A stretch of 64,000 nt of DNA from an uncultured SAR86 cluster bacterium (GTDB lineage Bacteria; Pseudomonadota; Gammaproteobacteria; Magnimaribacterales; AG-339-G14), in NCBI GenBank assembly GCA_902563105.1, contig CACEVU010000006.1, positions 1 to 64,000 on the forward strand. Reading direction: 5' to 3'. The translations under genes and the position numbers were made by a program. This document shows, one piece after another, positions 1-64,000 of the stretch. The notes beneath the pieces are model-generated. The model was not told the DNA's origin. It ran no database searches and saw only the letters and a list, made by a program, of their open reading frames with translations. Each line of letters begins with the position of its first letter. Position 1 is the stretch's first letter.

Positions 1-777
1 TTCAGATTCTTCTTCGGATTCTTCTTCCTCTTCTGACTCCTCCTCTTCGGATTCTTCTTCGGATTCGCTTTCGGAATCTTCTTCTTCGTCTTCTTCCTGC
101 CCTTCAAACTCAGCGGAATAACTAGCTAAGGCTTCTGCAGTGAGTAATTCCGGAGTTTCAATATCATCGTAAGGGTCATTGACTTCAACAACAAAGCCAT
201 CTTCTGTTAGGACTGTACGGCCCCCTTGATTTTGTAGAGGTATGACTTCCATTTCTTGACCATAGACAAAAGCTGCTGAAGTTGACTCATTATCGGAATC
301 AACAATAACAATTCCTCCTCGAATTCCTACGGTGGCAACGCTGGTATTGATGGTAGCAGCATTTTTCTTGGTGACTTTTCCACCCACAAGCCTTAAGAGC
401 CCTGTTGCCTGCATTTCCAAAAATCCGTCTGCCGTTTCTGGGTTATAGACAAACTTATCTAAAATAACTCTGGAATTGGGACCAATGGTAAAAGCTGTAC
501 CATCGATAAGAATCATCTGGGCCTTACCTTTTTCGTCGGTTTCAATGGTTCGGTTTTGAATAATTTTGTAGCCTTCTTCAACGAGACGACGCTCTTCGAA
601 CATTCCAGATGGATCGTAAAAATTATCGGTGGTGGTGGTATTTACGGCTGCAGCAACCCCAATTTCATCACGAGTAAAAGCAAGTGAACTTGCTAATAAA
701 CTCACCAAGGTGACAAAAATTCGAAACAATAATTTTTTGGTACTTTGATGAGATAAAAAATAGTTTCTTATCTTCAT
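1..777 (-). CDS. FecR-domain secreted protein with acidic Ser/Glu-rich C-terminal tail (runs off window start; partial)
   Basis: Manual translation from ATG at 777: MKIRNYFLSHQSTKKLLFRIFVTLVSLLASSLAFTRDEIG...(signal peptide)...FTIGPNSRVILDKFVYNP...GLLRLVGGKVTKKNAATINTSVATVGIRGG (FecR-like core)...EEDEEEDSESESEEESEEEESEEEEE. Open at the edge, so absent from the ORF track. Confidence 0.8.
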   Translation of the reverse strand, partial: MKIRNYFLSHQSTKKLLFRIFVTLVSLLASSLAFTRDEIGVAAAVNTTTTDNFYDPSGMFEERRLVEEGYKIIQNRTIETDEKGKAQMILIDGTAFTIGPNSRVILDKFVYNPETADGFLEMQATGLLRLVGGKVTKKNAATINTSVATVGIRGGIVIVDSDNESTSAAFVYGQEMEVIPLQNQGGRTVLTEDGFVVEVNDPYDDIETPELLTAEALASYSAEFEGQEEDEEEDSESESEEESEEEESEEEEESEEESE

Positions 778-828
778 ATAGAGCAATTTGATCATAAATT
801 GATAGTTCGGTCATTAAATCTGTACACT

Positions 829-1470
829 ATGTCAGATATGCCCGATACCAAAAACAAACTTATTGATGCGGCTATTGAATTTTTAAATTCCGATAGAAAA
901 CGTCTCAATGTGAAAGAAATTATAAAAAGAGCAGATGTTGGCTATGGTACTTTTTATAATCATTTCGAAAGCATTGAAGAAATTCAAATAGAAGCTTTAA
1001 ACAAAACCATTAAGAATAGTCTGATTGACTTTAAATTGGATGTGAAAAACGAAAAGGATTACGTTTATATTTTGTACTTGAGTGTGTTGAGAGCTATAAA
1101 TTTGTTTGGCAATTCGCCTTCTATTGAATGGCTATTGAATAATCCAAAAATGTTCGTCGCTGCGTTTAAAGAAATTTCTCAGCCCAACATGGAAAATAAT
1201 TTTTTAAATGCTATCAAAACAAAGCAAATTAAAAATGCATCGATTCATTCACTCCTTGAATTTCAAGACGCCAGACACTATGTGCAGTGGGCTGGATTAG
1301 GTGCAATGGCCGAAGTAGCAAGTGGCGAACTGACAGATAAAGAAGCTTTTGAAAAACTAGCCAAAAGCGTCAGGGTAGTTGATATTCCTCAAAAACAAAG
1401 AGATGCCATCATCAAAAGGATCATCAAAAAGAAACACCCTTGGGAAACTAAGGATAGCGGCGGTAAATGA
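829..1470 (+). CDS. TetR/AcrR-family transcriptional regulator
   Basis: N-terminal HTH KNKLIDAAIEFLNSDRKRLNVKEIIKRADVGYGTFYNHFESIEEI; ATG at 829 preferred over the TTG at 799. Confidence 0.85.
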   Translation: MSDMPDTKNKLIDAAIEFLNSDRKRLNVKEIIKRADVGYGTFYNHFESIEEIQIEALNKTIKNSLIDFKLDVKNEKDYVYILYLSVLRAINLFGNSPSIEWLLNNPKMFVAAFKEISQPNMENNFLNAIKTKQIKNASIHSLLEFQDARHYVQWAGLGAMAEVASGELTDKEAFEKLAKSVRVVDIPQKQRDAIIKRIIKKKHPWETKDSGGK

Positions 1471-2116
1471 AGTCGGTGGAACCGGAATCGGAATCAACAA
1501 ATGCAATTTCTCTGACCAACTCTCCAGAGTCGTAAAAAATTTTTTCTCTAAAATTTTTGCCATTCACTGAGCCAAAAATTTTTAACTCCTCTCCAGAAAA
1601 AGTCAATTCAGCCTGAAGGTCTAAATCGTCGGCTTTTCTAACGAATTTTAAGGACTTATCGATCTCGGGTTTTTCTTCAATAGCTAGCGCATCTTTGACG
1701 TCGGTCATCATCTCATCAAAACTCTCTTTGAGTTCGGTTTTGAAATCTTCAATTTCAACTTGGATATCGGCTTCTTCAATCGTGCCTTTGGCTACAATCC
1801 ATTCGCGCAAGTCATTTACTGTCAAAGCCACTTCTGTCCCACATTGTTCGATACGATATAGCTGGCTTCGCTCTAAGACGAAAGGATAAATATATTCTTG
1901 CAAAGTAGTCATAAAACCACTCTCCTCGGCTAATGCTTGATTGAAAGCTTCATAATTGTTGATCCGATCAAGCTCCCAAAGTCCTTGCAATTTGTTTTCA
2001 TTGACCGGTGAAGTGCAATCGGCAAAAACCTCAGCTGGCAGTGGCGCATAAGTACTGAAACGCGCGCCCAAAACGATCAGCAATGAAGTAAGGAAAATAA
2101 TAAACCCGCGAGACAT
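1448..2116 (-). CDS. hypothetical secreted protein (N-terminal signal/anchor)
   Basis: 222-aa ORF with hydrophobic N-terminus MSRGFIIFLTSLLIVLGARF; convergent 3' overlap with the TetR gene. Confidence 0.6.
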   Translation of the reverse strand: MSRGFIIFLTSLLIVLGARFSTYAPLPAEVFADCTSPVNENKLQGLWELDRINNYEAFNQALAEESGFMTTLQEYIYPFVLERSQLYRIEQCGTEVALTVNDLREWIVAKGTIEEADIQVEIEDFKTELKESFDEMMTDVKDALAIEEKPEIDKSLKFVRKADDLDLQAELTFSGEELKIFGSVNGKNFREKIFYDSGELVREIAFVDSDSGSTDFIYRRYP

Positions 2117-2239
2117 GTTTTTTGATTTTAGCTATTTTGACTTGTAAGCGCCAACAATACTTTATGTTATCTGAGGTTTGCGTTTGAGTTATTTACCCTT
2201 AGAATAATTGCTTGCTATCCAATAAAGAAGGAGAAACTA

Positions 2240-3487
2240 ATGGATTTAAATTACGGTGCAGAATACGACGATTTTCGCAAAGACGTACAAGCGTTTTGCA
2301 AAGAATACCAAGGCGTATCGTTTAAGAGTGAAAGTAACGACAATGAAATGTCCGATGCCTTAAGCGGTTCCTCGGTCAACAAAAAAGCTGCTAAAGAGGT
2401 TACGCGTTCAGAGTGGCAAAAAATCTTAATTGAAAAAGGTTTCATTGCGCGCGCAATACCCAAAGAATACGGTGGTTATGGTGGCGAGACCGATATTATC
2501 AAAAGTCGTATTATTGCTACCGAATTTTCCAAAGCAAAAGTTCCAGGCGGTATGGGTGGTCAAGGAATTGATATGTTGGTTCCAACGTTGCTGGAATGGG
2601 GAACCGAAGAACAAAAACAACAATACATCCGCCCTACTTTGCATGGTGAGATGATTTGGTGTCAGGGTTATTCAGAGCCTAATGCTGGAAGTGATTTGGC
2701 GAGTCTTCAAACCAAGGCTGAATTGATTGATGGCAACTGGGTCATAAACGGCCAAAAAATCTGGACCAGTACTGCGCAATATTCGCAAATGATGTTTTGT
2801 TTGGTGCGAACTGAACCAGAAGCTTCTAAACACGCCGGTATTAGTTTTATTTTGATTCCAATGGAGACACCAGGAATTGAAATCCGACCTCTGGTAGATA
2901 TGACATTGAAAGCTGGTTTCAATGAAGTCTTTTTCGATGATGTCACAGTGCCAGAAGAAAATATTGTGGCTAAAAGAGGCGAAGGTTGGTCGGTAGCAAA
3001 TTCTGTATTGGGTCACGAACGAGGTTCATTGGCAGATCCCAATGCCACCATGAATCGATTGAATACGCTCATTAATATGATGAAAGAACAAACCATCGAT
3101 GGCAGACGCTTAATCGATATTCCTTCTTATCGAGATCGTTTGATGCAAGTCCAAGGTAAAGTGATGGCCAGTCAAGCGCACTCACTGAGATTGTTGTCTT
3201 CAAAAATCAATCCCGGACAAAATGTCAAATTGGGCGGTATGATTCAAAAATTAGTTGGCACCGAGTTGCGTCACGAACTGGAAGGCTTAGCTATTGATGT
3301 TTTGGGAGAAATTGGCACGTTGTATGAAGACAGTCCTTACCTAAAAGAAGATGGTTCTTTTCAGTTCACTTATATGTACTTTCTTGGCTTAATCATCGGT
3401 GGTGGCACCAATCAGATTCAAAAAAATATTATTTCTGAGCGTGGTTTAGGGATGCCAAAAGAACCTAAAGTAACTGAGGCATCGTAA
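2240..3487 (+). CDS. acyl-CoA dehydrogenase, large partner of an adjacent pair
   Basis: WCQGYSEPNAGSDLASLQTKAELIDGNWVINGQKIWTS and GGGTNQIQKNIISERGLGMP are ACAD motifs; RBS aaggagaaacta upstream. Confidence 0.9.
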   Translation: MDLNYGAEYDDFRKDVQAFCKEYQGVSFKSESNDNEMSDALSGSSVNKKAAKEVTRSEWQKILIEKGFIARAIPKEYGGYGGETDIIKSRIIATEFSKAKVPGGMGGQGIDMLVPTLLEWGTEEQKQQYIRPTLHGEMIWCQGYSEPNAGSDLASLQTKAELIDGNWVINGQKIWTSTAQYSQMMFCLVRTEPEASKHAGISFILIPMETPGIEIRPLVDMTLKAGFNEVFFDDVTVPEENIVAKRGEGWSVANSVLGHERGSLADPNATMNRLNTLINMMKEQTIDGRRLIDIPSYRDRLMQVQGKVMASQAHSLRLLSSKINPGQNVKLGGMIQKLVGTELRHELEGLAIDVLGEIGTLYEDSPYLKEDGSFQFTYMYFLGLIIGGGTNQIQKNIISERGLGMPKEPKVTEAS

Positions 3488-4581
3488 TGTTTTTTGGATT
3501 ATCAGAAGAACAAGAACAATTTCATGACTACGTGAAAAAGTTTTTGACGGATAACGTTACCGTCGATGAAATAAGGAAAATTGCCAGTGGCGAAGATGTT
3601 GCCTTGCAACAAGAAATTTATGGCGGACTGATTAATCTCGGTATCAATGCTTTATTGGTCCCTGAAGAACATGGTGGTTTGGGAGCGGATTTGTTATCTG
3701 CCGTAGCAGTAGCTCAAGGTTTAGGCGCTGGAGTTGGACCAATTCCTTTCGCAGGAGCATACGTGATGGCTCCCATTGCATTGAATTTAGCTGGCTCAGA
3801 AGCACAAAAGAAAAAATACCTATCCCAAATTGTCTCAAATGAAACAAAGTTTGGTGTGGGCTTGAGTGAATATGTAGCAGCTCGAGAAGATGCTGGCATA
3901 GATTTATCCGGTGATAAGGCCAACGGGAAAGCGTTGTTTGTAATCGACGGTGATGAAGCCGATTACTTCCTTTTAGCCAATAAAGGAGGTGTATTATTCT
4001 TGGTCGATGCAAAAGACCAAGGCGTTGAAGTTACAAAACTTACCTCAGTAGATAAAACCAGATCTTATCTAGAATTAACATTAAAAAATGTAATTGCAGA
4101 GGTTTTACCTGAATCAGAGAAAAATCCTGAGATTGCTAAAAAAGTTTTAGATGCTGGACGAATCATTTTTGCCGCCGATAGTTTGGGCGCTTCGGAAAGT
4201 ATGATTGAGAAAGCAGTGTCCTATGCGAAAGAAAGAAAACAATTCAATCGAGTGATAGGCTCTTTTCAAGCGGTGAAACATATGTGCGCTGAAATGGCAT
4301 CTGATTTAGAGCCTTGTTATGCCATGCTATGGCAAGCAGCACATTCTTTTGACCATTCTCCAGAGGAAGCACGTTTGCAAGCTTGTCAGGCCAAATCGCA
4401 TATTTCTGAAGTGGCAAAGATGGTTTCAAAAAAAGCTACAGAAGTTCATGGTGGTATGGGTTTTACCGATCTCTTGGGATTGCATTACTGGTTTAAAAGA
4501 ATTGGGCTCAACCGTCAGCTATTAGGCGGTCCAGAATTGATTCGCGAAGAAGCAGCAGAAATTCAGGGTTTTAATCAGTAA
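3487..4581 (+). CDS. acyl-CoA dehydrogenase-like protein, smaller partner
   Basis: ACAD fold motifs (ALLVPEEHGGLG, AKERKQFNRVIGSFQAVKHMCAEM, EVHGGMGFTD); start overlaps the preceding stop. Confidence 0.85.
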   Translation: MFFGLSEEQEQFHDYVKKFLTDNVTVDEIRKIASGEDVALQQEIYGGLINLGINALLVPEEHGGLGADLLSAVAVAQGLGAGVGPIPFAGAYVMAPIALNLAGSEAQKKKYLSQIVSNETKFGVGLSEYVAAREDAGIDLSGDKANGKALFVIDGDEADYFLLANKGGVLFLVDAKDQGVEVTKLTSVDKTRSYLELTLKNVIAEVLPESEKNPEIAKKVLDAGRIIFAADSLGASESMIEKAVSYAKERKQFNRVIGSFQAVKHMCAEMASDLEPCYAMLWQAAHSFDHSPEEARLQACQAKSHISEVAKMVSKKATEVHGGMGFTDLLGLHYWFKRIGLNRQLLGGPELIREEAAEIQGFNQ

Positions 4582-5599
4582 TACGATAAACTTTTGCTGC
4601 TGTCTCAAAAAAGAGCTGATCTCGCTCTTCAGGACTATAGTTTTTTGCTATTTTCTTAAAACCATTCCATAAGACTGAATAAGATATCGAAGCCTTATCT
4701 ACCGGAAAATTACTTTCAAACATGCACCTTGCCGGAGAAAAATATTCTAGAGCGGTCTCGTAATAAGCTTTTTGTGCGTCTACAAATTCATCTGAGGACG
4801 GTGGTCTATCTTGCAGGTGAAAACCAAAACCATTTACCGGCATTGCCAATCCACCGAGTTTAGCAAAGACGTTTTCGTGTTGACTGAGTTCTTTTAAATC
4901 TTTTTGCCACTGCGTAAAGATTTCTTCGCGTTTGTTTTCATATGGCCCGATTCCCAGTGGACCACTGAAATGATTCAAAATAATGTTTAAGTCGGGAAAT
5001 TGTTTTGCCAATTGAGTAATTTGAGAAATCTGATGGTGATATTGCCAAGCTTCGAAAACGTAGCCCAACTTTGCAAGAGTTTGTAAGCCGTCTAAAAAGT
5101 CTGGAAGCAAATACAAACCTTCGCAGGCATTGTGATGAGAATTTCTCACGTTGGGATGCGGATCCCAGCCGCCAGCATGGCGAATACCTTTGAATAGTTC
5201 TTGACCAACTTCTAAGTGCTTTTCTAAAACAGGTTCTGCTTCAAAACCCAACAAAAGATCAACGTGGCCGACAATGCCTGAGATCGTCGCTTGATCGGGA
5301 TCTGTCTTAGAGGCATCAGCGATCTTTTTAACAAATTCCGTCTCGCCCACAGGATTTAAGGATTTCTCAGGTAAATCCCAATAACACTGACTGCAGTCGA
5401 TAAAAACAGTATCGGTTACGTTATGGCCAGAGCCAGTGTCTGCCCAAAGATCTGCCAATAAATATTGGTTAGAATTTTCCGAAGAATCTACCGAAGCACC
5501 CGGCCAAAGATGATGATGTGGATCAATGATACGTTGCTCTGGATCAATGATTTCTTCGGTAATTTGAGCCAACCATTCTTTTTGAGAAAGATTGCTCAT
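4571..5599 (-). CDS. amidohydrolase family protein (TIM-barrel metal-dependent hydrolase)
   Basis: IIDPHHHLWPG metal-binding motif, NIILNHFSGP and CMFESNFPVDK motifs. Confidence 0.85.
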   Translation of the reverse strand: MSNLSQKEWLAQITEEIIDPEQRIIDPHHHLWPGASVDSSENSNQYLLADLWADTGSGHNVTDTVFIDCSQCYWDLPEKSLNPVGETEFVKKIADASKTDPDQATISGIVGHVDLLLGFEAEPVLEKHLEVGQELFKGIRHAGGWDPHPNVRNSHHNACEGLYLLPDFLDGLQTLAKLGYVFEAWQYHHQISQITQLAKQFPDLNIILNHFSGPLGIGPYENKREEIFTQWQKDLKELSQHENVFAKLGGLAMPVNGFGFHLQDRPPSSDEFVDAQKAYYETALEYFSPARCMFESNFPVDKASISYSVLWNGFKKIAKNYSPEERDQLFFETAAKVYRITD

Positions 5600-5605
5600 G
5601 GTGAA

Positions 5606-7762
5606 TTAATCTGCTTTTTTAACCAAACGCTGAGCATGCAAAATGGGTTCGGTATAACCGCTGGGCTGTACACGTCCTTTCAAGACCAAATCGCAGGCTG
5701 CTTTGAAAGCATCGCCGTCATAAGCTGGTGCCATGTTTTCATAAATCGGATCGCCAGAATTTTGCTCATCCACAACAACTGCCATTTTTTTCATAGTCTC
5801 CATGACTTGTGCTTCATCGCACAAACCATGATGCAACCAATTTGCAATATGTTGACTGGAAATTCGACACGTTGCTCGATCTTCCATCAAACCTACATTA
5901 TTAATGTCCGGTACTTTAGAGCATCCGACTCCCTGATCGATCCAGCGAACTACGTAACCAAGGATACCTTGCGCATTGTTATCCAGTTCGGCTTGAATTT
6001 CCTCTGCAGAAAGCTTTTCTTTTAAAAGAGGAATTTCTAATATTTCATCCATGTTTGCCTCTTTTCGCGCAAGCAATGCCTCTTGCACACTGGGGACACT
6101 AATTTGATGATAGTGCATAGCATGCAATGTAGCTGCCGTAGGGGATGGAACCCATGCACAATTGGCACCTGCTTCTGGATGCACAGTCTTATTTTCATAC
6201 ATCCCGAGCATTTCATCAGGCATTGCCCACATCCCTTTTCCAATCTGTGCTTTCCCTTTGAAACCAGTTTGCAAGCCTTTATCAACGTTCCAATTTTCGT
6301 AGGCAAGAATCCAAGGTTCCTGTTTCATTTGAGCTTTTCTGATCATTGGGCCAGCTTCCATAGAAGTGTGGATTTCATCTCCAGTTCTATCTAAGAATCC
6401 GGTATTGATAAAAATTACTCGCTCTTTTGCTACTTTGATGCATTCTTTCAAATTGATTGTAGTTCGACGCTCTTCATCCATGATGCCAATTTTTGCCGTC
6501 AAAGGTTCAAGTCCAACTGCTTTTTCAACCGCAGCGAATAAATCACAGGTCAGTTGAACCTCTTTGGGACCATGCATTTTTGGTTTAACTATATAAATGC
6601 TACCGGTACGGCTATTTTTGATTTTACCTTCACTAAGCAAATCATGTTTTGCAATAGTGATTGTAAACATGGCATCCATGATGCCCTCAAAAATCTCATT
6701 GCCATCGCCATCGAGAATTGCTGGTGTAGTCATGAGGTGACCAACGTTTCTCACCAACATCGTACTTCTGCCTGGTAAGGTAAAAGATGCTCCATCGGGT
6801 TTGGAATAATCCCGATCAGGATTTAACTTACGGGTCATGGTTTTGCCGCCTTTTTCAAAAGTTTCTTCTAGATTACCCTGCATCAAGCCAAGCCAATTTG
6901 CATAAACCGTACACTTATCTTCTCCATCAACAGCAGCAACGGAATCTTCACAATCTTGAATGGTGGTCACTGCCGATTCTACTAGGATATCTTTGATTCC
7001 AGCCAGGTCATCTTTTCCAACCGAATCTTCCCGATCGATTTGGATTTCAATATGTAAATTATTGTTTTTCAAAAGAATTCCGCTGGGATTTTCGACATCA
7101 CCGGAATACCCTTCAAATTTATCATTGTCCTCTAAGGTAACTTTGCTTTGATCTTTAAGTGTAATTTCAAGATTATTATCAGAAATTTGAAATGCAGCAA
7201 TTTCTTGGTAAGTTCCGCTACTTAAAGGGAAATTTTCGTTTAAAAAGTCTTTGGAGAATTCAATGACCTTGTCTCCTCTGACTTCATTGTAAGCGCCTCC
7301 TCGCTCAGCACCGTCTTCTTCGGAAATCATGTCCGTTCCATAAAGGGCATCATAAAGACTACCCCATCTTGCATTGGCAGCATTCAAAGCGAACCTAGCA
7401 TTCATCACTGGTACCACCAACTGCGCTCCTGCAATCGTAGAAATTTCTTCATCCACATTGGAAGTTTCTATTTCGAAATCATCATTGGGCTCTACCCAGT
7501 AGCCAATTTCTTTTAAAAAAGCTTTGTAAGTTTCTTTATCAAATTCTTTATTTTCTTTATGCCAATTATCTATTTTTGCTTGCAGTACATCTCTTTCTTC
7601 AAGTAAAGCTTTATTGCGCGGGGTAAATTCTTTAACAATTTCGTTAAAGGAATCCCAAAATTTGTCGGGCTCGACACCGATATTTACACAAACTTTTTCT
7701 GAGATTAATTTGTCTAACACTTCGCTTACTTGAAGATCGCCCTTTTGAATACGATTGGTCAT
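5606..7762 (-). CDS. glcB: malate synthase G
   Basis: 718 aa; [67 protein letters not shown] are typical of GlcB. Confidence 0.95.
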
Positions 7763-7857
7763 ATTGATTCCTATGATTTTGTTCTAATAAAAGAATGATT
7801 TTAGCAGTAGTAATAAATATTAAAACAAGTTTGTGAAAGGACTTATAATAGCGCTCG

Positions 7858-8988
7858 ATGAAAATAGAAAATTTATTAGAAGATCTGATTAAGATTGAGT
7901 CGATCACTCCCAAAGACGAAGGTTGCTTTGACCTGATTGAGCCTTTTTTGAAAGATCTAGGATTTGCATGCGAGCGTATAAATTACGACAACGTGGAAAA
8001 CTTGTATGCGGTTTTAGGCTCAGAAGGTCCCTTAATGTGTTTTTTAGGACATACAGATGTTGTACCTACAGGACCTGAAGAAAACTGGACGCAACCACCC
8101 TTTTCAGCAGTTACTTTAAATGGTCATATGTATGGCAGAGGCACTGCGGATATGAAAGGTAATATTGCAGCTTACTTGTTAGCTCTCAAAGATTTTTTAG
8201 ATACGAAACCCGATTTGAATTATCGCTTAGCCGTATTACTCACTTCAAATGAAGAGGGCGAGCCTGAAGATGGAAAAATTGACGTTATCATCAAGAAATT
8301 CATGGATGCGGGAGAACACATCGACTTTTGTTTAGTTGGAGAACCATCATCTAATAAAAAGATAGGCGATACGATAAGAATTGGTCGAAGAGGTTCGCTT
8401 AGCGGTACCTTAAAGGTCTTAGGTAAGCAAGGGCATGTAGCATATCCAGAAAAAGTAGAAAATCCAATCTTCACCAGCGCAAAATTAATTTCTGAGCTGG
8501 AAAGCATCACTTGGGATACAGGAAATGATCATTTTCAACCAACGTCTTTTCAAATTTCAAATATCAAATCAGGTACAGGTGCTACCAATGTTGTCCCTGG
8601 TGTTTTAGAAATGATGTTCAATTTCAGATTTTGTTCAGAGTCTAATGAAGCTTATTTAAAAGAAACTTTTGAAAACATACTTAAAAGCATGAACCTCGAA
8701 TACGAAATTGATTGGGTTTTAAGTGGGTTGCCATATTTAACTGAAAAAAAATATTTCATTAATCAGATTGTAGATTCTGTCAAATCGGTAACTGGCTATG
8801 AGCCAATTATCAATAATGGCGGAGGTACCTCAGACGGTCGTTTCTTACAAGTCATGGGTTCGGAAATTGTTGAGCTTGGCCCGCTCAATGAAACCATTCA
8901 TAAAACGGATGAAAACGTCAGTCTAGAAGATCTTGAAACACTCAAAGTGATTTACACAAATCTTTTGCAAAGACTTAACTCAAACTAA
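7858..8988 (+). CDS. dapE: succinyl-diaminopimelate desuccinylase
   Basis: M20 peptidase motifs FLGHTDVVPTGPEENWTQPPF, GRGTADMKGNIAAYL, NNGGGTSDGRF, ELGPLNETIHKTDE. Confidence 0.93.
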   Translation: MKIENLLEDLIKIESITPKDEGCFDLIEPFLKDLGFACERINYDNVENLYAVLGSEGPLMCFLGHTDVVPTGPEENWTQPPFSAVTLNGHMYGRGTADMKGNIAAYLLALKDFLDTKPDLNYRLAVLLTSNEEGEPEDGKIDVIIKKFMDAGEHIDFCLVGEPSSNKKIGDTIRIGRRGSLSGTLKVLGKQGHVAYPEKVENPIFTSAKLISELESITWDTGNDHFQPTSFQISNIKSGTGATNVVPGVLEMMFNFRFCSESNEAYLKETFENILKSMNLEYEIDWVLSGLPYLTEKKYFINQIVDSVKSVTGYEPIINNGGGTSDGRFLQVMGSEIVELGPLNETIHKTDENVSLEDLETLKVIYTNLLQRLNSN

Positions 8989-8990
8989 TT

Positions 8991-9830
8991 TTAAACTTCC
9001 TCAATATCTCGGAAATTAGGTTTCCTTTTTTCGAGAAAGGCTTTCACGCCCTCTTTGAAAACTTCGCCATCGCAAAGGACCCTTTGGGTGTCTCTTTCGT
9101 AATCTAATTGTTCGGATAGCGAAACTTGCAAAGCATTATCGTGTGCTTTAACAATAGCTTTTAGTCCGGTGATTGCTCCATCAGCCATTTGACTGGCTAA
9201 CTTACAAGCCTCGGTTAATAAATCTTTTTCTGGAAAGACTTTCCAAATCAGTCCCCAAGATTCGGCTTGACTAGCGCTAATGTCTTCACCGAGTAAAGCC
9301 ATACCATTGGCCTTTGCTCTGCCCAGAAGATTCGGCACAAGCCAGGATGCTCCAACATCTGAAATGATTCCTAGTTGTGGTCCAAAGACGAGTTTAAACT
9401 TCGCTGTGTCTGCAGCTAATATCAAATCTCCACAGAGAGCTAACCCTACCCCTCCTCCAGCGGCAATACCATTAATGGCATTGATAACCGGTTTTGGGCA
9501 ATCAACTATTTTCCGAACCAAAGGATTAAAGCCTATTTCCATCGCATGCGCTGTTGATTCGCCTGGGGACCAGCCGGGTTCGCTTGGCCAACCTCCTCCA
9601 GCAAGATCAGCCCCACTACAAAAACCTCGACCTTCGCCAGTTAAGACTACGGTTCTGATGGCTTGATCTTCATATGCTTGATTAAAAGCTTTTAAAAGTT
9701 CATCAATGATTTCTTTGTTCAGGCTATTTAAGACTTTAGGTCTATTAAGCGTAATGACAAATACTCCTTTATCCAATAATTCAGTTTTGATCGTACTCAC
9801 ATTTACCTCTTTTTTTTTAAACTTTAGCAC
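8991..9830 (-). CDS. enoyl-CoA hydratase/isomerase family protein
   Basis: GRGFCSGADLAGGG and NAINGIAAGGGVGLALCGDLILAA crotonase motifs; true start may be the downstream GTG (VSTIKTELLDKG). Confidence 0.9.
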   Translation of the reverse strand: MLKFKKKEVNVSTIKTELLDKGVFVITLNRPKVLNSLNKEIIDELLKAFNQAYEDQAIRTVVLTGEGRGFCSGADLAGGGWPSEPGWSPGESTAHAMEIGFNPLVRKIVDCPKPVINAINGIAAGGGVGLALCGDLILAADTAKFKLVFGPQLGIISDVGASWLVPNLLGRAKANGMALLGEDISASQAESWGLIWKVFPEKDLLTEACKLASQMADGAITGLKAIVKAHDNALQVSLSEQLDYERDTQRVLCDGEVFKEGVKAFLEKRKPNFRDIEEV

Positions 9831-9865
9831 TTATGCATTAAAGCTATATATATCTAATAATTAGG

Positions 9866-9895
9866 TTTGAAATATTTTATATAACTTTGAAATAT
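9866..9895. promoter_or_regulatory. direct repeat TTTGAAATAT x2 (9866-9875, 9886-9895) upstream of the alternative oxidase gene
   Basis: Two identical decamers exactly 20 bp apart in the AT-rich leader; regulator unknown. Confidence 0.35.
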
Positions 9896-9908
9896 ATATA
9901 GTAGTGGC

Positions 9909-10550
9909 ATGCTTAATACAGAACAAGACAATTTTGCATCAAACGAGTCGCTTGAAGCCCAACTTCATACTTCTCCTAAAGGCTTCAGCGATTCGTTTGC
10001 GTTATTTATTACCAAGGCACTGAGACTCTTTGCCGATACTCTTTTCAGAAAAAGATATGGTCATAGAGCCGTTGTTTTAGAAACGGTCGCAGGCGTACCT
10101 GGTATGGTAGCCGGTGTAATTCACCACCTAAGATCTTTACGAAATATGAAAGATGACAACGGTATGATTAAAGAACTCTTAGACGAAGCAGAAAATGAAA
10201 GAATGCATCTGATGACTTTTATTGAAATTGCTAAACCATCTAAATTTGAAAGATTTTTGATCTTGATGGCACAAATTTCTTTCGGGATTTTCTATACTTT
10301 ACTTTACATATTCTTCAAAAAAACTGCACATCGTATGATTGGGTATTTTGAAGAAGAAGCAGTGACTTCGTATTCTGAATACTTAGATGAAATCGATAAT
10401 GGCACAATCTCAAATAGCCCTGCTCCCCAAATAGCAATAGATTATTGGAACTTAGATGCGAAAGCTTCTTTGAGAGATGTCGTAATTGCTGTCAGAGCAG
10501 ATGAGGCAGGTCATCGTGATAAAAATCACGAATTTGCCGATCAAATTTAA
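9909..10550 (+). CDS. aox: alternative oxidase (di-iron ubiquinol oxidase, bacterial AOX)
   Basis: Di-iron motifs LETVAGVPGMV, DEAENERMHLMTF, YFEEEAVTSYSEYL, AVRADEAGHRDKNHEFAD. Confidence 0.93.
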   Translation: MLNTEQDNFASNESLEAQLHTSPKGFSDSFALFITKALRLFADTLFRKRYGHRAVVLETVAGVPGMVAGVIHHLRSLRNMKDDNGMIKELLDEAENERMHLMTFIEIAKPSKFERFLILMAQISFGIFYTLLYIFFKKTAHRMIGYFEEEAVTSYSEYLDEIDNGTISNSPAPQIAIDYWNLDAKASLRDVVIAVRADEAGHRDKNHEFADQI

Positions 10551-10575
10551 AAATACTTGAAGAATTACTTCTTCG

Positions 10576-10651
10576 TGGAGCGAGTAACGGGGTTCGAACC
10601 CGTGGCCTCGACCTTGGCAAGGTCGCGCTCTACCAGCTGAGCTATACTCGC
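10576..10651 (-). tRNA. tRNA-Gly (anticodon GCC)
   Basis: Reverse complement GCGAGTATAGCTCAGCTGGTAGAGCGCGACCTTGCCAAGGTCGAGGCCACGGGTTCGAACCCCGTTACTCGCTCCA folds as a cloverleaf with encoded CCA. Confidence 0.97.
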
Positions 10652-10747
10652 AAGAAGAAACAATTTACTCTGAGAATTAGGTTATTTCAAGCTAAGGCCA
10701 ATTGTTTTTCAAAAAAAGTTAATTCTGCATATAATTAATAAAGATAT

Positions 10748-11485
10748 ATGTCAGATATAGAATCATTTCAAGATCTCATCAATAACTGTTCTTATCCGGT
10801 TTTTTTCACCGGTGCAGGTATTAGCACCGACTCTGGCATTCCAGATTTTAGAGGACCGAATGGATTTTGGAAAAAAAATACTCCGATTTATTTTCAAGAT
10901 TTTATTTCCTCAAAAGAAATGCGAGCGAAGTATTGGGAACAGAGTGTAAATTTTAAGAGTAACTTTTCAAAATTCCTTCCTAATAAAGGTCATGAGGCTA
11001 TTACTTCGATCATTCAAAAAAAAGCTAATGGTCATTGCGTGACTCAAAACGTTGATAATTTGCATCAGGCATCTGGGCTTACAGACGATCAAGTAACCGA
11101 AATTCATGGCAATGCTACTTATGCGGTTTGCCTAGATTGCAATCAAAGATTTGAATTGGAATCTATTCATGAAAATTTTAAACAAAATGCCGAACCGCCT
11201 ATTTGCAAGGATTGCAATGGCTTCATTAAAACAGCAACTATTTCCTTTGGTCAGCCAATGCCAGAAAAAGAAATGCTACGCGCACAACATGAGGCTGCTA
11301 ATTGTGATTTGATGATTGCTGTAGGCTCTTCTTTGGTTGTTTATCCCGCAGCCACCATTCCTTTGCTTGGAAAACAAGGTGGAGCAAAATTAGTGATTCT
11401 CAATAACGAGCCAACCGATATGGATCAGTTTGCAGATCTTGTCATCAATGCCAGCATTGCAGAAACTTTTGAAGCTGTACTTTAA
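10748..11485 (+). CDS. cobB: NAD-dependent protein deacylase (sirtuin)
   Basis: FFTGAGISTDSGIPDFRGPNGFW, TQNVDNLHQASGL, EIHGN, CxxC...CKDC zinc site, VGSSLVVYPAA. Confidence 0.93.
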   Translation: MSDIESFQDLINNCSYPVFFTGAGISTDSGIPDFRGPNGFWKKNTPIYFQDFISSKEMRAKYWEQSVNFKSNFSKFLPNKGHEAITSIIQKKANGHCVTQNVDNLHQASGLTDDQVTEIHGNATYAVCLDCNQRFELESIHENFKQNAEPPICKDCNGFIKTATISFGQPMPEKEMLRAQHEAANCDLMIAVGSSLVVYPAATIPLLGKQGGAKLVILNNEPTDMDQFADLVINASIAETFEAVL

Positions 11486-11518
11486 GCAAAATTTATTTTA
11501 GATCCTGCAAATTTTTTT

Positions 11519-11632
11519 TTGACCGCGTGGAAAGAATTTTATATATTTCTATCTGTCCCTTGTGCTCTTGGGGGAGACATGTGCAAGGGGCTCAAAAAAA
11601 ACCCTAGCTTTTCAGCTAGGGTTTTTCTTTGT
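11519..11632 (+). ncRNA. candidate small RNA (~80 nt) with its own promoter and intrinsic terminator
   Basis: TTGACC (11519-11524) - 17 nt - TATATT (11542-11547); then hairpin CCCTTG...CAAGGG and a terminator. No significant ORF except a 35-codon frame that reads through the terminator. Confidence 0.5.
11600..11628. terminator. bidirectional intrinsic terminator
   Basis: AACCCTAGCT-TTTC-AGCTAGGGTT, flanked by an A-tract on the left and a T-tract on the right. Confidence 0.85.
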
Positions 11633-11641
11633 GAGCAAGTA

Positions 11642-12334
11642 CTAAGCTGTTGCCGAATCAGATTTGGCAGCTGCCCATATCGCTAAACCAAATGCTGTTT
11701 TGTTGATCAAGTCAGCAAGGTTATAGATTATGTTTAACGCTTCGTTGTTGACTCCACCAGCGAAATAACCAAGAGCATAACCGACTGGGTAAATAGCCCA
11801 ACCTACAGTTACGATCCATTTGATGGTATTAAACGCGCTTTGACTCGCAGCGTTTCCACTTGCAGAGTTAGCTGCAGCAGTTTCACCAAGAAATATTTCG
11901 TAAATTATGTATACCCATGCGATCATTCCAACAGCAAAACCTACTGAAGGTGCCCATAGTCCTGTCTCTCCAAGATACCCACCAACAAGCATTACAATTG
12001 ATGCGATAAGTAAACGCCAGAAAATACCTGCGCTTACTGCTGTAACAGCTGCAACAATCAAGTAAAACTCGATAATTTGAAGTGGTACTGTAATTAACCA
12101 GTCAATGTATCTGAATACCGTAGGAGAAGCTCCCATGTCTGACCACATTCCTCTCATGTACAAGTAATGCCAAAAGGCGATACCAGTTACAAGCCCAGCA
12201 ACAGTCAGTGAAGTTCTCCACTTACCTGCAACGTCTTGTCTTTCAACAAAGAAGAAAATTGTCGACGCTAACATAATAGCTGTCGCAATCCAGAACGAGA
12301 TACCTACGTAATCATTTGTAGCTAAATAGCCCAT
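11642..12334 (-). CDS. proteorhodopsin (light-driven proton pump)
   Basis: Helix C RYIDWLITVPLQIIEFYLI (D97/T101/E108 proton-pump pattern, Q105); helix G NLADLINKTAFGLAIW with retinal Lys. ATG at 12334 follows SD GGGAGG, so it is preferred over the TTG at 12346. Confidence 0.97.
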   Translation of the reverse strand: MGYLATNDYVGISFWIATAIMLASTIFFFVERQDVAGKWRTSLTVAGLVTGIAFWHYLYMRGMWSDMGASPTVFRYIDWLITVPLQIIEFYLIVAAVTAVSAGIFWRLLIASIVMLVGGYLGETGLWAPSVGFAVGMIAWVYIIYEIFLGETAAANSASGNAASQSAFNTIKWIVTVGWAIYPVGYALGYFAGGVNNEALNIIYNLADLINKTAFGLAIWAAAKSDSATA

Positions 12335-12416
12335 AAATCCTCCCAAAGATTTAATTTATAAATTAACTCTCCTAAATGAGTTATGGGTAGATAATATACG
12401 CATTTCTTTAAAAATT

Positions 12417-13790
12417 CTAGGTTTTAAGTTTAATCCAGCGGCCAGATTCGAAGCGATATGTAAAGAGAATTGCCTTTACAATATAATCGACAATCAAGCT
12501 GCCAAAAATATACTCAATAGGAAAATTTAGCCAAACAAAGATTCCAGCAAAAGTAAGCCTAAAAAAGATCAAACTAATCGTGATGATAATCAATGGCGAC
12601 TTGGTATCTCCTGCACCTCTGAGCGCTCCGCCCAATGCAAATTCCAATGCCATTAATGGCTGCATGATTCCAAGCAGCCAAACAAATAAAACGGTTAAAC
12701 GAATTACTTCCGGATCGTCGACAAAATAACCTGCTATTGGTCTTGATGCCAGGGCTAGAATTATGCCCAGGATGCCCATTGAAACCATGGTTAATCCCGC
12801 GGAACGCCAACCACTTCGCTTAGCTTCCTTGGGATTTTCTGCTCCGATAAATTGTCCTGTCAAAGTGGCGCCTGCAATGGTAAATCCCTGACCAACCATG
12901 AAAGAAAGCATCAAAATATTTATCCCAACGTTGTAGGCAGCGATTGGTGCATTACCGTATAAAGAAATGATCCAAAAATAAAGAAGTAAGCCAAGTTGAA
13001 AAACGCCTTGTTCTAATCCTGCTGGAGTCGATACTTTCACAAGTTCTCTAAATCTATCAAAAGAGAATTCTTTGATTTTTGGTAAAGGTATAGAAATGAT
13101 CCCAAAGACCCATACCAGAAGAGTTAACAAGGTTCCTACAGCAAAGGATATTCCTGCAGCATAAGCAGCACCAACTACACCAAGCTCGGGAAATCCATAG
13201 TTACCGTTAACAAAGCCAATTAAAAGAAAAATATTTAATATATTTTGAAATAGACCAATATAAAGGGGAGTTTTGACGTCGCCAGCTGCTCTGATTGCGG
13301 CTCCTGCCACAATTGAAACTCCAAAAGTAGGCGAAAATAAAATAAGAACTTTTAAGTAATCGATTGCCAGTTCTTTTGCTTCCAATTCAAGGCCAAAGAG
13401 GCTCATCAAGTCTTCGCCTGCAACCCAGATAATAAAAATTGAAACAAAACTTAAAAAAATACTTATTAAAATAGAATCGTATAAAACTTGACTGGCTTCT
13501 TGATAACGGCGAGCGCCATAAGATCTTGCTACCAAAGCCGTGGTGCCTGTTGAGATAGCCATCATGACAGACTGAATAACAAAAAAGATTCTCCCTCCTG
13601 TGCCGACAGCTGCCACTGAATCAGTGCCTAAACTGCCAACAGCCTTTAGAGCCACTACACCTACAGATGCAAAAAGAATGTTTGCCAATATAGACGGCCA
13701 AGCCAACCCCCAAACTGATAAAGTTTCTGGACTAGCAACCTTTTCAGTTGATTCTTCGTCAATGTCTGTCTGTGCAGCCGATTCTTGCAT
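12417..13790 (-). CDS. MATE family efflux transporter
   Basis: 12-TM protein of 457 aa with MATE-type repeats (SVGVVALKAVGSLGTDSVAAVGTGGRIFF; GFTIAGATLTGQFIGAENPKEAKRSGW; EFALGGALRGAGDTKSPL). Confidence 0.9.
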   Translation of the reverse strand: MQESAAQTDIDEESTEKVASPETLSVWGLAWPSILANILFASVGVVALKAVGSLGTDSVAAVGTGGRIFFVIQSVMMAISTGTTALVARSYGARRYQEASQVLYDSILISIFLSFVSIFIIWVAGEDLMSLFGLELEAKELAIDYLKVLILFSPTFGVSIVAGAAIRAAGDVKTPLYIGLFQNILNIFLLIGFVNGNYGFPELGVVGAAYAAGISFAVGTLLTLLVWVFGIISIPLPKIKEFSFDRFRELVKVSTPAGLEQGVFQLGLLLYFWIISLYGNAPIAAYNVGINILMLSFMVGQGFTIAGATLTGQFIGAENPKEAKRSGWRSAGLTMVSMGILGIILALASRPIAGYFVDDPEVIRLTVLFVWLLGIMQPLMALEFALGGALRGAGDTKSPLIIITISLIFFRLTFAGIFVWLNFPIEYIFGSLIVDYIVKAILFTYRFESGRWIKLKT

Positions 13791-13817
13791 GGTAAAAAAA
13801 ATAGGAAGAAAGTTAAA

Positions 13818-15824
13818 TTAAAATAAGTAGTTTAATCCTAGGCGCCATTGTATCGGAAGACCTGGAAAATATCTTTCTCCCGAAAAAGAGGAATAGTCAG
13901 CTCTCTCAGCATAGCGCTTGTTAAAAACATTCATCAAACTGAAGTTAATATCTAATTTTGGCGTCAGATTATAAAAGCCTCTAAAATTGGTTAAAAAATG
14001 ACCGGGATAACTATAGTCATTGGCAGGATCTGTAAAATATTTACCCATGTACTCTTCTTCTATTTGAAGAGTTAATTTGTCAATTGGTTTAAGAGAAAAA
14101 AACAAACTTCCAAATAATTTAGGCGCAGTATCGATATAGTTTCCCTTGCGCACCCCAATAGAAGGCAAAGAATAATCGTAAAGGTGTTGTGAAATGCTCC
14201 AAGCGTATTTGATCACCAATATTGACGAAGCCCTGACTGAGCCAGAAATTTCAATGCCCTGATGTTTTGATTTACCGTCTGCAATAGTCGAGGCATCGGA
14301 ATCTTTATAAATATAATTATTTTTTTTTGAAAAAAACAAAACGGCTTTGTTAGTAAAGTTATTGCCATTTGTTAGAAGGCCAAATTCAAGAGAATTTATT
14401 CGTTCGGAATTTAAATCAGCGAGCTTTTGTGATTTTTGTAATCTAAACTGTTCAGTGATTTGAGGCGGCCTAAATCCTTTGCTAAATTGCATAAAAAATT
14501 CATTAGCATTCATTTTTTTGGAAAAGCCAAATCTAATGGAACTATCTGAATAAGAAGTTTTTGTGTCAGCTGGTCGAGAATAATAACAACCGCCAAAAGA
14601 ACATTTGGTTCCATCGTCTTTCGTTCGGCCATTGAGCATGAGATTATCGTAATCATAGCTGAGTCGCTCAATTCTAAGATTCGAAAAAATCTTGAATGCG
14701 TCATTCGTCATGTATTCGTAGGATAAAAAAGCAGCAAGGAGACTGGTGTTCACTTTAAAGTCATAATGCATTCCTTGAGGCCTTACCGCATTATTAAATG
14801 CTGAACTGGTAGTAAGCTCATTGGCTTGAAATTCCTGAAGTTCTATATTGGCCATCTCAAAATTCGTCCCAAAGATTAACTCATGATTTGAGTAAGTATT
14901 TACATCTAGTGAAAAATTAAGGCCAAAGCTAGTTTGACTATTTTTCTCTTCAGGTTTTCCAGGTAAGTAATGCTGCAAAAAATCCATTTTACTAAATCGA
15001 AAGAAAGGTCTTAATGTGAAAAACAGGGCTTTTTCATTTTTACTCAATGAGGAGTAAATACGAAAAGAACTTGAATCTCGATATGCTTCGGGATTGACAT
15101 TGGACTTTCTTAAATTTGATTTATAAGAGCTAGCATATCCTGCGGTTTCTTGATTAAGATTAGTGACATTTAAATGTGTAATTGATTGCCAATTGTTTAT
15201 TTGCTTATTTATTTTGAAATTTAACTTCTGCTGATCAAAGCCACTCTGCTCTCTAAAACTATTATCTTTGTTGAGAGATATTCCCATAATCCAGTTTTGA
15301 GATTCTTGGTATTGAAAAGAGGCTTTAAAAGATTCTTCGGTATTTATTTCGGTCCTTACAAAATTATTTTCAGAAACTGCTGAGGAGATGAAGTTTATTG
15401 TTCCGTGCAAGGCATTGCCGCCATACCTTGAACTGGCCGGACCTTTGAGAATCTCAACATTAGAAGCGAGATTCGATGCAATTTCAAAGAGATAATTAAC
15501 ATTACAAAAGCCTGCTGGCCTGATTGGCAAACCATCTTCCAATACCAAAAAAGAACCGCAAGCTCCAGAACCCGTTAGAACAGGAGATCGAATAGAAATT
15601 AAACTCTCTTGCCCTGAACCCCTACTAACCCAAGTCCCTGCGGAAGTATTAAATAGTTCTTTGGTATGAGAGGCGTTTAAAAATTCAATTTCTTGATTTG
15701 AAATAATTTCTACAGAAGGAGAAAAATTCCAGTCTCGTTCAAAAGAAACATTTAGTTCTTCATCAGTATCTGAGACAAATGCAAAACTGCTAAAGATGGT
15801 GAACGTGAAAATAATAAAACGCAT
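13818..15824 (-). CDS. TonB-dependent outer-membrane receptor
   Basis: Plug domain SIRSPVLTGSGACGSFLVLEDGLPIRP...NVEILKGPASSRYGGNALHGTINF; C-terminal aromatic beta-strand WRLGLNYLF. Confidence 0.9.
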   Translation of the reverse strand: MRFIIFTFTIFSSFAFVSDTDEELNVSFERDWNFSPSVEIISNQEIEFLNASHTKELFNTSAGTWVSRGSGQESLISIRSPVLTGSGACGSFLVLEDGLPIRPAGFCNVNYLFEIASNLASNVEILKGPASSRYGGNALHGTINFISSAVSENNFVRTEINTEESFKASFQYQESQNWIMGISLNKDNSFREQSGFDQQKLNFKINKQINNWQSITHLNVTNLNQETAGYASSYKSNLRKSNVNPEAYRDSSSFRIYSSLSKNEKALFFTLRPFFRFSKMDFLQHYLPGKPEEKNSQTSFGLNFSLDVNTYSNHELIFGTNFEMANIELQEFQANELTTSSAFNNAVRPQGMHYDFKVNTSLLAAFLSYEYMTNDAFKIFSNLRIERLSYDYDNLMLNGRTKDDGTKCSFGGCYYSRPADTKTSYSDSSIRFGFSKKMNANEFFMQFSKGFRPPQITEQFRLQKSQKLADLNSERINSLEFGLLTNGNNFTNKAVLFFSKKNNYIYKDSDASTIADGKSKHQGIEISGSVRASSILVIKYAWSISQHLYDYSLPSIGVRKGNYIDTAPKLFGSLFFSLKPIDKLTLQIEEEYMGKYFTDPANDYSYPGHFLTNFRGFYNLTPKLDINFSLMNVFNKRYAERADYSSFSGERYFPGLPIQWRLGLNYLF

Positions 15825-15837
15825 AGAAAATTATATA

Positions 15838-15870
15838 AAAAAAGCAGGTAAGTTGCCTTACCTGCTTTTA
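15838..15870 (-). terminator. intrinsic terminator downstream of amtB
   Basis: AAAGCAGGTAAG-TTG-CCTTACCTGCTTT hairpin flanked by an A-tract (T-tract on minus strand). Confidence 0.75.
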
Positions 15871-15886
15871 AGGGGAGGATATTTAA

Positions 15887-17113
15887 TTAATCTTTAAATT
15901 CAGGATATGCTTCCACTCCAATTTCAGAAGCATCTAGTCCAGTGGTTTCTTCCTCTTCAGAAGGTCTCAAACCTACTATTGCATTTAGAACAAGTAATGT
16001 TCCCGCACTAGTGATGAAAGCCCATAGGAAGATGGAGATCGCACCAACTGCTTGAGTTCCAAAAGCACCCGCACCAGATAATGGTGTGGCCATGATTCCC
16101 CAGATACCGACAGTACCGTGAGCTGAAATAGCTCCAACTGGGTCATCTATCTTAAGAACTGTGTCAAGGAAAACAACGGAGAAGTAAACAATTATTCCAC
16201 CGATGAAACCGATGATTGTAGCTAATCCACCTGAAGGTGTATCAGGAGCAGCGGTAATTGCAACTAAACCTGCAATTGCTCCGTTAATAGCCATTGTTAC
16301 GTCAGCTTTTCCAGTTAAGACTTTAGCAATCAATAAGGCACCAATTACACCACCTGCTGCAGAGGCGTTAGTGTTTAAGAACACTTGCGCAACAGCATTG
16401 GCATTAGCAGCGTCATTTACAGCTAGTTGGGATCCACCGTTGAAACCAAACCAACCCAACCAAAGGATTAATGCACCTAAAGCTGCAATTGGAATGTTCG
16501 AACCTCTCATGACTCTGACTGACCCATCAGAAGAGTATTTTCCAGATCGAGGACCTAAAATAATTACTGCTGCTAGAGCTGCAGCTGCACCACATAAGTG
16601 GACAACTCCAGAACCTGCAAAATCAGTGTAGCCGATAGCATCTAACCATCCACCACCCCATTTCCAATAACCTTGGACTGGGTAAATAAATCCTGTTAGC
16701 ACGATTGCAAATAAGAAAAATGGAATTAATTTCATTCTCTCAGCAACTGAACCAGAAATAATTGACATTGCTGTTGCAACGAAAACTACCTGGAAGAAAA
16801 AGTCAGCAGCATCTGAGTAACCTAAGTCACTGTTGAAAGTTAATCCATCCAATGTAATTCCCCATGTGCTTCCTAGCATTGGGAAATATGCGTTATAAAC
16901 GCTGTCACCTGGATACATCAAAAAGAAGCCACATACTAAGTACATGACACACGCAATTGAATAAAGACCTAAGTTTTTAGTAACAATTTCTGATACGTTC
17001 TTAGATCTTACTAAACCAGCTTCTAGCATAGTAAACCCTGCAGCCATCCACATTACAAAAGCTCCAGAGATCAATAAATAAAAAGTATTTAAGGCATACT
17101 CTAATTCACTCAT
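15887..17113 (-). CDS. amtB: ammonium transporter
   Basis: MWMAAGFTMLEAGLVRSKNVSEIVTKNLGLYSI, DFAGSGVVHLCGAAAALAAV, ISAHGTVGIWGIMATPLSGAGAFG. Confidence 0.96.
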   Translation of the reverse strand: MSELEYALNTFYLLISGAFVMWMAAGFTMLEAGLVRSKNVSEIVTKNLGLYSIACVMYLVCGFFLMYPGDSVYNAYFPMLGSTWGITLDGLTFNSDLGYSDAADFFFQVVFVATAMSIISGSVAERMKLIPFFLFAIVLTGFIYPVQGYWKWGGGWLDAIGYTDFAGSGVVHLCGAAAALAAVIILGPRSGKYSSDGSVRVMRGSNIPIAALGALILWLGWFGFNGGSQLAVNDAANANAVAQVFLNTNASAAGGVIGALLIAKVLTGKADVTMAINGAIAGLVAITAAPDTPSGGLATIIGFIGGIIVYFSVVFLDTVLKIDDPVGAISAHGTVGIWGIMATPLSGAGAFGTQAVGAISIFLWAFITSAGTLLVLNAIVGLRPSEEEETTGLDASEIGVEAYPEFKD

Positions 17114-17462
17114 AGTTATTCTCCTTTATTGCGTCCTCACCAGTTTCTCCTGTCCTGATTCGAACGACTTCATTAAGTTCTGTTACAAAAATCTTGCCAT
17201 CACCTATCTCACCGGTATTTGCGACTTCTCGCACGGCTCGAATGATGTTTTCGACATCATCGTCTTTACAAGCTACTTTGAACAACGTTTTAGGTTTTGT
17301 ATCCACTTCATAACTAGCTCCACGATAGGTCTCAGAATGTCCTTTCTGGGTTCCAAATCCTTGAGCTGAAATAATAGTAGCTCCACCGGTACCAATAGTA
17401 GATAAAGCACGTTTCACTCCATCGGAGCGAGACGGTTTAACAACTATTGTTAACAGTTTCAT
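17106..17462 (-). CDS. glnK: nitrogen regulatory protein P-II
   Basis: P-II-like protein directly upstream of amtB; T-loop YRGASYEVD and GDGKIFVTELNEVVRIRTGETGEDAI. Confidence 0.93.
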   Translation of the reverse strand: MKLLTIVVKPSRSDGVKRALSTIGTGGATIISAQGFGTQKGHSETYRGASYEVDTKPKTLFKVACKDDDVENIIRAVREVANTGEIGDGKIFVTELNEVVRIRTGETGEDAIKENNYE

Positions 17463-17631
17463 ATCTTCACCTAAATAAAAGATTAATTAGATAAATTATA
17501 GAGCGCTGAGAAAATATTTTTTTGTTGCTAAGAGGACCAAAAAAGGCTTTTTTGCACCAAAAAAAAGCAAAAGTAGGATTTATTAAGCACTAAATTGGGA
17601 CAATATAAATCCAAGAAAAAAGGGAGTTTTC

Positions 17632-17706
17632 TGGCGTCCCCTAGGGGGATCGAACCCCTGTTGCCGAGATGAAAACCCGGTGTCCTAACCGCTAGACGAA
17701 GGGGAC
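17632..17706 (-). tRNA. tRNA-Glu (anticodon TTC)
   Basis: Reverse complement GTCCCCTTCGTCTAGCGGTTAGGACACCGGGTTTTCATCTCGGCAACAGGGGTTCGATCCCCCTAGGGGACGCCA. Confidence 0.96.
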
Positions 17707-17730
17707 TCAGAAGATGTGGATTTTAACAGA

Positions 17731-18474
17731 CTAATTTTTTTTGTTAAGTACTTGTTCAATTTTTGACAAAAAACCTCTAAGGATACCCATTTCTAACTTA
17801 TCCGGTTTCAAACGCTTTACTAGTCTACGAATTCTCGTTTTAACTTGTTTTGGATTTTCTTGATCATAAAAGTCTATTTTCTTCATGACTTCATCAAAAT
17901 GTTCTATTAAATATTCATTATCTTGAAAAGTTAAAGAACTTTGCTCCTCATTCAAATTTTGATCTTGATTATCAATTTCCATTTTTAAAACGTAAGAAAT
18001 TATCTGCACAGAATGAGATAAGTTTATTGAAGAAAAACCTTCATCAGTTGGAATTTTTATATGATAGTCACACATTTGGAGTTCTTCATTGCTTAGGCCG
18101 CTTATTTCTCTACCAAAAACAAAACAGATTTTCGAGTTTATATTTTTTAGATCATTGTCTAATGAATCTTTGAGTTCCGAAGAAGTTTTTGTTGGCCAAG
18201 GAATTGTTCTCGTTCGGGCGCTTGTTCCAAATATCAATGTTGAATCTTTTAGAGCGGAAGCTAAGTCATTAAAAATTTTTGCATTTTCTAAAATATCCTT
18301 TGCCCCTTTAGCCCTATAATATGCCTCGTCATCTGGAAAGCCTCTGGGTTTTACTAGGCTAAGATTTTTAAAACCCATATTTTTTATTGCTCTTGCAGAT
18401 GCCCCAATGTTTCCAGGATGAGATGGTTCAACAAGAATAAATTCGAATTTATTTTTTATTTCAGTGGCAATCAC
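17731..18474 (-). CDS. trmJ: tRNA (cytidine/uridine-2'-O-)-methyltransferase, TrmH/SpoU family
   Basis: FILVEPSHPGNIGASARAIKNMGFKNLSLVKPRGF, FVFGREISGLSNEELQMCDYHIKIPTDEGFSSINLSHSVQII; adjacent to suhB as in many gammaproteobacteria. Confidence 0.88.
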   Translation of the reverse strand: MIATEIKNKFEFILVEPSHPGNIGASARAIKNMGFKNLSLVKPRGFPDDEAYYRAKGAKDILENAKIFNDLASALKDSTLIFGTSARTRTIPWPTKTSSELKDSLDNDLKNINSKICFVFGREISGLSNEELQMCDYHIKIPTDEGFSSINLSHSVQIISYVLKMEIDNQDQNLNEEQSSLTFQDNEYLIEHFDEVMKKIDFYDQENPKQVKTRIRRLVKRLKPDKLEMGILRGFLSKIEQVLNKKN

Positions 18475-18510
18475 CTTTATAGTTTACAATTCTTTTTTTA
18501 AAAAAATACG

Positions 18511-19302
18511 ATGGAGCCAAAAGTAACTATTGCACTCAACGCGGCAAGACTTGCTGCTAAGGAAATACACAAATTTTCGCGTCGCAAAGATAAAATCAAT
18601 GTATTTGAAAAAGGCCCAACTGATTTTGTTACTCAAGTTGATAGTATTGCTGAAAGTATCATCATAGAAACGATCAAAACTTCTTTTCCAGATCACTCCT
18701 TTGAAGGAGAAGAATCTGGATTTCAGGGTAATAAAAATGCTGATTATCACTGGGTTATAGACCCCTTAGATGGAACTACTAATTTTATTCATGGTTTTCC
18801 TTTTTTTTCTATCTCGATTGCATGTTTTTTTAAAGGATCAATTGAACATGGAGTGATCTATGATCTTTCAAGAGATGACGAGTACTATGCTTCTAAAGGG
18901 CAAGGTTCTTACTTAAATAAAACCCGACTAAGAGTTTCTGAAATCAAAGGTTTAAAAAATTCTTTAATTTGCAATTCTTTTCACGGAGGTCAGCACTTGG
19001 AGCCAAAATTCGATCAACTTACTTTAATAAGAAACCTTTATGGAAATTCTCTAACGCTGAGAAGAACTGGCTCAACTGCATTAGACCTGGCATTTGTGGC
19101 TTCAGGAAAGTTAGATGCATTTTTAGGTTACGGAATGAAGATTTGGGATTTTGCTGCAGGCGCCCTATTGGTTATGGAATCCGGTGGCTTCGTAAACGAC
19201 TTCAATGGGGAAGAAGATATATTTTCAAGTCACCATCTTGTAGCTGGAAACAAATCCTGCGTAGATGAAATTGATAAAGAAATAAAAAAATCTTTACTCT
19301 AA
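18511..19302 (+). CDS. suhB: inositol-1-monophosphatase
   Basis: EGEESG, WVIDPLDGTTNFIHGFPFFSIS, IWDFAAGALLVMESGG. Confidence 0.93.
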   Translation: MEPKVTIALNAARLAAKEIHKFSRRKDKINVFEKGPTDFVTQVDSIAESIIIETIKTSFPDHSFEGEESGFQGNKNADYHWVIDPLDGTTNFIHGFPFFSISIACFFKGSIEHGVIYDLSRDDEYYASKGQGSYLNKTRLRVSEIKGLKNSLICNSFHGGQHLEPKFDQLTLIRNLYGNSLTLRRTGSTALDLAFVASGKLDAFLGYGMKIWDFAAGALLVMESGGFVNDFNGEEDIFSSHHLVAGNKSCVDEIDKEIKKSLL

Positions 19303-19305
19303 GTA

Positions 19306-19335
19306 TTTACAAAAGTTCTATTTTTTTGATAAAAT
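19306..19335 (+). promoter_or_regulatory. sigma70-type promoter for riboswitch/microprotein unit
   Basis: TTTACA (19306-19311) - 18 bp - TAAAAT (19330-19335), 3' of the suhB stop. Confidence 0.6.
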
Positions 19336-19345
19336 GCACATTAAT

Positions 19346-19479
19346 CGTTCATTCAATGCTCTTTTTTAGTGCATTGAACGGAAGTAGGAAGATAGGAAAA
19401 CCTCTTTATATACGATGTGTATAAAGGCAAGCTAGTACCTTTTTTGGGAACGAGACCGAATATCTACCGAAGGAACGCG
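19346..19479 (+). ncRNA. glutamine riboswitch (glnA / Downstream-peptide family)
   Basis: P1 CGTTC(19346-19350)/GAACG(19473-19477); P2 TTCAATGC(19352-19359)/GCATTGAA(19371-19378); conserved junction cGGAAGTAGG (19379-19388) and CTACCGAAGGAACGCG (19464-19479), which I recognise as the family signature. Located upstream of a small YRG-motif ORF. Confidence 0.82.
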
Positions 19480-19539
19480 TTACGAGGGTGTATGCCGGGA
19501 GGCACATGAAACATAATCGAAACGAAAACTGGAGGCGAT

Positions 19540-19704
19540 ATGTCTACTTACAGAGGTATCAAAGTCACTGAAAACAACCTTCACGTTGAGAACAGAAAAT
19601 CTCAACCAGGAGTTTACAGAGGCGTAAAACATGATGCTATCGAATCAGATAAGTCAGATAAAGCACAAGACGGTATATACCGTGGTGTGAAGCATTCTGC
19701 TTAA
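19540..19704 (+). CDS. 54-aa YRGVK-repeat microprotein (DUF4278-like motif), riboswitch-controlled
   Basis: Manual translation MSTYRGIKVTENNLHVENRKSQPGVYRGVKHDAIESDKSDKAQDGIYRGVKHSA*; SD GGAGG at 19531-19535. Too short for the supplied ORF track. Confidence 0.88.
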   Translation: MSTYRGIKVTENNLHVENRKSQPGVYRGVKHDAIESDKSDKAQDGIYRGVKHSA

Positions 19705-19725
19705 CTACTAGATAGTTGAAAATTA

Positions 19726-19752
19726 GGGAGATCTTCGGATCTCCCTTTTTTA
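19726..19752 (+). terminator. intrinsic terminator with UUCG tetraloop
   Basis: GGGAGATC-TTCG-GATCTCCC followed by T-run. Confidence 0.92.
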
Positions 19753-20649
19753 TGGCATACCATCTTCAAACTGTTCGCTTTTCTTGATTGCTAAATCTTC
19801 AAAATTTAAATTCATTAAGATTAAATTATTACAGAGTACATAAATTGATGAATATGTTCCGACGATGACACCACAAATCAATGCAATAGCAAAATTCTGA
19901 ATAAAGTCTCCGCCCAAAATTAATAAAGCAAATAAAACCAATAAGGTAGTTAACGAGGTAATTAGAGTTCTGCCTAACATTTGATTCAATGATCTGTTGA
20001 TGACATCAATATTGTCTGACTTTCTTTTTTTTCTATAATTTTCTCTAATCCTGTCAGAGACGACAATCGTGTCATTTAAAGAATAGCCAATCACAGCTAA
20101 AAGAGCGGCCAATACCGTTAAGTTAAAGCCGATATAAAAAACTGAAAAAATTCCTAAGACAATTACAACATCATGAACCAGAGCTAATAAAGCTCCTATC
20201 GCAAACTTAAATTGAAATCGAAACATGATATAAGCCATCATTACTAGAAGAGCTGCGAGAAGTCCTAATCCACCTTGATCTCTCAATTCCTCTCCAATTT
20301 GAGGGCCAATAAAATCTTTACGTCTTAAATCAAATTTAAAGGATTCATTCAAAGAAGAGACAATTTCATCAGAGAGATTATTTTCTGAGCCTCCAGGAAT
20401 TTTAATAAGCACATCTTGTTCGGAACCAAAATATGATACCTGGAAATCATCGTCTAATTTTAATCCTAATACATCCCTAATCTGTTCTAGATCTGTTGGC
20501 TTTGATAATTGAATTTCAATTAAAGTACCTCCAGTGAAATCTAGACCTAAATCCAATCCTCTAAAACTAAGCGATCCCAATGAAATCAAAATCATAATGA
20601 TGGATAACGTAGAAGCTATCTTTCTTGGCTTCATAAAATTTATCTGCAT
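19750..20649 (-). CDS. secF: protein translocase subunit SecF
   Basis: GLDLGLDFTGGTLIEIQ, VIGYSLNDTIVVSDRIREN, NQMLGRTLITSLTTLLVLFALLILGG. Confidence 0.95.
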   Translation of the reverse strand: MQINFMKPRKIASTLSIIMILISLGSLSFRGLDLGLDFTGGTLIEIQLSKPTDLEQIRDVLGLKLDDDFQVSYFGSEQDVLIKIPGGSENNLSDEIVSSLNESFKFDLRRKDFIGPQIGEELRDQGGLGLLAALLVMMAYIMFRFQFKFAIGALLALVHDVVIVLGIFSVFYIGFNLTVLAALLAVIGYSLNDTIVVSDRIRENYRKKRKSDNIDVINRSLNQMLGRTLITSLTTLLVLFALLILGGDFIQNFAIALICGVIVGTYSSIYVLCNNLILMNLNFEDLAIKKSEQFEDGMP

Positions 20650-20650
20650 G

Positions 20651-22468
20651 TTAAATCCATAAAGTTTCGATATTTTTTCGATTCCTATAAATAAGCCAAA
20701 CCAAAAATCTTGTGACTAGAATAGCGGTAAACATAGAGGTTAAAATTCCAACCGATAGAGTGATAGCAAATCCTTGTACCGGTCCAGTTCCTATTGTGTA
20801 AAGAATTAGAGCAACAATCAGGGTTGTTAAATTCGCATCTACAATTGTGATATAAGCTCTATCATAGCCTGCATTGATTGCATCAATGGGTTTCAGCCTA
20901 TTCTTCAATTCTTCTTTGATTCTCGAAAATATTAAGACATTTGCGTCAACAGCCATTCCAATTGTTAAAACAATTCCGGCTATACCCGGTAAGGTCAATG
21001 TTGCCGATAACACAGACATCACAGCGCTTATGAGAATAATGTTCAAGGCCACAGCAACATTGGCAATTAGTCCAAAAACTTTGTAATAAAAAATCATAAA
21101 AATCAGTACCAAAGTTAACCCGAGAAGAAGAGATTGAACTCCAACTCTAATATTGTCTGCTCCTAATGAAGGACCAACTGTACCCTCTTCCACAAAGTTC
21201 ATGGGAGCTGCTAAGGCTCCTGCTCTCAATAACAACGCCAATTCTGAGGCTTCATTTGGACTATCCAGTCCAGTTATCCTGAATTGATTGGCAAGGGCTG
21301 ACTGAATTGTTGCCAAACTTATAATTCGCTTGTCAAAATAACTTTCTATTTCTTCGTTAGCTGTAGTTTTGATTTTACGTTCTACAAAAATTACTGCCAT
21401 TCTGTTGCCAACATTATTTCTCGTCGAGCGATGCATTTTTGTTCCGCCTTCGCCATCCAAAGAAATATTTACTTGAGGAAATCCATTCTCATCATAGCCA
21501 ACACTAGCGTCAGCGACCTTATCACCAGTAATAATGACTTGTTTCATCAGTTTCACACGTTGATTGGAAAAGTCGAATTGGTCGGTTCTGGACATTAAAG
21601 TATTCGATTCAGCCTCTAAGCGAAATTCTAAATTAGCCGTTTTCCCGATAATTTTTTTGGCTTCTGCAGTATCTTGTACGCCTGGTAATTGGACAGATAT
21701 CCTGTTTTTTCCTTGGCGTACTACTACGGGTTCGGATATTCCAAGCTCATTTACTCTATTTCGAAGAGTGACTAAATTTTGCGATACGGCGTAGTCAACC
21801 AATTCATCGAGTCCTTGATCTGAATATTCAACAAGAAATTGATTTTTTCCTATTTCTTTATAATTCAGGACGGTATTGTTTTTAAAATAATCTTTAATTT
21901 CACTGGAGGCATCTGTTCTAGTTGAAAACAAAATTTTGTTATCAGAGATTTCTGATTTGCTCATACTAATTCGTTCTTCTCTTAAATTCCTCTTTAAATC
22001 AGCTAAGTAAGACTCTAAGCGAGTTGAAATGAGTAATTGAGAGTCTACTTCCATAAGAAAATGAACGCCCCCTCTAAGATCCAGACCCAGTTTCATTGGG
22101 GCAGCTTGCAGTTGAGAAAGCCACTTCGGAGTATTGGGCGCAAGATTCAAAGCAACAACAAAATCACGCTCTAATTTTTCTTCTAAGTACTCTTTTAGTT
22201 TTATTTGATCTTGATAGTTTTCAGTTTTTATCAGTATCGATTCGTATCCGATGGCATCAGAAGAAATATTCGAAGAGCATTTAATGGAAGTATCTTGGAC
22301 AAGCGAATCCACTCGTCTGGCAATATTTTGAGATATTTGCCCCGAAGAACTATCTATAGTTATTTGAATTGCAGGACTTGGAGGATAAAAATTAGGCAGT
22401 GCGTATATGATGCCAATGGAAATGACAGACAGAATGATAATAATTTTCCAGAGTTGAAAACGCAGCAC
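20651..22468 (-). CDS. secD: protein translocase subunit SecD
   Basis: KLGLDLRGGVHFLMEVD, LRNRVNELGISEPVVVRQGKNRISVQLPGVQDTAEAKKIIGKTANLEFR, GMAVDANVLIFSRIKEEL. Confidence 0.95.
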   Translation of the reverse strand: MLRFQLWKIIIILSVISIGIIYALPNFYPPSPAIQITIDSSSGQISQNIARRVDSLVQDTSIKCSSNISSDAIGYESILIKTENYQDQIKLKEYLEEKLERDFVVALNLAPNTPKWLSQLQAAPMKLGLDLRGGVHFLMEVDSQLLISTRLESYLADLKRNLREERISMSKSEISDNKILFSTRTDASSEIKDYFKNNTVLNYKEIGKNQFLVEYSDQGLDELVDYAVSQNLVTLRNRVNELGISEPVVVRQGKNRISVQLPGVQDTAEAKKIIGKTANLEFRLEAESNTLMSRTDQFDFSNQRVKLMKQVIITGDKVADASVGYDENGFPQVNISLDGEGGTKMHRSTRNNVGNRMAVIFVERKIKTTANEEIESYFDKRIISLATIQSALANQFRITGLDSPNEASELALLLRAGALAAPMNFVEEGTVGPSLGADNIRVGVQSLLLGLTLVLIFMIFYYKVFGLIANVAVALNIILISAVMSVLSATLTLPGIAGIVLTIGMAVDANVLIFSRIKEELKNRLKPIDAINAGYDRAYITIVDANLTTLIVALILYTIGTGPVQGFAITLSVGILTSMFTAILVTRFLVWLIYRNRKNIETLWI

Positions 22469-22471
22469 TAT

Positions 22472-22786
22472 CTATAAAGATTTAATCGTTCCTTTGGGAA
22501 GGACATTGCTTACAGACTCACGCTGAATAGTAAGAACAATATCATTGGCACGCACAGTTAAAAAATCATCACTCATTTTTGTAATTACACATGCAATACC
22601 TCCAGAAGCAATTATTTCATCGCCTACTGCAAGAGATTGAATCATTTCTTTTTGAGCCTTTAGACGTTTATTTTGAGGCCTTATTATTAAAAAATACATG
22701 ATAGCGACAAAACCAATCAACAGAATTAGCTGAGGCCCAAAAAAACTTGGGGTTTGTTGCGCCATTATTATTTCAGTTTCTTTCAT
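22472..22786 (-). CDS. yajC: preprotein translocase subunit YajC
   Basis: ILLIGFVAIMYFLIIRPQNKRLKAQKEMIQSLAVGDEIIASGGI; ATG at 22786 has an SD (GGAG). Confidence 0.93.
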   Translation of the reverse strand: MKETEIIMAQQTPSFFGPQLILLIGFVAIMYFLIIRPQNKRLKAQKEMIQSLAVGDEIIASGGIACVITKMSDDFLTVRANDIVLTIQRESVSNVLPKGTIKSL

Positions 22787-22800
22787 ATTTATTTCTCCTT

Positions 22801-22886
22801 TGGTGCCGGAGGAGAGACTCGAACTCTCACGCCTTTTGGGCACTCGATTTTGAATCGAACGCGTCTACCAATTCCGCCACTCCGGC
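22801..22886 (-). tRNA. tRNA-Leu (anticodon CAA)
   Basis: Reverse complement GCCGGAGTGGCGGAATTGGTAGACGCGTTCGATTCAAAATCGAGTGCCCAAAAGGCGTGAGAGTTCGAGTCTCTCCTCCGGCACCA; long variable arm, anticodon loop TTCAAAA. Confidence 0.95.
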
Positions 22887-22971
22887 TATATTACAAGGTA
22901 AAATTCAAAAAAAATAAGAATTGTTTTATTAAAATCGGAATATTAACACTATAAGGATAGAATAACTTCTA

Positions 22972-25341
22972 ATGTTTAATTATCTTATTACTGCAAACCA
23001 TGAATGCGAGACGAGGCAAACTGAGTCACTTTTACGAAACGAAAATGTGATTTATGCTTTTTCATCTACTTCAAGAATAGATTTTCAAGCCGTAAAACTA
23101 CTGACTAAAAATAAAAACTTTACCGAATTAGATACTAAAAAAGATAGCTCGCCTATAAAGAAAAACTATTTTCAAGTAAGAAATCCCAGAAGAAAGTTTC
23201 CCTGGCAGACTCCAAAAAGAAAACACTCTAAAGAATTAGGTCTTTTGGCTGAAAACAGAAATTTTTCTAAACAAACAATTATCGTTCCGGTTGATGTATT
23301 TTGGGGGAAGTCTCCAGAAAGGAAAGATAACTGGCTCAAGCTTTTATTCAGAGAGTCGTGGGAAGGAACCAGCTTTATCAGAAATATCTTTAAACTATTA
23401 TTTAATGGCAGAAATGTAAAAGTATATTTTCATAGACCTTTAGAAAGTGAAGAAATTTTTACAAGTCCTGAGTCCGATAAGAATCTGGTCTTGAAAACAG
23501 AAAGATTGCTAAGAGCAAGGTTTAGACAAAATCGAAAAGCCCATCTTGGACCTGATATTTCAAATAGAAGAACATTAGTAACTAGCATCTTGAACTCTAG
23601 CTCGGTTAAAAATTACATCGAGAGTGAATCTTCAGGAAATTTAAAAAAAACAGAAAACTTAAGAAAGAAGGCAAATAAATACATTTGGGAAATATGTTCA
23701 GATATGTCTTATCCAGTAATTTATCTTTACGATCGAGCTTTGAGTTGGTTTTGGAATTCTCGATATGAGAACTTAGAGGTGATTGGCTTTGAAGAAATAA
23801 GAAAAATTGCGCCAACAACTTCTCTTATTTTCTCTCCCTGTCATCGATCACACATAGATTATTTAGCTTTGTCGTACTTGCTCTATTACAAAGACTTGAT
23901 GTTGCCTCAAATAGTTGCTGGTAAAAATTTAGACCTTCCCATTGTAGGTCCTTTCTTGAGAAAAGGTGGTGCTTTCTTTATGAGAAGATCTTTTGGAGGA
24001 AATAAACTTTATTCAGTCATCTTTTATGAGCATTTGAGAAAACTGATGCAAAGAGGTCACTCAATTGAATTTTTTCCCGAAGGAGGAAGATCCAGATCTG
24101 GGAAATTGATGCCTCCAAGACCTGGAATTGTCTCTATGATTCTCAGATCCTTTTTAGATATGGATGAGAAGCAAGTTAGCTTTATACCTATTTCAATGAA
24201 TTACGAGAAAGTCCTCGAAGGTAATTCCTATCTTAAAGAAGTTATGGGAGCAAGAAAGAAAAAAGAGAATCTAAAAGACATTTTTTCTGTATTTAGAGAT
24301 TTTAGAAATTATTTAGGAGAAGCATATTTACAGTTTGGAGAGCCCATAAATTTAAATGATTTTCTCAAAGCTTATCCCAGAGAAGATTATGATTCAGAAA
24401 AGGATTGGCTGTTTGAAGTTACACCTAAACTAGGTAACAAGATAATGAAAAACATAAATCGTGCAACTGTAGTTACTTCTTCAGCTTTATTTTCAACAGC
24501 TATGCTAAATAGTGATGGTTTTTCTGTTTCAAGGAATGAGCTTATTCAGAGAATTGACTTGTTGAGAGCTATCTTGAAAGAAGATCTTTATTCTTCTAAA
24601 ACAATAATAAGTGAAAAAACAGCTGAAGAAATAATCGACCAAATGAAGAAGCTTAATTTTATTTCAAACGAAGATATCAGCGATAGGATTTCTTTATCGA
24701 ATAAAGAGGCAGCCAGATTGAGCTTTTACCGGAATAATATTTCGCACTTACTGATTATTGAATCCTTGATTTGTGGTTTTTTTCAATACAAAAAGACAAT
24801 CACTAAAGAGAATTTAGTTGATTCTTTAAAAATGATTTTTCCTTTCTTAAAAGAAGAATTCTTTCTCAAATGGGCAGAGGATGAATTGGAATCGGTTATT
24901 GAGTTGAAGCTTCAAAAACTAGTTAAACTGAAACTCCTCAATGAAGATTCAGAAAATTTTATGAGGCCCAATTTTAAATCGAAAGAATTCTATGAAACTC
25001 AAGCTCTAGGAAAGTTGGTACAGCCTTCAATTGATCGATTTTATGTATTGATTTCACAACTTTGGAAAAATGCTAAGAGTCATGTATCAAAAAATGATTT
25101 AGAAAAAAATTCACTTAAGATCCTTCAAAAATTAGAAAAAACCCATGCGAGGCTGACGCCAGAGTTTTCCGAAAAGTGGATGTTTGATGTTTTTTTAAAT
25201 CGTCTAATCGCAAATAAATATGTAAAAGAAGATGATTCTGGACTTCTTTATCCAACGCGTATTACTCATAGATTAGAAAAGGATGCAGCAAATTTTTTAG
25301 AGCCTAATTGGTTAAAAGAACTTTCTGAAAACACTACTTGA
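22972..25341 (+). CDS. plsB: glycerol-3-phosphate 1-O-acyltransferase
   Basis: SPCHRSHIDYLALSYLLYYKDLMLPQIVAGKNLDLPIVGPFLRKGGAFFMRRSF, EFFPEGGRSRSGKLMPPRPGIVSM. Confidence 0.94.
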   Translation: MFNYLITANHECETRQTESLLRNENVIYAFSSTSRIDFQAVKLLTKNKNFTELDTKKDSSPIKKNYFQVRNPRRKFPWQTPKRKHSKELGLLAENRNFSKQTIIVPVDVFWGKSPERKDNWLKLLFRESWEGTSFIRNIFKLLFNGRNVKVYFHRPLESEEIFTSPESDKNLVLKTERLLRARFRQNRKAHLGPDISNRRTLVTSILNSSSVKNYIESESSGNLKKTENLRKKANKYIWEICSDMSYPVIYLYDRALSWFWNSRYENLEVIGFEEIRKIAPTTSLIFSPCHRSHIDYLALSYLLYYKDLMLPQIVAGKNLDLPIVGPFLRKGGAFFMRRSFGGNKLYSVIFYEHLRKLMQRGHSIEFFPEGGRSRSGKLMPPRPGIVSMILRSFLDMDEKQVSFIPISMNYEKVLEGNSYLKEVMGARKKKENLKDIFSVFRDFRNYLGEAYLQFGEPINLNDFLKAYPREDYDSEKDWLFEVTPKLGNKIMKNINRATVVTSSALFSTAMLNSDGFSVSRNELIQRIDLLRAILKEDLYSSKTIISEKTAEEIIDQMKKLNFISNEDISDRISLSNKEAARLSFYRNNISHLLIIESLICGFFQYKKTITKENLVDSLKMIFPFLKEEFFLKWAEDELESVIELKLQKLVKLKLLNEDSENFMRPNFKSKEFYETQALGKLVQPSIDRFYVLISQLWKNAKSHVSKNDLEKNSLKILQKLEKTHARLTPEFSEKWMFDVFLNRLIANKYVKEDDSGLLYPTRITHRLEKDAANFLEPNWLKELSENTT

Positions 25342-25343
25342 TC

Positions 25344-25373
25344 CTTGAAAAAATAAAATCAGTCGCCATATAA
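25344..25373 (+). promoter_or_regulatory. sigma32 (heat-shock) promoter of hsp20 gene
   Basis: CTTGAAA (25344-25350) - 14 bp - GCCATATA (from 25365), close to CTTGAAA-N13/14-CCCATnTA. Confidence 0.6.
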
Positions 25374-25469
25374 ATTATGTAAAAGATTGCCTTATGGGAT
25401 CTTTTCATAGGTTGGCATGCTCTATAGAGGTGTCGTTTTATCAACTTGCTTAATTTTAAGGAGTTTATT

Positions 25470-25916
25470 ATGAAAAATAGTTTATTAAATTTATCTGATC
25501 CTTTTTTCTCTACAAGGTTTCTAGGTTTCGACAGTCTTTTTGACTCATTGAAAACCTTCAGCGAGATTGCAGAGGATTCAAGGTCTTATCCCCCTTACAA
25601 TATCAAACGTGAAGCCAATGAAATCACAATTGAAGTTGCAGTTGCTGGTCTTAGCGAAGACGATCTAATCGTTGAAACTAAAGAAAATAATCTCAGCATT
25701 GTTCATGAGGGGTCAAAAAATTCTTCTGGTGAAGTATTGCATCAAGGCATAGCTGCAAGAGCATTTAAGTTGCAGTTTTCTCTTGCTCCAGAAGTTGTAG
25801 TCAAAACTGCAAATCTAAAAAATGGTCTTTTAAGCATCTCGCTTGAAAGAGTAATCCCTGAATCAGAAAAGGCTAAAGTTATTGAAATTAATTCTGGCGA
25901 GTTAATTAAAGAATAA
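25470..25916 (+). CDS. ibpA: Hsp20/alpha-crystallin small heat-shock protein
   Basis: YPPYNIKREANEITIEVAVAGLSEDDLIVETKENNLSIVHEG...HQGIAARAFKLQFSLAPEVVVKTANLKNGLLSISLER; ATG at 25470 has SD AAGGAG. Confidence 0.9.
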   Translation: MKNSLLNLSDPFFSTRFLGFDSLFDSLKTFSEIAEDSRSYPPYNIKREANEITIEVAVAGLSEDDLIVETKENNLSIVHEGSKNSSGEVLHQGIAARAFKLQFSLAPEVVVKTANLKNGLLSISLERVIPESEKAKVIEINSGELIKE

Positions 25917-25929
25917 TGCCCCCCCTTAA

Positions 25930-25954
25930 CATGCCGCCTTTGGCGGCATGTTTT
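25930..25954. terminator. intrinsic terminator between convergent hsp20 and MazG-like genes
   Basis: CATGCCGCC-TTT-GGCGGCATG then TTTT. Confidence 0.85.
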
Positions 25955-26321
25955 ATAAACCAAGTGCTTTAGAGATGTTTGGCTTAAAATAACCTTCTGG
26001 CTTCAGAATCTTACCTGATTCATTTTTGACAAATTTACCATCAACAAATTTACTCATATTTGATGCTCTAACTTCTGTCCAAACCTTATCGAAATTAATC
26101 CCAGTACTATTGCACATACCCATAATGACCCAAACCATGTCTGCCAGCCCATCTGCTAATTCAACCAAATCATCTTCATTAAAGGCTTTTAAAGTTTCTT
26201 CAAACTCCTCTTTAATGAGGTTCATATAAAGTTTAACTTGATCATTTTTTAAAGTCAGATTAGAAGAAATCTTCTGCTCGCCTAAATTCATAAATTCTGA
26301 AACGTCTTTTTGATAACTCAT
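25953..26321 (-). CDS. MazG-like / phosphoribosyl-ATP pyrophosphohydrolase-superfamily protein
   Basis: EEFEETLKAFNEDDLVELADGLADMVWVIMGMCNSTGINFDKVWTEVRASNMSK: metal-binding EExxE/ExxD pattern of all-alpha NTP-PPase. Confidence 0.8.
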   Translation of the reverse strand: MSYQKDVSEFMNLGEQKISSNLTLKNDQVKLYMNLIKEEFEETLKAFNEDDLVELADGLADMVWVIMGMCNSTGINFDKVWTEVRASNMSKFVDGKFVKNESGKILKPEGYFKPNISKALGL

Positions 26322-27091
26322 AAAGCCTCCTGATCTATATGGAAAATACTATATTTAAATGCTTTCCCTTTTATAACACGAGAAGGATTTAAATTAATTA
26401 AAGATTTAGTATCAGTATGTAGGGCAGATTTATAAATTATTTTTTTTATGAATTTTTTTTCGATAAGTTTGATAATTGCAAGAAAATCAAAATCATTTAA
26501 ATCTAAATTTCTCAAGAATTGGATTTCTTTTTTTGCCCTAGCATCATTTTTAATCTCAAACATATGATCTAAATATGCTATCTCATGATCTCTAAACTTA
26601 TTTGCTAGTTTCAATGAATCTCCGCAGATAAAATTTATTCTTTGTGATGAATCTTTTAAATCTGTATGGCTTATATCACCAAGACATTGCTTAGTAAATT
26701 CGTATAACCAAGTCTTTTTTTCAAATGCAGTAACTGAGAATCCCATGGAGCTTATTTCTAAGGCATCAATGCAATATCCACCAGTTAGATCAATGACTTT
26801 TTTGCCAATATCTTTTTTTGAAAAGCATTTTTTTAATAACGATGATTCAGAATTTATTTTTTTAAAATTTAAATAATTTAATTTGAAAGGTTTAGAATTT
26901 TTTAAAGATAGATCTTGAAAAGATATTTTTCCCTCAGAAATCCAAATGACAAGCTTATGAGCATCAGAGATCCTTAAATTTCTTGGTGTAATGAATTTTA
27001 ATCCATGCTGCTTTGCAAATTTTTGCGCAAACCTTTCGTCTTTTTTTGAAAGATACGATACATAGGGCTTTCTTTCTGTAGAATTAATCAT
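26318..27091 (-). CDS. rsmJ: class I SAM methyltransferase, probable 16S rRNA (guanine1516-N2)-methyltransferase
   Basis: VIDLTGGYCIDALEISSMGFSVTAFEKKTWLYE and AYLDHMFEIK (D-P-M-type motif) resemble RsmJ. Confidence 0.65.
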   Translation of the reverse strand: MINSTERKPYVSYLSKKDERFAQKFAKQHGLKFITPRNLRISDAHKLVIWISEGKISFQDLSLKNSKPFKLNYLNFKKINSESSLLKKCFSKKDIGKKVIDLTGGYCIDALEISSMGFSVTAFEKKTWLYEFTKQCLGDISHTDLKDSSQRINFICGDSLKLANKFRDHEIAYLDHMFEIKNDARAKKEIQFLRNLDLNDFDFLAIIKLIEKKFIKKIIYKSALHTDTKSLINLNPSRVIKGKAFKYSIFHIDQEAL

Positions 27092-27101
27092 ATTAATAAG
27101 C

Positions 27102-27956
27102 TTGATGGTTAAACTCAGACAAGAAGATATTAAAACAAAAGAAGTCCTATCTTGGAAAGGACTCCACCTCTTTCACTTTCAGTTTTCCGCTTGTTCTATG
27201 AAAACTAGAATATTTCTAGCATTAAAAGAAATAGCTTATGAAAGTCACCACATAGATCTTCAAAAAAAGGAAAATTTTTCACCATACTTCCAAGGTATTA
27301 CTCCACGATCCTTGGTTCCTGTATTAATTGATAATGGAGATGTCCATATAGAGAGCAACGACATTTTGGAATACTTGGATGAAAAATATCCTTCGAAGCC
27401 TCTTATTCCACCAGAGAAAAAAGATGAAATAAAAAAAATGATGGCTGAAGAAAATGACTTACATATAGATATTAGAAATATAACTTTTAAATTCCTAGTG
27501 CCGAAGTTTTTGAACAAAGTAAAAATAGAAAAAAAAGCAGCAGCAAAAGCAACGCTCAATGGAGCTGAAGACTCTGCGGACGACAAAAATAGAGCTTTCT
27601 GGGAGAGTTACAAAAAAATTGGAATTTCCGATGAAGTTGCGACAAAGTCTTTATTAAATATAAAAAATCATCTTAATGAAATTGATGAAAATTTAAATCA
27701 TCATACTTATATTTTAGGAAACGATTTAACTTTGCCAGACATTGCATGGTTTATCTATGTTGCGCGTTTAAAATCTGCCAAATACCCTATTCATATCTTG
27801 CATCCAAATGTAAATGATTGGTATGAAAGTCTTTTAAAAAAGGATGTGTTTGCAAAAGAAACTAAAGTACCTAAGATAATAAAGGTAGTCAGTTACTTAT
27901 TCTATGTATTCCAAAAATATAGTGGTTGGAGCATCAAAAGACAGTTAGTCGGTTAA
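27102..27956 (+). CDS. glutathione S-transferase family protein
   Basis: FSACSMKTRIFLALKEIAYESHHIDL...ITPRSLVPVLIDNGDVHIESNDILEYLDEKYPSKPLIP thioredoxin-like GST domain plus helical C-terminus. Confidence 0.87.
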   Translation: MMVKLRQEDIKTKEVLSWKGLHLFHFQFSACSMKTRIFLALKEIAYESHHIDLQKKENFSPYFQGITPRSLVPVLIDNGDVHIESNDILEYLDEKYPSKPLIPPEKKDEIKKMMAEENDLHIDIRNITFKFLVPKFLNKVKIEKKAAAKATLNGAEDSADDKNRAFWESYKKIGISDEVATKSLLNIKNHLNEIDENLNHHTYILGNDLTLPDIAWFIYVARLKSAKYPIHILHPNVNDWYESLLKKDVFAKETKVPKIIKVVSYLFYVFQKYSGWSIKRQLVG

Positions 27957-28723
27957 ACAAGAAAAAGCAAGCTTCCCAAAAAGAGTCGATACAAAACAAA
28001 GGGCGTAAACCCGATTTTTTCTATTAATCTTAAAAACAGACTGATGCATAAATAAGAACTTATGAATGATAAAAAAGTAATCAGAAAAATATTCCTCCAA
28101 CTTTCTGGAGAATTGATCAAGCTTAAGTTTGTTAATTCAAAGAGGAAAATAACTCCCAAAGTAGGTATTGCAAGCATAAAAGCAAATTTTGAAGCTGCTG
28201 TTCTGGAGTAACTTAAAAATAGTGCACATATGATTGTTACTGCGGAGCGACTTGTTCCTGGAATTAATGCAAGGCACTGTGCTAGCCCAATAAAGAAAGC
28301 ATCTTTTGCGGATACAGAATCTTGTGAAAATTCAGATTTAGATTTTTTATCTGCAATCCAGAGGAGTATCCCAAACAAAATGGTTGAGATAGCAATGACA
28401 TTCAAGTTTCTTAGATTTTCTGTAATAAACTCTCTCATAAAAAATCCAACAATAAATATTGGAATTGAGGCAATTAATAATTTATTTAAAAAAGAATCTA
28501 TTGAAGAAAAATTATAAATTTTTAATGCTTCTGCTAATTCGCTTCTAAAATAAATTATTACAGCAAACAAGCTTCCCCCATGCGCAAAGATATCCAAAGT
28601 AATTGATTGATCTTTCCAACCAAAAAGAGAAGAAGTAATTATTAAATGCGCTGAACTAGAAATTGGTAAAAATTCTGTAAGCCCTTGAATGATCGAGAGA
28701 ACTAAAATTTGTAGTGTTTCCAT
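27953..28723 (-). CDS. uppP: undecaprenyl-diphosphatase
   Basis: LSIIQGLTEFLPISSSAHLII and ALIPGTSRSAVTIICALFLSYSRTAASKFAFMLAIP. Confidence 0.94.
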   Translation of the reverse strand: METLQILVLSIIQGLTEFLPISSSAHLIITSSLFGWKDQSITLDIFAHGGSLFAVIIYFRSELAEALKIYNFSSIDSFLNKLLIASIPIFIVGFFMREFITENLRNLNVIAISTILFGILLWIADKKSKSEFSQDSVSAKDAFFIGLAQCLALIPGTSRSAVTIICALFLSYSRTAASKFAFMLAIPTLGVIFLFELTNLSLINSPESWRNIFLITFLSFISSYLCISLFLRLIEKIGFTPFVLYRLFLGSLLFLV

Positions 28724-29395
28724 TTACTTAACCTTGATCCATTGGTCTGAACCAGACAGATAGCTTGGGTAGACATTTTCAGGCGCACAAAGATTTTCTT
28801 CTAGATCATCAAAAAAATTTGCCAAGTACATTAATCCTTTTACATGAGTACTTTCATTCATTAAATTTTTTTTATTTAAATAGCTGAATAAATCTTGGCA
28901 ATTTGTACAAATAATTTCTTGGCAGTCCGGTGAAATAAGATCTTTAAGCGATGTTTTTTTAATCGAAATATCTTTTTCTTTAGAAAAAGCTAGATCGTTT
29001 TTTTTTCTTTGAAAAGAACCAAGATATAAATCATTCATATGAGCTTCTTGAACAATGTAAAGATCCTGCAAGGGGTCGCTTAAAAATATATTTTGAGCCA
29101 AAATCTTAAGACTAGAAATTGGTAAGATTTTTTTTTCTAAGCCTAAAGCTAAACCTTGCGCTACAGAACAGCCTACTCTTAAACCAGTAAAGGAACCGGG
29201 ACCTATGCTTAAGGCAATAAAATCAATATCTTCTTTTTTTAACTGGGCTTTTTTTAATAAGTTATCGATAAACCTAAAAATTAATTTTCCATGAGAGTTC
29301 TCCTCTTTTGAATGTTCAAAAAAAATTTCTTTATTTTTTGAAATACCAATTGAGCAGTAAACCGAAGAAGTTTCAATAGCGAGGATGTTTGCCAT
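28724..29395 (-). CDS. tsaB: tRNA threonylcarbamoyladenosine biosynthesis protein TsaB
   Basis: ILAIETSSVYCSIGI, IDFIALSIGPGSFTGLRVGCSVAQGLALGL. Confidence 0.92.
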   Translation of the reverse strand: MANILAIETSSVYCSIGISKNKEIFFEHSKEENSHGKLIFRFIDNLLKKAQLKKEDIDFIALSIGPGSFTGLRVGCSVAQGLALGLEKKILPISSLKILAQNIFLSDPLQDLYIVQEAHMNDLYLGSFQRKKNDLAFSKEKDISIKKTSLKDLISPDCQEIICTNCQDLFSYLNKKNLMNESTHVKGLMYLANFFDDLEENLCAPENVYPSYLSGSDQWIKVK

Positions 29396-30043
29396 CTATT
29401 TTGATAAAAATTCTTTGATGTTATTTTTTATTTCTTCGACTGAAAGAGTTCCTTCAACCGAGAAATAATCAAGATTTGAATTCTCTTTGTTTCCAAGATA
29501 ATACTCAATTAAAGGTTGAGTTTGCTTCCAGTAAACTTTTAAACGATCCTTAACAGTCTCGGGTTCATCGTCCTTTCTGATTATCAGTTCTTCGCCAGTT
29601 TCGTCATCGAGTCCTTCTATTAACGGAGGATTAAAATCAACATGGTAGGTTCTTCCTGAATTTAGATGGATCCTCCGCCCGGACATTCTTTTGAGAATTT
29701 CATCGTCAGGAACTTTTAGCTCGATTACACCATCAATTTGTATATTATTTTTTTCGAGCGCTTCAGCCTGAGGGATTGTTCTAGGAAAACCATCAAATAA
29801 AAATCCTTGCGAACAATCCGATTCTGAAATCCTCTCTTTAACCAATTCAATAATTAAGTCATCAGAAACTAAATTTCCCGCGTCCATTACTTCTTTGGCT
29901 TTTTGGCCGAGATTAGTTCCTTTTTTTATTGCTTCTCTTAGCATATCGCCAGTGGATATGTGGGGTATATTAAATTCTGTAGCAATGAATGTTGCCTGAG
30001 TGCCTTTACCCGCTCCGGGCGGTCCTAAAATTATTAAATTCAT
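29396..30043 (-). CDS. adk: adenylate kinase
   Basis: [56 protein letters not shown]. Confidence 0.96.
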
Positions 30044-30444
30044 CTCAATAAACATACTGCTACAGCAGTTGCATGCTCTTCAGTATCACTCAGACTTAGA
30101 GATATTTCTCCTAAACCTTGCTCCTTCGCCAATAGTTTTGCTTTTCCGTTTAACAAAACTTTAGGACCACCATATTTTCTTATAATAACTATATCTTTTG
30201 GTCTTACGCCATTTGTAAATCCATACCCCAGTACTTTAGAAACTGCTTCTTTCGCTGCAAAATTTTTAGCAAGAAAATAAGGCTTTGCTCTTTTGGATTT
30301 ATTGAGAAATTGCTCTATTTCTAGATCAGCGTATATGCGGTTAAGAAATCTCACTCCGAAATCTTCATAAGCTTTTGCAAGTCTGGAAACCTTTACTAAA
30401 TCTATTCCACTTCTTAGTTCAGTCATTAAAAATGCCTCCAGCAT
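30040..30444 (-). CDS. acpS: holo-[acyl-carrier-protein] synthase
   Basis: [51 protein letters not shown]. Confidence 0.92.
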
Positions 30445-31171
30445 TTAAGGGTCTCTCAGCAATATTTATGATAGCAAATTGCATTATCTTTTTTATGTTG
30501 GCTCTAGCAGTAGCAGAAGTTATTTTTCTTTCGCTAAAATTTATAATATCAATTCCAGAGACTTTTAAGAAATCATTGTTTGGCGGGCCGAGAGTAAAGC
30601 CTTGCGAGGGATGAAAAAAATACTCTTTATCTGCAATGATTTTTTTTCCAGAATCATCGCAATGGAAATTAAAACCATAGCCCAGCTCGCAAATTAAATA
30701 GTACTCAAATTGCCTTAAAGAAATCTCAATGACTTTAGTTTCAGAGGTTTCTAAAACTTTGTAGAAATCGATTACAGCATTAAATATGTTTTCTTGTTTA
30801 TCTTCTTTTTCAAGAAGCTTGAAAATTAATTCATGAAGATAGAGAAGAATTTTGAGGTTTCTACCTGAAATCTTAAAAAATTTTATTTCTTCCCAAGTCG
30901 TTAATGTTTTTAGTTCTGATTTTCCTGAAAAGGTTATATTGGCAAGAATATTCGGTGCAGCGATATTTTGAAATTTATTTTTTTTTGACCTGGCTCCTTT
31001 GGCAATTACTGAAACCCTACCCAAGTCTTTAGAAAAGAGTTCACAAATAAGACTTGTTTCAGAATACTTTCGAGTGTGTAACAACAATGCCTGGGTCTCA
31101 TTGATCTTAGGGGATTTCAATGATCTACTCCAAATCCAAACTTTTTTAGTTTGTTGACATCGTTTGTCCAA
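30419..31171 (-). CDS. recO: DNA repair protein RecO (start uncertain; overlaps era)
   Basis: ETQALLLHTRKYSETSLICELFSKDLGRVSVIAKGARSKKN; located era-recO as expected. Confidence 0.85.
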   Translation of the reverse strand: MDKRCQQTKKVWIWSRSLKSPKINETQALLLHTRKYSETSLICELFSKDLGRVSVIAKGARSKKNKFQNIAAPNILANITFSGKSELKTLTTWEEIKFFKISGRNLKILLYLHELIFKLLEKEDKQENIFNAVIDFYKVLETSETKVIEISLRQFEYYLICELGYGFNFHCDDSGKKIIADKEYFFHPSQGFTLGPPNNDFLKVSGIDIINFSERKITSATARANIKKIMQFAIINIAERPLNAGGIFND

Positions 31172-32010
31172 TTTTTATTTGCTTTTACCCAGAGCTGTAA
31201 ATTCACTTTTTTGGAAAACTCTTTTTCAAGTTCTTTTCTAGATGCCGTGCCAATGGCTTTGATCATGCTCCCCTGCTTACCGAGAATGATGCCTTTTTGG
31301 CTTTTGGATTCTGTAATAATTGCTGCATAAATGGTCTTTAATTTTTTATGCTCATTAATTTTTTCAATAACAACGTTAATGCGGTATGGTAATTCGTCTC
31401 CAAGACGATTTATTGCTTTTTCCCTGATAATTTCTGAAATGTAAAATGCATCAGAGAACTCGGTAATTTCATTTTCTGGAAAATGAGAAGGTCCTATCTT
31501 TAAATTGTTTTGAATGATCTTTTTGAGCTCTAGTAAATTATCTTTTCTCAAGGCTGAAATCGGAATTATTGCTAAGAAATTAAACTTTTTACTTATCTCG
31601 TCGATAAAAGCATATAGCTTTGATTTTTCCTTCAACCTATCAATTTTATTGATGACCAGGACAACGGGCTTATTCAAGTTTCTCAGACTTTCTAAAATTT
31701 TATCTTCTTCCTGCTGCCACTTTGTGCGATCAATCAAAAATAAAACGAGATCTACTTCTTCGTAACATTGAGAAGCTAGCTTATTCATTACTTTGTTTAA
31801 CTGTCTCTTATAGCCTAAATGAACCCCTGGAGTATCTAGGAAAACGATCTGAGAGTTTTCTTCAGAAAGAATACCCAAAATACGATTTCGTGTTGTTTGA
31901 GGTTTTCGAGAAGTAATTGTTATTTTTTTTTGAAAAAAAGAATTGAGCAAAGTTGATTTTCCAACATTTGTTCTTCCTGAAAGAGAAACAAAACCGAATT
32001 TATTTGTCAT
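31117..32010 (-). CDS. era: GTPase Era
   Basis: GRTNVGKSTLLNSFF, FLDTPGVHLGYKRQLNK, VINKIDRLK, KH-domain GIILGKQGSMIKAIGTASRKELE. Confidence 0.96.
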   Translation of the reverse strand: MTNKFGFVSLSGRTNVGKSTLLNSFFQKKITITSRKPQTTRNRILGILSEENSQIVFLDTPGVHLGYKRQLNKVMNKLASQCYEEVDLVLFLIDRTKWQQEEDKILESLRNLNKPVVLVINKIDRLKEKSKLYAFIDEISKKFNFLAIIPISALRKDNLLELKKIIQNNLKIGPSHFPENEITEFSDAFYISEIIREKAINRLGDELPYRINVVIEKINEHKKLKTIYAAIITESKSQKGIILGKQGSMIKAIGTASRKELEKEFSKKVNLQLWVKANKNWTNDVNKLKKFGFGVDH

Positions 32011-32677
32011 TTTTGGTAAGAATATTTAAAGCTTCTGCAGCCGCATGTTGCTCAGCGATTTTTTTACTTTTTCCTTCGCCTCTTCCAGAAATATTAAAGT
32101 TAGGAAGACGCACTTCAGAAATAAAAGTCAACGATCCGTTACGATCACTTTCTGTGGTGACATAATTTGGTAAAGCTTCATTTGAAGCTTGCAAAAATTC
32201 TTGAAGCAATGTTTTTGAATCTTTTTGCTCATTGGACATCAGAGACGAAAAATCAATATTCAAAATAGATAAAGTGATTTTCTTAGCCATTTCAAAATCC
32301 GAATCTAAAAAAATGGCTCCAATGATAGCTTCTAGAGTATTTCCTACAATTATTTCAGTTAAGTTTTGATTATTTTCTAAAGCTGGACCTGCCTTTAGAT
32401 GTTGATCTAAATCAACTTTTAACCCAATTTTACTCAAAGCTGAACGGCTGACAATTTTAGAACGAAAAATACTAAGTTTGCCTTCATCAAGTGTTTTTTC
32501 TTTTGAAATCAATAATTCAGAAACAACCAAAGAGATCACGGCATCTCCTAAAAATTCCAACCTCTCATTATTGAAATTATTATCAAAGCTCTTATGCGTT
32601 AGAGCCTCGCTTAAAAGAGAATTATTATTAAATTTGTATCCTATAGATTCTTCCAGATTGACAAGATTGTTATTCAT
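32000..32677 (-). CDS. rnc: ribonuclease III
   Basis: NERLEFLGDAVISLVVSELL, GNTLEAIIGAIFLD, C-terminal dsRBD. Confidence 0.95.
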   Translation of the reverse strand: MNNNLVNLEESIGYKFNNNSLLSEALTHKSFDNNFNNERLEFLGDAVISLVVSELLISKEKTLDEGKLSIFRSKIVSRSALSKIGLKVDLDQHLKAGPALENNQNLTEIIVGNTLEAIIGAIFLDSDFEMAKKITLSILNIDFSSLMSNEQKDSKTLLQEFLQASNEALPNYVTTESDRNGSLTFISEVRLPNFNISGRGEGKSKKIAEQHAAAEALNILTKNDK

Positions 32678-33654
32678 TTTAAAAACTTATTTTTAGAAAA
32701 TGATGGTAAACACGTCAAGCATTCCCAATGCATCCAGATTAAATATGGTTTGCCTACCACGTTTTGCTTTGGAACAAAGCCCCAACTTCGACTGTCAGCA
32801 CTATTATCTCTGTTATCTCCTAAAACAAAGTAATGCCCTTCGGGCACTATCCACTTTTGTTCTGAACCGAATGTAAGTTGATTCCTATAATTTTCTAAAA
32901 TTCTTATTGAATATGAGGCTTCCCCAATCGTTTCTGAAATTAATATTTCCTCACCATCTGAAGATATAAACTCTCTTTTGACCTTTTTACCATTGATAAT
33001 TAGCTCTTTATTTTTGTAAATCACTTCATCCCCTTCTTTAGCAATTAATCTTTTTACAAAAGTTAAGCCTAGAGGTGTGCAAGCTTCACTGTATCGTTGC
33101 CATAAATATTCTTGAGAATTATTGAAATCACTTTCAGGATAGGCTTTTTGAATTGAAGATGAACAAATTGTATGTTCTGGGATGAAAGCAACCATTTCGC
33201 CAATTTTTGGATCCGTCACATTTACAAGAGTTGATTTTCCTACAGGATTTTTCAAACCATAAGAAAATTTGTCTACTAAGAGAAAGTCACCCACTTGTAT
33301 TTGAGGAATCATAGACTCAGTGGGAATTTGAAAAGGTTCATAAATAAATGACCTAAAAATTGTGATTGCAAAAAGAATTAAGAAAAAAGAGCGTGCCTCT
33401 TTTTGTAGTTTAGAAATATCTGTTTGTCTAGAAATAATCCAAATAAGCAAAGATATAATCGTCAAGCCTACGAGGATGTAACCAAAATTTATGTTTAGCC
33501 TAAAAACTGCATATAAAGCAATCAAAGGGAAAGGGAAAGATATAGTGCTTATAGTTTTGGAAAATTTGCCCTTTAATTTTTTTTCCGAATAAACCCAAGC
33601 CAGAAACAAAATCGAAATGATGATCGTCGATGCGATTAATAACAATTCATACAT
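32674..33654 (-). CDS. lepB: signal peptidase I
   Basis: PTESMIPQIQVGDFLLVDKFSYGLKNPV, VKRLIAKEGDEV, VLGDNRDNSADSRSWGFVP. Confidence 0.95.
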   Translation of the reverse strand: MYELLLIASTIIISILFLAWVYSEKKLKGKFSKTISTISFPFPLIALYAVFRLNINFGYILVGLTIISLLIWIISRQTDISKLQKEARSFFLILFAITIFRSFIYEPFQIPTESMIPQIQVGDFLLVDKFSYGLKNPVGKSTLVNVTDPKIGEMVAFIPEHTICSSSIQKAYPESDFNNSQEYLWQRYSEACTPLGLTFVKRLIAKEGDEVIYKNKELIINGKKVKREFISSDGEEILISETIGEASYSIRILENYRNQLTFGSEQKWIVPEGHYFVLGDNRDNSADSRSWGFVPKQNVVGKPYLIWMHWECLTCLPSFSKNKFLK

Positions 33655-33656
33655 AA

Positions 33657-35456
33657 TTATTTACTTACTTTAAGTACTGACAAAAATGCTTCTTGAGGCA
33701 CATCAATTTTTCCTATTTGTCTCATTTTTTTCTTTCCAGCTTTTTGCTTCTCAAGAAGCTTTTTCTTTCTTGTCACGTCTCCACCGTAAAGTTTTGCAGT
33801 GACGTCTTTTCTGTAAGCTTTTACGGTTTCTCTAGAAATAATTTTATTGCCAATAGCTGCTTGAATTGCTACGTCATACATCTGTCTAGGGATGACTTCT
33901 CTAAGTGCTTTCGTGAGCTCTCTTCCCCTGTAATCTGCTTTTGAGCGATGAACCATGAAATTTAGGGCATCAACTTTTTCACCATTTAGTAAAATGTCTA
34001 TTCTAGCAATGTTACTTTGTTCAAATCTTGTGAAATCATAATCCAAAGAAGCATAGCCCTTACTAGTGGATTTCAATTTATCAAAAAAATCTAAAACAAT
34101 TTCATTCATTGGCATTTCATAGACTAATTCTATTTGTCCGCCAACATATCTTAAAGATTTTTGGCTGCCTCGCCTTTCTACGCATAAGGAAATTACATTT
34201 CCGACGTAATCTTCAGGAACCAATATAGTCGCCAAAGCTATTGGCTCCCGGACTTCTTCTATTGAACTAGGATCAGGATATTTACTAGGATTTTCAATTT
34301 CTATGACATTGCCATTATTTAATAGAATTTCATAGACAACTGTTGGTGCTGTTGCTAGAAGCTCGATACCATGTTCTCTTTGTAACCTTTCTATAATAAT
34401 TTCCATGTGTAAAGTACCAAGAAATCCGCATCTGAATCCAGAACCTAATGCTTGAGATTGCTCGGGCTCAAATTGAAGTGCGGCGTCATTGAGAGCCAGT
34501 TTTTCTAACGATTCTCTAAAGGATTCAAATTCTCCAGAATCAAGAGGATACAAAGCAGCAAAAACTTGCGGCTTGATCGGTTTAAATCCGGGCAAGAAAT
34601 TATTTTTTTCGGGCAAAACAATAGTATCTCCTACTGGCGCTCCTTTGATGCTCCTTACTCCAGCACAAATAAATCCCACTTCTCCAGCGCACAAACTTTT
34701 TTTCTCTAGTCTTTTAGGAGTGAACACTCCGAGCTTTTCTACCAAGTGAATGTTGTTGTTTGAAGAAAATTTAATTTTACTACCAACGCTTATTTCACCA
34801 TTAACTACTCTGACCAAAGACACAATTCCCAAATATTGATCGAACCAAGAATCAATAATTAGTGCTTGCAAAGAGTCCTCAAAAGAACCCTCAGGAGCTG
34901 GAATTTCTATTATTATTTTTTCCAAAAGCTCTTTAACTCCAAGACCGTCTTTTGCACTTATTTCAGGTGCGTCTTTTGCCTCAATACCAATAATTTCTTC
35001 GATCTCTTGTTTCACTCGTTCTGGATCAGATTGCTTAAGATCAATTTTATTTAAAACTGGAAATATTGTAAGGCCTTGTTCAATGGCGTTGTAACAGGTT
35101 GAAAGAGTTTGGGCCTCAACTCCTTGAGAAGCATCAACCAATAATATCGCTCCTTCGCAAGCAGCAAGAGACCTTGACACTTCGTAAGCAAAATCAACAT
35201 GTCCAGGAGTATCTATGAGATTTATTTGATAGGTTTTATTTTCAAGAGAGTGCTCTAAGTAAACCGATTGAGCTTTAATAGTGATGCCTCTTTCTCTTTC
35301 CAAATCTAGGGAATCTAAAACTTGATTTTGCATCTCACGCTCAGTCAAGCCGCCACAGATTTCTATGAGGCGGTCTGCAAGCGTAGATTTGCCATGATCT
35401 ATATGAGCAATGATGCAGAAATTTCTAATCTGATTTATTAAAGCCTGGCTGGACAT
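33657..35456 (-). CDS. lepA: elongation factor 4
   Basis: [51 protein letters not shown]; 599 aa. Confidence 0.97.
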
Positions 35457-35470
35457 TCGGGCATTATGTC

Positions 35471-36886
35471 CTATTTTGGAATTTTAATGGTAAGAAAAGA
35501 CCCGTTGTTATCTCTAATAATTCTTATCGCAATAGTCGAACCTTTTTTTAGATTCTTTAAAATTTTCTCGAAATCTTTGATGTTTTTTACATCTTTGAAC
35601 TGAATTTTATCTAAGATGTCTCCTCTTCGTATTCCAGCTTCAGATGCTGGTCCAGGGCTGACATCAGAAATCACTAAGCCTGTTTCTTGACCTAGCTGCT
35701 TTCTTTCCTCAGCAGAAAGTGATGATATTTCTTTTACGGTAAAGCCTAAGATATTACCATTATCTTCTTTTTTATCCTCAGTGGTATCCTGGGTAATTTT
35801 TTCATCTAACTTCCCAATTTTTACGGGAACAATAATTTTTTTGCCATCTCTAAAAATTGTCGCCTTTACATTTTTTTCAGGAGGTATCCTTCCAACAACT
35901 AATGGCAAATCTCCAGAATAAACAATTTGCTGTCCATTAAAATCAGTTATAACATCGCCGTTTTTCAAACCCGCCTTTTCTGCAGGACTGTCTTTTAAAA
36001 CACTTCCTATTAGTGCTCCTCTTGGAACATCTAGGCCGAATGAATCAGCTAAATCTTTTGTGACTTCTTGGACCGCGACTCCGAGCCAGCCTCGAGAGAC
36101 AAGACCGAACTCTTTTAATTGGCTTACAATTTCTTCGGCATAATTTATTGGGATGGTAAATGATATTCCCATATATCCACCTCTATTTGAATAAATCATG
36201 GCATTTATTCCAATAACTTCGCCTTTAAGATTGAATAATGGTCCACCTGAATTTCCTGGATTTATTGCTACATCAGATTGAATAAATGGAATGTATGAAG
36301 TGCTTTGTCCCGGAACACTTCTTGCCTTGGCACTGACTATACCTGCTGTAACTGTAGAATTTAATCGATAAGGAGAACCTATAGCCATTACCCAATCTCC
36401 TACTCTAACTTTTTCAGAATTACCCAAATTAAGAAAAGGAAGGTTTTCGTCGGTCTCAACCTTAAGAAGGGCAACATCAGATTTTTTATCAGAACCAATA
36501 ATTTCTGCTGAAAATTCTCTTCTATCTTGAAGACTAACAATTACTTCTGCCGCATCTTCAACGACATGATGGTTGGTTAATATATAACCATCCTCAGAAA
36601 TTATAAATCCAGAGCCTCCAGTGGCTACTTTTCTTTCTCGATTGGGAGGATTATAAGGTGAGCCAAAGAACTCATCAAAAAAAGGATCATTAAATGGTCC
36701 CCTTCTCATCTCCCCTCTAGCCGGAGATTTTATTACTTTCGTAACGCTAACGTTTACAACAGATGGCATAACTTTTTCGGCAAGCGAAGAAAAATTTGGT
36801 AGTTCGGAAAGGTTTTGGTTAATTTGACTAAAACCAAAATTTGTTAATATGGTAAAAACAAAAAAAGTAAAAAATCTTTTTTTCAT
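35471..36886 (-). CDS. degP: Deg/HtrA-family periplasmic serine protease
   Basis: His-Asp-Ser triad contexts ([32 protein letters not shown]) and two PDZ domains. Confidence 0.93.
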
Positions 36887-36905
36887 GCAGTGTTTGTTTA
36901 TTGAT

Positions 36906-37595
36906 TTATTCTAAAAAAAGATTGGATATATTGATCAACCTTTCATTTGTTAATTTATCACTAGAGAGGTTAATAATCATTGGCTTATCACCTTTCTTCA
37001 TATTGATAGTAATTCCATCTGATACTGAGGAAAGTTTTATGTTCTTTGAATTGTCTTTGAGAAAAAACTTTAATTTCAAATTAGCGTTAGATCCATTTAT
37101 TCCGTAGTTAGCTTCGATTTGATTATTGGAAATATATTTGTAGTTACGCAAATTACCGTCAAAATTCTTTGCAAAGTCATCAAGGATTACCGGATTTATG
37201 GTTGAGACTAGGGTTTTGGGAGCTGCGGTTTGAAGAAAAGATTGTGATGGTTGAGAGGAGAAATCGAAAAATAAAAAAGAAAAAGTAAAACAAAGGCCAA
37301 AAAGAAAGGAGCAAGTCCTCATATAGGGCATTTTTACCCAACTCAAATGAGGATAATAATGTTTTGTTATGGCTGTATGTTTTGGAGTTTGAAGTTCGTT
37401 TTGTATTTTTGAGGAGAGGTCAAGGTGGGGCAGTAAAAGTTCTCTTCGAAGCGCTGATCTATGTTTATTCATTTCAAGCCAACGCTTCTTGATATGAGGC
37501 TTGGTAGAAATATCTTCTACAAGTCTTCTAGTCTCAAATTCAGATGCCTCGCCATCTAAAAGTAAAGATAATCTTTGGTTTAAAGTTGATTCCAT
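36906..37595 (-). CDS. rseA: anti-sigma-E factor, RseA/MucA-like
   Basis: N-terminal LNQRLSLLLDGEASEFETRRLVEDISTKPHIKKRWLEMNKHRSALR; one TM segment; adjacent to rpoE. Confidence 0.75.
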   Translation of the reverse strand: MESTLNQRLSLLLDGEASEFETRRLVEDISTKPHIKKRWLEMNKHRSALRRELLLPHLDLSSKIQNELQTPKHTAITKHYYPHLSWVKMPYMRTCSFLFGLCFTFSFLFFDFSSQPSQSFLQTAAPKTLVSTINPVILDDFAKNFDGNLRNYKYISNNQIEANYGINGSNANLKLKFFLKDNSKNIKLSSVSDGITINMKKGDKPMIINLSSDKLTNERLINISNLFLE

Positions 37596-37596
37596 A

Positions 37597-38172
37597 TTAA
37601 TTACTCCAGGTCTTAGACAATCCTAACCTTGAAAAAGTTTCGTTGATGAGCTCCCTTCCTTTAAAGATCCTTGATCTAACAGTTCCAATTGGACAATTTT
37701 GGACTTTTGCTATTTCTTCGTAACTTAATCCATCATATTCTCTAAGCGATAGAGTAGATCTAATCTCATCAGGAAGATTTTGAAATGCTTGATTTATTGC
37801 ATCTTTCATTTCCTCAGCCACTAATAATGTCTCTGGGTTGTCTGAATTCAGAGAAATATCAGACAAAGCACTGTCAAGAATATCTTCATTGTAAGTTTCT
37901 GCCCCTCTGGCTTTGTTAGAGAAGTAATTTTTTGCAGTATTAATAGCAATTCTGTAAATCCAAGTATAAAAGGAACTGTCGCCTCTAAACTTCTCAATGT
38001 TTTTGAAAGCTTTGACAAAAGCTTCTTGAGCAATATCCTCCGATAACTCTAAATCTTTACAAAATTTAAAAACAGAATAAACAAGTCTATCTTGATATTT
38101 AATCACAAGAATATCGAAGGCTTTTACATCCCCTTTTCTAACTAAATTTATTACATTTATATCGTTTTCCAT
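37597..38172 (-). CDS. rpoE: RNA polymerase sigma-E factor
   Basis: DRLVYSVFKFCKDLELSEDIAQEAFVKAFKNIEKFRGDSSFYTWIYRIAINTAKNYF; LREYDGLSYEEIAKVQNCPIGTVRSRIFKGRE. Confidence 0.95.
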   Translation of the reverse strand: MENDINVINLVRKGDVKAFDILVIKYQDRLVYSVFKFCKDLELSEDIAQEAFVKAFKNIEKFRGDSSFYTWIYRIAINTAKNYFSNKARGAETYNEDILDSALSDISLNSDNPETLLVAEEMKDAINQAFQNLPDEIRSTLSLREYDGLSYEEIAKVQNCPIGTVRSRIFKGRELINETFSRLGLSKTWSN

Positions 38173-38213
38173 GTCTCAAGTTGTTTAGACATGCGTATTG
38201 TCCACAAGTTCAG

Positions 38214-38462
38214 CTAAATTTCACTAAAAAAATGCATAATATCTTCAAATATTTCCTTTAAATCTTCTGGATAGTCCTTTTTCTTATAAATTATAATGTC
38301 AGCAAGTGAAACATCGTCTATCTCGAAAAGCTCAAAAAGCTGCTCTACCTTTGTTTCGTTCAAAGAAAGAAAATTTTTTTCTACAAAAGGAACAAGAATT
38401 TTGTCTAACTCGTTCAATCCTCTTCTAGCTTTAAATTTGGCTTTATTTAATAGTTCGCTCAC
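38214..38462 (-). CDS. sdhE: FAD assembly factor SdhE (YgfY/CptB family)
   Basis: ARRGLNELDKILVPFVEKNF resembles the conserved RRGMxELD motif; 82 aa; next to ygfZ-like gene. Confidence 0.7.
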   Translation of the reverse strand: MSELLNKAKFKARRGLNELDKILVPFVEKNFLSLNETKVEQLFELFEIDDVSLADIIIYKKKDYPEDLKEIFEDIMHFFSEI

Positions 38463-38500
38463 GGAAAGAATTATATAATGACATTTAATTTAAAAATCAT

Positions 38501-39172
38501 ATGAATTTTTCTATTAATCATGTTTTTTTGAGAATTGAAGGTTCTCAGGCTGATGAATTTTTACAAGGCCAAATTACTGTCGATACCAATAAGGTAATTG
38601 AAGAAGAATTTATTCCTTCTTGCGTTTGCTCAAACAAAGGAAGAGTTATTTCTACATTTTGGATAAAAAGAAATGAAAGAGGGTTTGAAATAGCCCTTTT
38701 GGATGAATTGAGAATAGATTTTCAGAACCATATGGAGAAATATATTCCTTTTTTTGATGCTGAGATTAAAATGGTTGAAGATAAAAATAATATGAATCCT
38801 TTTTCTTCATCAGAATGGATGAAATTTCTTATTAAGTTAAATATCGTTGAAATAAATAAGAATATTTCTGCGAAATTCACCCCTCATGAACTTAATTATC
38901 ACTTAAATGGAATCGTGGATTTTTCAAAAGGTTGTTTCAACGGGCAAGAAGTAATAGCTCGCATGGAATATAGAGGTAAACTTAAATTTGCTCTAAAAAC
39001 TTCTAATGATTTACCTGAGATATCATCGGCGTCATTGATCACTAATAAAGATGGCAAAAAGATAGGTGAAATTTTATCTAAAGTTGGAAGGAGCGGCTTT
39101 ATTTATTTTAAAAATCAAGAAGATTCTGATAAACCTTTTTATTTATCAGGCGAAGAAGTAAAAATATCTTAA
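38501..39172 (+). CDS. ygfZ: YgfZ/GcvT-domain folate-binding protein
   Basis: DEFLQGQITVDTNKV and the YgfZ signature KGCFNGQEVIARMEYRGKLKF. Confidence 0.88.
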   Translation: MNFSINHVFLRIEGSQADEFLQGQITVDTNKVIEEEFIPSCVCSNKGRVISTFWIKRNERGFEIALLDELRIDFQNHMEKYIPFFDAEIKMVEDKNNMNPFSSSEWMKFLIKLNIVEINKNISAKFTPHELNYHLNGIVDFSKGCFNGQEVIARMEYRGKLKFALKTSNDLPEISSASLITNKDGKKIGEILSKVGRSGFIYFKNQEDSDKPFYLSGEEVKIS

Positions 39173-39175
39173 AGA

Positions 39176-39844
39176 CTAAAGTTTCCAATCAATTTCTTTA
39201 ATATTATTTTCTTTTAAATATTTATTACACTTGGAAAATGGTTTTGAACCAAAAAAACCTTTGTGAGCAGACAGCGGAGATGGATGTGGAGAAGAAATTA
39301 CAAGATGTTTTGAAGAAGCAATTAAGGGATTTTTTGTTTGAGCATAGGCACCCCATAAAATAAAAACTAAATTTACTTTTTCTTTACTTAAAACTCTAAT
39401 TATTTCATCTGTAAATACTTCCCAACCTATATCTTTATGAGATCCTGCTGAACCAGGCTCTACAGTAAGAATTGAATTAAGCAAAAGCACACCTTGTTTG
39501 GCCCAGGATTCAAGATTTCCGTTAATGGGAACAGAAAATCCTAGATCTGAAGAATATTCTTTGAAAATGTTTATTAATGATGGGGGAATCTTAATGTTTT
39601 GATCAACAGAAAAAGCCAAACCATTAGCCTGTTTGTAACCATGATAAGGATCTTGACCAAGTATCACAACTTTTAAATTTTCAAAGGATGTCAGCTCAAA
39701 GGCTCTAAAAATTTTTTTTCGAGCCGGATAAATAGTCTTTTGTGAATTTGAGATTTTAGTAAGTTTACTCCTTATAGGATCAAGAATGGATTTTAATCCA
39801 TAATCTTCAGTGATTTTTTTCCAAGACGTAGGTCCCTTTTGCAT
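39176..39844 (-). CDS. ung: uracil-DNA glycosylase
   Basis: VVILGQDPYHGYKQANGLAFSV, GVLLLNSILTVEPGSAGSH, SSPHPSPLSAHKGFFGSKPFSKCNKYL. Confidence 0.96.
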   Translation of the reverse strand: MQKGPTSWKKITEDYGLKSILDPIRSKLTKISNSQKTIYPARKKIFRAFELTSFENLKVVILGQDPYHGYKQANGLAFSVDQNIKIPPSLINIFKEYSSDLGFSVPINGNLESWAKQGVLLLNSILTVEPGSAGSHKDIGWEVFTDEIIRVLSKEKVNLVFILWGAYAQTKNPLIASSKHLVISSPHPSPLSAHKGFFGSKPFSKCNKYLKENNIKEIDWKL

Positions 39845-39874
39845 GAAAAGAATCTTATCAAATTCTTATTTTTT

Positions 39875-39909
39875 TTATCCACAGAATCTGTGGATAACTC
39901 TCTGGATAA
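39875..39909. promoter_or_regulatory. DnaA-box cluster upstream of ung
   Basis: TTATCCACAG-AAT-CTGTGGATAA (perfect inverted pair of consensus boxes, 39875-39897) plus TCTGGATAA (39901-39909, 8/9). Confidence 0.7.
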
Positions 39910-40171
39910 AATAATCTGCATCATCTTAAGCCTATTATTAGAAGTGTTTTATACAAAATGGTTAAATTTTAACCACTTTATTTTTATCTTATAAAATCAA
40001 TAGCTTACGGATTCTATCTGTTTGCACTGCAATAAAGCATATCATCGAAACTAAATTGATTCATTTGAAGAAAAGACTAAAATTTTGTGTGTAACTCGAA
40101 TAAAAGTTACTATAAAAAATATTTTTATTCCTAATGGATCTTATAATCAGATACTAATTAGAGAGGTATTT

Positions 40172-41263
40172 ATGGAAGCTTTATTTAAACCAATAAAAAT
40201 CAATGACTTAATTGTGCCAAATAGGATTGCTATGGCGCCCATGACAAGGAGTATGTCTCCAGATGGGATACCAACAGACACAAATCTCGAGTATTACAAA
40301 AGAAGAGCTGCAGCAGAAGTTGGTATGATCATTACAGAGGGTGTAGAAGTATCTCATCCTGCTTCAAGTGGTTATCCTAATGTTCCTAACTTAAGGGAAA
40401 CATCTCACGATGGCTGGAAAAAATTAATTTCAGCTGTTCAAAATGAAGGTTCTACAATTTTTTGTCAACTTTGGCATGTTGGCGGCATCAGAAAGCCTGG
40501 TCAACCGCCAAATCCTGAGGTGCCAGGTTATACGCCTTCTGGTTTGGTTAAAAAAGATAAGAAAGTTGCTTATGAGATGACAGAAAATGATGTTGAAGAC
40601 TTGATTCAAAATTATGTCAAAGACATTGAAATAATAAAGTCACTTGGTTTTGATGGTGTTGAACTTCATGGAGCACATGGATACATGATTGATCAGTTTT
40701 TTTGGAAAGACACAAATATCAGAAAAGACCAATTTGGAAAAGAATCAGATTTAAGAACAAAATTTGTTTGCGAAATTGTTTCACGAGCTAGAAAGCTTGT
40801 TGGAAAGAACTATCCAATAATGCTGAGATTTTCTCAATGGAAGCAACAAGATTATGAAGCAAGATTAGCCCCCTCTCCGAAGAGCTTAGAGACTTTTCTA
40901 GGGCCTATTTCAGATGCTGGAGTTGACATGTTTCACGCTAGTACAAGAAGGTACTGGGAGCCAGAATTCGAAGGATCTGATTTAAATCTAGCTGGCTGGA
41001 CAAAAAAGATCACTAATAAACCAACTATTACCGTTGGGAGTGTAGGTTTAGATTCAGATTTTATTGGTCTTTATGTTGGTAAAGATCAAGCAAATACTTC
41101 TCCGATTAATAAACTAATAGAAATGTTTGATCGAGATGAATTTGACATGGTTGCTGTGGGCAGGGCTTTGTTATCAGATCCAGAATGGGTTTTAAAGGTC
41201 AAGGAAGGCAAAGAAGACCAAATAATTGGTTTCACTAAAGAATATGTCGAAAAATATTTTTGA
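40172..41263 (+). CDS. NADH:flavin oxidoreductase, Old Yellow Enzyme family
   Basis: MEALFKPIKINDLIVPNRIAMAPMTRSMSPDGIP, GFDGVELHGAHGYMIDQFF, VAVGRALLSDPEW; ATG at 40172 has SD GAGAGG. Confidence 0.92.
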   Translation: MEALFKPIKINDLIVPNRIAMAPMTRSMSPDGIPTDTNLEYYKRRAAAEVGMIITEGVEVSHPASSGYPNVPNLRETSHDGWKKLISAVQNEGSTIFCQLWHVGGIRKPGQPPNPEVPGYTPSGLVKKDKKVAYEMTENDVEDLIQNYVKDIEIIKSLGFDGVELHGAHGYMIDQFFWKDTNIRKDQFGKESDLRTKFVCEIVSRARKLVGKNYPIMLRFSQWKQQDYEARLAPSPKSLETFLGPISDAGVDMFHASTRRYWEPEFEGSDLNLAGWTKKITNKPTITVGSVGLDSDFIGLYVGKDQANTSPINKLIEMFDRDEFDMVAVGRALLSDPEWVLKVKEGKEDQIIGFTKEYVEKYF

Positions 41264-41265
41264 GC

Positions 41266-42027
41266 TTAATATTTCCCCAAATGCATTCCACCATCTAAAA
41301 GAAGAGTTTCTCCTGTGATTGTGGAACCTGATTCAACAAAATAACAAATAGTTTCGGCTACTTGTTCAGCTGTGCAGGTTAAATTCAATGGAACGTTTTC
41401 TTCTGTAGTTTTTTTCACGAATTCGTAGGTTTCTTCGCCTAAACCGTTTTTTAACCAGTCTCCTTGGATGAATCCTGGACAAATTGCGTTTACTCTTATT
41501 GGACCCAAAGCTCTTGCAAGGGATTTAGTCATGTTGATTAATGCTCCTTTTGAAGCTGCATATGCTACTGAACTACCGATTCCCAAAACTCCTGCGATAG
41601 ATGCAACGTTTACTACTGAAGGATTATCTGATTCAGCTAGATATTCTCTTGATTCTTTAATCATCATATAGGGACCAACAGTATTTATAGCGTAAAGCCC
41701 TAAAAAGTCTTCTTTAGAAAGGCCTTCCAGATTATCATGCGCATTAAATTTTGTCGTTCCTGCGTTATTTATAAGTGCATCCAGCTTTCCAAACTTATCA
41801 ATTGTATCTTTGACTGTTTTTGCACATAAATCTGGCTGTGAAACATCAGCCTGAATCACAATTGTTTCTGCACCATGTGTTTCACAGTCCTGACAAATCT
41901 CTTTGGCAGCATCCATTGAGCTAGAACAAGTAATTGCCAGATTCCAGCCTTTTTTAGCAAGAAGTATAGACACTTCAGCCCCTACTCCCCTGCTTCCTCC
42001 TGTTATAATTGCAACTGGTTTTGTCAT
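41266..42027 (-). CDS. short-chain dehydrogenase/reductase
   Basis: AIITGGSRGVGAEVS, NNAGTT, YAASKGALINMTKSLA, SDR C-terminal GETLLLDGGMHLG. Confidence 0.9.
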   Translation of the reverse strand: MTKPVAIITGGSRGVGAEVSILLAKKGWNLAITCSSSMDAAKEICQDCETHGAETIVIQADVSQPDLCAKTVKDTIDKFGKLDALINNAGTTKFNAHDNLEGLSKEDFLGLYAINTVGPYMMIKESREYLAESDNPSVVNVASIAGVLGIGSSVAYAASKGALINMTKSLARALGPIRVNAICPGFIQGDWLKNGLGEETYEFVKKTTEENVPLNLTCTAEQVAETICYFVESGSTITGETLLLDGGMHLGKY

Positions 42028-42028
42028 T

Positions 42029-43210
42029 TCACACCTCTCTTACCGAAATTACATCTTCGAGTGATGATAATTCACCTAAAACTTTTTCTGATGGTTTAGT
42101 TTCCAAATCAATCACGTTATAGGCTAAATCTCCTCTACTTTTGTTTACCATATCAATAATATTTAATTTATTCTCAGCTAGCACCGTCGTAATCTTTCCA
42201 ATCATGCCTGGGTGATTTTTATTTGATATTGTGATTCTAAAATCAGATAACCTAGGCTCGATTAATTCAGGAAAATTTACAGAATTCCTAATATTTCCAT
42301 TGTTTAAAAAGTCGTCTAATTGTTCTGCTGCCATTACCGAACAATTTTCTTCGGCTTGGCTGGTACTTGCGCCTATGTGTGGCAGAATAATTACATCGTA
42401 TTTGGTTTTAGCTCTCGAAATAAGATCTAAATCTGCAAAATCCGTAATGTATTTGCTTAAAGTTTGATCGTCTAGGCTTTTAATAATATCTGTTGAGACT
42501 ACAATTTCATCTCTTGCAAAGTTTATAAGTCTCAGTCCTTTTTTAGCATTTTTTAATAATTCTTCATTGATAAGCCCTTTTGTTGCATCGTTTGCAGGTA
42601 CATGAAGAGAGATGTAATCAGAATCTTTAAAAACATCTTCTATTTTTTCTTTTCGTTCAACTTGGTTAGGTAGTTTCCATGCTGCTTCAACAGTAATTGC
42701 AGGATCAAAGCCTATAACGTTCATTCCAAGCATAACACCCATATCCGCGACTTTTGCTCCTATTGCGCCCATGCCGATAACACCTAGAGTTCCTCCAGAT
42801 AGTTCTCGCCCCTTAAAGCTTTTCTTCCCTGATTCAATAAGGGGTTTTAATTCATCTTGCTTGGCTTCATCTATTGAATGAACAAAATTTGCTCCTTGAA
42901 ACAGTCCTCTTGAAGACATAAGTAAAGCTGCAAGAACTATCTCCTTGACGGCATTTGCATTAGCTCCAGGAGTATTGAATACTGGAATACCTAGCTCAGA
43001 ACATTCTTCTACAGGAATATTGTTTACTCCTGCGCCAGCTCTGGCAATCGCTTTTAGATTATTACCAAATTCATTTGAACTGAGTTTATAGCTCCTCAAA
43101 ATGATTGCATCGGGATCGGTTAAACTTTCAGATATCTCAAATTTCTTTTCTTTGAGAAGAATTAATCCTTTTTCAGAGATTGCGTTAAAAGTTTTGATTT
43201 TTTGTGTCAT
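42029..43210 (-). CDS. serA: D-3-phosphoglycerate dehydrogenase
   Basis: IARAGAGVNNIPVEECSELGIPVFNTPGANANAVKE, GTLGVIGMGAIGAKVADMG, C-terminal ACT-like domain; likely ATG at 43210. Confidence 0.9.
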   Translation of the reverse strand: MTQKIKTFNAISEKGLILLKEKKFEISESLTDPDAIILRSYKLSSNEFGNNLKAIARAGAGVNNIPVEECSELGIPVFNTPGANANAVKEIVLAALLMSSRGLFQGANFVHSIDEAKQDELKPLIESGKKSFKGRELSGGTLGVIGMGAIGAKVADMGVMLGMNVIGFDPAITVEAAWKLPNQVERKEKIEDVFKDSDYISLHVPANDATKGLINEELLKNAKKGLRLINFARDEIVVSTDIIKSLDDQTLSKYITDFADLDLISRAKTKYDVIILPHIGASTSQAEENCSVMAAEQLDDFLNNGNIRNSVNFPELIEPRLSDFRITISNKNHPGMIGKITTVLAENKLNIIDMVNKSRGDLAYNVIDLETKPSEKVLGELSSLEDVISVREV

Positions 43211-43282
43211 GTGAATTTTATTTCTTTGATGAAGTCTATTAGTATTAGTTTTTAGACTCTGCAATTCTATAGCTTAAATCAA

Positions 43283-44179
43283 ATGAGACCAAAACATTTC
43301 TTAAATTTTGAAGATTACTCGAAAGAAGATTTAGTTGAAATCATAAATAGAGGAATTGTGATTAAAAATAATAAAGAGACATCTGAAGATCTTAATAAAA
43401 AGACTTTAGCTCTGGTGTTTCAAAAACCCTCCACCAGAACCAGAGTATCTTTTGAAATTGCAATGAATAGACTTGGTGGTAATACACTATTTTTAAGCTC
43501 TTCAGAACTGCAATTATCTCGTGGTGAGCCAATACCCGATACAGCTAATGTTTTATCTTCAATGACAGACGTAATTGTATTGAGAAATGATAATCATGAG
43601 GAATTGGTCTTGTTTTCTGAGAATTCTTCTGTTCCTGTCATTAACGGTTTAACTGATTTATTTCATCCTTGCCAGATACTTGCAGATTTAATGACTTTTA
43701 AAGAAAAAAATGGAAATTCTGAACTAAAAAAAGTTTGCTGGATTGGAGATGGCAATAACGTTTGTAATTCTTATATAGAAGCTGCTTCCAAACTTGATTT
43801 TGAAATGAGTATATTTTGTCCAAAAGGCTCTGAGCCTTATCTTCCTCTTTTAGAAAATGGAAAGGAAAACATAACTATAGTTTCATCTAAAAAAGAGGCA
43901 CTGCATAATGCTCAAATAGTTACTACTGATGTTTGGACGTCTATGAATGATGAAGTTTCATCAAAAGAAAGAATGAAAACTTTCAAAAATTTTTTTGTTG
44001 AAGAAAAGGATATGGAACTTGCATCTAGTGAAGCTGTGTTTATGCACTGTTTGCCTGCTCATAGAGGCGAGGAAATAAGCTTTAATATGTTAGAACACGA
44101 TAAAAGTGTCGTCTGGCAACAAGCAGAAAACAGACTACATGTTCAACAAAGTCTCCTTGAATTCCTACTTGCCAATTAA
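43283..44179 (+). CDS. argF: ornithine carbamoyltransferase
   Basis: [46 protein letters not shown]. Confidence 0.93.
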
Positions 44180-45610
44180 TTTTTCTAAGTAGCCTCTCCA
44201 AATATCATATCTTTTGAAGTCGTAATCATCGTTGGGTTCGTATTGAGCCCTTGGTATCCAATTATTGGAAATATCTTCAAGCGATACTTCGCCAGATCCA
44301 ATACCTGCAAGAAAAGCAGCACCCAAAGCAGTAGATTCAACAGTTTTAGAACATAAAACTTCCAATTGGATGACATTTGAAAGCAATTGGTTAAAAAAAA
44401 GATTATTTGATAATCCACCGTCAATTCTTAATTCTTCTACTTTGAGCCCATCTCCTTCAAATGAAGAAATAATTTCTTTTGTTTGAAAAGCAACTGCTTC
44501 GTGGGCAGCTAAACTAATCTCTGCTTTACCCGAGTCTCTTGTCAATCCAAATATTGCGCCTCTTGCATCAGGCTCCCAGTGAGGAGCACCTAATCCTACA
44601 AAAGCAGGTATTAAAAAAACACTTGAACTTTGATTTGCTTTTTTGGCAAGTGATTCAGACTCAGAAACCTCTTTGAAGAAGTTCATCCTATCTCGCAACC
44701 ATTGGAAATTAGCCCCCGCCATAAAAATACTTCCCTCTAAAGCGTAGCAAATATCCTTAATTTGATACCCAACGGTAGACAAGAGTCTATTTGAAGAATT
44801 TTGCCTCTCATTGCCGGAATTTGCCATTAAAAAACATCCAGTTCCGAACGTACTTTTTACTTGTCCTTGAGAAAAACATCCTTGCCCTATTAAAGATGCT
44901 TGTTGATCGCCTGCAACACCTGAAATTCTTATTTTTCCGCCAAAAATTTTTGTTGTTCCAAAATCTGAAGCATTTTTAGTTACTTCAGGAAGATTGAGTC
45001 CTCTCAATTCAAATATATCTAATAATTCTTTATCCCAAATACCAAGATCAATATTCAAAAGAGAAGTCCTGGAAGCATTGGTTATGTCGGTTTTAAAAGT
45101 TTTGCCCTGAGTAAGTTTCCAAACAAGGAAAGTATCAATTGTACCGAAAAAGTATTTTTTAGGATCAACCTTGTGTTTATTAATCAGCCAGCGTGCTTTT
45201 GACGCCGAAAAATAAGGATCCAAAAGCAAACCCGTTTTTTCTGTGATTATCTTCTCTAAACCTTTGGCTTTAAGTTCCTCGCAATATTTTGCGGTTCTTC
45301 TATCTTGCCAAACAATAGCTTTATCAAGAACTTTACCTTTATTGTCCCATAGCATTATCGTTTCTCTTTGATTTGTAATGCCTATAGATATTATGTCCTC
45401 GCTTTTAACTTCATTTTTTGCCATTAAAGACTTTGTTGTTTCAAAAACCGAACGCCAAATTTCTTCGGGATCATGCTCCACCAAGCCTTCGGCCGGGTAG
45501 TATTGTTTAAACTCTTTTTGTTCCTGCGAAAGTTGGTCAAAAGATGAGTTATATAAAACAGCTCTTGAGCTAGTGGTTCCCTGATCTATAGAAATGAAAA
45601 ATTTAGACAT
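44165..45610 (-). CDS. glpK: glycerol kinase
   Basis: SIDQGTTSSRAVLYN, ITNQRETIMLWDNKGKVLDKAIVWQDRRT, FVGLGAPHWEPDARGAIFGLTR; ATG at 45610. Confidence 0.95.
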   Translation of the reverse strand: MSKFFISIDQGTTSSRAVLYNSSFDQLSQEQKEFKQYYPAEGLVEHDPEEIWRSVFETTKSLMAKNEVKSEDIISIGITNQRETIMLWDNKGKVLDKAIVWQDRRTAKYCEELKAKGLEKIITEKTGLLLDPYFSASKARWLINKHKVDPKKYFFGTIDTFLVWKLTQGKTFKTDITNASRTSLLNIDLGIWDKELLDIFELRGLNLPEVTKNASDFGTTKIFGGKIRISGVAGDQQASLIGQGCFSQGQVKSTFGTGCFLMANSGNERQNSSNRLLSTVGYQIKDICYALEGSIFMAGANFQWLRDRMNFFKEVSESESLAKKANQSSSVFLIPAFVGLGAPHWEPDARGAIFGLTRDSGKAEISLAAHEAVAFQTKEIISSFEGDGLKVEELRIDGGLSNNLFFNQLLSNVIQLEVLCSKTVESTALGAAFLAGIGSGEVSLEDISNNWIPRAQYEPNDDYDFKRYDIWRGYLEKLIGK

Positions 45611-45628
45611 GTATGCATTTATATACAC

Positions 45629-45637
45629 TTATACACA
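45629..45637 (+). promoter_or_regulatory. consensus DnaA box (TTATACACA) upstream of nrdAB
   Basis: Exact TTATNCACA match; a second weaker box CTATCCACT (7/9) at 45640-45648. Confidence 0.5.
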
Positions 45638-45686
45638 GCCTATCCACTAAATTTTCATATATTGTTGTATTGCTTTTTTTGTAAAA

Positions 45687-45733
45687 ACCCTTTATCTTGT
45701 ACTTTATTGTAATAGAAACACAATATATAGTGT
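45687..45733 (+). promoter_or_regulatory. paired NrdR boxes upstream of nrdAB
   Basis: ACACAATATATAGTGT (45718-45733) matches the NrdR consensus; degenerate partner ACCCTTTATCTTGTAC (45687-45702), starts exactly 31 bp apart (about three helical turns). Confidence 0.75.
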
Positions 45734-45773
45734 TTATTTCATAGATTTTAATAGCTTTAAAATAGGAATTGTT

Positions 45774-48590
45774 TTGGAGACAACAAGTACAATAGAAGAA
45801 AATAAGACGGAAACTGCTAAAACAACCACTAAAAAAGCAGTGGTTTCCCCTGGACAATTAAGAATTATCAAAAGAAATGGTTCGGTTGTCGATTTTGACG
45901 GTTCAAAAATAGAAATAGCAATTACCAAAGCATTTCTAGCTGTTCATACTAGTGCAGCAGCGGCTTCGTCTAGCGTACACAAACGGGTCACTTCTCTAAG
46001 CAATCAAGTTGAAGACATTTTCAGAAAAAGGATGCCCTCTGGAGGAACAATTCATATTGAGGAAATTCAAGATCAAGTGGAACTTGCTCTAATGAGGTCT
46101 GAAGAACATAAGGTGGCGAGAGAGTATGTTCTTTACAGGGCAGAAAGAGCAAATCAGAGGGCAATAGAGACACATATTCATAATCGTCCAGAAAAGGAAG
46201 ATCTCCCAACCTCAGAAAGAATAGAAATAATAGCTCAAGAAGCCTGCCTTGGGTTAGACGGGACCGAAAGCCAAAAAATCATTTCTGAAGCGAACAAAAA
46301 TCTCTATGAAGGAGCACCGGAACACGAAATTAAGGAAGCCTTGGTTCTGTCTGCAAGATCACTTGTAGAGATTGAGCCTAATTATACTTACGCTACAGCT
46401 CGTATTCTTCTAGACAGCTTGAGAACAGAAGCTTTATCTTTCCTTGATATCGCAGACAACTCAACACACAAAGAAATGCAAACCTTGTATCCACAAGCAT
46501 TATCTTCTTTCATTGAAAAAGGTATAGAACTTGATCTAATTAATCCTGAACTAGCTAATTTCGATTTAATTGCATTAGGCAAAGCGTTAAAACCAGACAA
46601 CGATTTGCTCTTTTCGTACTTGGGCCTTCAAACACTTTATGACAGATATTTTATTCACTCAAATGAAACCCGACTTGAATTGCCTCAAGTCTTTTTTATG
46701 AGGGTCGCAATGGGCCTGGCTTTAAACGAAGATAATCGAGAACAAAGAGCGCTGGAATTTTATGAACTTTTATCGTCTTTTGACTATATGAGTTCAACAC
46801 CAACACTTTTTAATGCCGGAACGAAGCATTCACAGCTTTCTTCTTGCTATCTAACTACTGTCCCGGACGACTTACATGGAATCTATGGTGCTCTGCAGGA
46901 TAACGCGATGCTCTCTAAATGGGCTGGAGGACTCGGTAATGACTGGACACCAGTTAGAGGAATGGGTGCTCACATCAAAGGAACGAATGGAAAATCTCAA
47001 GGAGTTGTTCCCTTCTTAAAAGTCGTCAATGATACTGCCGTAGCAGTTAATCAGGGAGGAAAACGGAAAGGAGCTGTATGTGCTTATTTGGAAACCTGGC
47101 ACTTAGATATCGAAGAATTTGTAGAATTAAGAAAAAACACTGGTGATGATAGAAGAAGAACTCATGACATGAATACAGCAAATTGGGTTCCTGATCTCTT
47201 TTTAGAAAGAGTGTTCGAAGGAAAAAAATGGACTTTATTCACTCCAAATGAGGTTCCTGAACTACATGATCTGTCTGGAGAGGCATTTAAGGAGAAATAC
47301 GAAGAATATGAAAAGCTTGCTCAAGAAGGGAAAATGAAGGCCTTCAAAGAAGTGGAAGCAGAAGAACTTTGGAGAAAAATATTATCTATGCTCTTTGAAA
47401 CAGGTCATCCATGGATAACTTTCAAAGATGCGTGTAATTTAAGATCGCCACAACAACATACAGGGGTCATCCATTCATCTAACCTTTGCACCGAAATTAC
47501 TTTAAATACCTCTGATGATGAAATTGCAGTATGTAATCTTGGTTCAATTAACATTCCAAATCACCTTGATACTGAAGGCAACTTGGATAAAAAGAAACTA
47601 CATAAAAATGTTACCACTGCCATAAGGATGCTCGATAATGTAATTGACATTAACTATTACGCTGTACCGCAAGCAGAAAATTCTAACTTCAAGCACCGCC
47701 CCATTGGAATGGGAATCATGGGCTTCCAAGATGCCCTTTACATTAAAAAAATACCTTATGCCTCCGAAGCAGCAGTTGACTTTGCTGACGAATCTATGGA
47801 AATGGTAAGTTATATGGCTATTAACGCTTCCTCTGACCTAGCAAAAGAAAGAGGCTCCTATTCTTCATTTGAGGGCTCGCTCTGGAGCAAAGGGATTTTA
47901 CCTTTGGACTCCATAGATATTCTTGAGAAACAAAGAGGAAAAGACTACATCGAAGTAGATAAGACAACCCGCCTCGACTGGGATGCCCTAAGGGAAAAGG
48001 TCAAAACACAAGGCATGCGTAATTCCAATACTATGGCAATTGCTCCAACTGCAACTATTGCAAACATTACAGGCCTCACTCAATCCATAGAGCCTACTTA
48101 TTCAAATTTATTTGTTAAATCAAACCTTTCAGGAGAATTTACAGTTGTAAATATGCATTTAGTAGCTGCCCTAAAGGAAATAGACATGTGGGATGAAGTT
48201 ATGGTTTATGATCTCAAGAATCTAAATGGAAGCTTGGAGAGTATTTCTCGAGTACCAGAAAATTTAAAAAAACTCTTTGCAACTTCATTTGAAGTAGAAC
48301 CAAAATGGTTAATTGAGGCGGCCAGTAGAAGACAAAAATGGATTGACCAAAGTCAATCTTTAAATCTTTACGTTTCAGAGCCAAACGGAAAAAAGCTAGA
48401 TGTTATGTACAGGATGGCTTGGTTAAGAGGTTTGAAAACAACTTACTATCTGAGATCAAGAAGCGCCACGACAACCGAAAAATCAACAATAACAAATATG
48501 GAACTTAATGCTGTTAAGTCTGAGCCACAAGCTTATGATCAACCGGCAGCTTGTTCCATTGATGACCCTGACTGCGAGGCATGTCAGTAA
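45774..48590 (+). CDS. nrdA: class Ia ribonucleoside-diphosphate reductase alpha subunit (TTG start)
   Basis: ATP-cone [72 protein letters not shown]-terminal CEAC. Confidence 0.96.
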
Positions 48591-48609
48591 ATTTTATAAG
48601 GAGGTAGAT

Positions 48610-49839
48610 ATGTTATCTTGGGATGACTTTAATACAACAGAAGAAACACTCACAAAACCAACTGCAGAGCAGGTAGTGGCTAAACCGGTAATCGAAGAAA
48701 AAGTAGAAGCCGACACAAGTGCAGCTCCTGTCTCAAAAGGTTCGGGTTCCATAAATAATGTAGCCGAAGCACTGGAAAACCTAGATATTGAAAAAGGCCT
48801 AGAAGAATTAGAAGGAGCTTCAGGCAGAGTAGATGTTGATCAGAAACAAATGATCAATTGTCGAGCAGACGTTAACCAATTAGTGCCTTTTAAATATGAT
48901 TGGGCGTGGCAAAAATACCTCGATGGCAGCGCCAATCACTGGATGCCTCAAGAAATCAATATGACAGCTGATGTTGCTCTTTGGAAAGATCCCAAAGGCT
49001 TAACTGAAGATGAAAGAAGGATTGTAATGAGAAATCTTGGGTTTTTCTCTACCGCGGATTCTTTAGTTGCCAATAATATTGTCCTATCTGTTTACCGTCA
49101 TATTACTAATCCAGAATGTAGACAATACTTGCTGAGGCAGGCTCTAGAAGAGGCAATTCATACTCATGCTTATCAATACGTTATTGAATCTTTAGGAATG
49201 GATGAAGGAGAAATTTTCAACATGTACAAGGAAGTTCCTTCGGTTGCTAGAAAAGCGGCCTGGGCTTTACCATTTACAGATTCTCTAGCCGACCAAAAGT
49301 TCCAAACAGGAACTCTAGAAGATGACAAAACACTTTTAAGAAATCTTATAGCTTTCTACTGTGTTCTAGAAGGTATTTTCTTTTACTGTGGCTTCACTCA
49401 GATTTTATCTATGGGAAATAGAAATAAAATGACTGGAACAGCAGAACAGTTTCAATACATCTTAAGAGATGAATCGATGCATGTTAATTTTGGGATTGAT
49501 ATGATTAATCAAATCAAGTTGGAAAATCCTCAGTTGTGGGATGATGCTATGCAAACTGAAGCTAGAAACATGATATTGCAAGGTACGCAATTAGAAATCG
49601 AATATGCTCACGACACCATGCCTGGAGGAATCCTAGGAATGAATGCTGAAAGCATGGCCGACTACTTAAAATTTATTGCAAACAGAAGACTTACCCAAAT
49701 TGGACTTGAAGAAGAATTTCCAAATGCAACAAATCCCTTCCCTTGGATGTCTGAAATCATGGACTTGCGTAAAGAAAAGAATTTCTTTGAAACCCGTGTC
49801 ATTGAGTACCAGACTGGTGGCGCTCTGACTTGGGACTGA
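48610..49839 (+). CDS. nrdB: class Ia ribonucleoside-diphosphate reductase beta subunit
   Basis: [16 protein letters not shown] (E..H...Y radical Tyr), [22 protein letters not shown] at 48610 with SD AAGGAGGT. Confidence 0.95.
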
Positions 49840-50582
49840 AGAAAAAAAACTCTCCTTTAATAGTTGCGCATCGTGGGGCTTCCATGGAAGCCCCCGAAAA
49901 TACTATTCCTGCGATTAAAAAAGCCTGGGAAATAGGAGTTGACGCAATAGAAGTAGACCTTAGGCAGACTAAAGATAAAGAACTTGTTTCAGTACATGAT
50001 GCTAGTCTTGCTAGGATAAGTAATAAAACCTGGTCAATTGCAAGATCAAACTATAAAACATTAAAAGCAACTGATGTAGGAAGTTGGCGATCTGAAAAGT
50101 TTAGTGGAACTTCAATCGCAAAGTTAGAGGATATACTTGTGACAATACCAAAAAAAAAGAAAGTCTTCATCGAAATAAAACCAAGTAACTTATCTTTCGA
50201 AAAACTTAGTAGTCTTATAAAAAAAGGATTAATTACAAGTAAAAATAGCCATTTTTTATGCTTCTATCCTAATGTAATTAAGAAATTGAAAAATACGTTT
50301 CCAGATATTCCTGCTACATTGAATGTTGTTCCAGTATTTTATAATTATGATTTTGAGAGTATCAACAAATCTATAAAGAAATCTCTTTCTTTTGGAATAA
50401 GCCAACATATAGATTCTAAAAAAGGTATCAGTCTTTTAAAAAAATTTAAAGAGGAAGGAAATCATTGTATTTCTTGGACAATAAATAATAAGAAATATAT
50501 GAGAGAGTTGGTAGCAGCGAAAATTGACGCAATCATCACTGACAATCCGAAAAAACTTTTTAAAGTTGTAAACGAAAACTAA
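49830..50582 (+). CDS. glycerophosphodiester phosphodiesterase
   Basis: [63 protein letters not shown]; overlaps nrdB stop (TTG start). Confidence 0.92.
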
Positions 50583-50592
50583 TCTTTAGGTA

Positions 50593-51501
50593 TTAACCTT
50601 TCATGATGAGTTCAAAGATTTTTTGAGATTGCTCTCCACCTTGGTAACAAGGTCTTGCATCTTTCATATCCGAAATCTCATCCCACTTTTCCGCTATATT
50701 TTCAGCAGTCATATCCTCAGCTGTTCCCAAATTTACACCCATAGTTTCATGAACAAATACTCTTGCAAAGACTCCTGCTCCTGCAGACATAATTACGCCA
50801 GTTGGAGCATCTTCTGAGACCATATAAGTTACCGCGGGCGTAACATGATCTGGTTGAATTTGATCTAAAACTTCTCCAGGCATTAAGTCTTCTGTCATTC
50901 TGGTACCCGCAACTGGAGCCAAGGCATTGCATTTAATATTGTATTTAGCGCCTTCCAACTTCAAAGTGTTGATAAGCCCAACCACGCCCATTTTTGCTGC
51001 TCCATAATTTGTTTGTCCAAAATTTCCATACAGACCACTTGATGATGAAGTGACAACAATTCGACCATAATTCTGTTCTTTCATAATCTCCCATACTGCC
51101 TTTGTACAATTGACTGTGCCCATTAAATGCACTTCTAAAACCATACGAAAGTCTTCATCCGTTACTTTCGAAAATGATTTATCTCTCAAGATACCTGCGT
51201 TATTAACTAAAATATCAATTCTTCCGTATGCTTCCATGGTTTGCTTTACCATATCCTCAACTTGCGAGACATCGGTAACACTAGCTCCATTTGCCATAGC
51301 TTCGCCACCAGCGGCTTTTATTTCTTCAACTACTTTTTCTGCTGCTGATAAAGAACCATCATTGGATCCATCTACATTTCCACCAAGATCATTTACGACG
51401 ACCTTTGCTCCCCTTTTTGCTAAATCTAAAGCATGACATCGTCCAAGTCCTCCACCAGCACCAGTTACAATTGCAACTTTTCCATCAAAATTAATAGTCA
51501 T
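50593..51501 (-). CDS. SDR-family 3-hydroxyacyl-CoA/17beta-hydroxysteroid dehydrogenase type 4-like
   Basis: VAIVTGAGGGLGRCHALDLAKRGAKVVVNDLGG typical of the MFE-2/HSD17B4 SDR domain; NNAGILRDKSF; YGAAKMGVVGL. Confidence 0.88.
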   Translation of the reverse strand: MTINFDGKVAIVTGAGGGLGRCHALDLAKRGAKVVVNDLGGNVDGSNDGSLSAAEKVVEEIKAAGGEAMANGASVTDVSQVEDMVKQTMEAYGRIDILVNNAGILRDKSFSKVTDEDFRMVLEVHLMGTVNCTKAVWEIMKEQNYGRIVVTSSSSGLYGNFGQTNYGAAKMGVVGLINTLKLEGAKYNIKCNALAPVAGTRMTEDLMPGEVLDQIQPDHVTPAVTYMVSEDAPTGVIMSAGAGVFARVFVHETMGVNLGTAEDMTAENIAEKWDEISDMKDARPCYQGGEQSQKIFELIMKG

Positions 51502-51559
51502 TTAGTTCTCCATGTTATTTAATAAGCGTTTGATTAACCCAAGTCGCTAATTTTACATC

Positions 51560-53101
51560 TTGTCAGAACGTAAGCAAAATAAAAAAATTGATAATAAAGC
51601 ACCTGTTATTGTTGGCGTGGGTGACTTCACCGATAGATCTAAAGAGGATGGACTTAACCCGCAAGAACTTCTCGCAAAGGCAAGTCAACTTGCTATCAAA
51701 GATAGCGGCATTAAAGACTTAAATAAACAGATCGATTATGTTGGCGTAGTTAGATTCTCCGTAGACTTTTTAACAGCAACTAACCAATCAAGTTTTCAAT
51801 ACTCAAATTTTCCAAGAACTTTGTCTAACAAATTAGGGATTCAAGCAACAAACGAAGTCTATGCTCCTATGGGAGGAAACAGCCCGCAGGTTCTGCTTGA
51901 AGATGCGCTAATAAAAATTTCATCTGGAGAAACAGATTGCGCTTTACTCGCTGGTGGAGAAGCCCTTCAAACTATGATTGCTAGATTAAAAGCAGGTATG
52001 TCTTTAGATTGGTTAGACGAACCTGGCGGAAATCCTGAGATGATTGGAAATAATGCAATTGGTTTTTCTGAACACGAAAAAATACACGGTATGGACTTAC
52101 CAACAAACGTCTATCCTCTTTTTGCTCAATCTTTAAGAAAAAAAGATAATAAAACTGCTGAACAACACTTAAAAGAATGTAGCTCTTTGTTTAGTGAGTT
52201 TAGTAAAGTAGCATCAAATAATCCTTATTCTTGGTTTCCTACTTTTCGCAGTGAAGAAGAAATTGCTGCAGTAACTAAAAATAATAGATTGGTGGGTTAT
52301 CCCTATACGAAATATTTAAATTCTGTCATCAGAGTCAATATGTCTTCGGCATATATTTTGATGTCTCAAACAAAAGCGGATGAATTGGGTGTGAACCAGA
52401 ACAAAAGAGTTTACGTTCATGGTTGCTCTATACTGGATGACATATGGAATGTATCTGAAAGACCAAATTTTCACAGTTCACCTGCAATTAGAACTTGTGT
52501 CAATCAAACTTTAGAGCAAGCAGAAGTATCTTTTGATGATATCTCCCATTTTGACCTATATTCTTGTTTTCCATCTGCCGTGCAAATCGCTAAAGAAGAA
52601 CTCGGCATACCAGAAGAAAAAAAAGATTTAACCATTACAGGTGGATTACCTTATTTTGGTGGCCCAGGAAATTCTTATACGATGTTTTCAACTACTGAAA
52701 TGGTAAGACAACTTAGGAAGAATCCTAAAAACTTCGGTTTACTAACCGCAAACTCCTGGTTCATTACCAAACATGCAGCGGTTGTTATGTCCACTTCCCC
52801 TTCAATGCGGTATGAAAAAATTGATAATCATTTAATACAGAAAGAAATTAATTCCAAAGCAATAAATAACTTTACGGAGAATCCACAAGGAAATGGGAAA
52901 ATTCTTACTTATACAATTATCAATGGTAGAAAAGGTTTAGAATTTGCTTTAGTAATTGGATCTCTTGAAGATGGTTCAAGATTCATTGCTAATAGTGAAA
53001 AGAATGAAGATTTATTACAAAAAATGATAAAAGATGAGATGCTAGACGCAAGAATATCTGTTTCTCAAAAGGATGGAAAAAATATTTTTAATTTAATCTA
53101 G
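51560..53101 (+). CDS. SCP2-type thiolase / acetyl-CoA acetyltransferase-like
   Basis: VGVGDFTDRSKEDGLNPQELLAKASQLAIKDSGI, FDLYSCFPSAVQIAKEELGI, GGLPYFGGPGNSYTMF. Confidence 0.85.
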   Translation: MSERKQNKKIDNKAPVIVGVGDFTDRSKEDGLNPQELLAKASQLAIKDSGIKDLNKQIDYVGVVRFSVDFLTATNQSSFQYSNFPRTLSNKLGIQATNEVYAPMGGNSPQVLLEDALIKISSGETDCALLAGGEALQTMIARLKAGMSLDWLDEPGGNPEMIGNNAIGFSEHEKIHGMDLPTNVYPLFAQSLRKKDNKTAEQHLKECSSLFSEFSKVASNNPYSWFPTFRSEEEIAAVTKNNRLVGYPYTKYLNSVIRVNMSSAYILMSQTKADELGVNQNKRVYVHGCSILDDIWNVSERPNFHSSPAIRTCVNQTLEQAEVSFDDISHFDLYSCFPSAVQIAKEELGIPEEKKDLTITGGLPYFGGPGNSYTMFSTTEMVRQLRKNPKNFGLLTANSWFITKHAAVVMSTSPSMRYEKIDNHLIQKEINSKAINNFTENPQGNGKILTYTIINGRKGLEFALVIGSLEDGSRFIANSEKNEDLLQKMIKDEMLDARISVSQKDGKNIFNLI

Positions 53102-53110
53102 GGAAGAACT

Positions 53111-54106
53111 ATGAAAGAAATAAACGTTTTAGTAACTGGGGCAGCAGGACAAATTGGATATGCATTATTGACAAGATTGGCAAGCGGCGAGACTTTTGGA
53201 AAAGACGTAAAAGTAAACCTAAACCTTGTAGAAGTACCTCAGGTTGTCTCAAGGTTAGAAGGTGCCAGAATGGAATTAGAAGATTGTGGTTTTAATACTT
53301 TAGGGGTCATTAAAAGTTTCTCTGATATAAATGAAGCCTCGGGTGATATTGATTGGGCTCTCTTGGTGGGAAGTATTCCCAGAGGAATTACAGTGAATGG
53401 GAAAAAAATTGAGGAGCGTGCAGATTTATTAAAGATTAATGGTGGTATCTTTACAGAACAAGGGAAGGCTCTTGGAGAAAATGCAAAAGAAGATGCGAAA
53501 ATTTTAGTAGTTGGAAATCCTGCTAATACAAATGCTTTAATTGGGTGCACGCATGGAAAAAATGCATCTCAAACTTGGATGGCGATGACTGCGTTAGATG
53601 CTAACAGAGCCAAGGCTCAAGTTGCTAAAAAATGTAATCTTGAAATCTCTGAAATAAAAAAAATGACTATTTGGGGAAACCACAGTCCTACCATGTATCC
53701 AGATCTAGATAATGCTGAAATCAAAGGCGAATCAGCCAGCGGTTGGATCAATGATCAAAGTTGGATTGAGAGTGATTTTCTCAGGATCGTTCAACAACGA
53801 GGAAAAGCCATTATAGATGCCAGAGGAGCTTCTTCAGCAACCTCTGCAGCCAATGCAGCTATAGATACAGTAAAAGCGACGCTTTCTGAGACACCTGAAG
53901 ATGATTGGTTTAGTGCTGCAGTTATGAGTGATGGGAGTTATAACGTACCTGATGGGTTAATATTTGGGTTTCCTTTAAAGACTGATGCATCTGGTAAAGT
54001 CTCAATAGTTCCAGATTTACCAATCTCAAAGTACGCACAAGAGAAAATAGATTTAACAACTCAAGAATTATTAGATGAAAAAAACGATGTCATAGACTTA
54101 CTCTGA
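53111..54106 (+). CDS. mdh: malate dehydrogenase
   Basis: VTGAAGQIGYALLTRLASGETFG, VVGNPANTNALIG, MTALDANRAKAQVAKK, IWGNHSPTMYPD. Confidence 0.95.
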   Translation: MKEINVLVTGAAGQIGYALLTRLASGETFGKDVKVNLNLVEVPQVVSRLEGARMELEDCGFNTLGVIKSFSDINEASGDIDWALLVGSIPRGITVNGKKIEERADLLKINGGIFTEQGKALGENAKEDAKILVVGNPANTNALIGCTHGKNASQTWMAMTALDANRAKAQVAKKCNLEISEIKKMTIWGNHSPTMYPDLDNAEIKGESASGWINDQSWIESDFLRIVQQRGKAIIDARGASSATSAANAAIDTVKATLSETPEDDWFSAAVMSDGSYNVPDGLIFGFPLKTDASGKVSIVPDLPISKYAQEKIDLTTQELLDEKNDVIDLL

Positions 54107-54232
54107 TCAATGTCGATGCATCATGTGATCAATGGAACTTTCCATATGTTCTAACTGACTCTGATAAAAGTTGTAAAGAAAGTATCCTCCAAAAACCAAA
54201 ACAAAGATAATAAAAATTAGAGTTTTTTTCAT
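54107..54232 (-). CDS. 41-aa single-pass membrane microprotein
   Basis: Manual translation MKKTLIFIIFVLVFGGYFLYNFYQSQLEHMESSIDHMMHRH*; start overlaps the stop of the following ORF. Confidence 0.45.
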   Translation of the reverse strand: MKKTLIFIIFVLVFGGYFLYNFYQSQLEHMESSIDHMMHRH

Positions 54233-54462
54233 TAGTTAATGCTCCTCTCAAGCCATTCTTCTAAAAACCCATCGTGGGGCTGTTCGCGATCGTGAATTGG
54301 CATCCCCTTATCATCTATGGTTACTCCAAAAAAATACCTTACCCCAACATGAAAAGATTCCATAATAAAACCCTCATCTAATGCTAATGGAACTCCTTGA
54401 TGATCAGCTCTGTGTTTTAAATAATTAAGAAATCTTATTGGTTGAAAATCTTCTTCGTTCAT
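54232..54462 (-). CDS. hypothetical protein (76 aa)
   Basis: ORF between lvaB-like gene and microprotein, same strand; no family recognised. Confidence 0.5.
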   Translation of the reverse strand: MNEEDFQPIRFLNYLKHRADHQGVPLALDEGFIMESFHVGVRYFFGVTIDDKGMPIHDREQPHDGFLEEWLERSIN

Positions 54463-54472
54463 TTAAATTAGA

Positions 54473-54820
54473 TTAATTATACTTGGGGTTGTCTATTTTG
54501 ATTTTTTCTTCTGTTAAATCATATAAAAAATCTATCAAAGATTGATTTTCATAGTCTAATTCTTTGTTTCTTATTTTTTCAGAAAGTTTTTCTATCGAGA
54601 AATTTTCTTCGCCAATAAGCTTTGAGCCTAATTCAGTGAACTTTTCATTAATCGCTTTACCAGTTTCAACCTCTCTTTTAACTATTTTCAAAACATTTAA
54701 AACAATTTGAAATTTAAACTTTTTATTTACAGGATAGGAATCAGATTTTATTTCGGCATTAATAAAGTCAATTACTGCCTCTAAGAGCTCTTCAGAAGAG
54801 GGTCTGTCAAAAATACTCAT
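54473..54820 (-). CDS. DUF6285-domain protein, LvaB-like
   Basis: FDRPSSEELLEAVIDFINAEI signature; 4-bp overlap with the APH-like kinase gene. Confidence 0.8.
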   Translation of the reverse strand: MSIFDRPSSEELLEAVIDFINAEIKSDSYPVNKKFKFQIVLNVLKIVKREVETGKAINEKFTELGSKLIGEENFSIEKLSEKIRNKELDYENQSLIDFLYDLTEEKIKIDNPKYN

Positions 54821-55779
54821 AAGAAATTTTTATGTTTAATCATATTCATCAAGTCAAATTCCGTCTCTGATACCCTTCTGCCAATTGCTGCTTTTTCAAC
54901 TGAATTTACCATGCCACTTAGATGGGCAAAAGTTTGCATCATACAAATAACTCCCCATCGTAATGAACCATAGAGCTGCCATATATCCAGCTGCGATTCT
55001 TCAATTTTTATATCAGAGTTAGATTCATAACCGGCAATGAGATCTTTGGTATCTCCTAAACCACCTACTCTTTTTTCGACGTTACCAAATCGCCAAGAGC
55101 GCACGCAGAGCCATCCTAGGTCTTCCATAGGGTTACCGATGTGTGCGAGCTCCCAGTCAATAATGGACTCTAAATTATTTTCTGAGATTATAAAGTTGCC
55201 AAAACGAAAATCACCATGAACCAGAACATCGCCATATTCTGAAAGATTTTGGGCTTCTAGCCATTTGAAAGCTAGATCAAAGACCGGTTGTGGTTGTTTA
55301 AAACTTAAATACACCTGAAAGAGTTTTTCTAAAGACTCTGAAAAAGTTACTTGATCAAGAGCTTTTAAATCATCTAATTGAGTTTGGTGGATTTTCGCTA
55401 AAGATTTACCGATTTCAAAAGGAAGTTTTTCTCGAACAGTTGCAAATTTTTCATCTCTAAGAATTTTACGAGGAATGGTTTCTCCTGGGATTGCTTCCAT
55501 AACATAACCCTCGCCTATTTCTTCGCCTTCAGAAAACTCAAAGATTATTGCTGGTACAGGAGCTCCGCTTTTTTTTACTATTTTTTGTATTTTTGCTTCT
55601 AAGATTTTTGGAATTGCCATCACGGATTTTTCTTGTGACAGACTTCTTCTAACGATCAGTTCATCGTCACTAGCAAGAATAATACGGTTTATGTCTGCAG
55701 AGGCTCCGCCTGTGAGAGGAATCAGTTGCTTGATTTTTTGCTGCAGAGAATTTTCTAAAAATTCCTGAAAGTCTGACAT
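54817..55779 (-). CDS. APH-family phosphotransferase, LvaA/ACAD10-11 kinase-like
   Basis: LVHGDFRFGNFIISENNLESIIDWELAHIGNPMEDLGWLCVRSWRFG. Confidence 0.88.
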   Translation of the reverse strand: MSDFQEFLENSLQQKIKQLIPLTGGASADINRIILASDDELIVRRSLSQEKSVMAIPKILEAKIQKIVKKSGAPVPAIIFEFSEGEEIGEGYVMEAIPGETIPRKILRDEKFATVREKLPFEIGKSLAKIHQTQLDDLKALDQVTFSESLEKLFQVYLSFKQPQPVFDLAFKWLEAQNLSEYGDVLVHGDFRFGNFIISENNLESIIDWELAHIGNPMEDLGWLCVRSWRFGNVEKRVGGLGDTKDLIAGYESNSDIKIEESQLDIWQLYGSLRWGVICMMQTFAHLSGMVNSVEKAAIGRRVSETEFDLMNMIKHKNFL

Positions 55780-55780
55780 C

Positions 55781-56980
55781 TTAAGATACTAAGGATGCAT
55801 CTCGCTCGCCAAAATCCCATCCAGGACCATTATTTTCATAGTTCTTAAGAATCCGTCTAGCAACGGATTGCACGTGAACTTCATCAGGACCATCGTAGAT
55901 TCTTGCTTCTCTGGCATGTCGATACATGAGACTTAATGGCGTATCGTCAGTGAGTCCTTTTGCGCCATGAACTTGGATGGCTCGATCTATGACATTGTGG
56001 AGCATCTCTGCCCCAACCACTTTAATCAAACCGATTTCAATTCTAGCATCATCGCCTTGGTCAATTCTTTTAGCAGCATCAAGCGTTAAATGACGAGAAG
56101 CTTGAATTTCACAAGCGCTATCGAAGACAAATTTTTGCAGCAGTTGTTTTTTCGTTAATGGTGTCCCAAAAGTTTCTCTCTCATGCATTCTTTCACAAAG
56201 CAGGTCAAAAGCTCTTTGAGCTTGGCCTAACCAGCGCATGCAATGAAAAATTCTTCCTGGCCCAAGTCGTTTTTGTGCAATGATAAATCCTTGTCCCCTT
56301 GGACCTAATAAATTTTCTTCAGGAACTTCGACGTTGTCGTATTTAACTTCATAGTGTCCGCCATTAATACCAAGTACAGGAGTTTCTCGAACAATTTTAT
56401 AACCTGGGTTATCTGTTGGAACAATGATCATGCTAAAAGCGCCATGACTAGGAGCATCTAATTCAGTTCGACACATAACCGTAGTGTAGGCAGCTCTGGC
56501 AGCTCCAGTAGTAAACCATTTTGTGCCATTTATTTTCCACGTACCGTTATCAAGGATAGCTGTGGTTTGTAATTGGGTAGGATCAGAACTTGCAACATCA
56601 GGCTCAGTCATGCCGAAACTTGGAAAGATTTCTCCTTGAACTAAGGGTTCAAGATATTGATCTCGCCAGTGTGGCGAAGCAAATTCTCTGAGCATTATTG
56701 AATCTTGTAAAGAATGCGTGCCCAATGCCACCATGGCAAAAGATGATCTACCAATGACCTCATTTACGTATACGTATTCCATGAAAGGCATCCCGCCTCC
56801 TCCAATATCTTCTGGGTGTCCCAATGCCCAAATTTTTTCATCCTTTGCCAATTGCATTAATGAACCAAGCATTTCACGTGCCTCGGGCGTGCCCTTAGCT
56901 AACTCAGTTTCTTTAGGATAAATTTCACTTTCAATGAAATCTTTTACTTTTGCTCTAGTTTTTGTCCAATCTTTGCTCAT
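55781..56980 (-). CDS. acyl-CoA dehydrogenase, LvaC/ACAD10-11-like
   Basis: FGMTEPDVASSDPTQLQTTAILDNGTWKINGTKWFTTGA; IYDGPDEVHVQSVARRIL. Confidence 0.9.
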   Translation of the reverse strand: MSKDWTKTRAKVKDFIESEIYPKETELAKGTPEAREMLGSLMQLAKDEKIWALGHPEDIGGGGMPFMEYVYVNEVIGRSSFAMVALGTHSLQDSIMLREFASPHWRDQYLEPLVQGEIFPSFGMTEPDVASSDPTQLQTTAILDNGTWKINGTKWFTTGAARAAYTTVMCRTELDAPSHGAFSMIIVPTDNPGYKIVRETPVLGINGGHYEVKYDNVEVPEENLLGPRGQGFIIAQKRLGPGRIFHCMRWLGQAQRAFDLLCERMHERETFGTPLTKKQLLQKFVFDSACEIQASRHLTLDAAKRIDQGDDARIEIGLIKVVGAEMLHNVIDRAIQVHGAKGLTDDTPLSLMYRHAREARIYDGPDEVHVQSVARRILKNYENNGPGWDFGERDASLVS

Positions 56981-56985
56981 AATTA

Positions 56986-58440
56986 TTATTTATTTTTTAG
57001 TTGTGGAAATAATAAAACATCTCGAATAGATTCGGTACCGGTAATTAACATGGTCAGTCTGTCTATACCAATGCCAACTCCAGCACATGGTGCTAGTCCA
57101 TGCTCTAGGGCTTCGATGTAATCTTTATCAAAATGCATCGCTTCATTGTCACCTGAATCCTTTTTAGCTACTTGATCCTTGAAACGTTCTGCCTGTTCTT
57201 CAGGATCGTTTAACTCAGAAAAGCCATTAGCAATCTCTTTGCCGTCTATAAAAAGTTCAAATCTTTCTGCTACCTCAGGATTTGCATTCGAAGCTCTTGC
57301 TAAAGGTGAAACTTCAATAGGATATTCAGTAATAAATGTAGGTTCTGTAAGTTTCTCTTCCACCAATGCTTCAAATATTTGATTTTTAATGATGGCTAAA
57401 GAGGCCTTAACATCGATTTTTATTTTTTCTGCCTTACAGAATTCATTAAGCTTCTTAGCATCTTTTAAGTCTTTTTTCTTTAGAGAGGTGAATTGCAATA
57501 TTGCTTCATCCATAGTTAATTTATGAAAAGCTTTTTTAAATATATTTGTTTTATGAGGCAGGGATTTTGAAATTGCTTTGAACATCTTCTCTACAAATTT
57601 AATTTGAAAATCACTATTAACGTAGGCTGTATAAAATTCCAACATGGTAAATTCTGGATTATGTCTTGTTGAAAGCCCTTCATTTCTAAAATTTCTATTG
57701 ATCTCAAAAACTTTTTCAAATCCACCAACAACCAATCGCTTCAAATACAATTCTGGCGCAACTCTTAAAAATAAATCCATGTTCAAAGAGTTATGATGCG
57801 TGACAAAAGGCCTAGCTGTTGCCCCGCCTGGAATGGGATGCATCATAGGAGTCTCAACTTCAATAAAGTCATCAGCCAGCAAGAAGGATCTGATATTACT
57901 TATTAATTCCGCTCTTGTTTTGAAAACTTCTAAACTATCTGGATTAGTCAATAAGTCTAGATAGCGTTTTCGATAACGTAATTCTGTATCCACTAGTCCA
58001 AGATGTTTTTCTGGCAAAGGTCTTAAAGATTTCGTCAGAAGCGTTAATTTTTTTACGTGAATTGAAAGTTCACCTGTATTAGTTTTAAAGATAGAACCTT
58101 CTGCGCCTACTATATCTCCAAGGTCATAATTTTTAAATTCATCGTAGTTCGAAATTTCATCAGCTCTGATGTAGAGTTGAATTCTTCCAGAAAAATCTTG
58201 GATGGTTGTAAAACTTGCCTTACCCATCATTCTTCTCAGCATGATGCGTCCAGCGACTACGCCCTTTGCTTTTTTCTTTTCTAATTCTCCTTTAGAAAAG
58301 GCATCGAATTCTTCTTTTAACTCTTGAGCCGAATGTTTTTTTTTGAAGTCATTTGGAAAGGCCATATTGGCACTCTTTAAAGAAGCAAGTTTTTTGCGCC
58401 TTTCTTCAATAAGATGATTTTCTTCTTTATCTTGAGTCAT
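56986..58440 (-). CDS. lysS: lysyl-tRNA synthetase (class II)
   Basis: RYRKRYLDLLTNPDSLEVFKTRAELISNIRSFL, FEINRNFRNEGLSTRHNPEFTMLEFYTAY, GVGIGIDRLTMLITGTESIRDVLLFP. Confidence 0.97.
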   Translation of the reverse strand: MTQDKEENHLIEERRKKLASLKSANMAFPNDFKKKHSAQELKEEFDAFSKGELEKKKAKGVVAGRIMLRRMMGKASFTTIQDFSGRIQLYIRADEISNYDEFKNYDLGDIVGAEGSIFKTNTGELSIHVKKLTLLTKSLRPLPEKHLGLVDTELRYRKRYLDLLTNPDSLEVFKTRAELISNIRSFLLADDFIEVETPMMHPIPGGATARPFVTHHNSLNMDLFLRVAPELYLKRLVVGGFEKVFEINRNFRNEGLSTRHNPEFTMLEFYTAYVNSDFQIKFVEKMFKAISKSLPHKTNIFKKAFHKLTMDEAILQFTSLKKKDLKDAKKLNEFCKAEKIKIDVKASLAIIKNQIFEALVEEKLTEPTFITEYPIEVSPLARASNANPEVAERFELFIDGKEIANGFSELNDPEEQAERFKDQVAKKDSGDNEAMHFDKDYIEALEHGLAPCAGVGIGIDRLTMLITGTESIRDVLLFPQLKNK

Positions 58441-59532
58441 TATTCAATTCCTTGCTTTAAACTAGCTTCTATAAATAAATCCAAATTTCCATCTAAGACG
58501 TCATTGCAATTTCCAGTTTCTACCCCTGTCCTAAGGTCTTTGATTCTTGCTGAGTCTAAAACGTAGGACCTTATTTGGCTTCCCCAGCCTATGTCTGCTT
58601 TTGATGCTTCTAAATTTTCCATTTCCTGCTGTTGCTTTTTTAATTCTATCTCAAAGAGCTTAGCTCGTAACTGCTTCATAGCACTATCTTTGTTTTTATG
58701 TTGGGATCTTTGAGTCTGACATTGCACTACAACTCCTGAAGGTTCATGCGTTAAACGAACTGCTGAATCTGTCTTATTAACGTGCTGTCCTCCTGCTCCA
58801 CTGGCACGATAAGTATCAATTCTTATATCCGCAGGATTGAGATCAATCTGAATATCATCATCAACTTCAGGAGAAACAAAAATTGAAGCAAAAGAAGTAT
58901 GTCTTCTATTTCCCGAGTCAAAGGGAGATTTTCTAACCAAACGATGAACTCCTGACTCTGTTCTTAGCCAACCGTAAGCAAAATCTCCGTCGAATTTTAT
59001 TGTTGCACTTTTTATACCAGCAACCTCTCCAGGAGAGACTTCTATTAATTCTGTTTTAAAACCTTTATTTTCTCCCCATTTTAAATACATACGCAAAAGC
59101 ATTTCTGCCCAATCCTGTGCCTCTGTTCCGCCTGAACCAGATTGAATATCAAGATACGTATTTGCTTGATCCATCCTTCCTGAAAACATTCTTCGGAACT
59201 CAAGATCAGAAATTTTTTCTTCTACATTTAAAAGTTCCTCTTTTAGTTGATTTGATTCAGATTCATCATCTCCAAGAAGCTCAAAAAGTTCATTGAGATC
59301 TTCCACAGAGCTATTTAAACCTTCAATCAGTTCGACAAGTTTATCCAAGGAGGCTTTTTCTTTTCCCAATTTTTGACTTTGCTCTTGATTGGACCAAACA
59401 TTAGGATCTTGAAGTTTGGTGTTTATTTCAGCAAGACGTTTTATCTTTGAATCAAAGTCAAAGGTACCCCCTAAGCTCATTTAGAGACTTGGAAGCCGTT
59501 TTAATTCTTTCGCTTAATGATAATTCAACCAT
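58440..59532 (-). CDS. prfB: peptide chain release factor 2 with programmed +1 frameshift
   Basis: Zero frame from ATG 59532: [27 protein letters not shown] (UGA at 59460-59458), site AGGGGGTACCTTTGAC; +1 frame continues [16 protein letters not shown]...; GGQ motif [20 protein letters not shown]. Confidence 0.96.
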
Positions 59533-60917
59533 TAATTAACTACCTTGGAATTAATATAATTATTCAATTCATCAAAATTATTTTCTAATATAGAGAAAGA
59601 TTCATCCTTAGTCATAATCTTTTTCAAAGAAGTAGGAGTGTGTTTATCAAGAACATTCAGTTCCGCGTTTACAGCATCTGGGAATTTAGCAGGATGTGCT
59701 GTGGCGAAAGTTACTAGTTCCGTTACATCATAGTTAAGATCAGAATTTCCTTTAATTGCCGTAGCAGTATGCGGATCAAACAAAATATTTTCGTTTTCAT
59801 AACTCTTAACAATCGTCTCAACAATTTCTCGATCATTACAGCTAGAGCTTTGAAAAAAGGTTTTAACCTCTTGCCATATATCATCTGAATGATTGAAATC
59901 TATTGGTTTTGATGGAAATGCAGAAAAAACTTCATTAATTTTATCGCCATTCTTTTGATAGATTTCATAAAGCAATCTTTCAAAGTTACTTGCTACTGAA
60001 ATATCCATAGAAGGTGCTAGAGAAGAAGAGGTTTCTTTTCTTTGGTAAATATTTTTAGAAAATAACCTATGTAAAACATCGTTTTTATTCGTTGCAATGT
60101 TAATACCTTTAAATGAAAGCCCCATATTTCTTGCTGTCCAACCTGCATAAGCATGTCCAAAATTACCAGAGGGAATTGATGCTATGAAATCTGTTTCAAG
60201 TTGAAGTTTGGTATAAAAAAAATAAACGCTTTGAGCCATTATTCTTGTCCAGTTTATAGAATTAATTGAAACAAACTTAACCTCCTTATTTTCGTTTTCG
60301 ATAAAAATCTTTTTTACATAGTTTTGACAATCATCAAAATCTCCTTTGATTGCAATAGGAAAGACGTTACTGGCATTCGAAGTTGTCATTTGCCTTTGTT
60401 GAACAGCTGAAATTTTTTGATAAGGAAATAAAATCGCAATATCAATATCATTGAATTTTTTGCAAGCTTCAATAGCTGCAGATCCTGTATCACCAGAGGT
60501 AGCTCCTAAAACGACTATTTTTTTATCTGTTTTTTCAGCAGCTTTATCTAACAAAGCTGCTAAAAGTTGCATAGCAACATCTTTGAATGCAAATGTTGGA
60601 CCATGAAATAATTCTAAAATGTGTCCTAATTTTTTAGTTTCAACGAGCTTTACTACCTCTGGGATGCTAAAAGAGTCATAAGCTTTTTGAACTACTGACT
60701 CAAACACATTTTTTTCTAAAAAACCTTCGGTATATGGATAAAGTAATTTGGATGCTAAATCTTGGTAACTGGCATTTTTAAACTCATTAATTTCGGCTTC
60801 AGAAAATTTTGGAAAACTGGTAGGCATATAAAGACCGCCATCTTTAGCTGTGCCGGAAGTAAGAACATCCATAAAATTCAATTCTTCGGAATTTCCTCTT
60901 GAACTCAGGTATTTCAT
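59532..60917 (-). CDS. thrC: threonine synthase
   Basis: MKYLSSRG, ELFHGPTFAFKDVAMQLLA, VLGATSGDTGSAAIEA. Confidence 0.95.
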   Translation of the reverse strand: MKYLSSRGNSEELNFMDVLTSGTAKDGGLYMPTSFPKFSEAEINEFKNASYQDLASKLLYPYTEGFLEKNVFESVVQKAYDSFSIPEVVKLVETKKLGHILELFHGPTFAFKDVAMQLLAALLDKAAEKTDKKIVVLGATSGDTGSAAIEACKKFNDIDIAILFPYQKISAVQQRQMTTSNASNVFPIAIKGDFDDCQNYVKKIFIENENKEVKFVSINSINWTRIMAQSVYFFYTKLQLETDFIASIPSGNFGHAYAGWTARNMGLSFKGINIATNKNDVLHRLFSKNIYQRKETSSSLAPSMDISVASNFERLLYEIYQKNGDKINEVFSAFPSKPIDFNHSDDIWQEVKTFFQSSSCNDREIVETIVKSYENENILFDPHTATAIKGNSDLNYDVTELVTFATAHPAKFPDAVNAELNVLDKHTPTSLKKIMTKDESFSILENNFDELNNYINSKVVN

Positions 60918-60918
60918 T

Positions 60919-62187
60919 TTAAATATCTAATATCCGTATATGAGTAATAGAATTATTTATTTCTTCCAGATTCTGTAAATTCTTAATTACTTTCTGGATT
61001 ATTGACTCTTTTGAGTTGCTTAAAACTACAATCAAAGGGATTGTTTCTTCATGTCTATCCAATTCTTTCTGAATCAGATTGTCTATTGAAAGATCATAAT
61101 CAGCCAATAATGTAGAAACCTTTGCCACCACTCCAGGTTGATCGCTTGCATCTAGTTTTAGATAACGATCGCAAGAAAAATTATCGAAGCTGGAACTGAG
61201 TTTATTTTGAACAAATTTTTGGTAATCAAAAATTTTTCCTCCCGCTATATCTATAATATCTGTTAAAACCGAATTGGCGGTCGGTTTAGCTCCAGCGCCT
61301 GGTCCAGAATACATTGTCCCGCCAACATTTTCAGCATTAATCAATACAGCATTATTTTCGTTTTGTATTGAAGCCAGAAGTGAGTCTTTTTTTACAAAAG
61401 CTGGAAAACTTCCGAGTGAGATTTCATCTTCACTTTGGATACCAACTGATAAAGGTTTTAGGATCAACTTAAGTTGTTCCCCATAATCTATGTCTTGCGG
61501 TGAGATTTTATCAACACCCTCAAAATAAACATTTTCCATTGTTGCATGTTGAAAAAATGAAAGTGTAGCCAAAATGCTTGTTTTTTGAGCTGCATCTTGC
61601 CCTGAAACATCAAAGGTTGGGTCAGGCTCTGCAAAACCCTCTTGCTGAGCTAGGGAAAGCGCAGCATCAAATGATAATTTTTCATCAGCCATTTTTGAGA
61701 AAATAAAATTAGACGTACCATTTAATATTCCTGCAAAAGAACTTATATTATTACTGATCAGTCCATCCCTAATTGATCTTATAATTGGAATGCCGCCTGC
61801 TACCGATGCCTCAAATCCTATATGAACATTATTTTCTTTTGCTAACTCAAAAAGTTCTTTTGAATGATTAGAAATTAAGGCTTTGTTTGCAGTAACAAAG
61901 TGTTTTTTATTTTTTAGGGCAGAAACGGCAAGATCATAGGCGTCATCTACTCCGCCAATCAACTCTACAACAACATCGACTTCATTTGACAGTGCTACTT
62001 CGTGTATATCTGGTGTTATTGGAATATCATTCTCGTCATTAACTCTTCCTTTTCTTGCGCCTATTAGTGAGATTGAAATATCCAAACCATAGTTTTGAGC
62101 AATCAATGCTTTAGAAGAATTTACGCTTTTAAGAAAGGCTAAACCAACATTACCAGTGCCGCATAATCCAATTTTTAATTTTGTCAT
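60919..62187 (-). CDS. hom: homoserine dehydrogenase
   Basis: GLCGTGNVGLAFL, FVTANKALIS, EASVAGGIPIIRSIRDGLISNNISSFAGILNGTSNFI, C-terminal ACT. Confidence 0.95.
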   Translation of the reverse strand: MTKLKIGLCGTGNVGLAFLKSVNSSKALIAQNYGLDISISLIGARKGRVNDENDIPITPDIHEVALSNEVDVVVELIGGVDDAYDLAVSALKNKKHFVTANKALISNHSKELFELAKENNVHIGFEASVAGGIPIIRSIRDGLISNNISSFAGILNGTSNFIFSKMADEKLSFDAALSLAQQEGFAEPDPTFDVSGQDAAQKTSILATLSFFQHATMENVYFEGVDKISPQDIDYGEQLKLILKPLSVGIQSEDEISLGSFPAFVKKDSLLASIQNENNAVLINAENVGGTMYSGPGAGAKPTANSVLTDIIDIAGGKIFDYQKFVQNKLSSSFDNFSCDRYLKLDASDQPGVVAKVSTLLADYDLSIDNLIQKELDRHEETIPLIVVLSNSKESIIQKVIKNLQNLEEINNSITHIRILDI

Positions 62188-63365
62188 TAGAGATACTCTT
62201 TAAAGGCTTTTTTTATTCCTCTGACAGCTTGATGAGTTCTTTGTTCGTTTTCAATTAAAGAAAATCTGACAAAATCATCTCCATATTCGCCGAAACCAAG
62301 TCCTGGAGAAACTGCAACCTTTGCCTTTTCCAACAAAAATCTTGAAAATTCCATCGACTTCATTTCAAATGATTCAGGAATTCTTGCCCAGACAAACATA
62401 GTTGCTTTGGGTTTTTCAATACTCCAACCAAAAGAGTTGAGTCCATCGCACAATACATCTCTTCTTGATTTATAAGTTTTGCAAATCTTTTCAACTTCTT
62501 CATCACCATTGTTTAAAGCTTCAATACCTGCAACTTGTATTGGCGTGAAATGGCCATAATCAAAATATGATTTAAGTCTGGCAAGAGCAGCAATTAATTC
62601 TTTGTTACCACAGCAAAAACCTACTCTCCAACCCGGCATATTGTAACTTTTGGATAAAGTGTAAAACTCTACAGCAATATCTTTTGCACCTTCTACCTGA
62701 AGAATAGAGGGAGCTTCATACCCATCAAAACAGAGATCAGCATATGCTAAATCGTGCACAACCCAGATATTATTTTCTCTAGCAATTTTTATTACTTCTT
62801 TAAAAAAATCTAAATCTACGCAGCTGGTTGTTGGATTGCTTGGAAAATTAATTAATAACATTTTTGGTTTTGGAAAAGAATTTTTAATAGCATCTTTAAG
62901 ACTTTTAAAAAAATCAATTCCTGGTCCAATTGGAACATGATGAATGTCAGCACCTGCAATAACAAAGCCAAAGGGATGAATTGGATAAGCAGGATTAGGA
63001 ACTAAGATAACATCTCCTTTATCCATAGTTGCTATAGCTAAATGACTCAAGCCCTCTTTAGAGCCTAAAGTAACTATTGCTTCCTCTTCTGGATCTAGGG
63101 TTACATCAAACTTTCTTGAGTACCAATCAGTGATTGCTTGTCTTAATCTTGGAATTCCTTTGGATTGAGAATATCGATGAGTGTCGGGACGCATCACAAC
63201 TTCTTTCAATTTCTCGACGATAAATTTAGGCGTCTCTCCATCAGGGTTCCCCATCCCAAAATCAATAATATCTTCACCGCGTCTTCTAGCGGCCATCTTA
63301 AGCGATCCAATTTCCTCAAAAACATAAGGAGGTAGTCTATCTATTGAAGAAAAGTTTTTATCCAT
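62187..63365 (-). CDS. alaC: PLP-dependent aminotransferase, AlaC-like
   Basis: [58 protein letters not shown]. Confidence 0.85.
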
Positions 63366-63367
63366 GC

Positions 63368-64000
63368 TTAATTTTTTAATAAATCTAATATTTCTTTAGC
63401 TGAGTGATAGCCTGCTAACAAGTCACCATTTTCAAGAATTATAGTTGGGGTTCCTCGTGCATTAAATTCTTTAGCTAAATTATAATGTTTCGATACGATT
63501 GTCTCTTGACACTCAACTTTTTCAATATTTTTCCCAGATTTTAAATTTGTTAAGCTTCTTTGTGGTTCATCAGAACACCAAGCGTACTGCATTTTTTTAT
63601 AAGTTTTACTTTCCAACCCTTCTCTAGGATACGCCAAATAATTTACTTGAATTCCCTCTTTCAAATAATTCTCTATCTCAGAATGTAATTTACGACAATA
63701 ACCACAATCTACATCGGTAAAAACATATATTTCTGTTTCCATTTTTACCGGAGTAAATGAGATGAATTCATTTTTGTTAATTTGACTTAGCTTTTTAATT
63801 CTCTCTTTTGAGTTTCTCAAATCAGAAAGATTCACTAAAGAATTTTTTGCAATCTGATATAGATCGCCATTAATAATAAATTCTCCATCAAGAGTTACAT
63901 AAAAAAGAGAACCATCGGTTAATTCTACTAAAAAAAAATTTGGTGAAATAGTATCTTCTACTTTTAAAACTTTAATATCCTTCGGAACAATGCTATTTAA
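63368..64000 (-). CDS. dsbC: thiol:disulfide interchange protein DsbC (5' end beyond window)
   Basis: [21 protein letters not shown] (CGYC active site), [18 protein letters not shown]. Frame stays open upstream of the reported GTG at 63835 to the window edge: [60 protein letters not shown] = DsbC N-domain. Confidence 0.92.

Follow-up and report, generated by a model that had tools for sequence, protein, structure and literature searches.

How do streamlined cells such as those of SAR86, one of the abundant heterotrophic groups in ocean surface waters, sense their nitrogen status? This question is raised by a compact transcription unit in a SAR86 genome (1.2 Mb, 94% complete), located on a stretch of 64,000 nucleotides that we refer to as the window. 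An initial annotation, made from the letters alone, had described it as the glutamine riboswitch unit of a heterotrophic gammaproteobacterium, and this description is now supported by an Rfam model, by covariation and by conservation across the SAR86 order. The parts it listed are all present in the sequence: the promoter, the P1 strands CGTTC/GAACG, the P2 strands TTCAATGC/GCATTGAA, the junction strings CGGAAGTAGG and CCGAAGGAACGCG, the Shine-Dalgarno GGAGG, a 54-aa ORF and a UUCG-capped terminator. It mentioned neither the insertion in P3 nor the identity of the ORF as a DUF4278 gene.

To which glutamine-binding family does the RNA belong? The annotation had named it a glnA / Downstream-peptide RNA and proposed a covariance-model search as a check. 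With the Rfam models, this search gave a significant match to RF01739 (Glutamine) at 19344-19481 on the forward strand, scoring 43.4 bits where the gathering score is 35. For a search of the 64-kb window with all 4227 families, the E-value was 3.6e-6, so the match is not a product of chance. With curated thresholds applied, cmscan found three tRNAs in the window and, as the sole other RNA, RF01739. The Downstream-peptide part of the name did not hold, as RF01704 had no match in the window even at E = 10. Both are glutamine aptamers located 5' of short DUF4278 ORFs, glutamine-II (Downstream-peptide) in Prochlorococcus (PMC6316151), but the window RNA is a three-way junction without the pseudoknot-type consensus. 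Because its long P3 reduced the window copy to 17 bits in a generic whole-genome Rfam search, we built a dedicated model, R1. This model scores the window RNA at 117 bits (E = 1.8e-29), a value that is not independent, as the window was among its source sequences. A second candidate aptamer in the window genome (C2:32292, 17 bits) lies inside a hisS-like coding region and was dismissed as a chance match.

The core of the aptamer agrees with the known family. The 5' strand of P1, CGUUC (19346-19350, +), pairs with the 3' strand GAACG (19473-19477, +), and both are invariant in an alignment of 37 diverse sequences. Between them are the P2 hairpin UUCAAUGC...GCAUUGAA (19352-19378, +) and the conserved loop-E strand CGGAAGUAGG (19379-19388, +), which is invariant in alignment A2. 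Most of the 37 sequences had been retrieved with patterns that include CGGAAGTAGG and CGAAGGAACG, and only the invariance of the P1 5' strand is therefore independent of the search. Covariation in homologous loci, also suggested in the initial annotation, was found in P2, where all five tested pairs vary on both sides in a compensatory manner. P1 is not mutated in any of the 37 sequences and, never varying, yields no covariation evidence. In the crystal structure of the glutamine-I aptamer, the ligand is contacted by C1, G59, C58 and G22 (PMC6698751). P1 and CGGAAGUAGG carry the ligand-contacting nucleotides, although the mapping of G22 onto the window sequence is inferred. The window RNA thus shares P1, P2, the loop-E strand and the closing CCGAAGGAACG with glutamine-I (glnA) RNAs. 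It is likewise sited in a 5' leader and followed by a DUF4278 gene, as in cyanobacteria, but its host is a heterotrophic gammaproteobacterium. Judged by its sequence, it is a real glutamine-I riboswitch unit, for which binding of L-glutamine is inferred.

The window RNA differs most from its family in P3. While the RF01739 consensus spans 53 positions with a short P3, which is typical and does not contact the ligand, P3 in the window holds a conserved three-way-junction domain of about 78 nt (19389-19466, +), which consists of a P3 extension and the hairpins P4 and P5. The Rfam model treats these 78 nt as an insert. As the full match is still above the family threshold, we take the window RNA as a variant of RF01739. 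None of the 4227 Rfam models matched the P3 domain. Its conserved strings are GAAAACCUC, AGC(U)AAGUA and GAAC(A)GAGACCGA, and among the 37 diverse sequences GAAAACCUC, AGC, AGUA and GAGACCGA are invariant. These sequences were chosen by the aptamer core and GAAAACC, so the invariance of those strings is partly due to selection. The helices are supported by covariation. Their positions are paired in 96.2% of cells, compared to 81.7% in shuffles (none of 500 reached 96.2%), and pairing falls to 33-56% when the helix partners are slid. Over P2, P3, P4 and P5, 14 pairs vary on both sides. In addition, whenever AGC(U)AAGUA has the additional U, GAAC(A)GAGACC has the additional A: 64 sequences have neither, 20 have both and none is mixed, which suggests that the inserted U and A pair.

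Scanning viral contigs for the aptamer core with a gap of 50-80 nt identified 77 loci, most of which have the same embedded sequence, and a genome scan found the domain in many SAR86 genomes and in one other gammaproteobacterial MAG (L273). Searching the viral contigs for the P3 domain alone added 34 loci, all within a glutamine aptamer, whose core was slightly changed in some cases; no domain standing outside a glutamine aptamer was found among the viral contigs searched. Matches with gaps of 50-85 nt that lack GAAAACC were mostly tandem short aptamers, other long P3 inserts 5' of DUF4278 genes or, in non-marine genomes, chance matches. The P3 domain appears to be a structured RNA module that is absent from Rfam and has not been described before, with strong support from covariation.

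Aptamers that bear the P3 domain have a constant genetic partner. Across all loci collected, 93 of 93 distinct domain-bearing aptamers lie 5' of an ORF that holds two or more YRG or WRG repeats. The same holds for all five other long-P3 aptamers, from Halieaceae, another gammaproteobacterial MAG and a cyanobacterium, compared to 23 of 114 short-P3 aptamers (1/34 in genomes). Since the loci were collected by RNA patterns and not by the ORF, the link to DUF4278 was not built into the sample. They are related to each other, however, and the Fisher p-value does not count independent events. In the window, the ORF (19540-19704, +) encodes 54 aa with three YRG repeats, and its match to PF14105 is exactly borderline (25.3 bits, cut-off 25.3); relatives score 20-24 bits and the Halieaceae protein 40. 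Two ORF subtypes occupy the same genomic site, MSTYRGIK (54 aa) and MYYRGIK (55 aa). A dN/dS of 0.34 was found across eight relatives, with 0.34 and 0.41 for the two subtypes. The small DUF4278 gene is coding and under purifying selection. In five loci of the MYYRGIK subtype only (L011-L015), a 30-aa ORF (MYK.RHQKLGKIDAIIGLFLISTVLILF..) overlaps the DUF4278 stop; its product has a hydrophobic stretch that resembles a transmembrane helix.

A related pairing is known from Synechocystis, where gifB has a glutamine riboswitch and encodes the glutamine synthetase inactivating factor IF17. IF17 inhibits GSI, and its inactivating part lies in a C-terminal extension beyond DUF4278. Both systems combine a glutamine aptamer with an N-terminal DUF4278, but the SAR86 protein ends at 54 aa and has no counterpart to the C-terminal extension by which cyanobacterial proteins of IF17 size are longer (143 and 155 aa in L241 and L247). 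The glutamine synthetase of the window genome is also GlnII-type and not GSI.

Conservation of the unit within its genus is high. The sigma-70-like promoter TTTACA-18-TAAAAT with an extended -10 TG (19306-19335, +) has the same elements in the genus relatives that were inspected. As one TTTACA/TAAAAT site per 601 bp is within shuffle expectation, this conservation is better evidence for the promoter than the motif itself. The Shine-Dalgarno GGAGG (19531-19535, +) lies 4 nt 5' of the ATG at 19540, within a CUGGAGG that is conserved in the genus. The unit ends in a UUCG-capped intrinsic terminator (19725-19751, +) with a 9-bp stem (stem-loop 19725-19746), 5 GC and a T run. The DUF4278 and secF genes converge on this terminator, which directly adjoins the stop codon of secF and may act on transcripts from either side. 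The riboswitch-DUF4278 unit is kept in 13 of 16 genomes of the genus and is placed between suhB and secF wherever the locus has enough flank. In the three genomes without the unit, suhB was also not found, in a search that had no positive control. This stretch may therefore be absent from those assemblies, and an assembly gap is possible.

The nitrogen genes amtB and glnK are nearby. The annotation had pointed to their proximity, and profile matches identified both: glnK, encoding P-II (17106-17462, -; PF00543 92 bits, NF007946 127 bits), ends 1.88 kb upstream, next to the marine subtype ammonium transporter gene amtB (15887-17113, -; TIGR03644 590 bits, cut-off 514). Further neighbours identified by profile match are SuhB (PF00459 205 bits), SecF and SecD. 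The gene order in genus g1 is amtB-glnK-trmJ-suhB-unit-secF. Two other genus-level SAR86 groups have the unit on the opposite side of amtB, convergent or in line, and in Halieaceae it is divergent from porin-glnK-amtB. The link thus recurs at different exact sites, again adjoining amtB-glnK, but not in every genus. As the unit is located elsewhere in L217 and L219, the proximity is recurrent rather than universal.

Relatives of the unit are also found in viruses. Capsid, portal, sheath and terminase genes of T4-like type are present on the viral contigs examined, whose capsid proteins are closest to those of the uncultured phage C48C1, OM43 phage Melnitz and SAR11 phage HTVC008M. In two T4-like marine viral contigs, the riboswitch-DUF4278 unit lies near the major capsid gene (L157, 4483-4604, -; L143, 11961-12080, -). 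Isolate phages searched with the DNA of the unit and with the DUF4278 peptide gave no match. The marine myophages Melnitz (OM43) and Mosig (SAR11) share the aptamer core with the window RNA, infect heterotrophs and belong to the same capsid lineage as these viral contigs, but have short aptamers only, with matches of 47 and 52 nt that lack the P3 domain, in agreement with a previous report (PMC9004378).

How might the unit act? Immediately 3' of P1 starts a further element, P6 (CGUU/AACG) with an inner hairpin P7 (19478-19524, +), which stops 6 nt short of GGAGG. It is paired in 91.5% of cells, and eight of ten pairs vary on both sides. Elsewhere, P6 reads CA/UG and CUA/UAG; other relatives have only a stem in this place, or none, and some downstream elements are quite different. 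When the aptamer fold was imposed, the predicted accessibility of the Shine-Dalgarno in the window rose from 0.50 to 0.96. Across 27 sequences it rose in 20, with the mean increasing from 0.40 to 0.56. The energy model leaves out loop-E pairs, and these predicted shifts speak only weakly for a switch that turns translation on. The P3-domain CCUC was considered as an anti-Shine-Dalgarno, as it pairs with the Shine-Dalgarno in some free-state folds, and rejected; the domain also occurs on quite different leaders.

We propose the following model, for which there are no binding or expression data and for which the folding evidence is weak. The unit would be transcribed from its own promoter, and in SAR86 the riboswitch would govern the translation of one small DUF4278 protein. 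Plentiful glutamine would bind the P1-P2-P3 junction and stabilise P1, so that P6 could form directly behind P1 and leave the Shine-Dalgarno open. The DUF4278 protein would then be made under nitrogen sufficiency and probably damp nitrogen assimilation, by acting on AmtB-GlnK, glutamine synthetase or another target. In this way, the unit would provide the glutamine signal that GlnD and GlnE give in other Gammaproteobacteria. By analogy, the ON direction is favoured by cyanobacteria, where glutamine riboswitches are mainly found before DUF4278 genes and glutamine activates (PMC6316151). A glutamine-activated translational switch that makes a small DUF4278 regulator at nitrogen sufficiency is, in our judgement, the likely function, with binding, ON direction, translational control and target all inferred.

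The opposite direction, in which glutamine reduces downstream expression, might fit the copies located 5' of glutamine synthetase, glutamate synthase and amtB genes, as repression by glutamine is sensible for glutamine synthetase and ammonium transport genes. We consider it improbable for the window, because cyanobacterial switches of both glutamine-I and glutamine-II type before DUF4278 genes activate with glutamine, and because the Shine-Dalgarno is predicted to open once the aptamer folds. Even less credible is a cassette that came recently from a phage and has no function in its host. The same RNA and DUF4278 gene are common in marine T4-like viral contigs, but conservation within the genus, fixed synteny and purifying selection all speak against such an origin. 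Moreover, the unit is present in four SAR86 genera of the family, and there are no phage genes among the identified neighbours.

Within the model of a glutamine-activated switch, the role of the P3 domain can be read in two ways. It may have no ligand of its own and be a purely architectural addition, through which the affinity of the glutamine aptamer or the kinetics of its folding are tuned. We lean towards this reading, as the AGUA and GAA strands are loop-E-like, the three-way junction is compact, and the unrelated long P3 inserts in Halieaceae and a cyanobacterium suggest that scaffolds are swappable. Still, the unpaired parts vary less in sequence than might be expected of a pure spacer, and the strict link to DUF4278 genes is not easily accommodated. 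Both would rather fit a switch with two inputs, where the glutamine aptamer is combined with a second sensor in P3 that binds the DUF4278 product, as autoregulation, or some other ligand. About 30 nucleotides of the domain are invariant while its helices covary, it was never seen outside the glutamine aptamer, and every long-P3 aptamer precedes a YRG-repeat ORF. It is also combined with several different downstream elements, and so looks like part of a sensor and not of the output. However, the association would also follow from common descent of one cassette, loops can be conserved for RNA tertiary structure alone, and no binding data exist for the domain. We therefore regard a two-input switch as unlikely, though worth keeping in mind. 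The wider proposal, that the P3 domain is a second sensor, notably of the DUF4278 product, and that the RNA is the glutamine sensor of SAR86 without GlnD and GlnE, remains speculative and is held with slightly less confidence still.

In other Gammaproteobacteria, the glutamine signal is supplied by GlnD and GlnE. GlnE was absent from all 200 SAR86 genomes, and GlnD was not found in the genus of the window, where ~734-aa proteins gave only weak ACT-domain matches (the E. coli and Caulobacter controls were positive). Of 200 genomes across the SAR86 order, 118 have GlnD, which is absent from the whole family of the window and from genera g7 and g11. The riboswitch was found in 65 of the 82 genomes lacking GlnD and in 45 of the 118 bearing it, an association that reflects about three losses and was not corrected for relatedness. 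The window genome encodes a GlnII-type glutamine synthetase beside NtrB (G000:C4, ~12-15 kb; L286), and no type I glutamine synthetase over threshold was found in it. As NtrB and GlnK persist, it has not been established that the riboswitch is the sole nitrogen sensor. The PII-NtrB branch may still be in place, but without the protein that informs it of glutamine.

The window unit is one of many glutamine riboswitches in this order. Using R1, we found them in 110 of 200 SAR86 genomes and in 30 of the 40 better ones, with up to six per genome. Short-P3 copies, which are single, double and once triple, precede genes for type I GlnA, GlnII-type glutamine synthetase and glutamate synthase, as well as a TorF porin, a TonB receptor and small ORFs. 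In SAR86 g11, three consecutive aptamers (ends near 542, 594 and 665 in L325, G137:C2:18600-22100) lie 5' of a TorF-family putative porin, which single or double aptamers precede in L320, L323 and L328. A short riboswitch is located directly 5' of the glutamate synthase large subunit in SAR86 g3 (L334 and L335, from G025 and G033). Another is found 5' of a ~483-aa protein that, from a reading of its sequence, resembles a circularly permuted ATP-grasp enzyme (L331 and L333, from G021 and G024). Tandem glutamine riboswitches are already known, with 157 doublets and 4 triplets (PMC9481103).

Uncultured marine Alphaproteobacteria also have tandem aptamers, before amtB and glutamine synthetase (L222, L224, L235, L245, L253; L223, L278). 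This glutamine synthetase is type I-like and beside P-II. In the alphaproteobacterial order of G567, 66 of 120 genomes were positive, with up to eight copies per genome. A general gammaproteobacterial trait can be ruled out, since a class-wide sample of 369 genomes contained only four positives, three SAR86 and one other. The glnA motif was listed from cyanobacteria and marine samples (PMC2864571), and a 2018 review considered glutamine riboswitches restricted to cyanobacteria, ascribing the 'marine metagenome' cases to uncultured strains (PMC6316151). Our literature search, limited to open-licence papers, found no mention of SAR86 with a glutamine riboswitch or with glnD; given this scope, priority cannot be claimed. 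The occurrence of putative glutamine riboswitches through two groups of ocean heterotrophs is an unexpected host range.

What appears to be new is the P3-embedded domain and this host range. Both rest on sequence, structure conservation and distribution, while binding, the direction of control and the protein target are inferences. As the P3 module lies outside Rfam and has a strict genetic partner, a two-input riboswitch is directly testable. The SAR86 loci supply organisms for the 'marine metagenome' glutamine riboswitches of the 2018 review (PMC6316151). If our interpretation is true, part of the SAR86 order would read glutamine by RNA, as cyanobacteria do, and not by GlnD and GlnE, and this reading would extend to several nitrogen genes.
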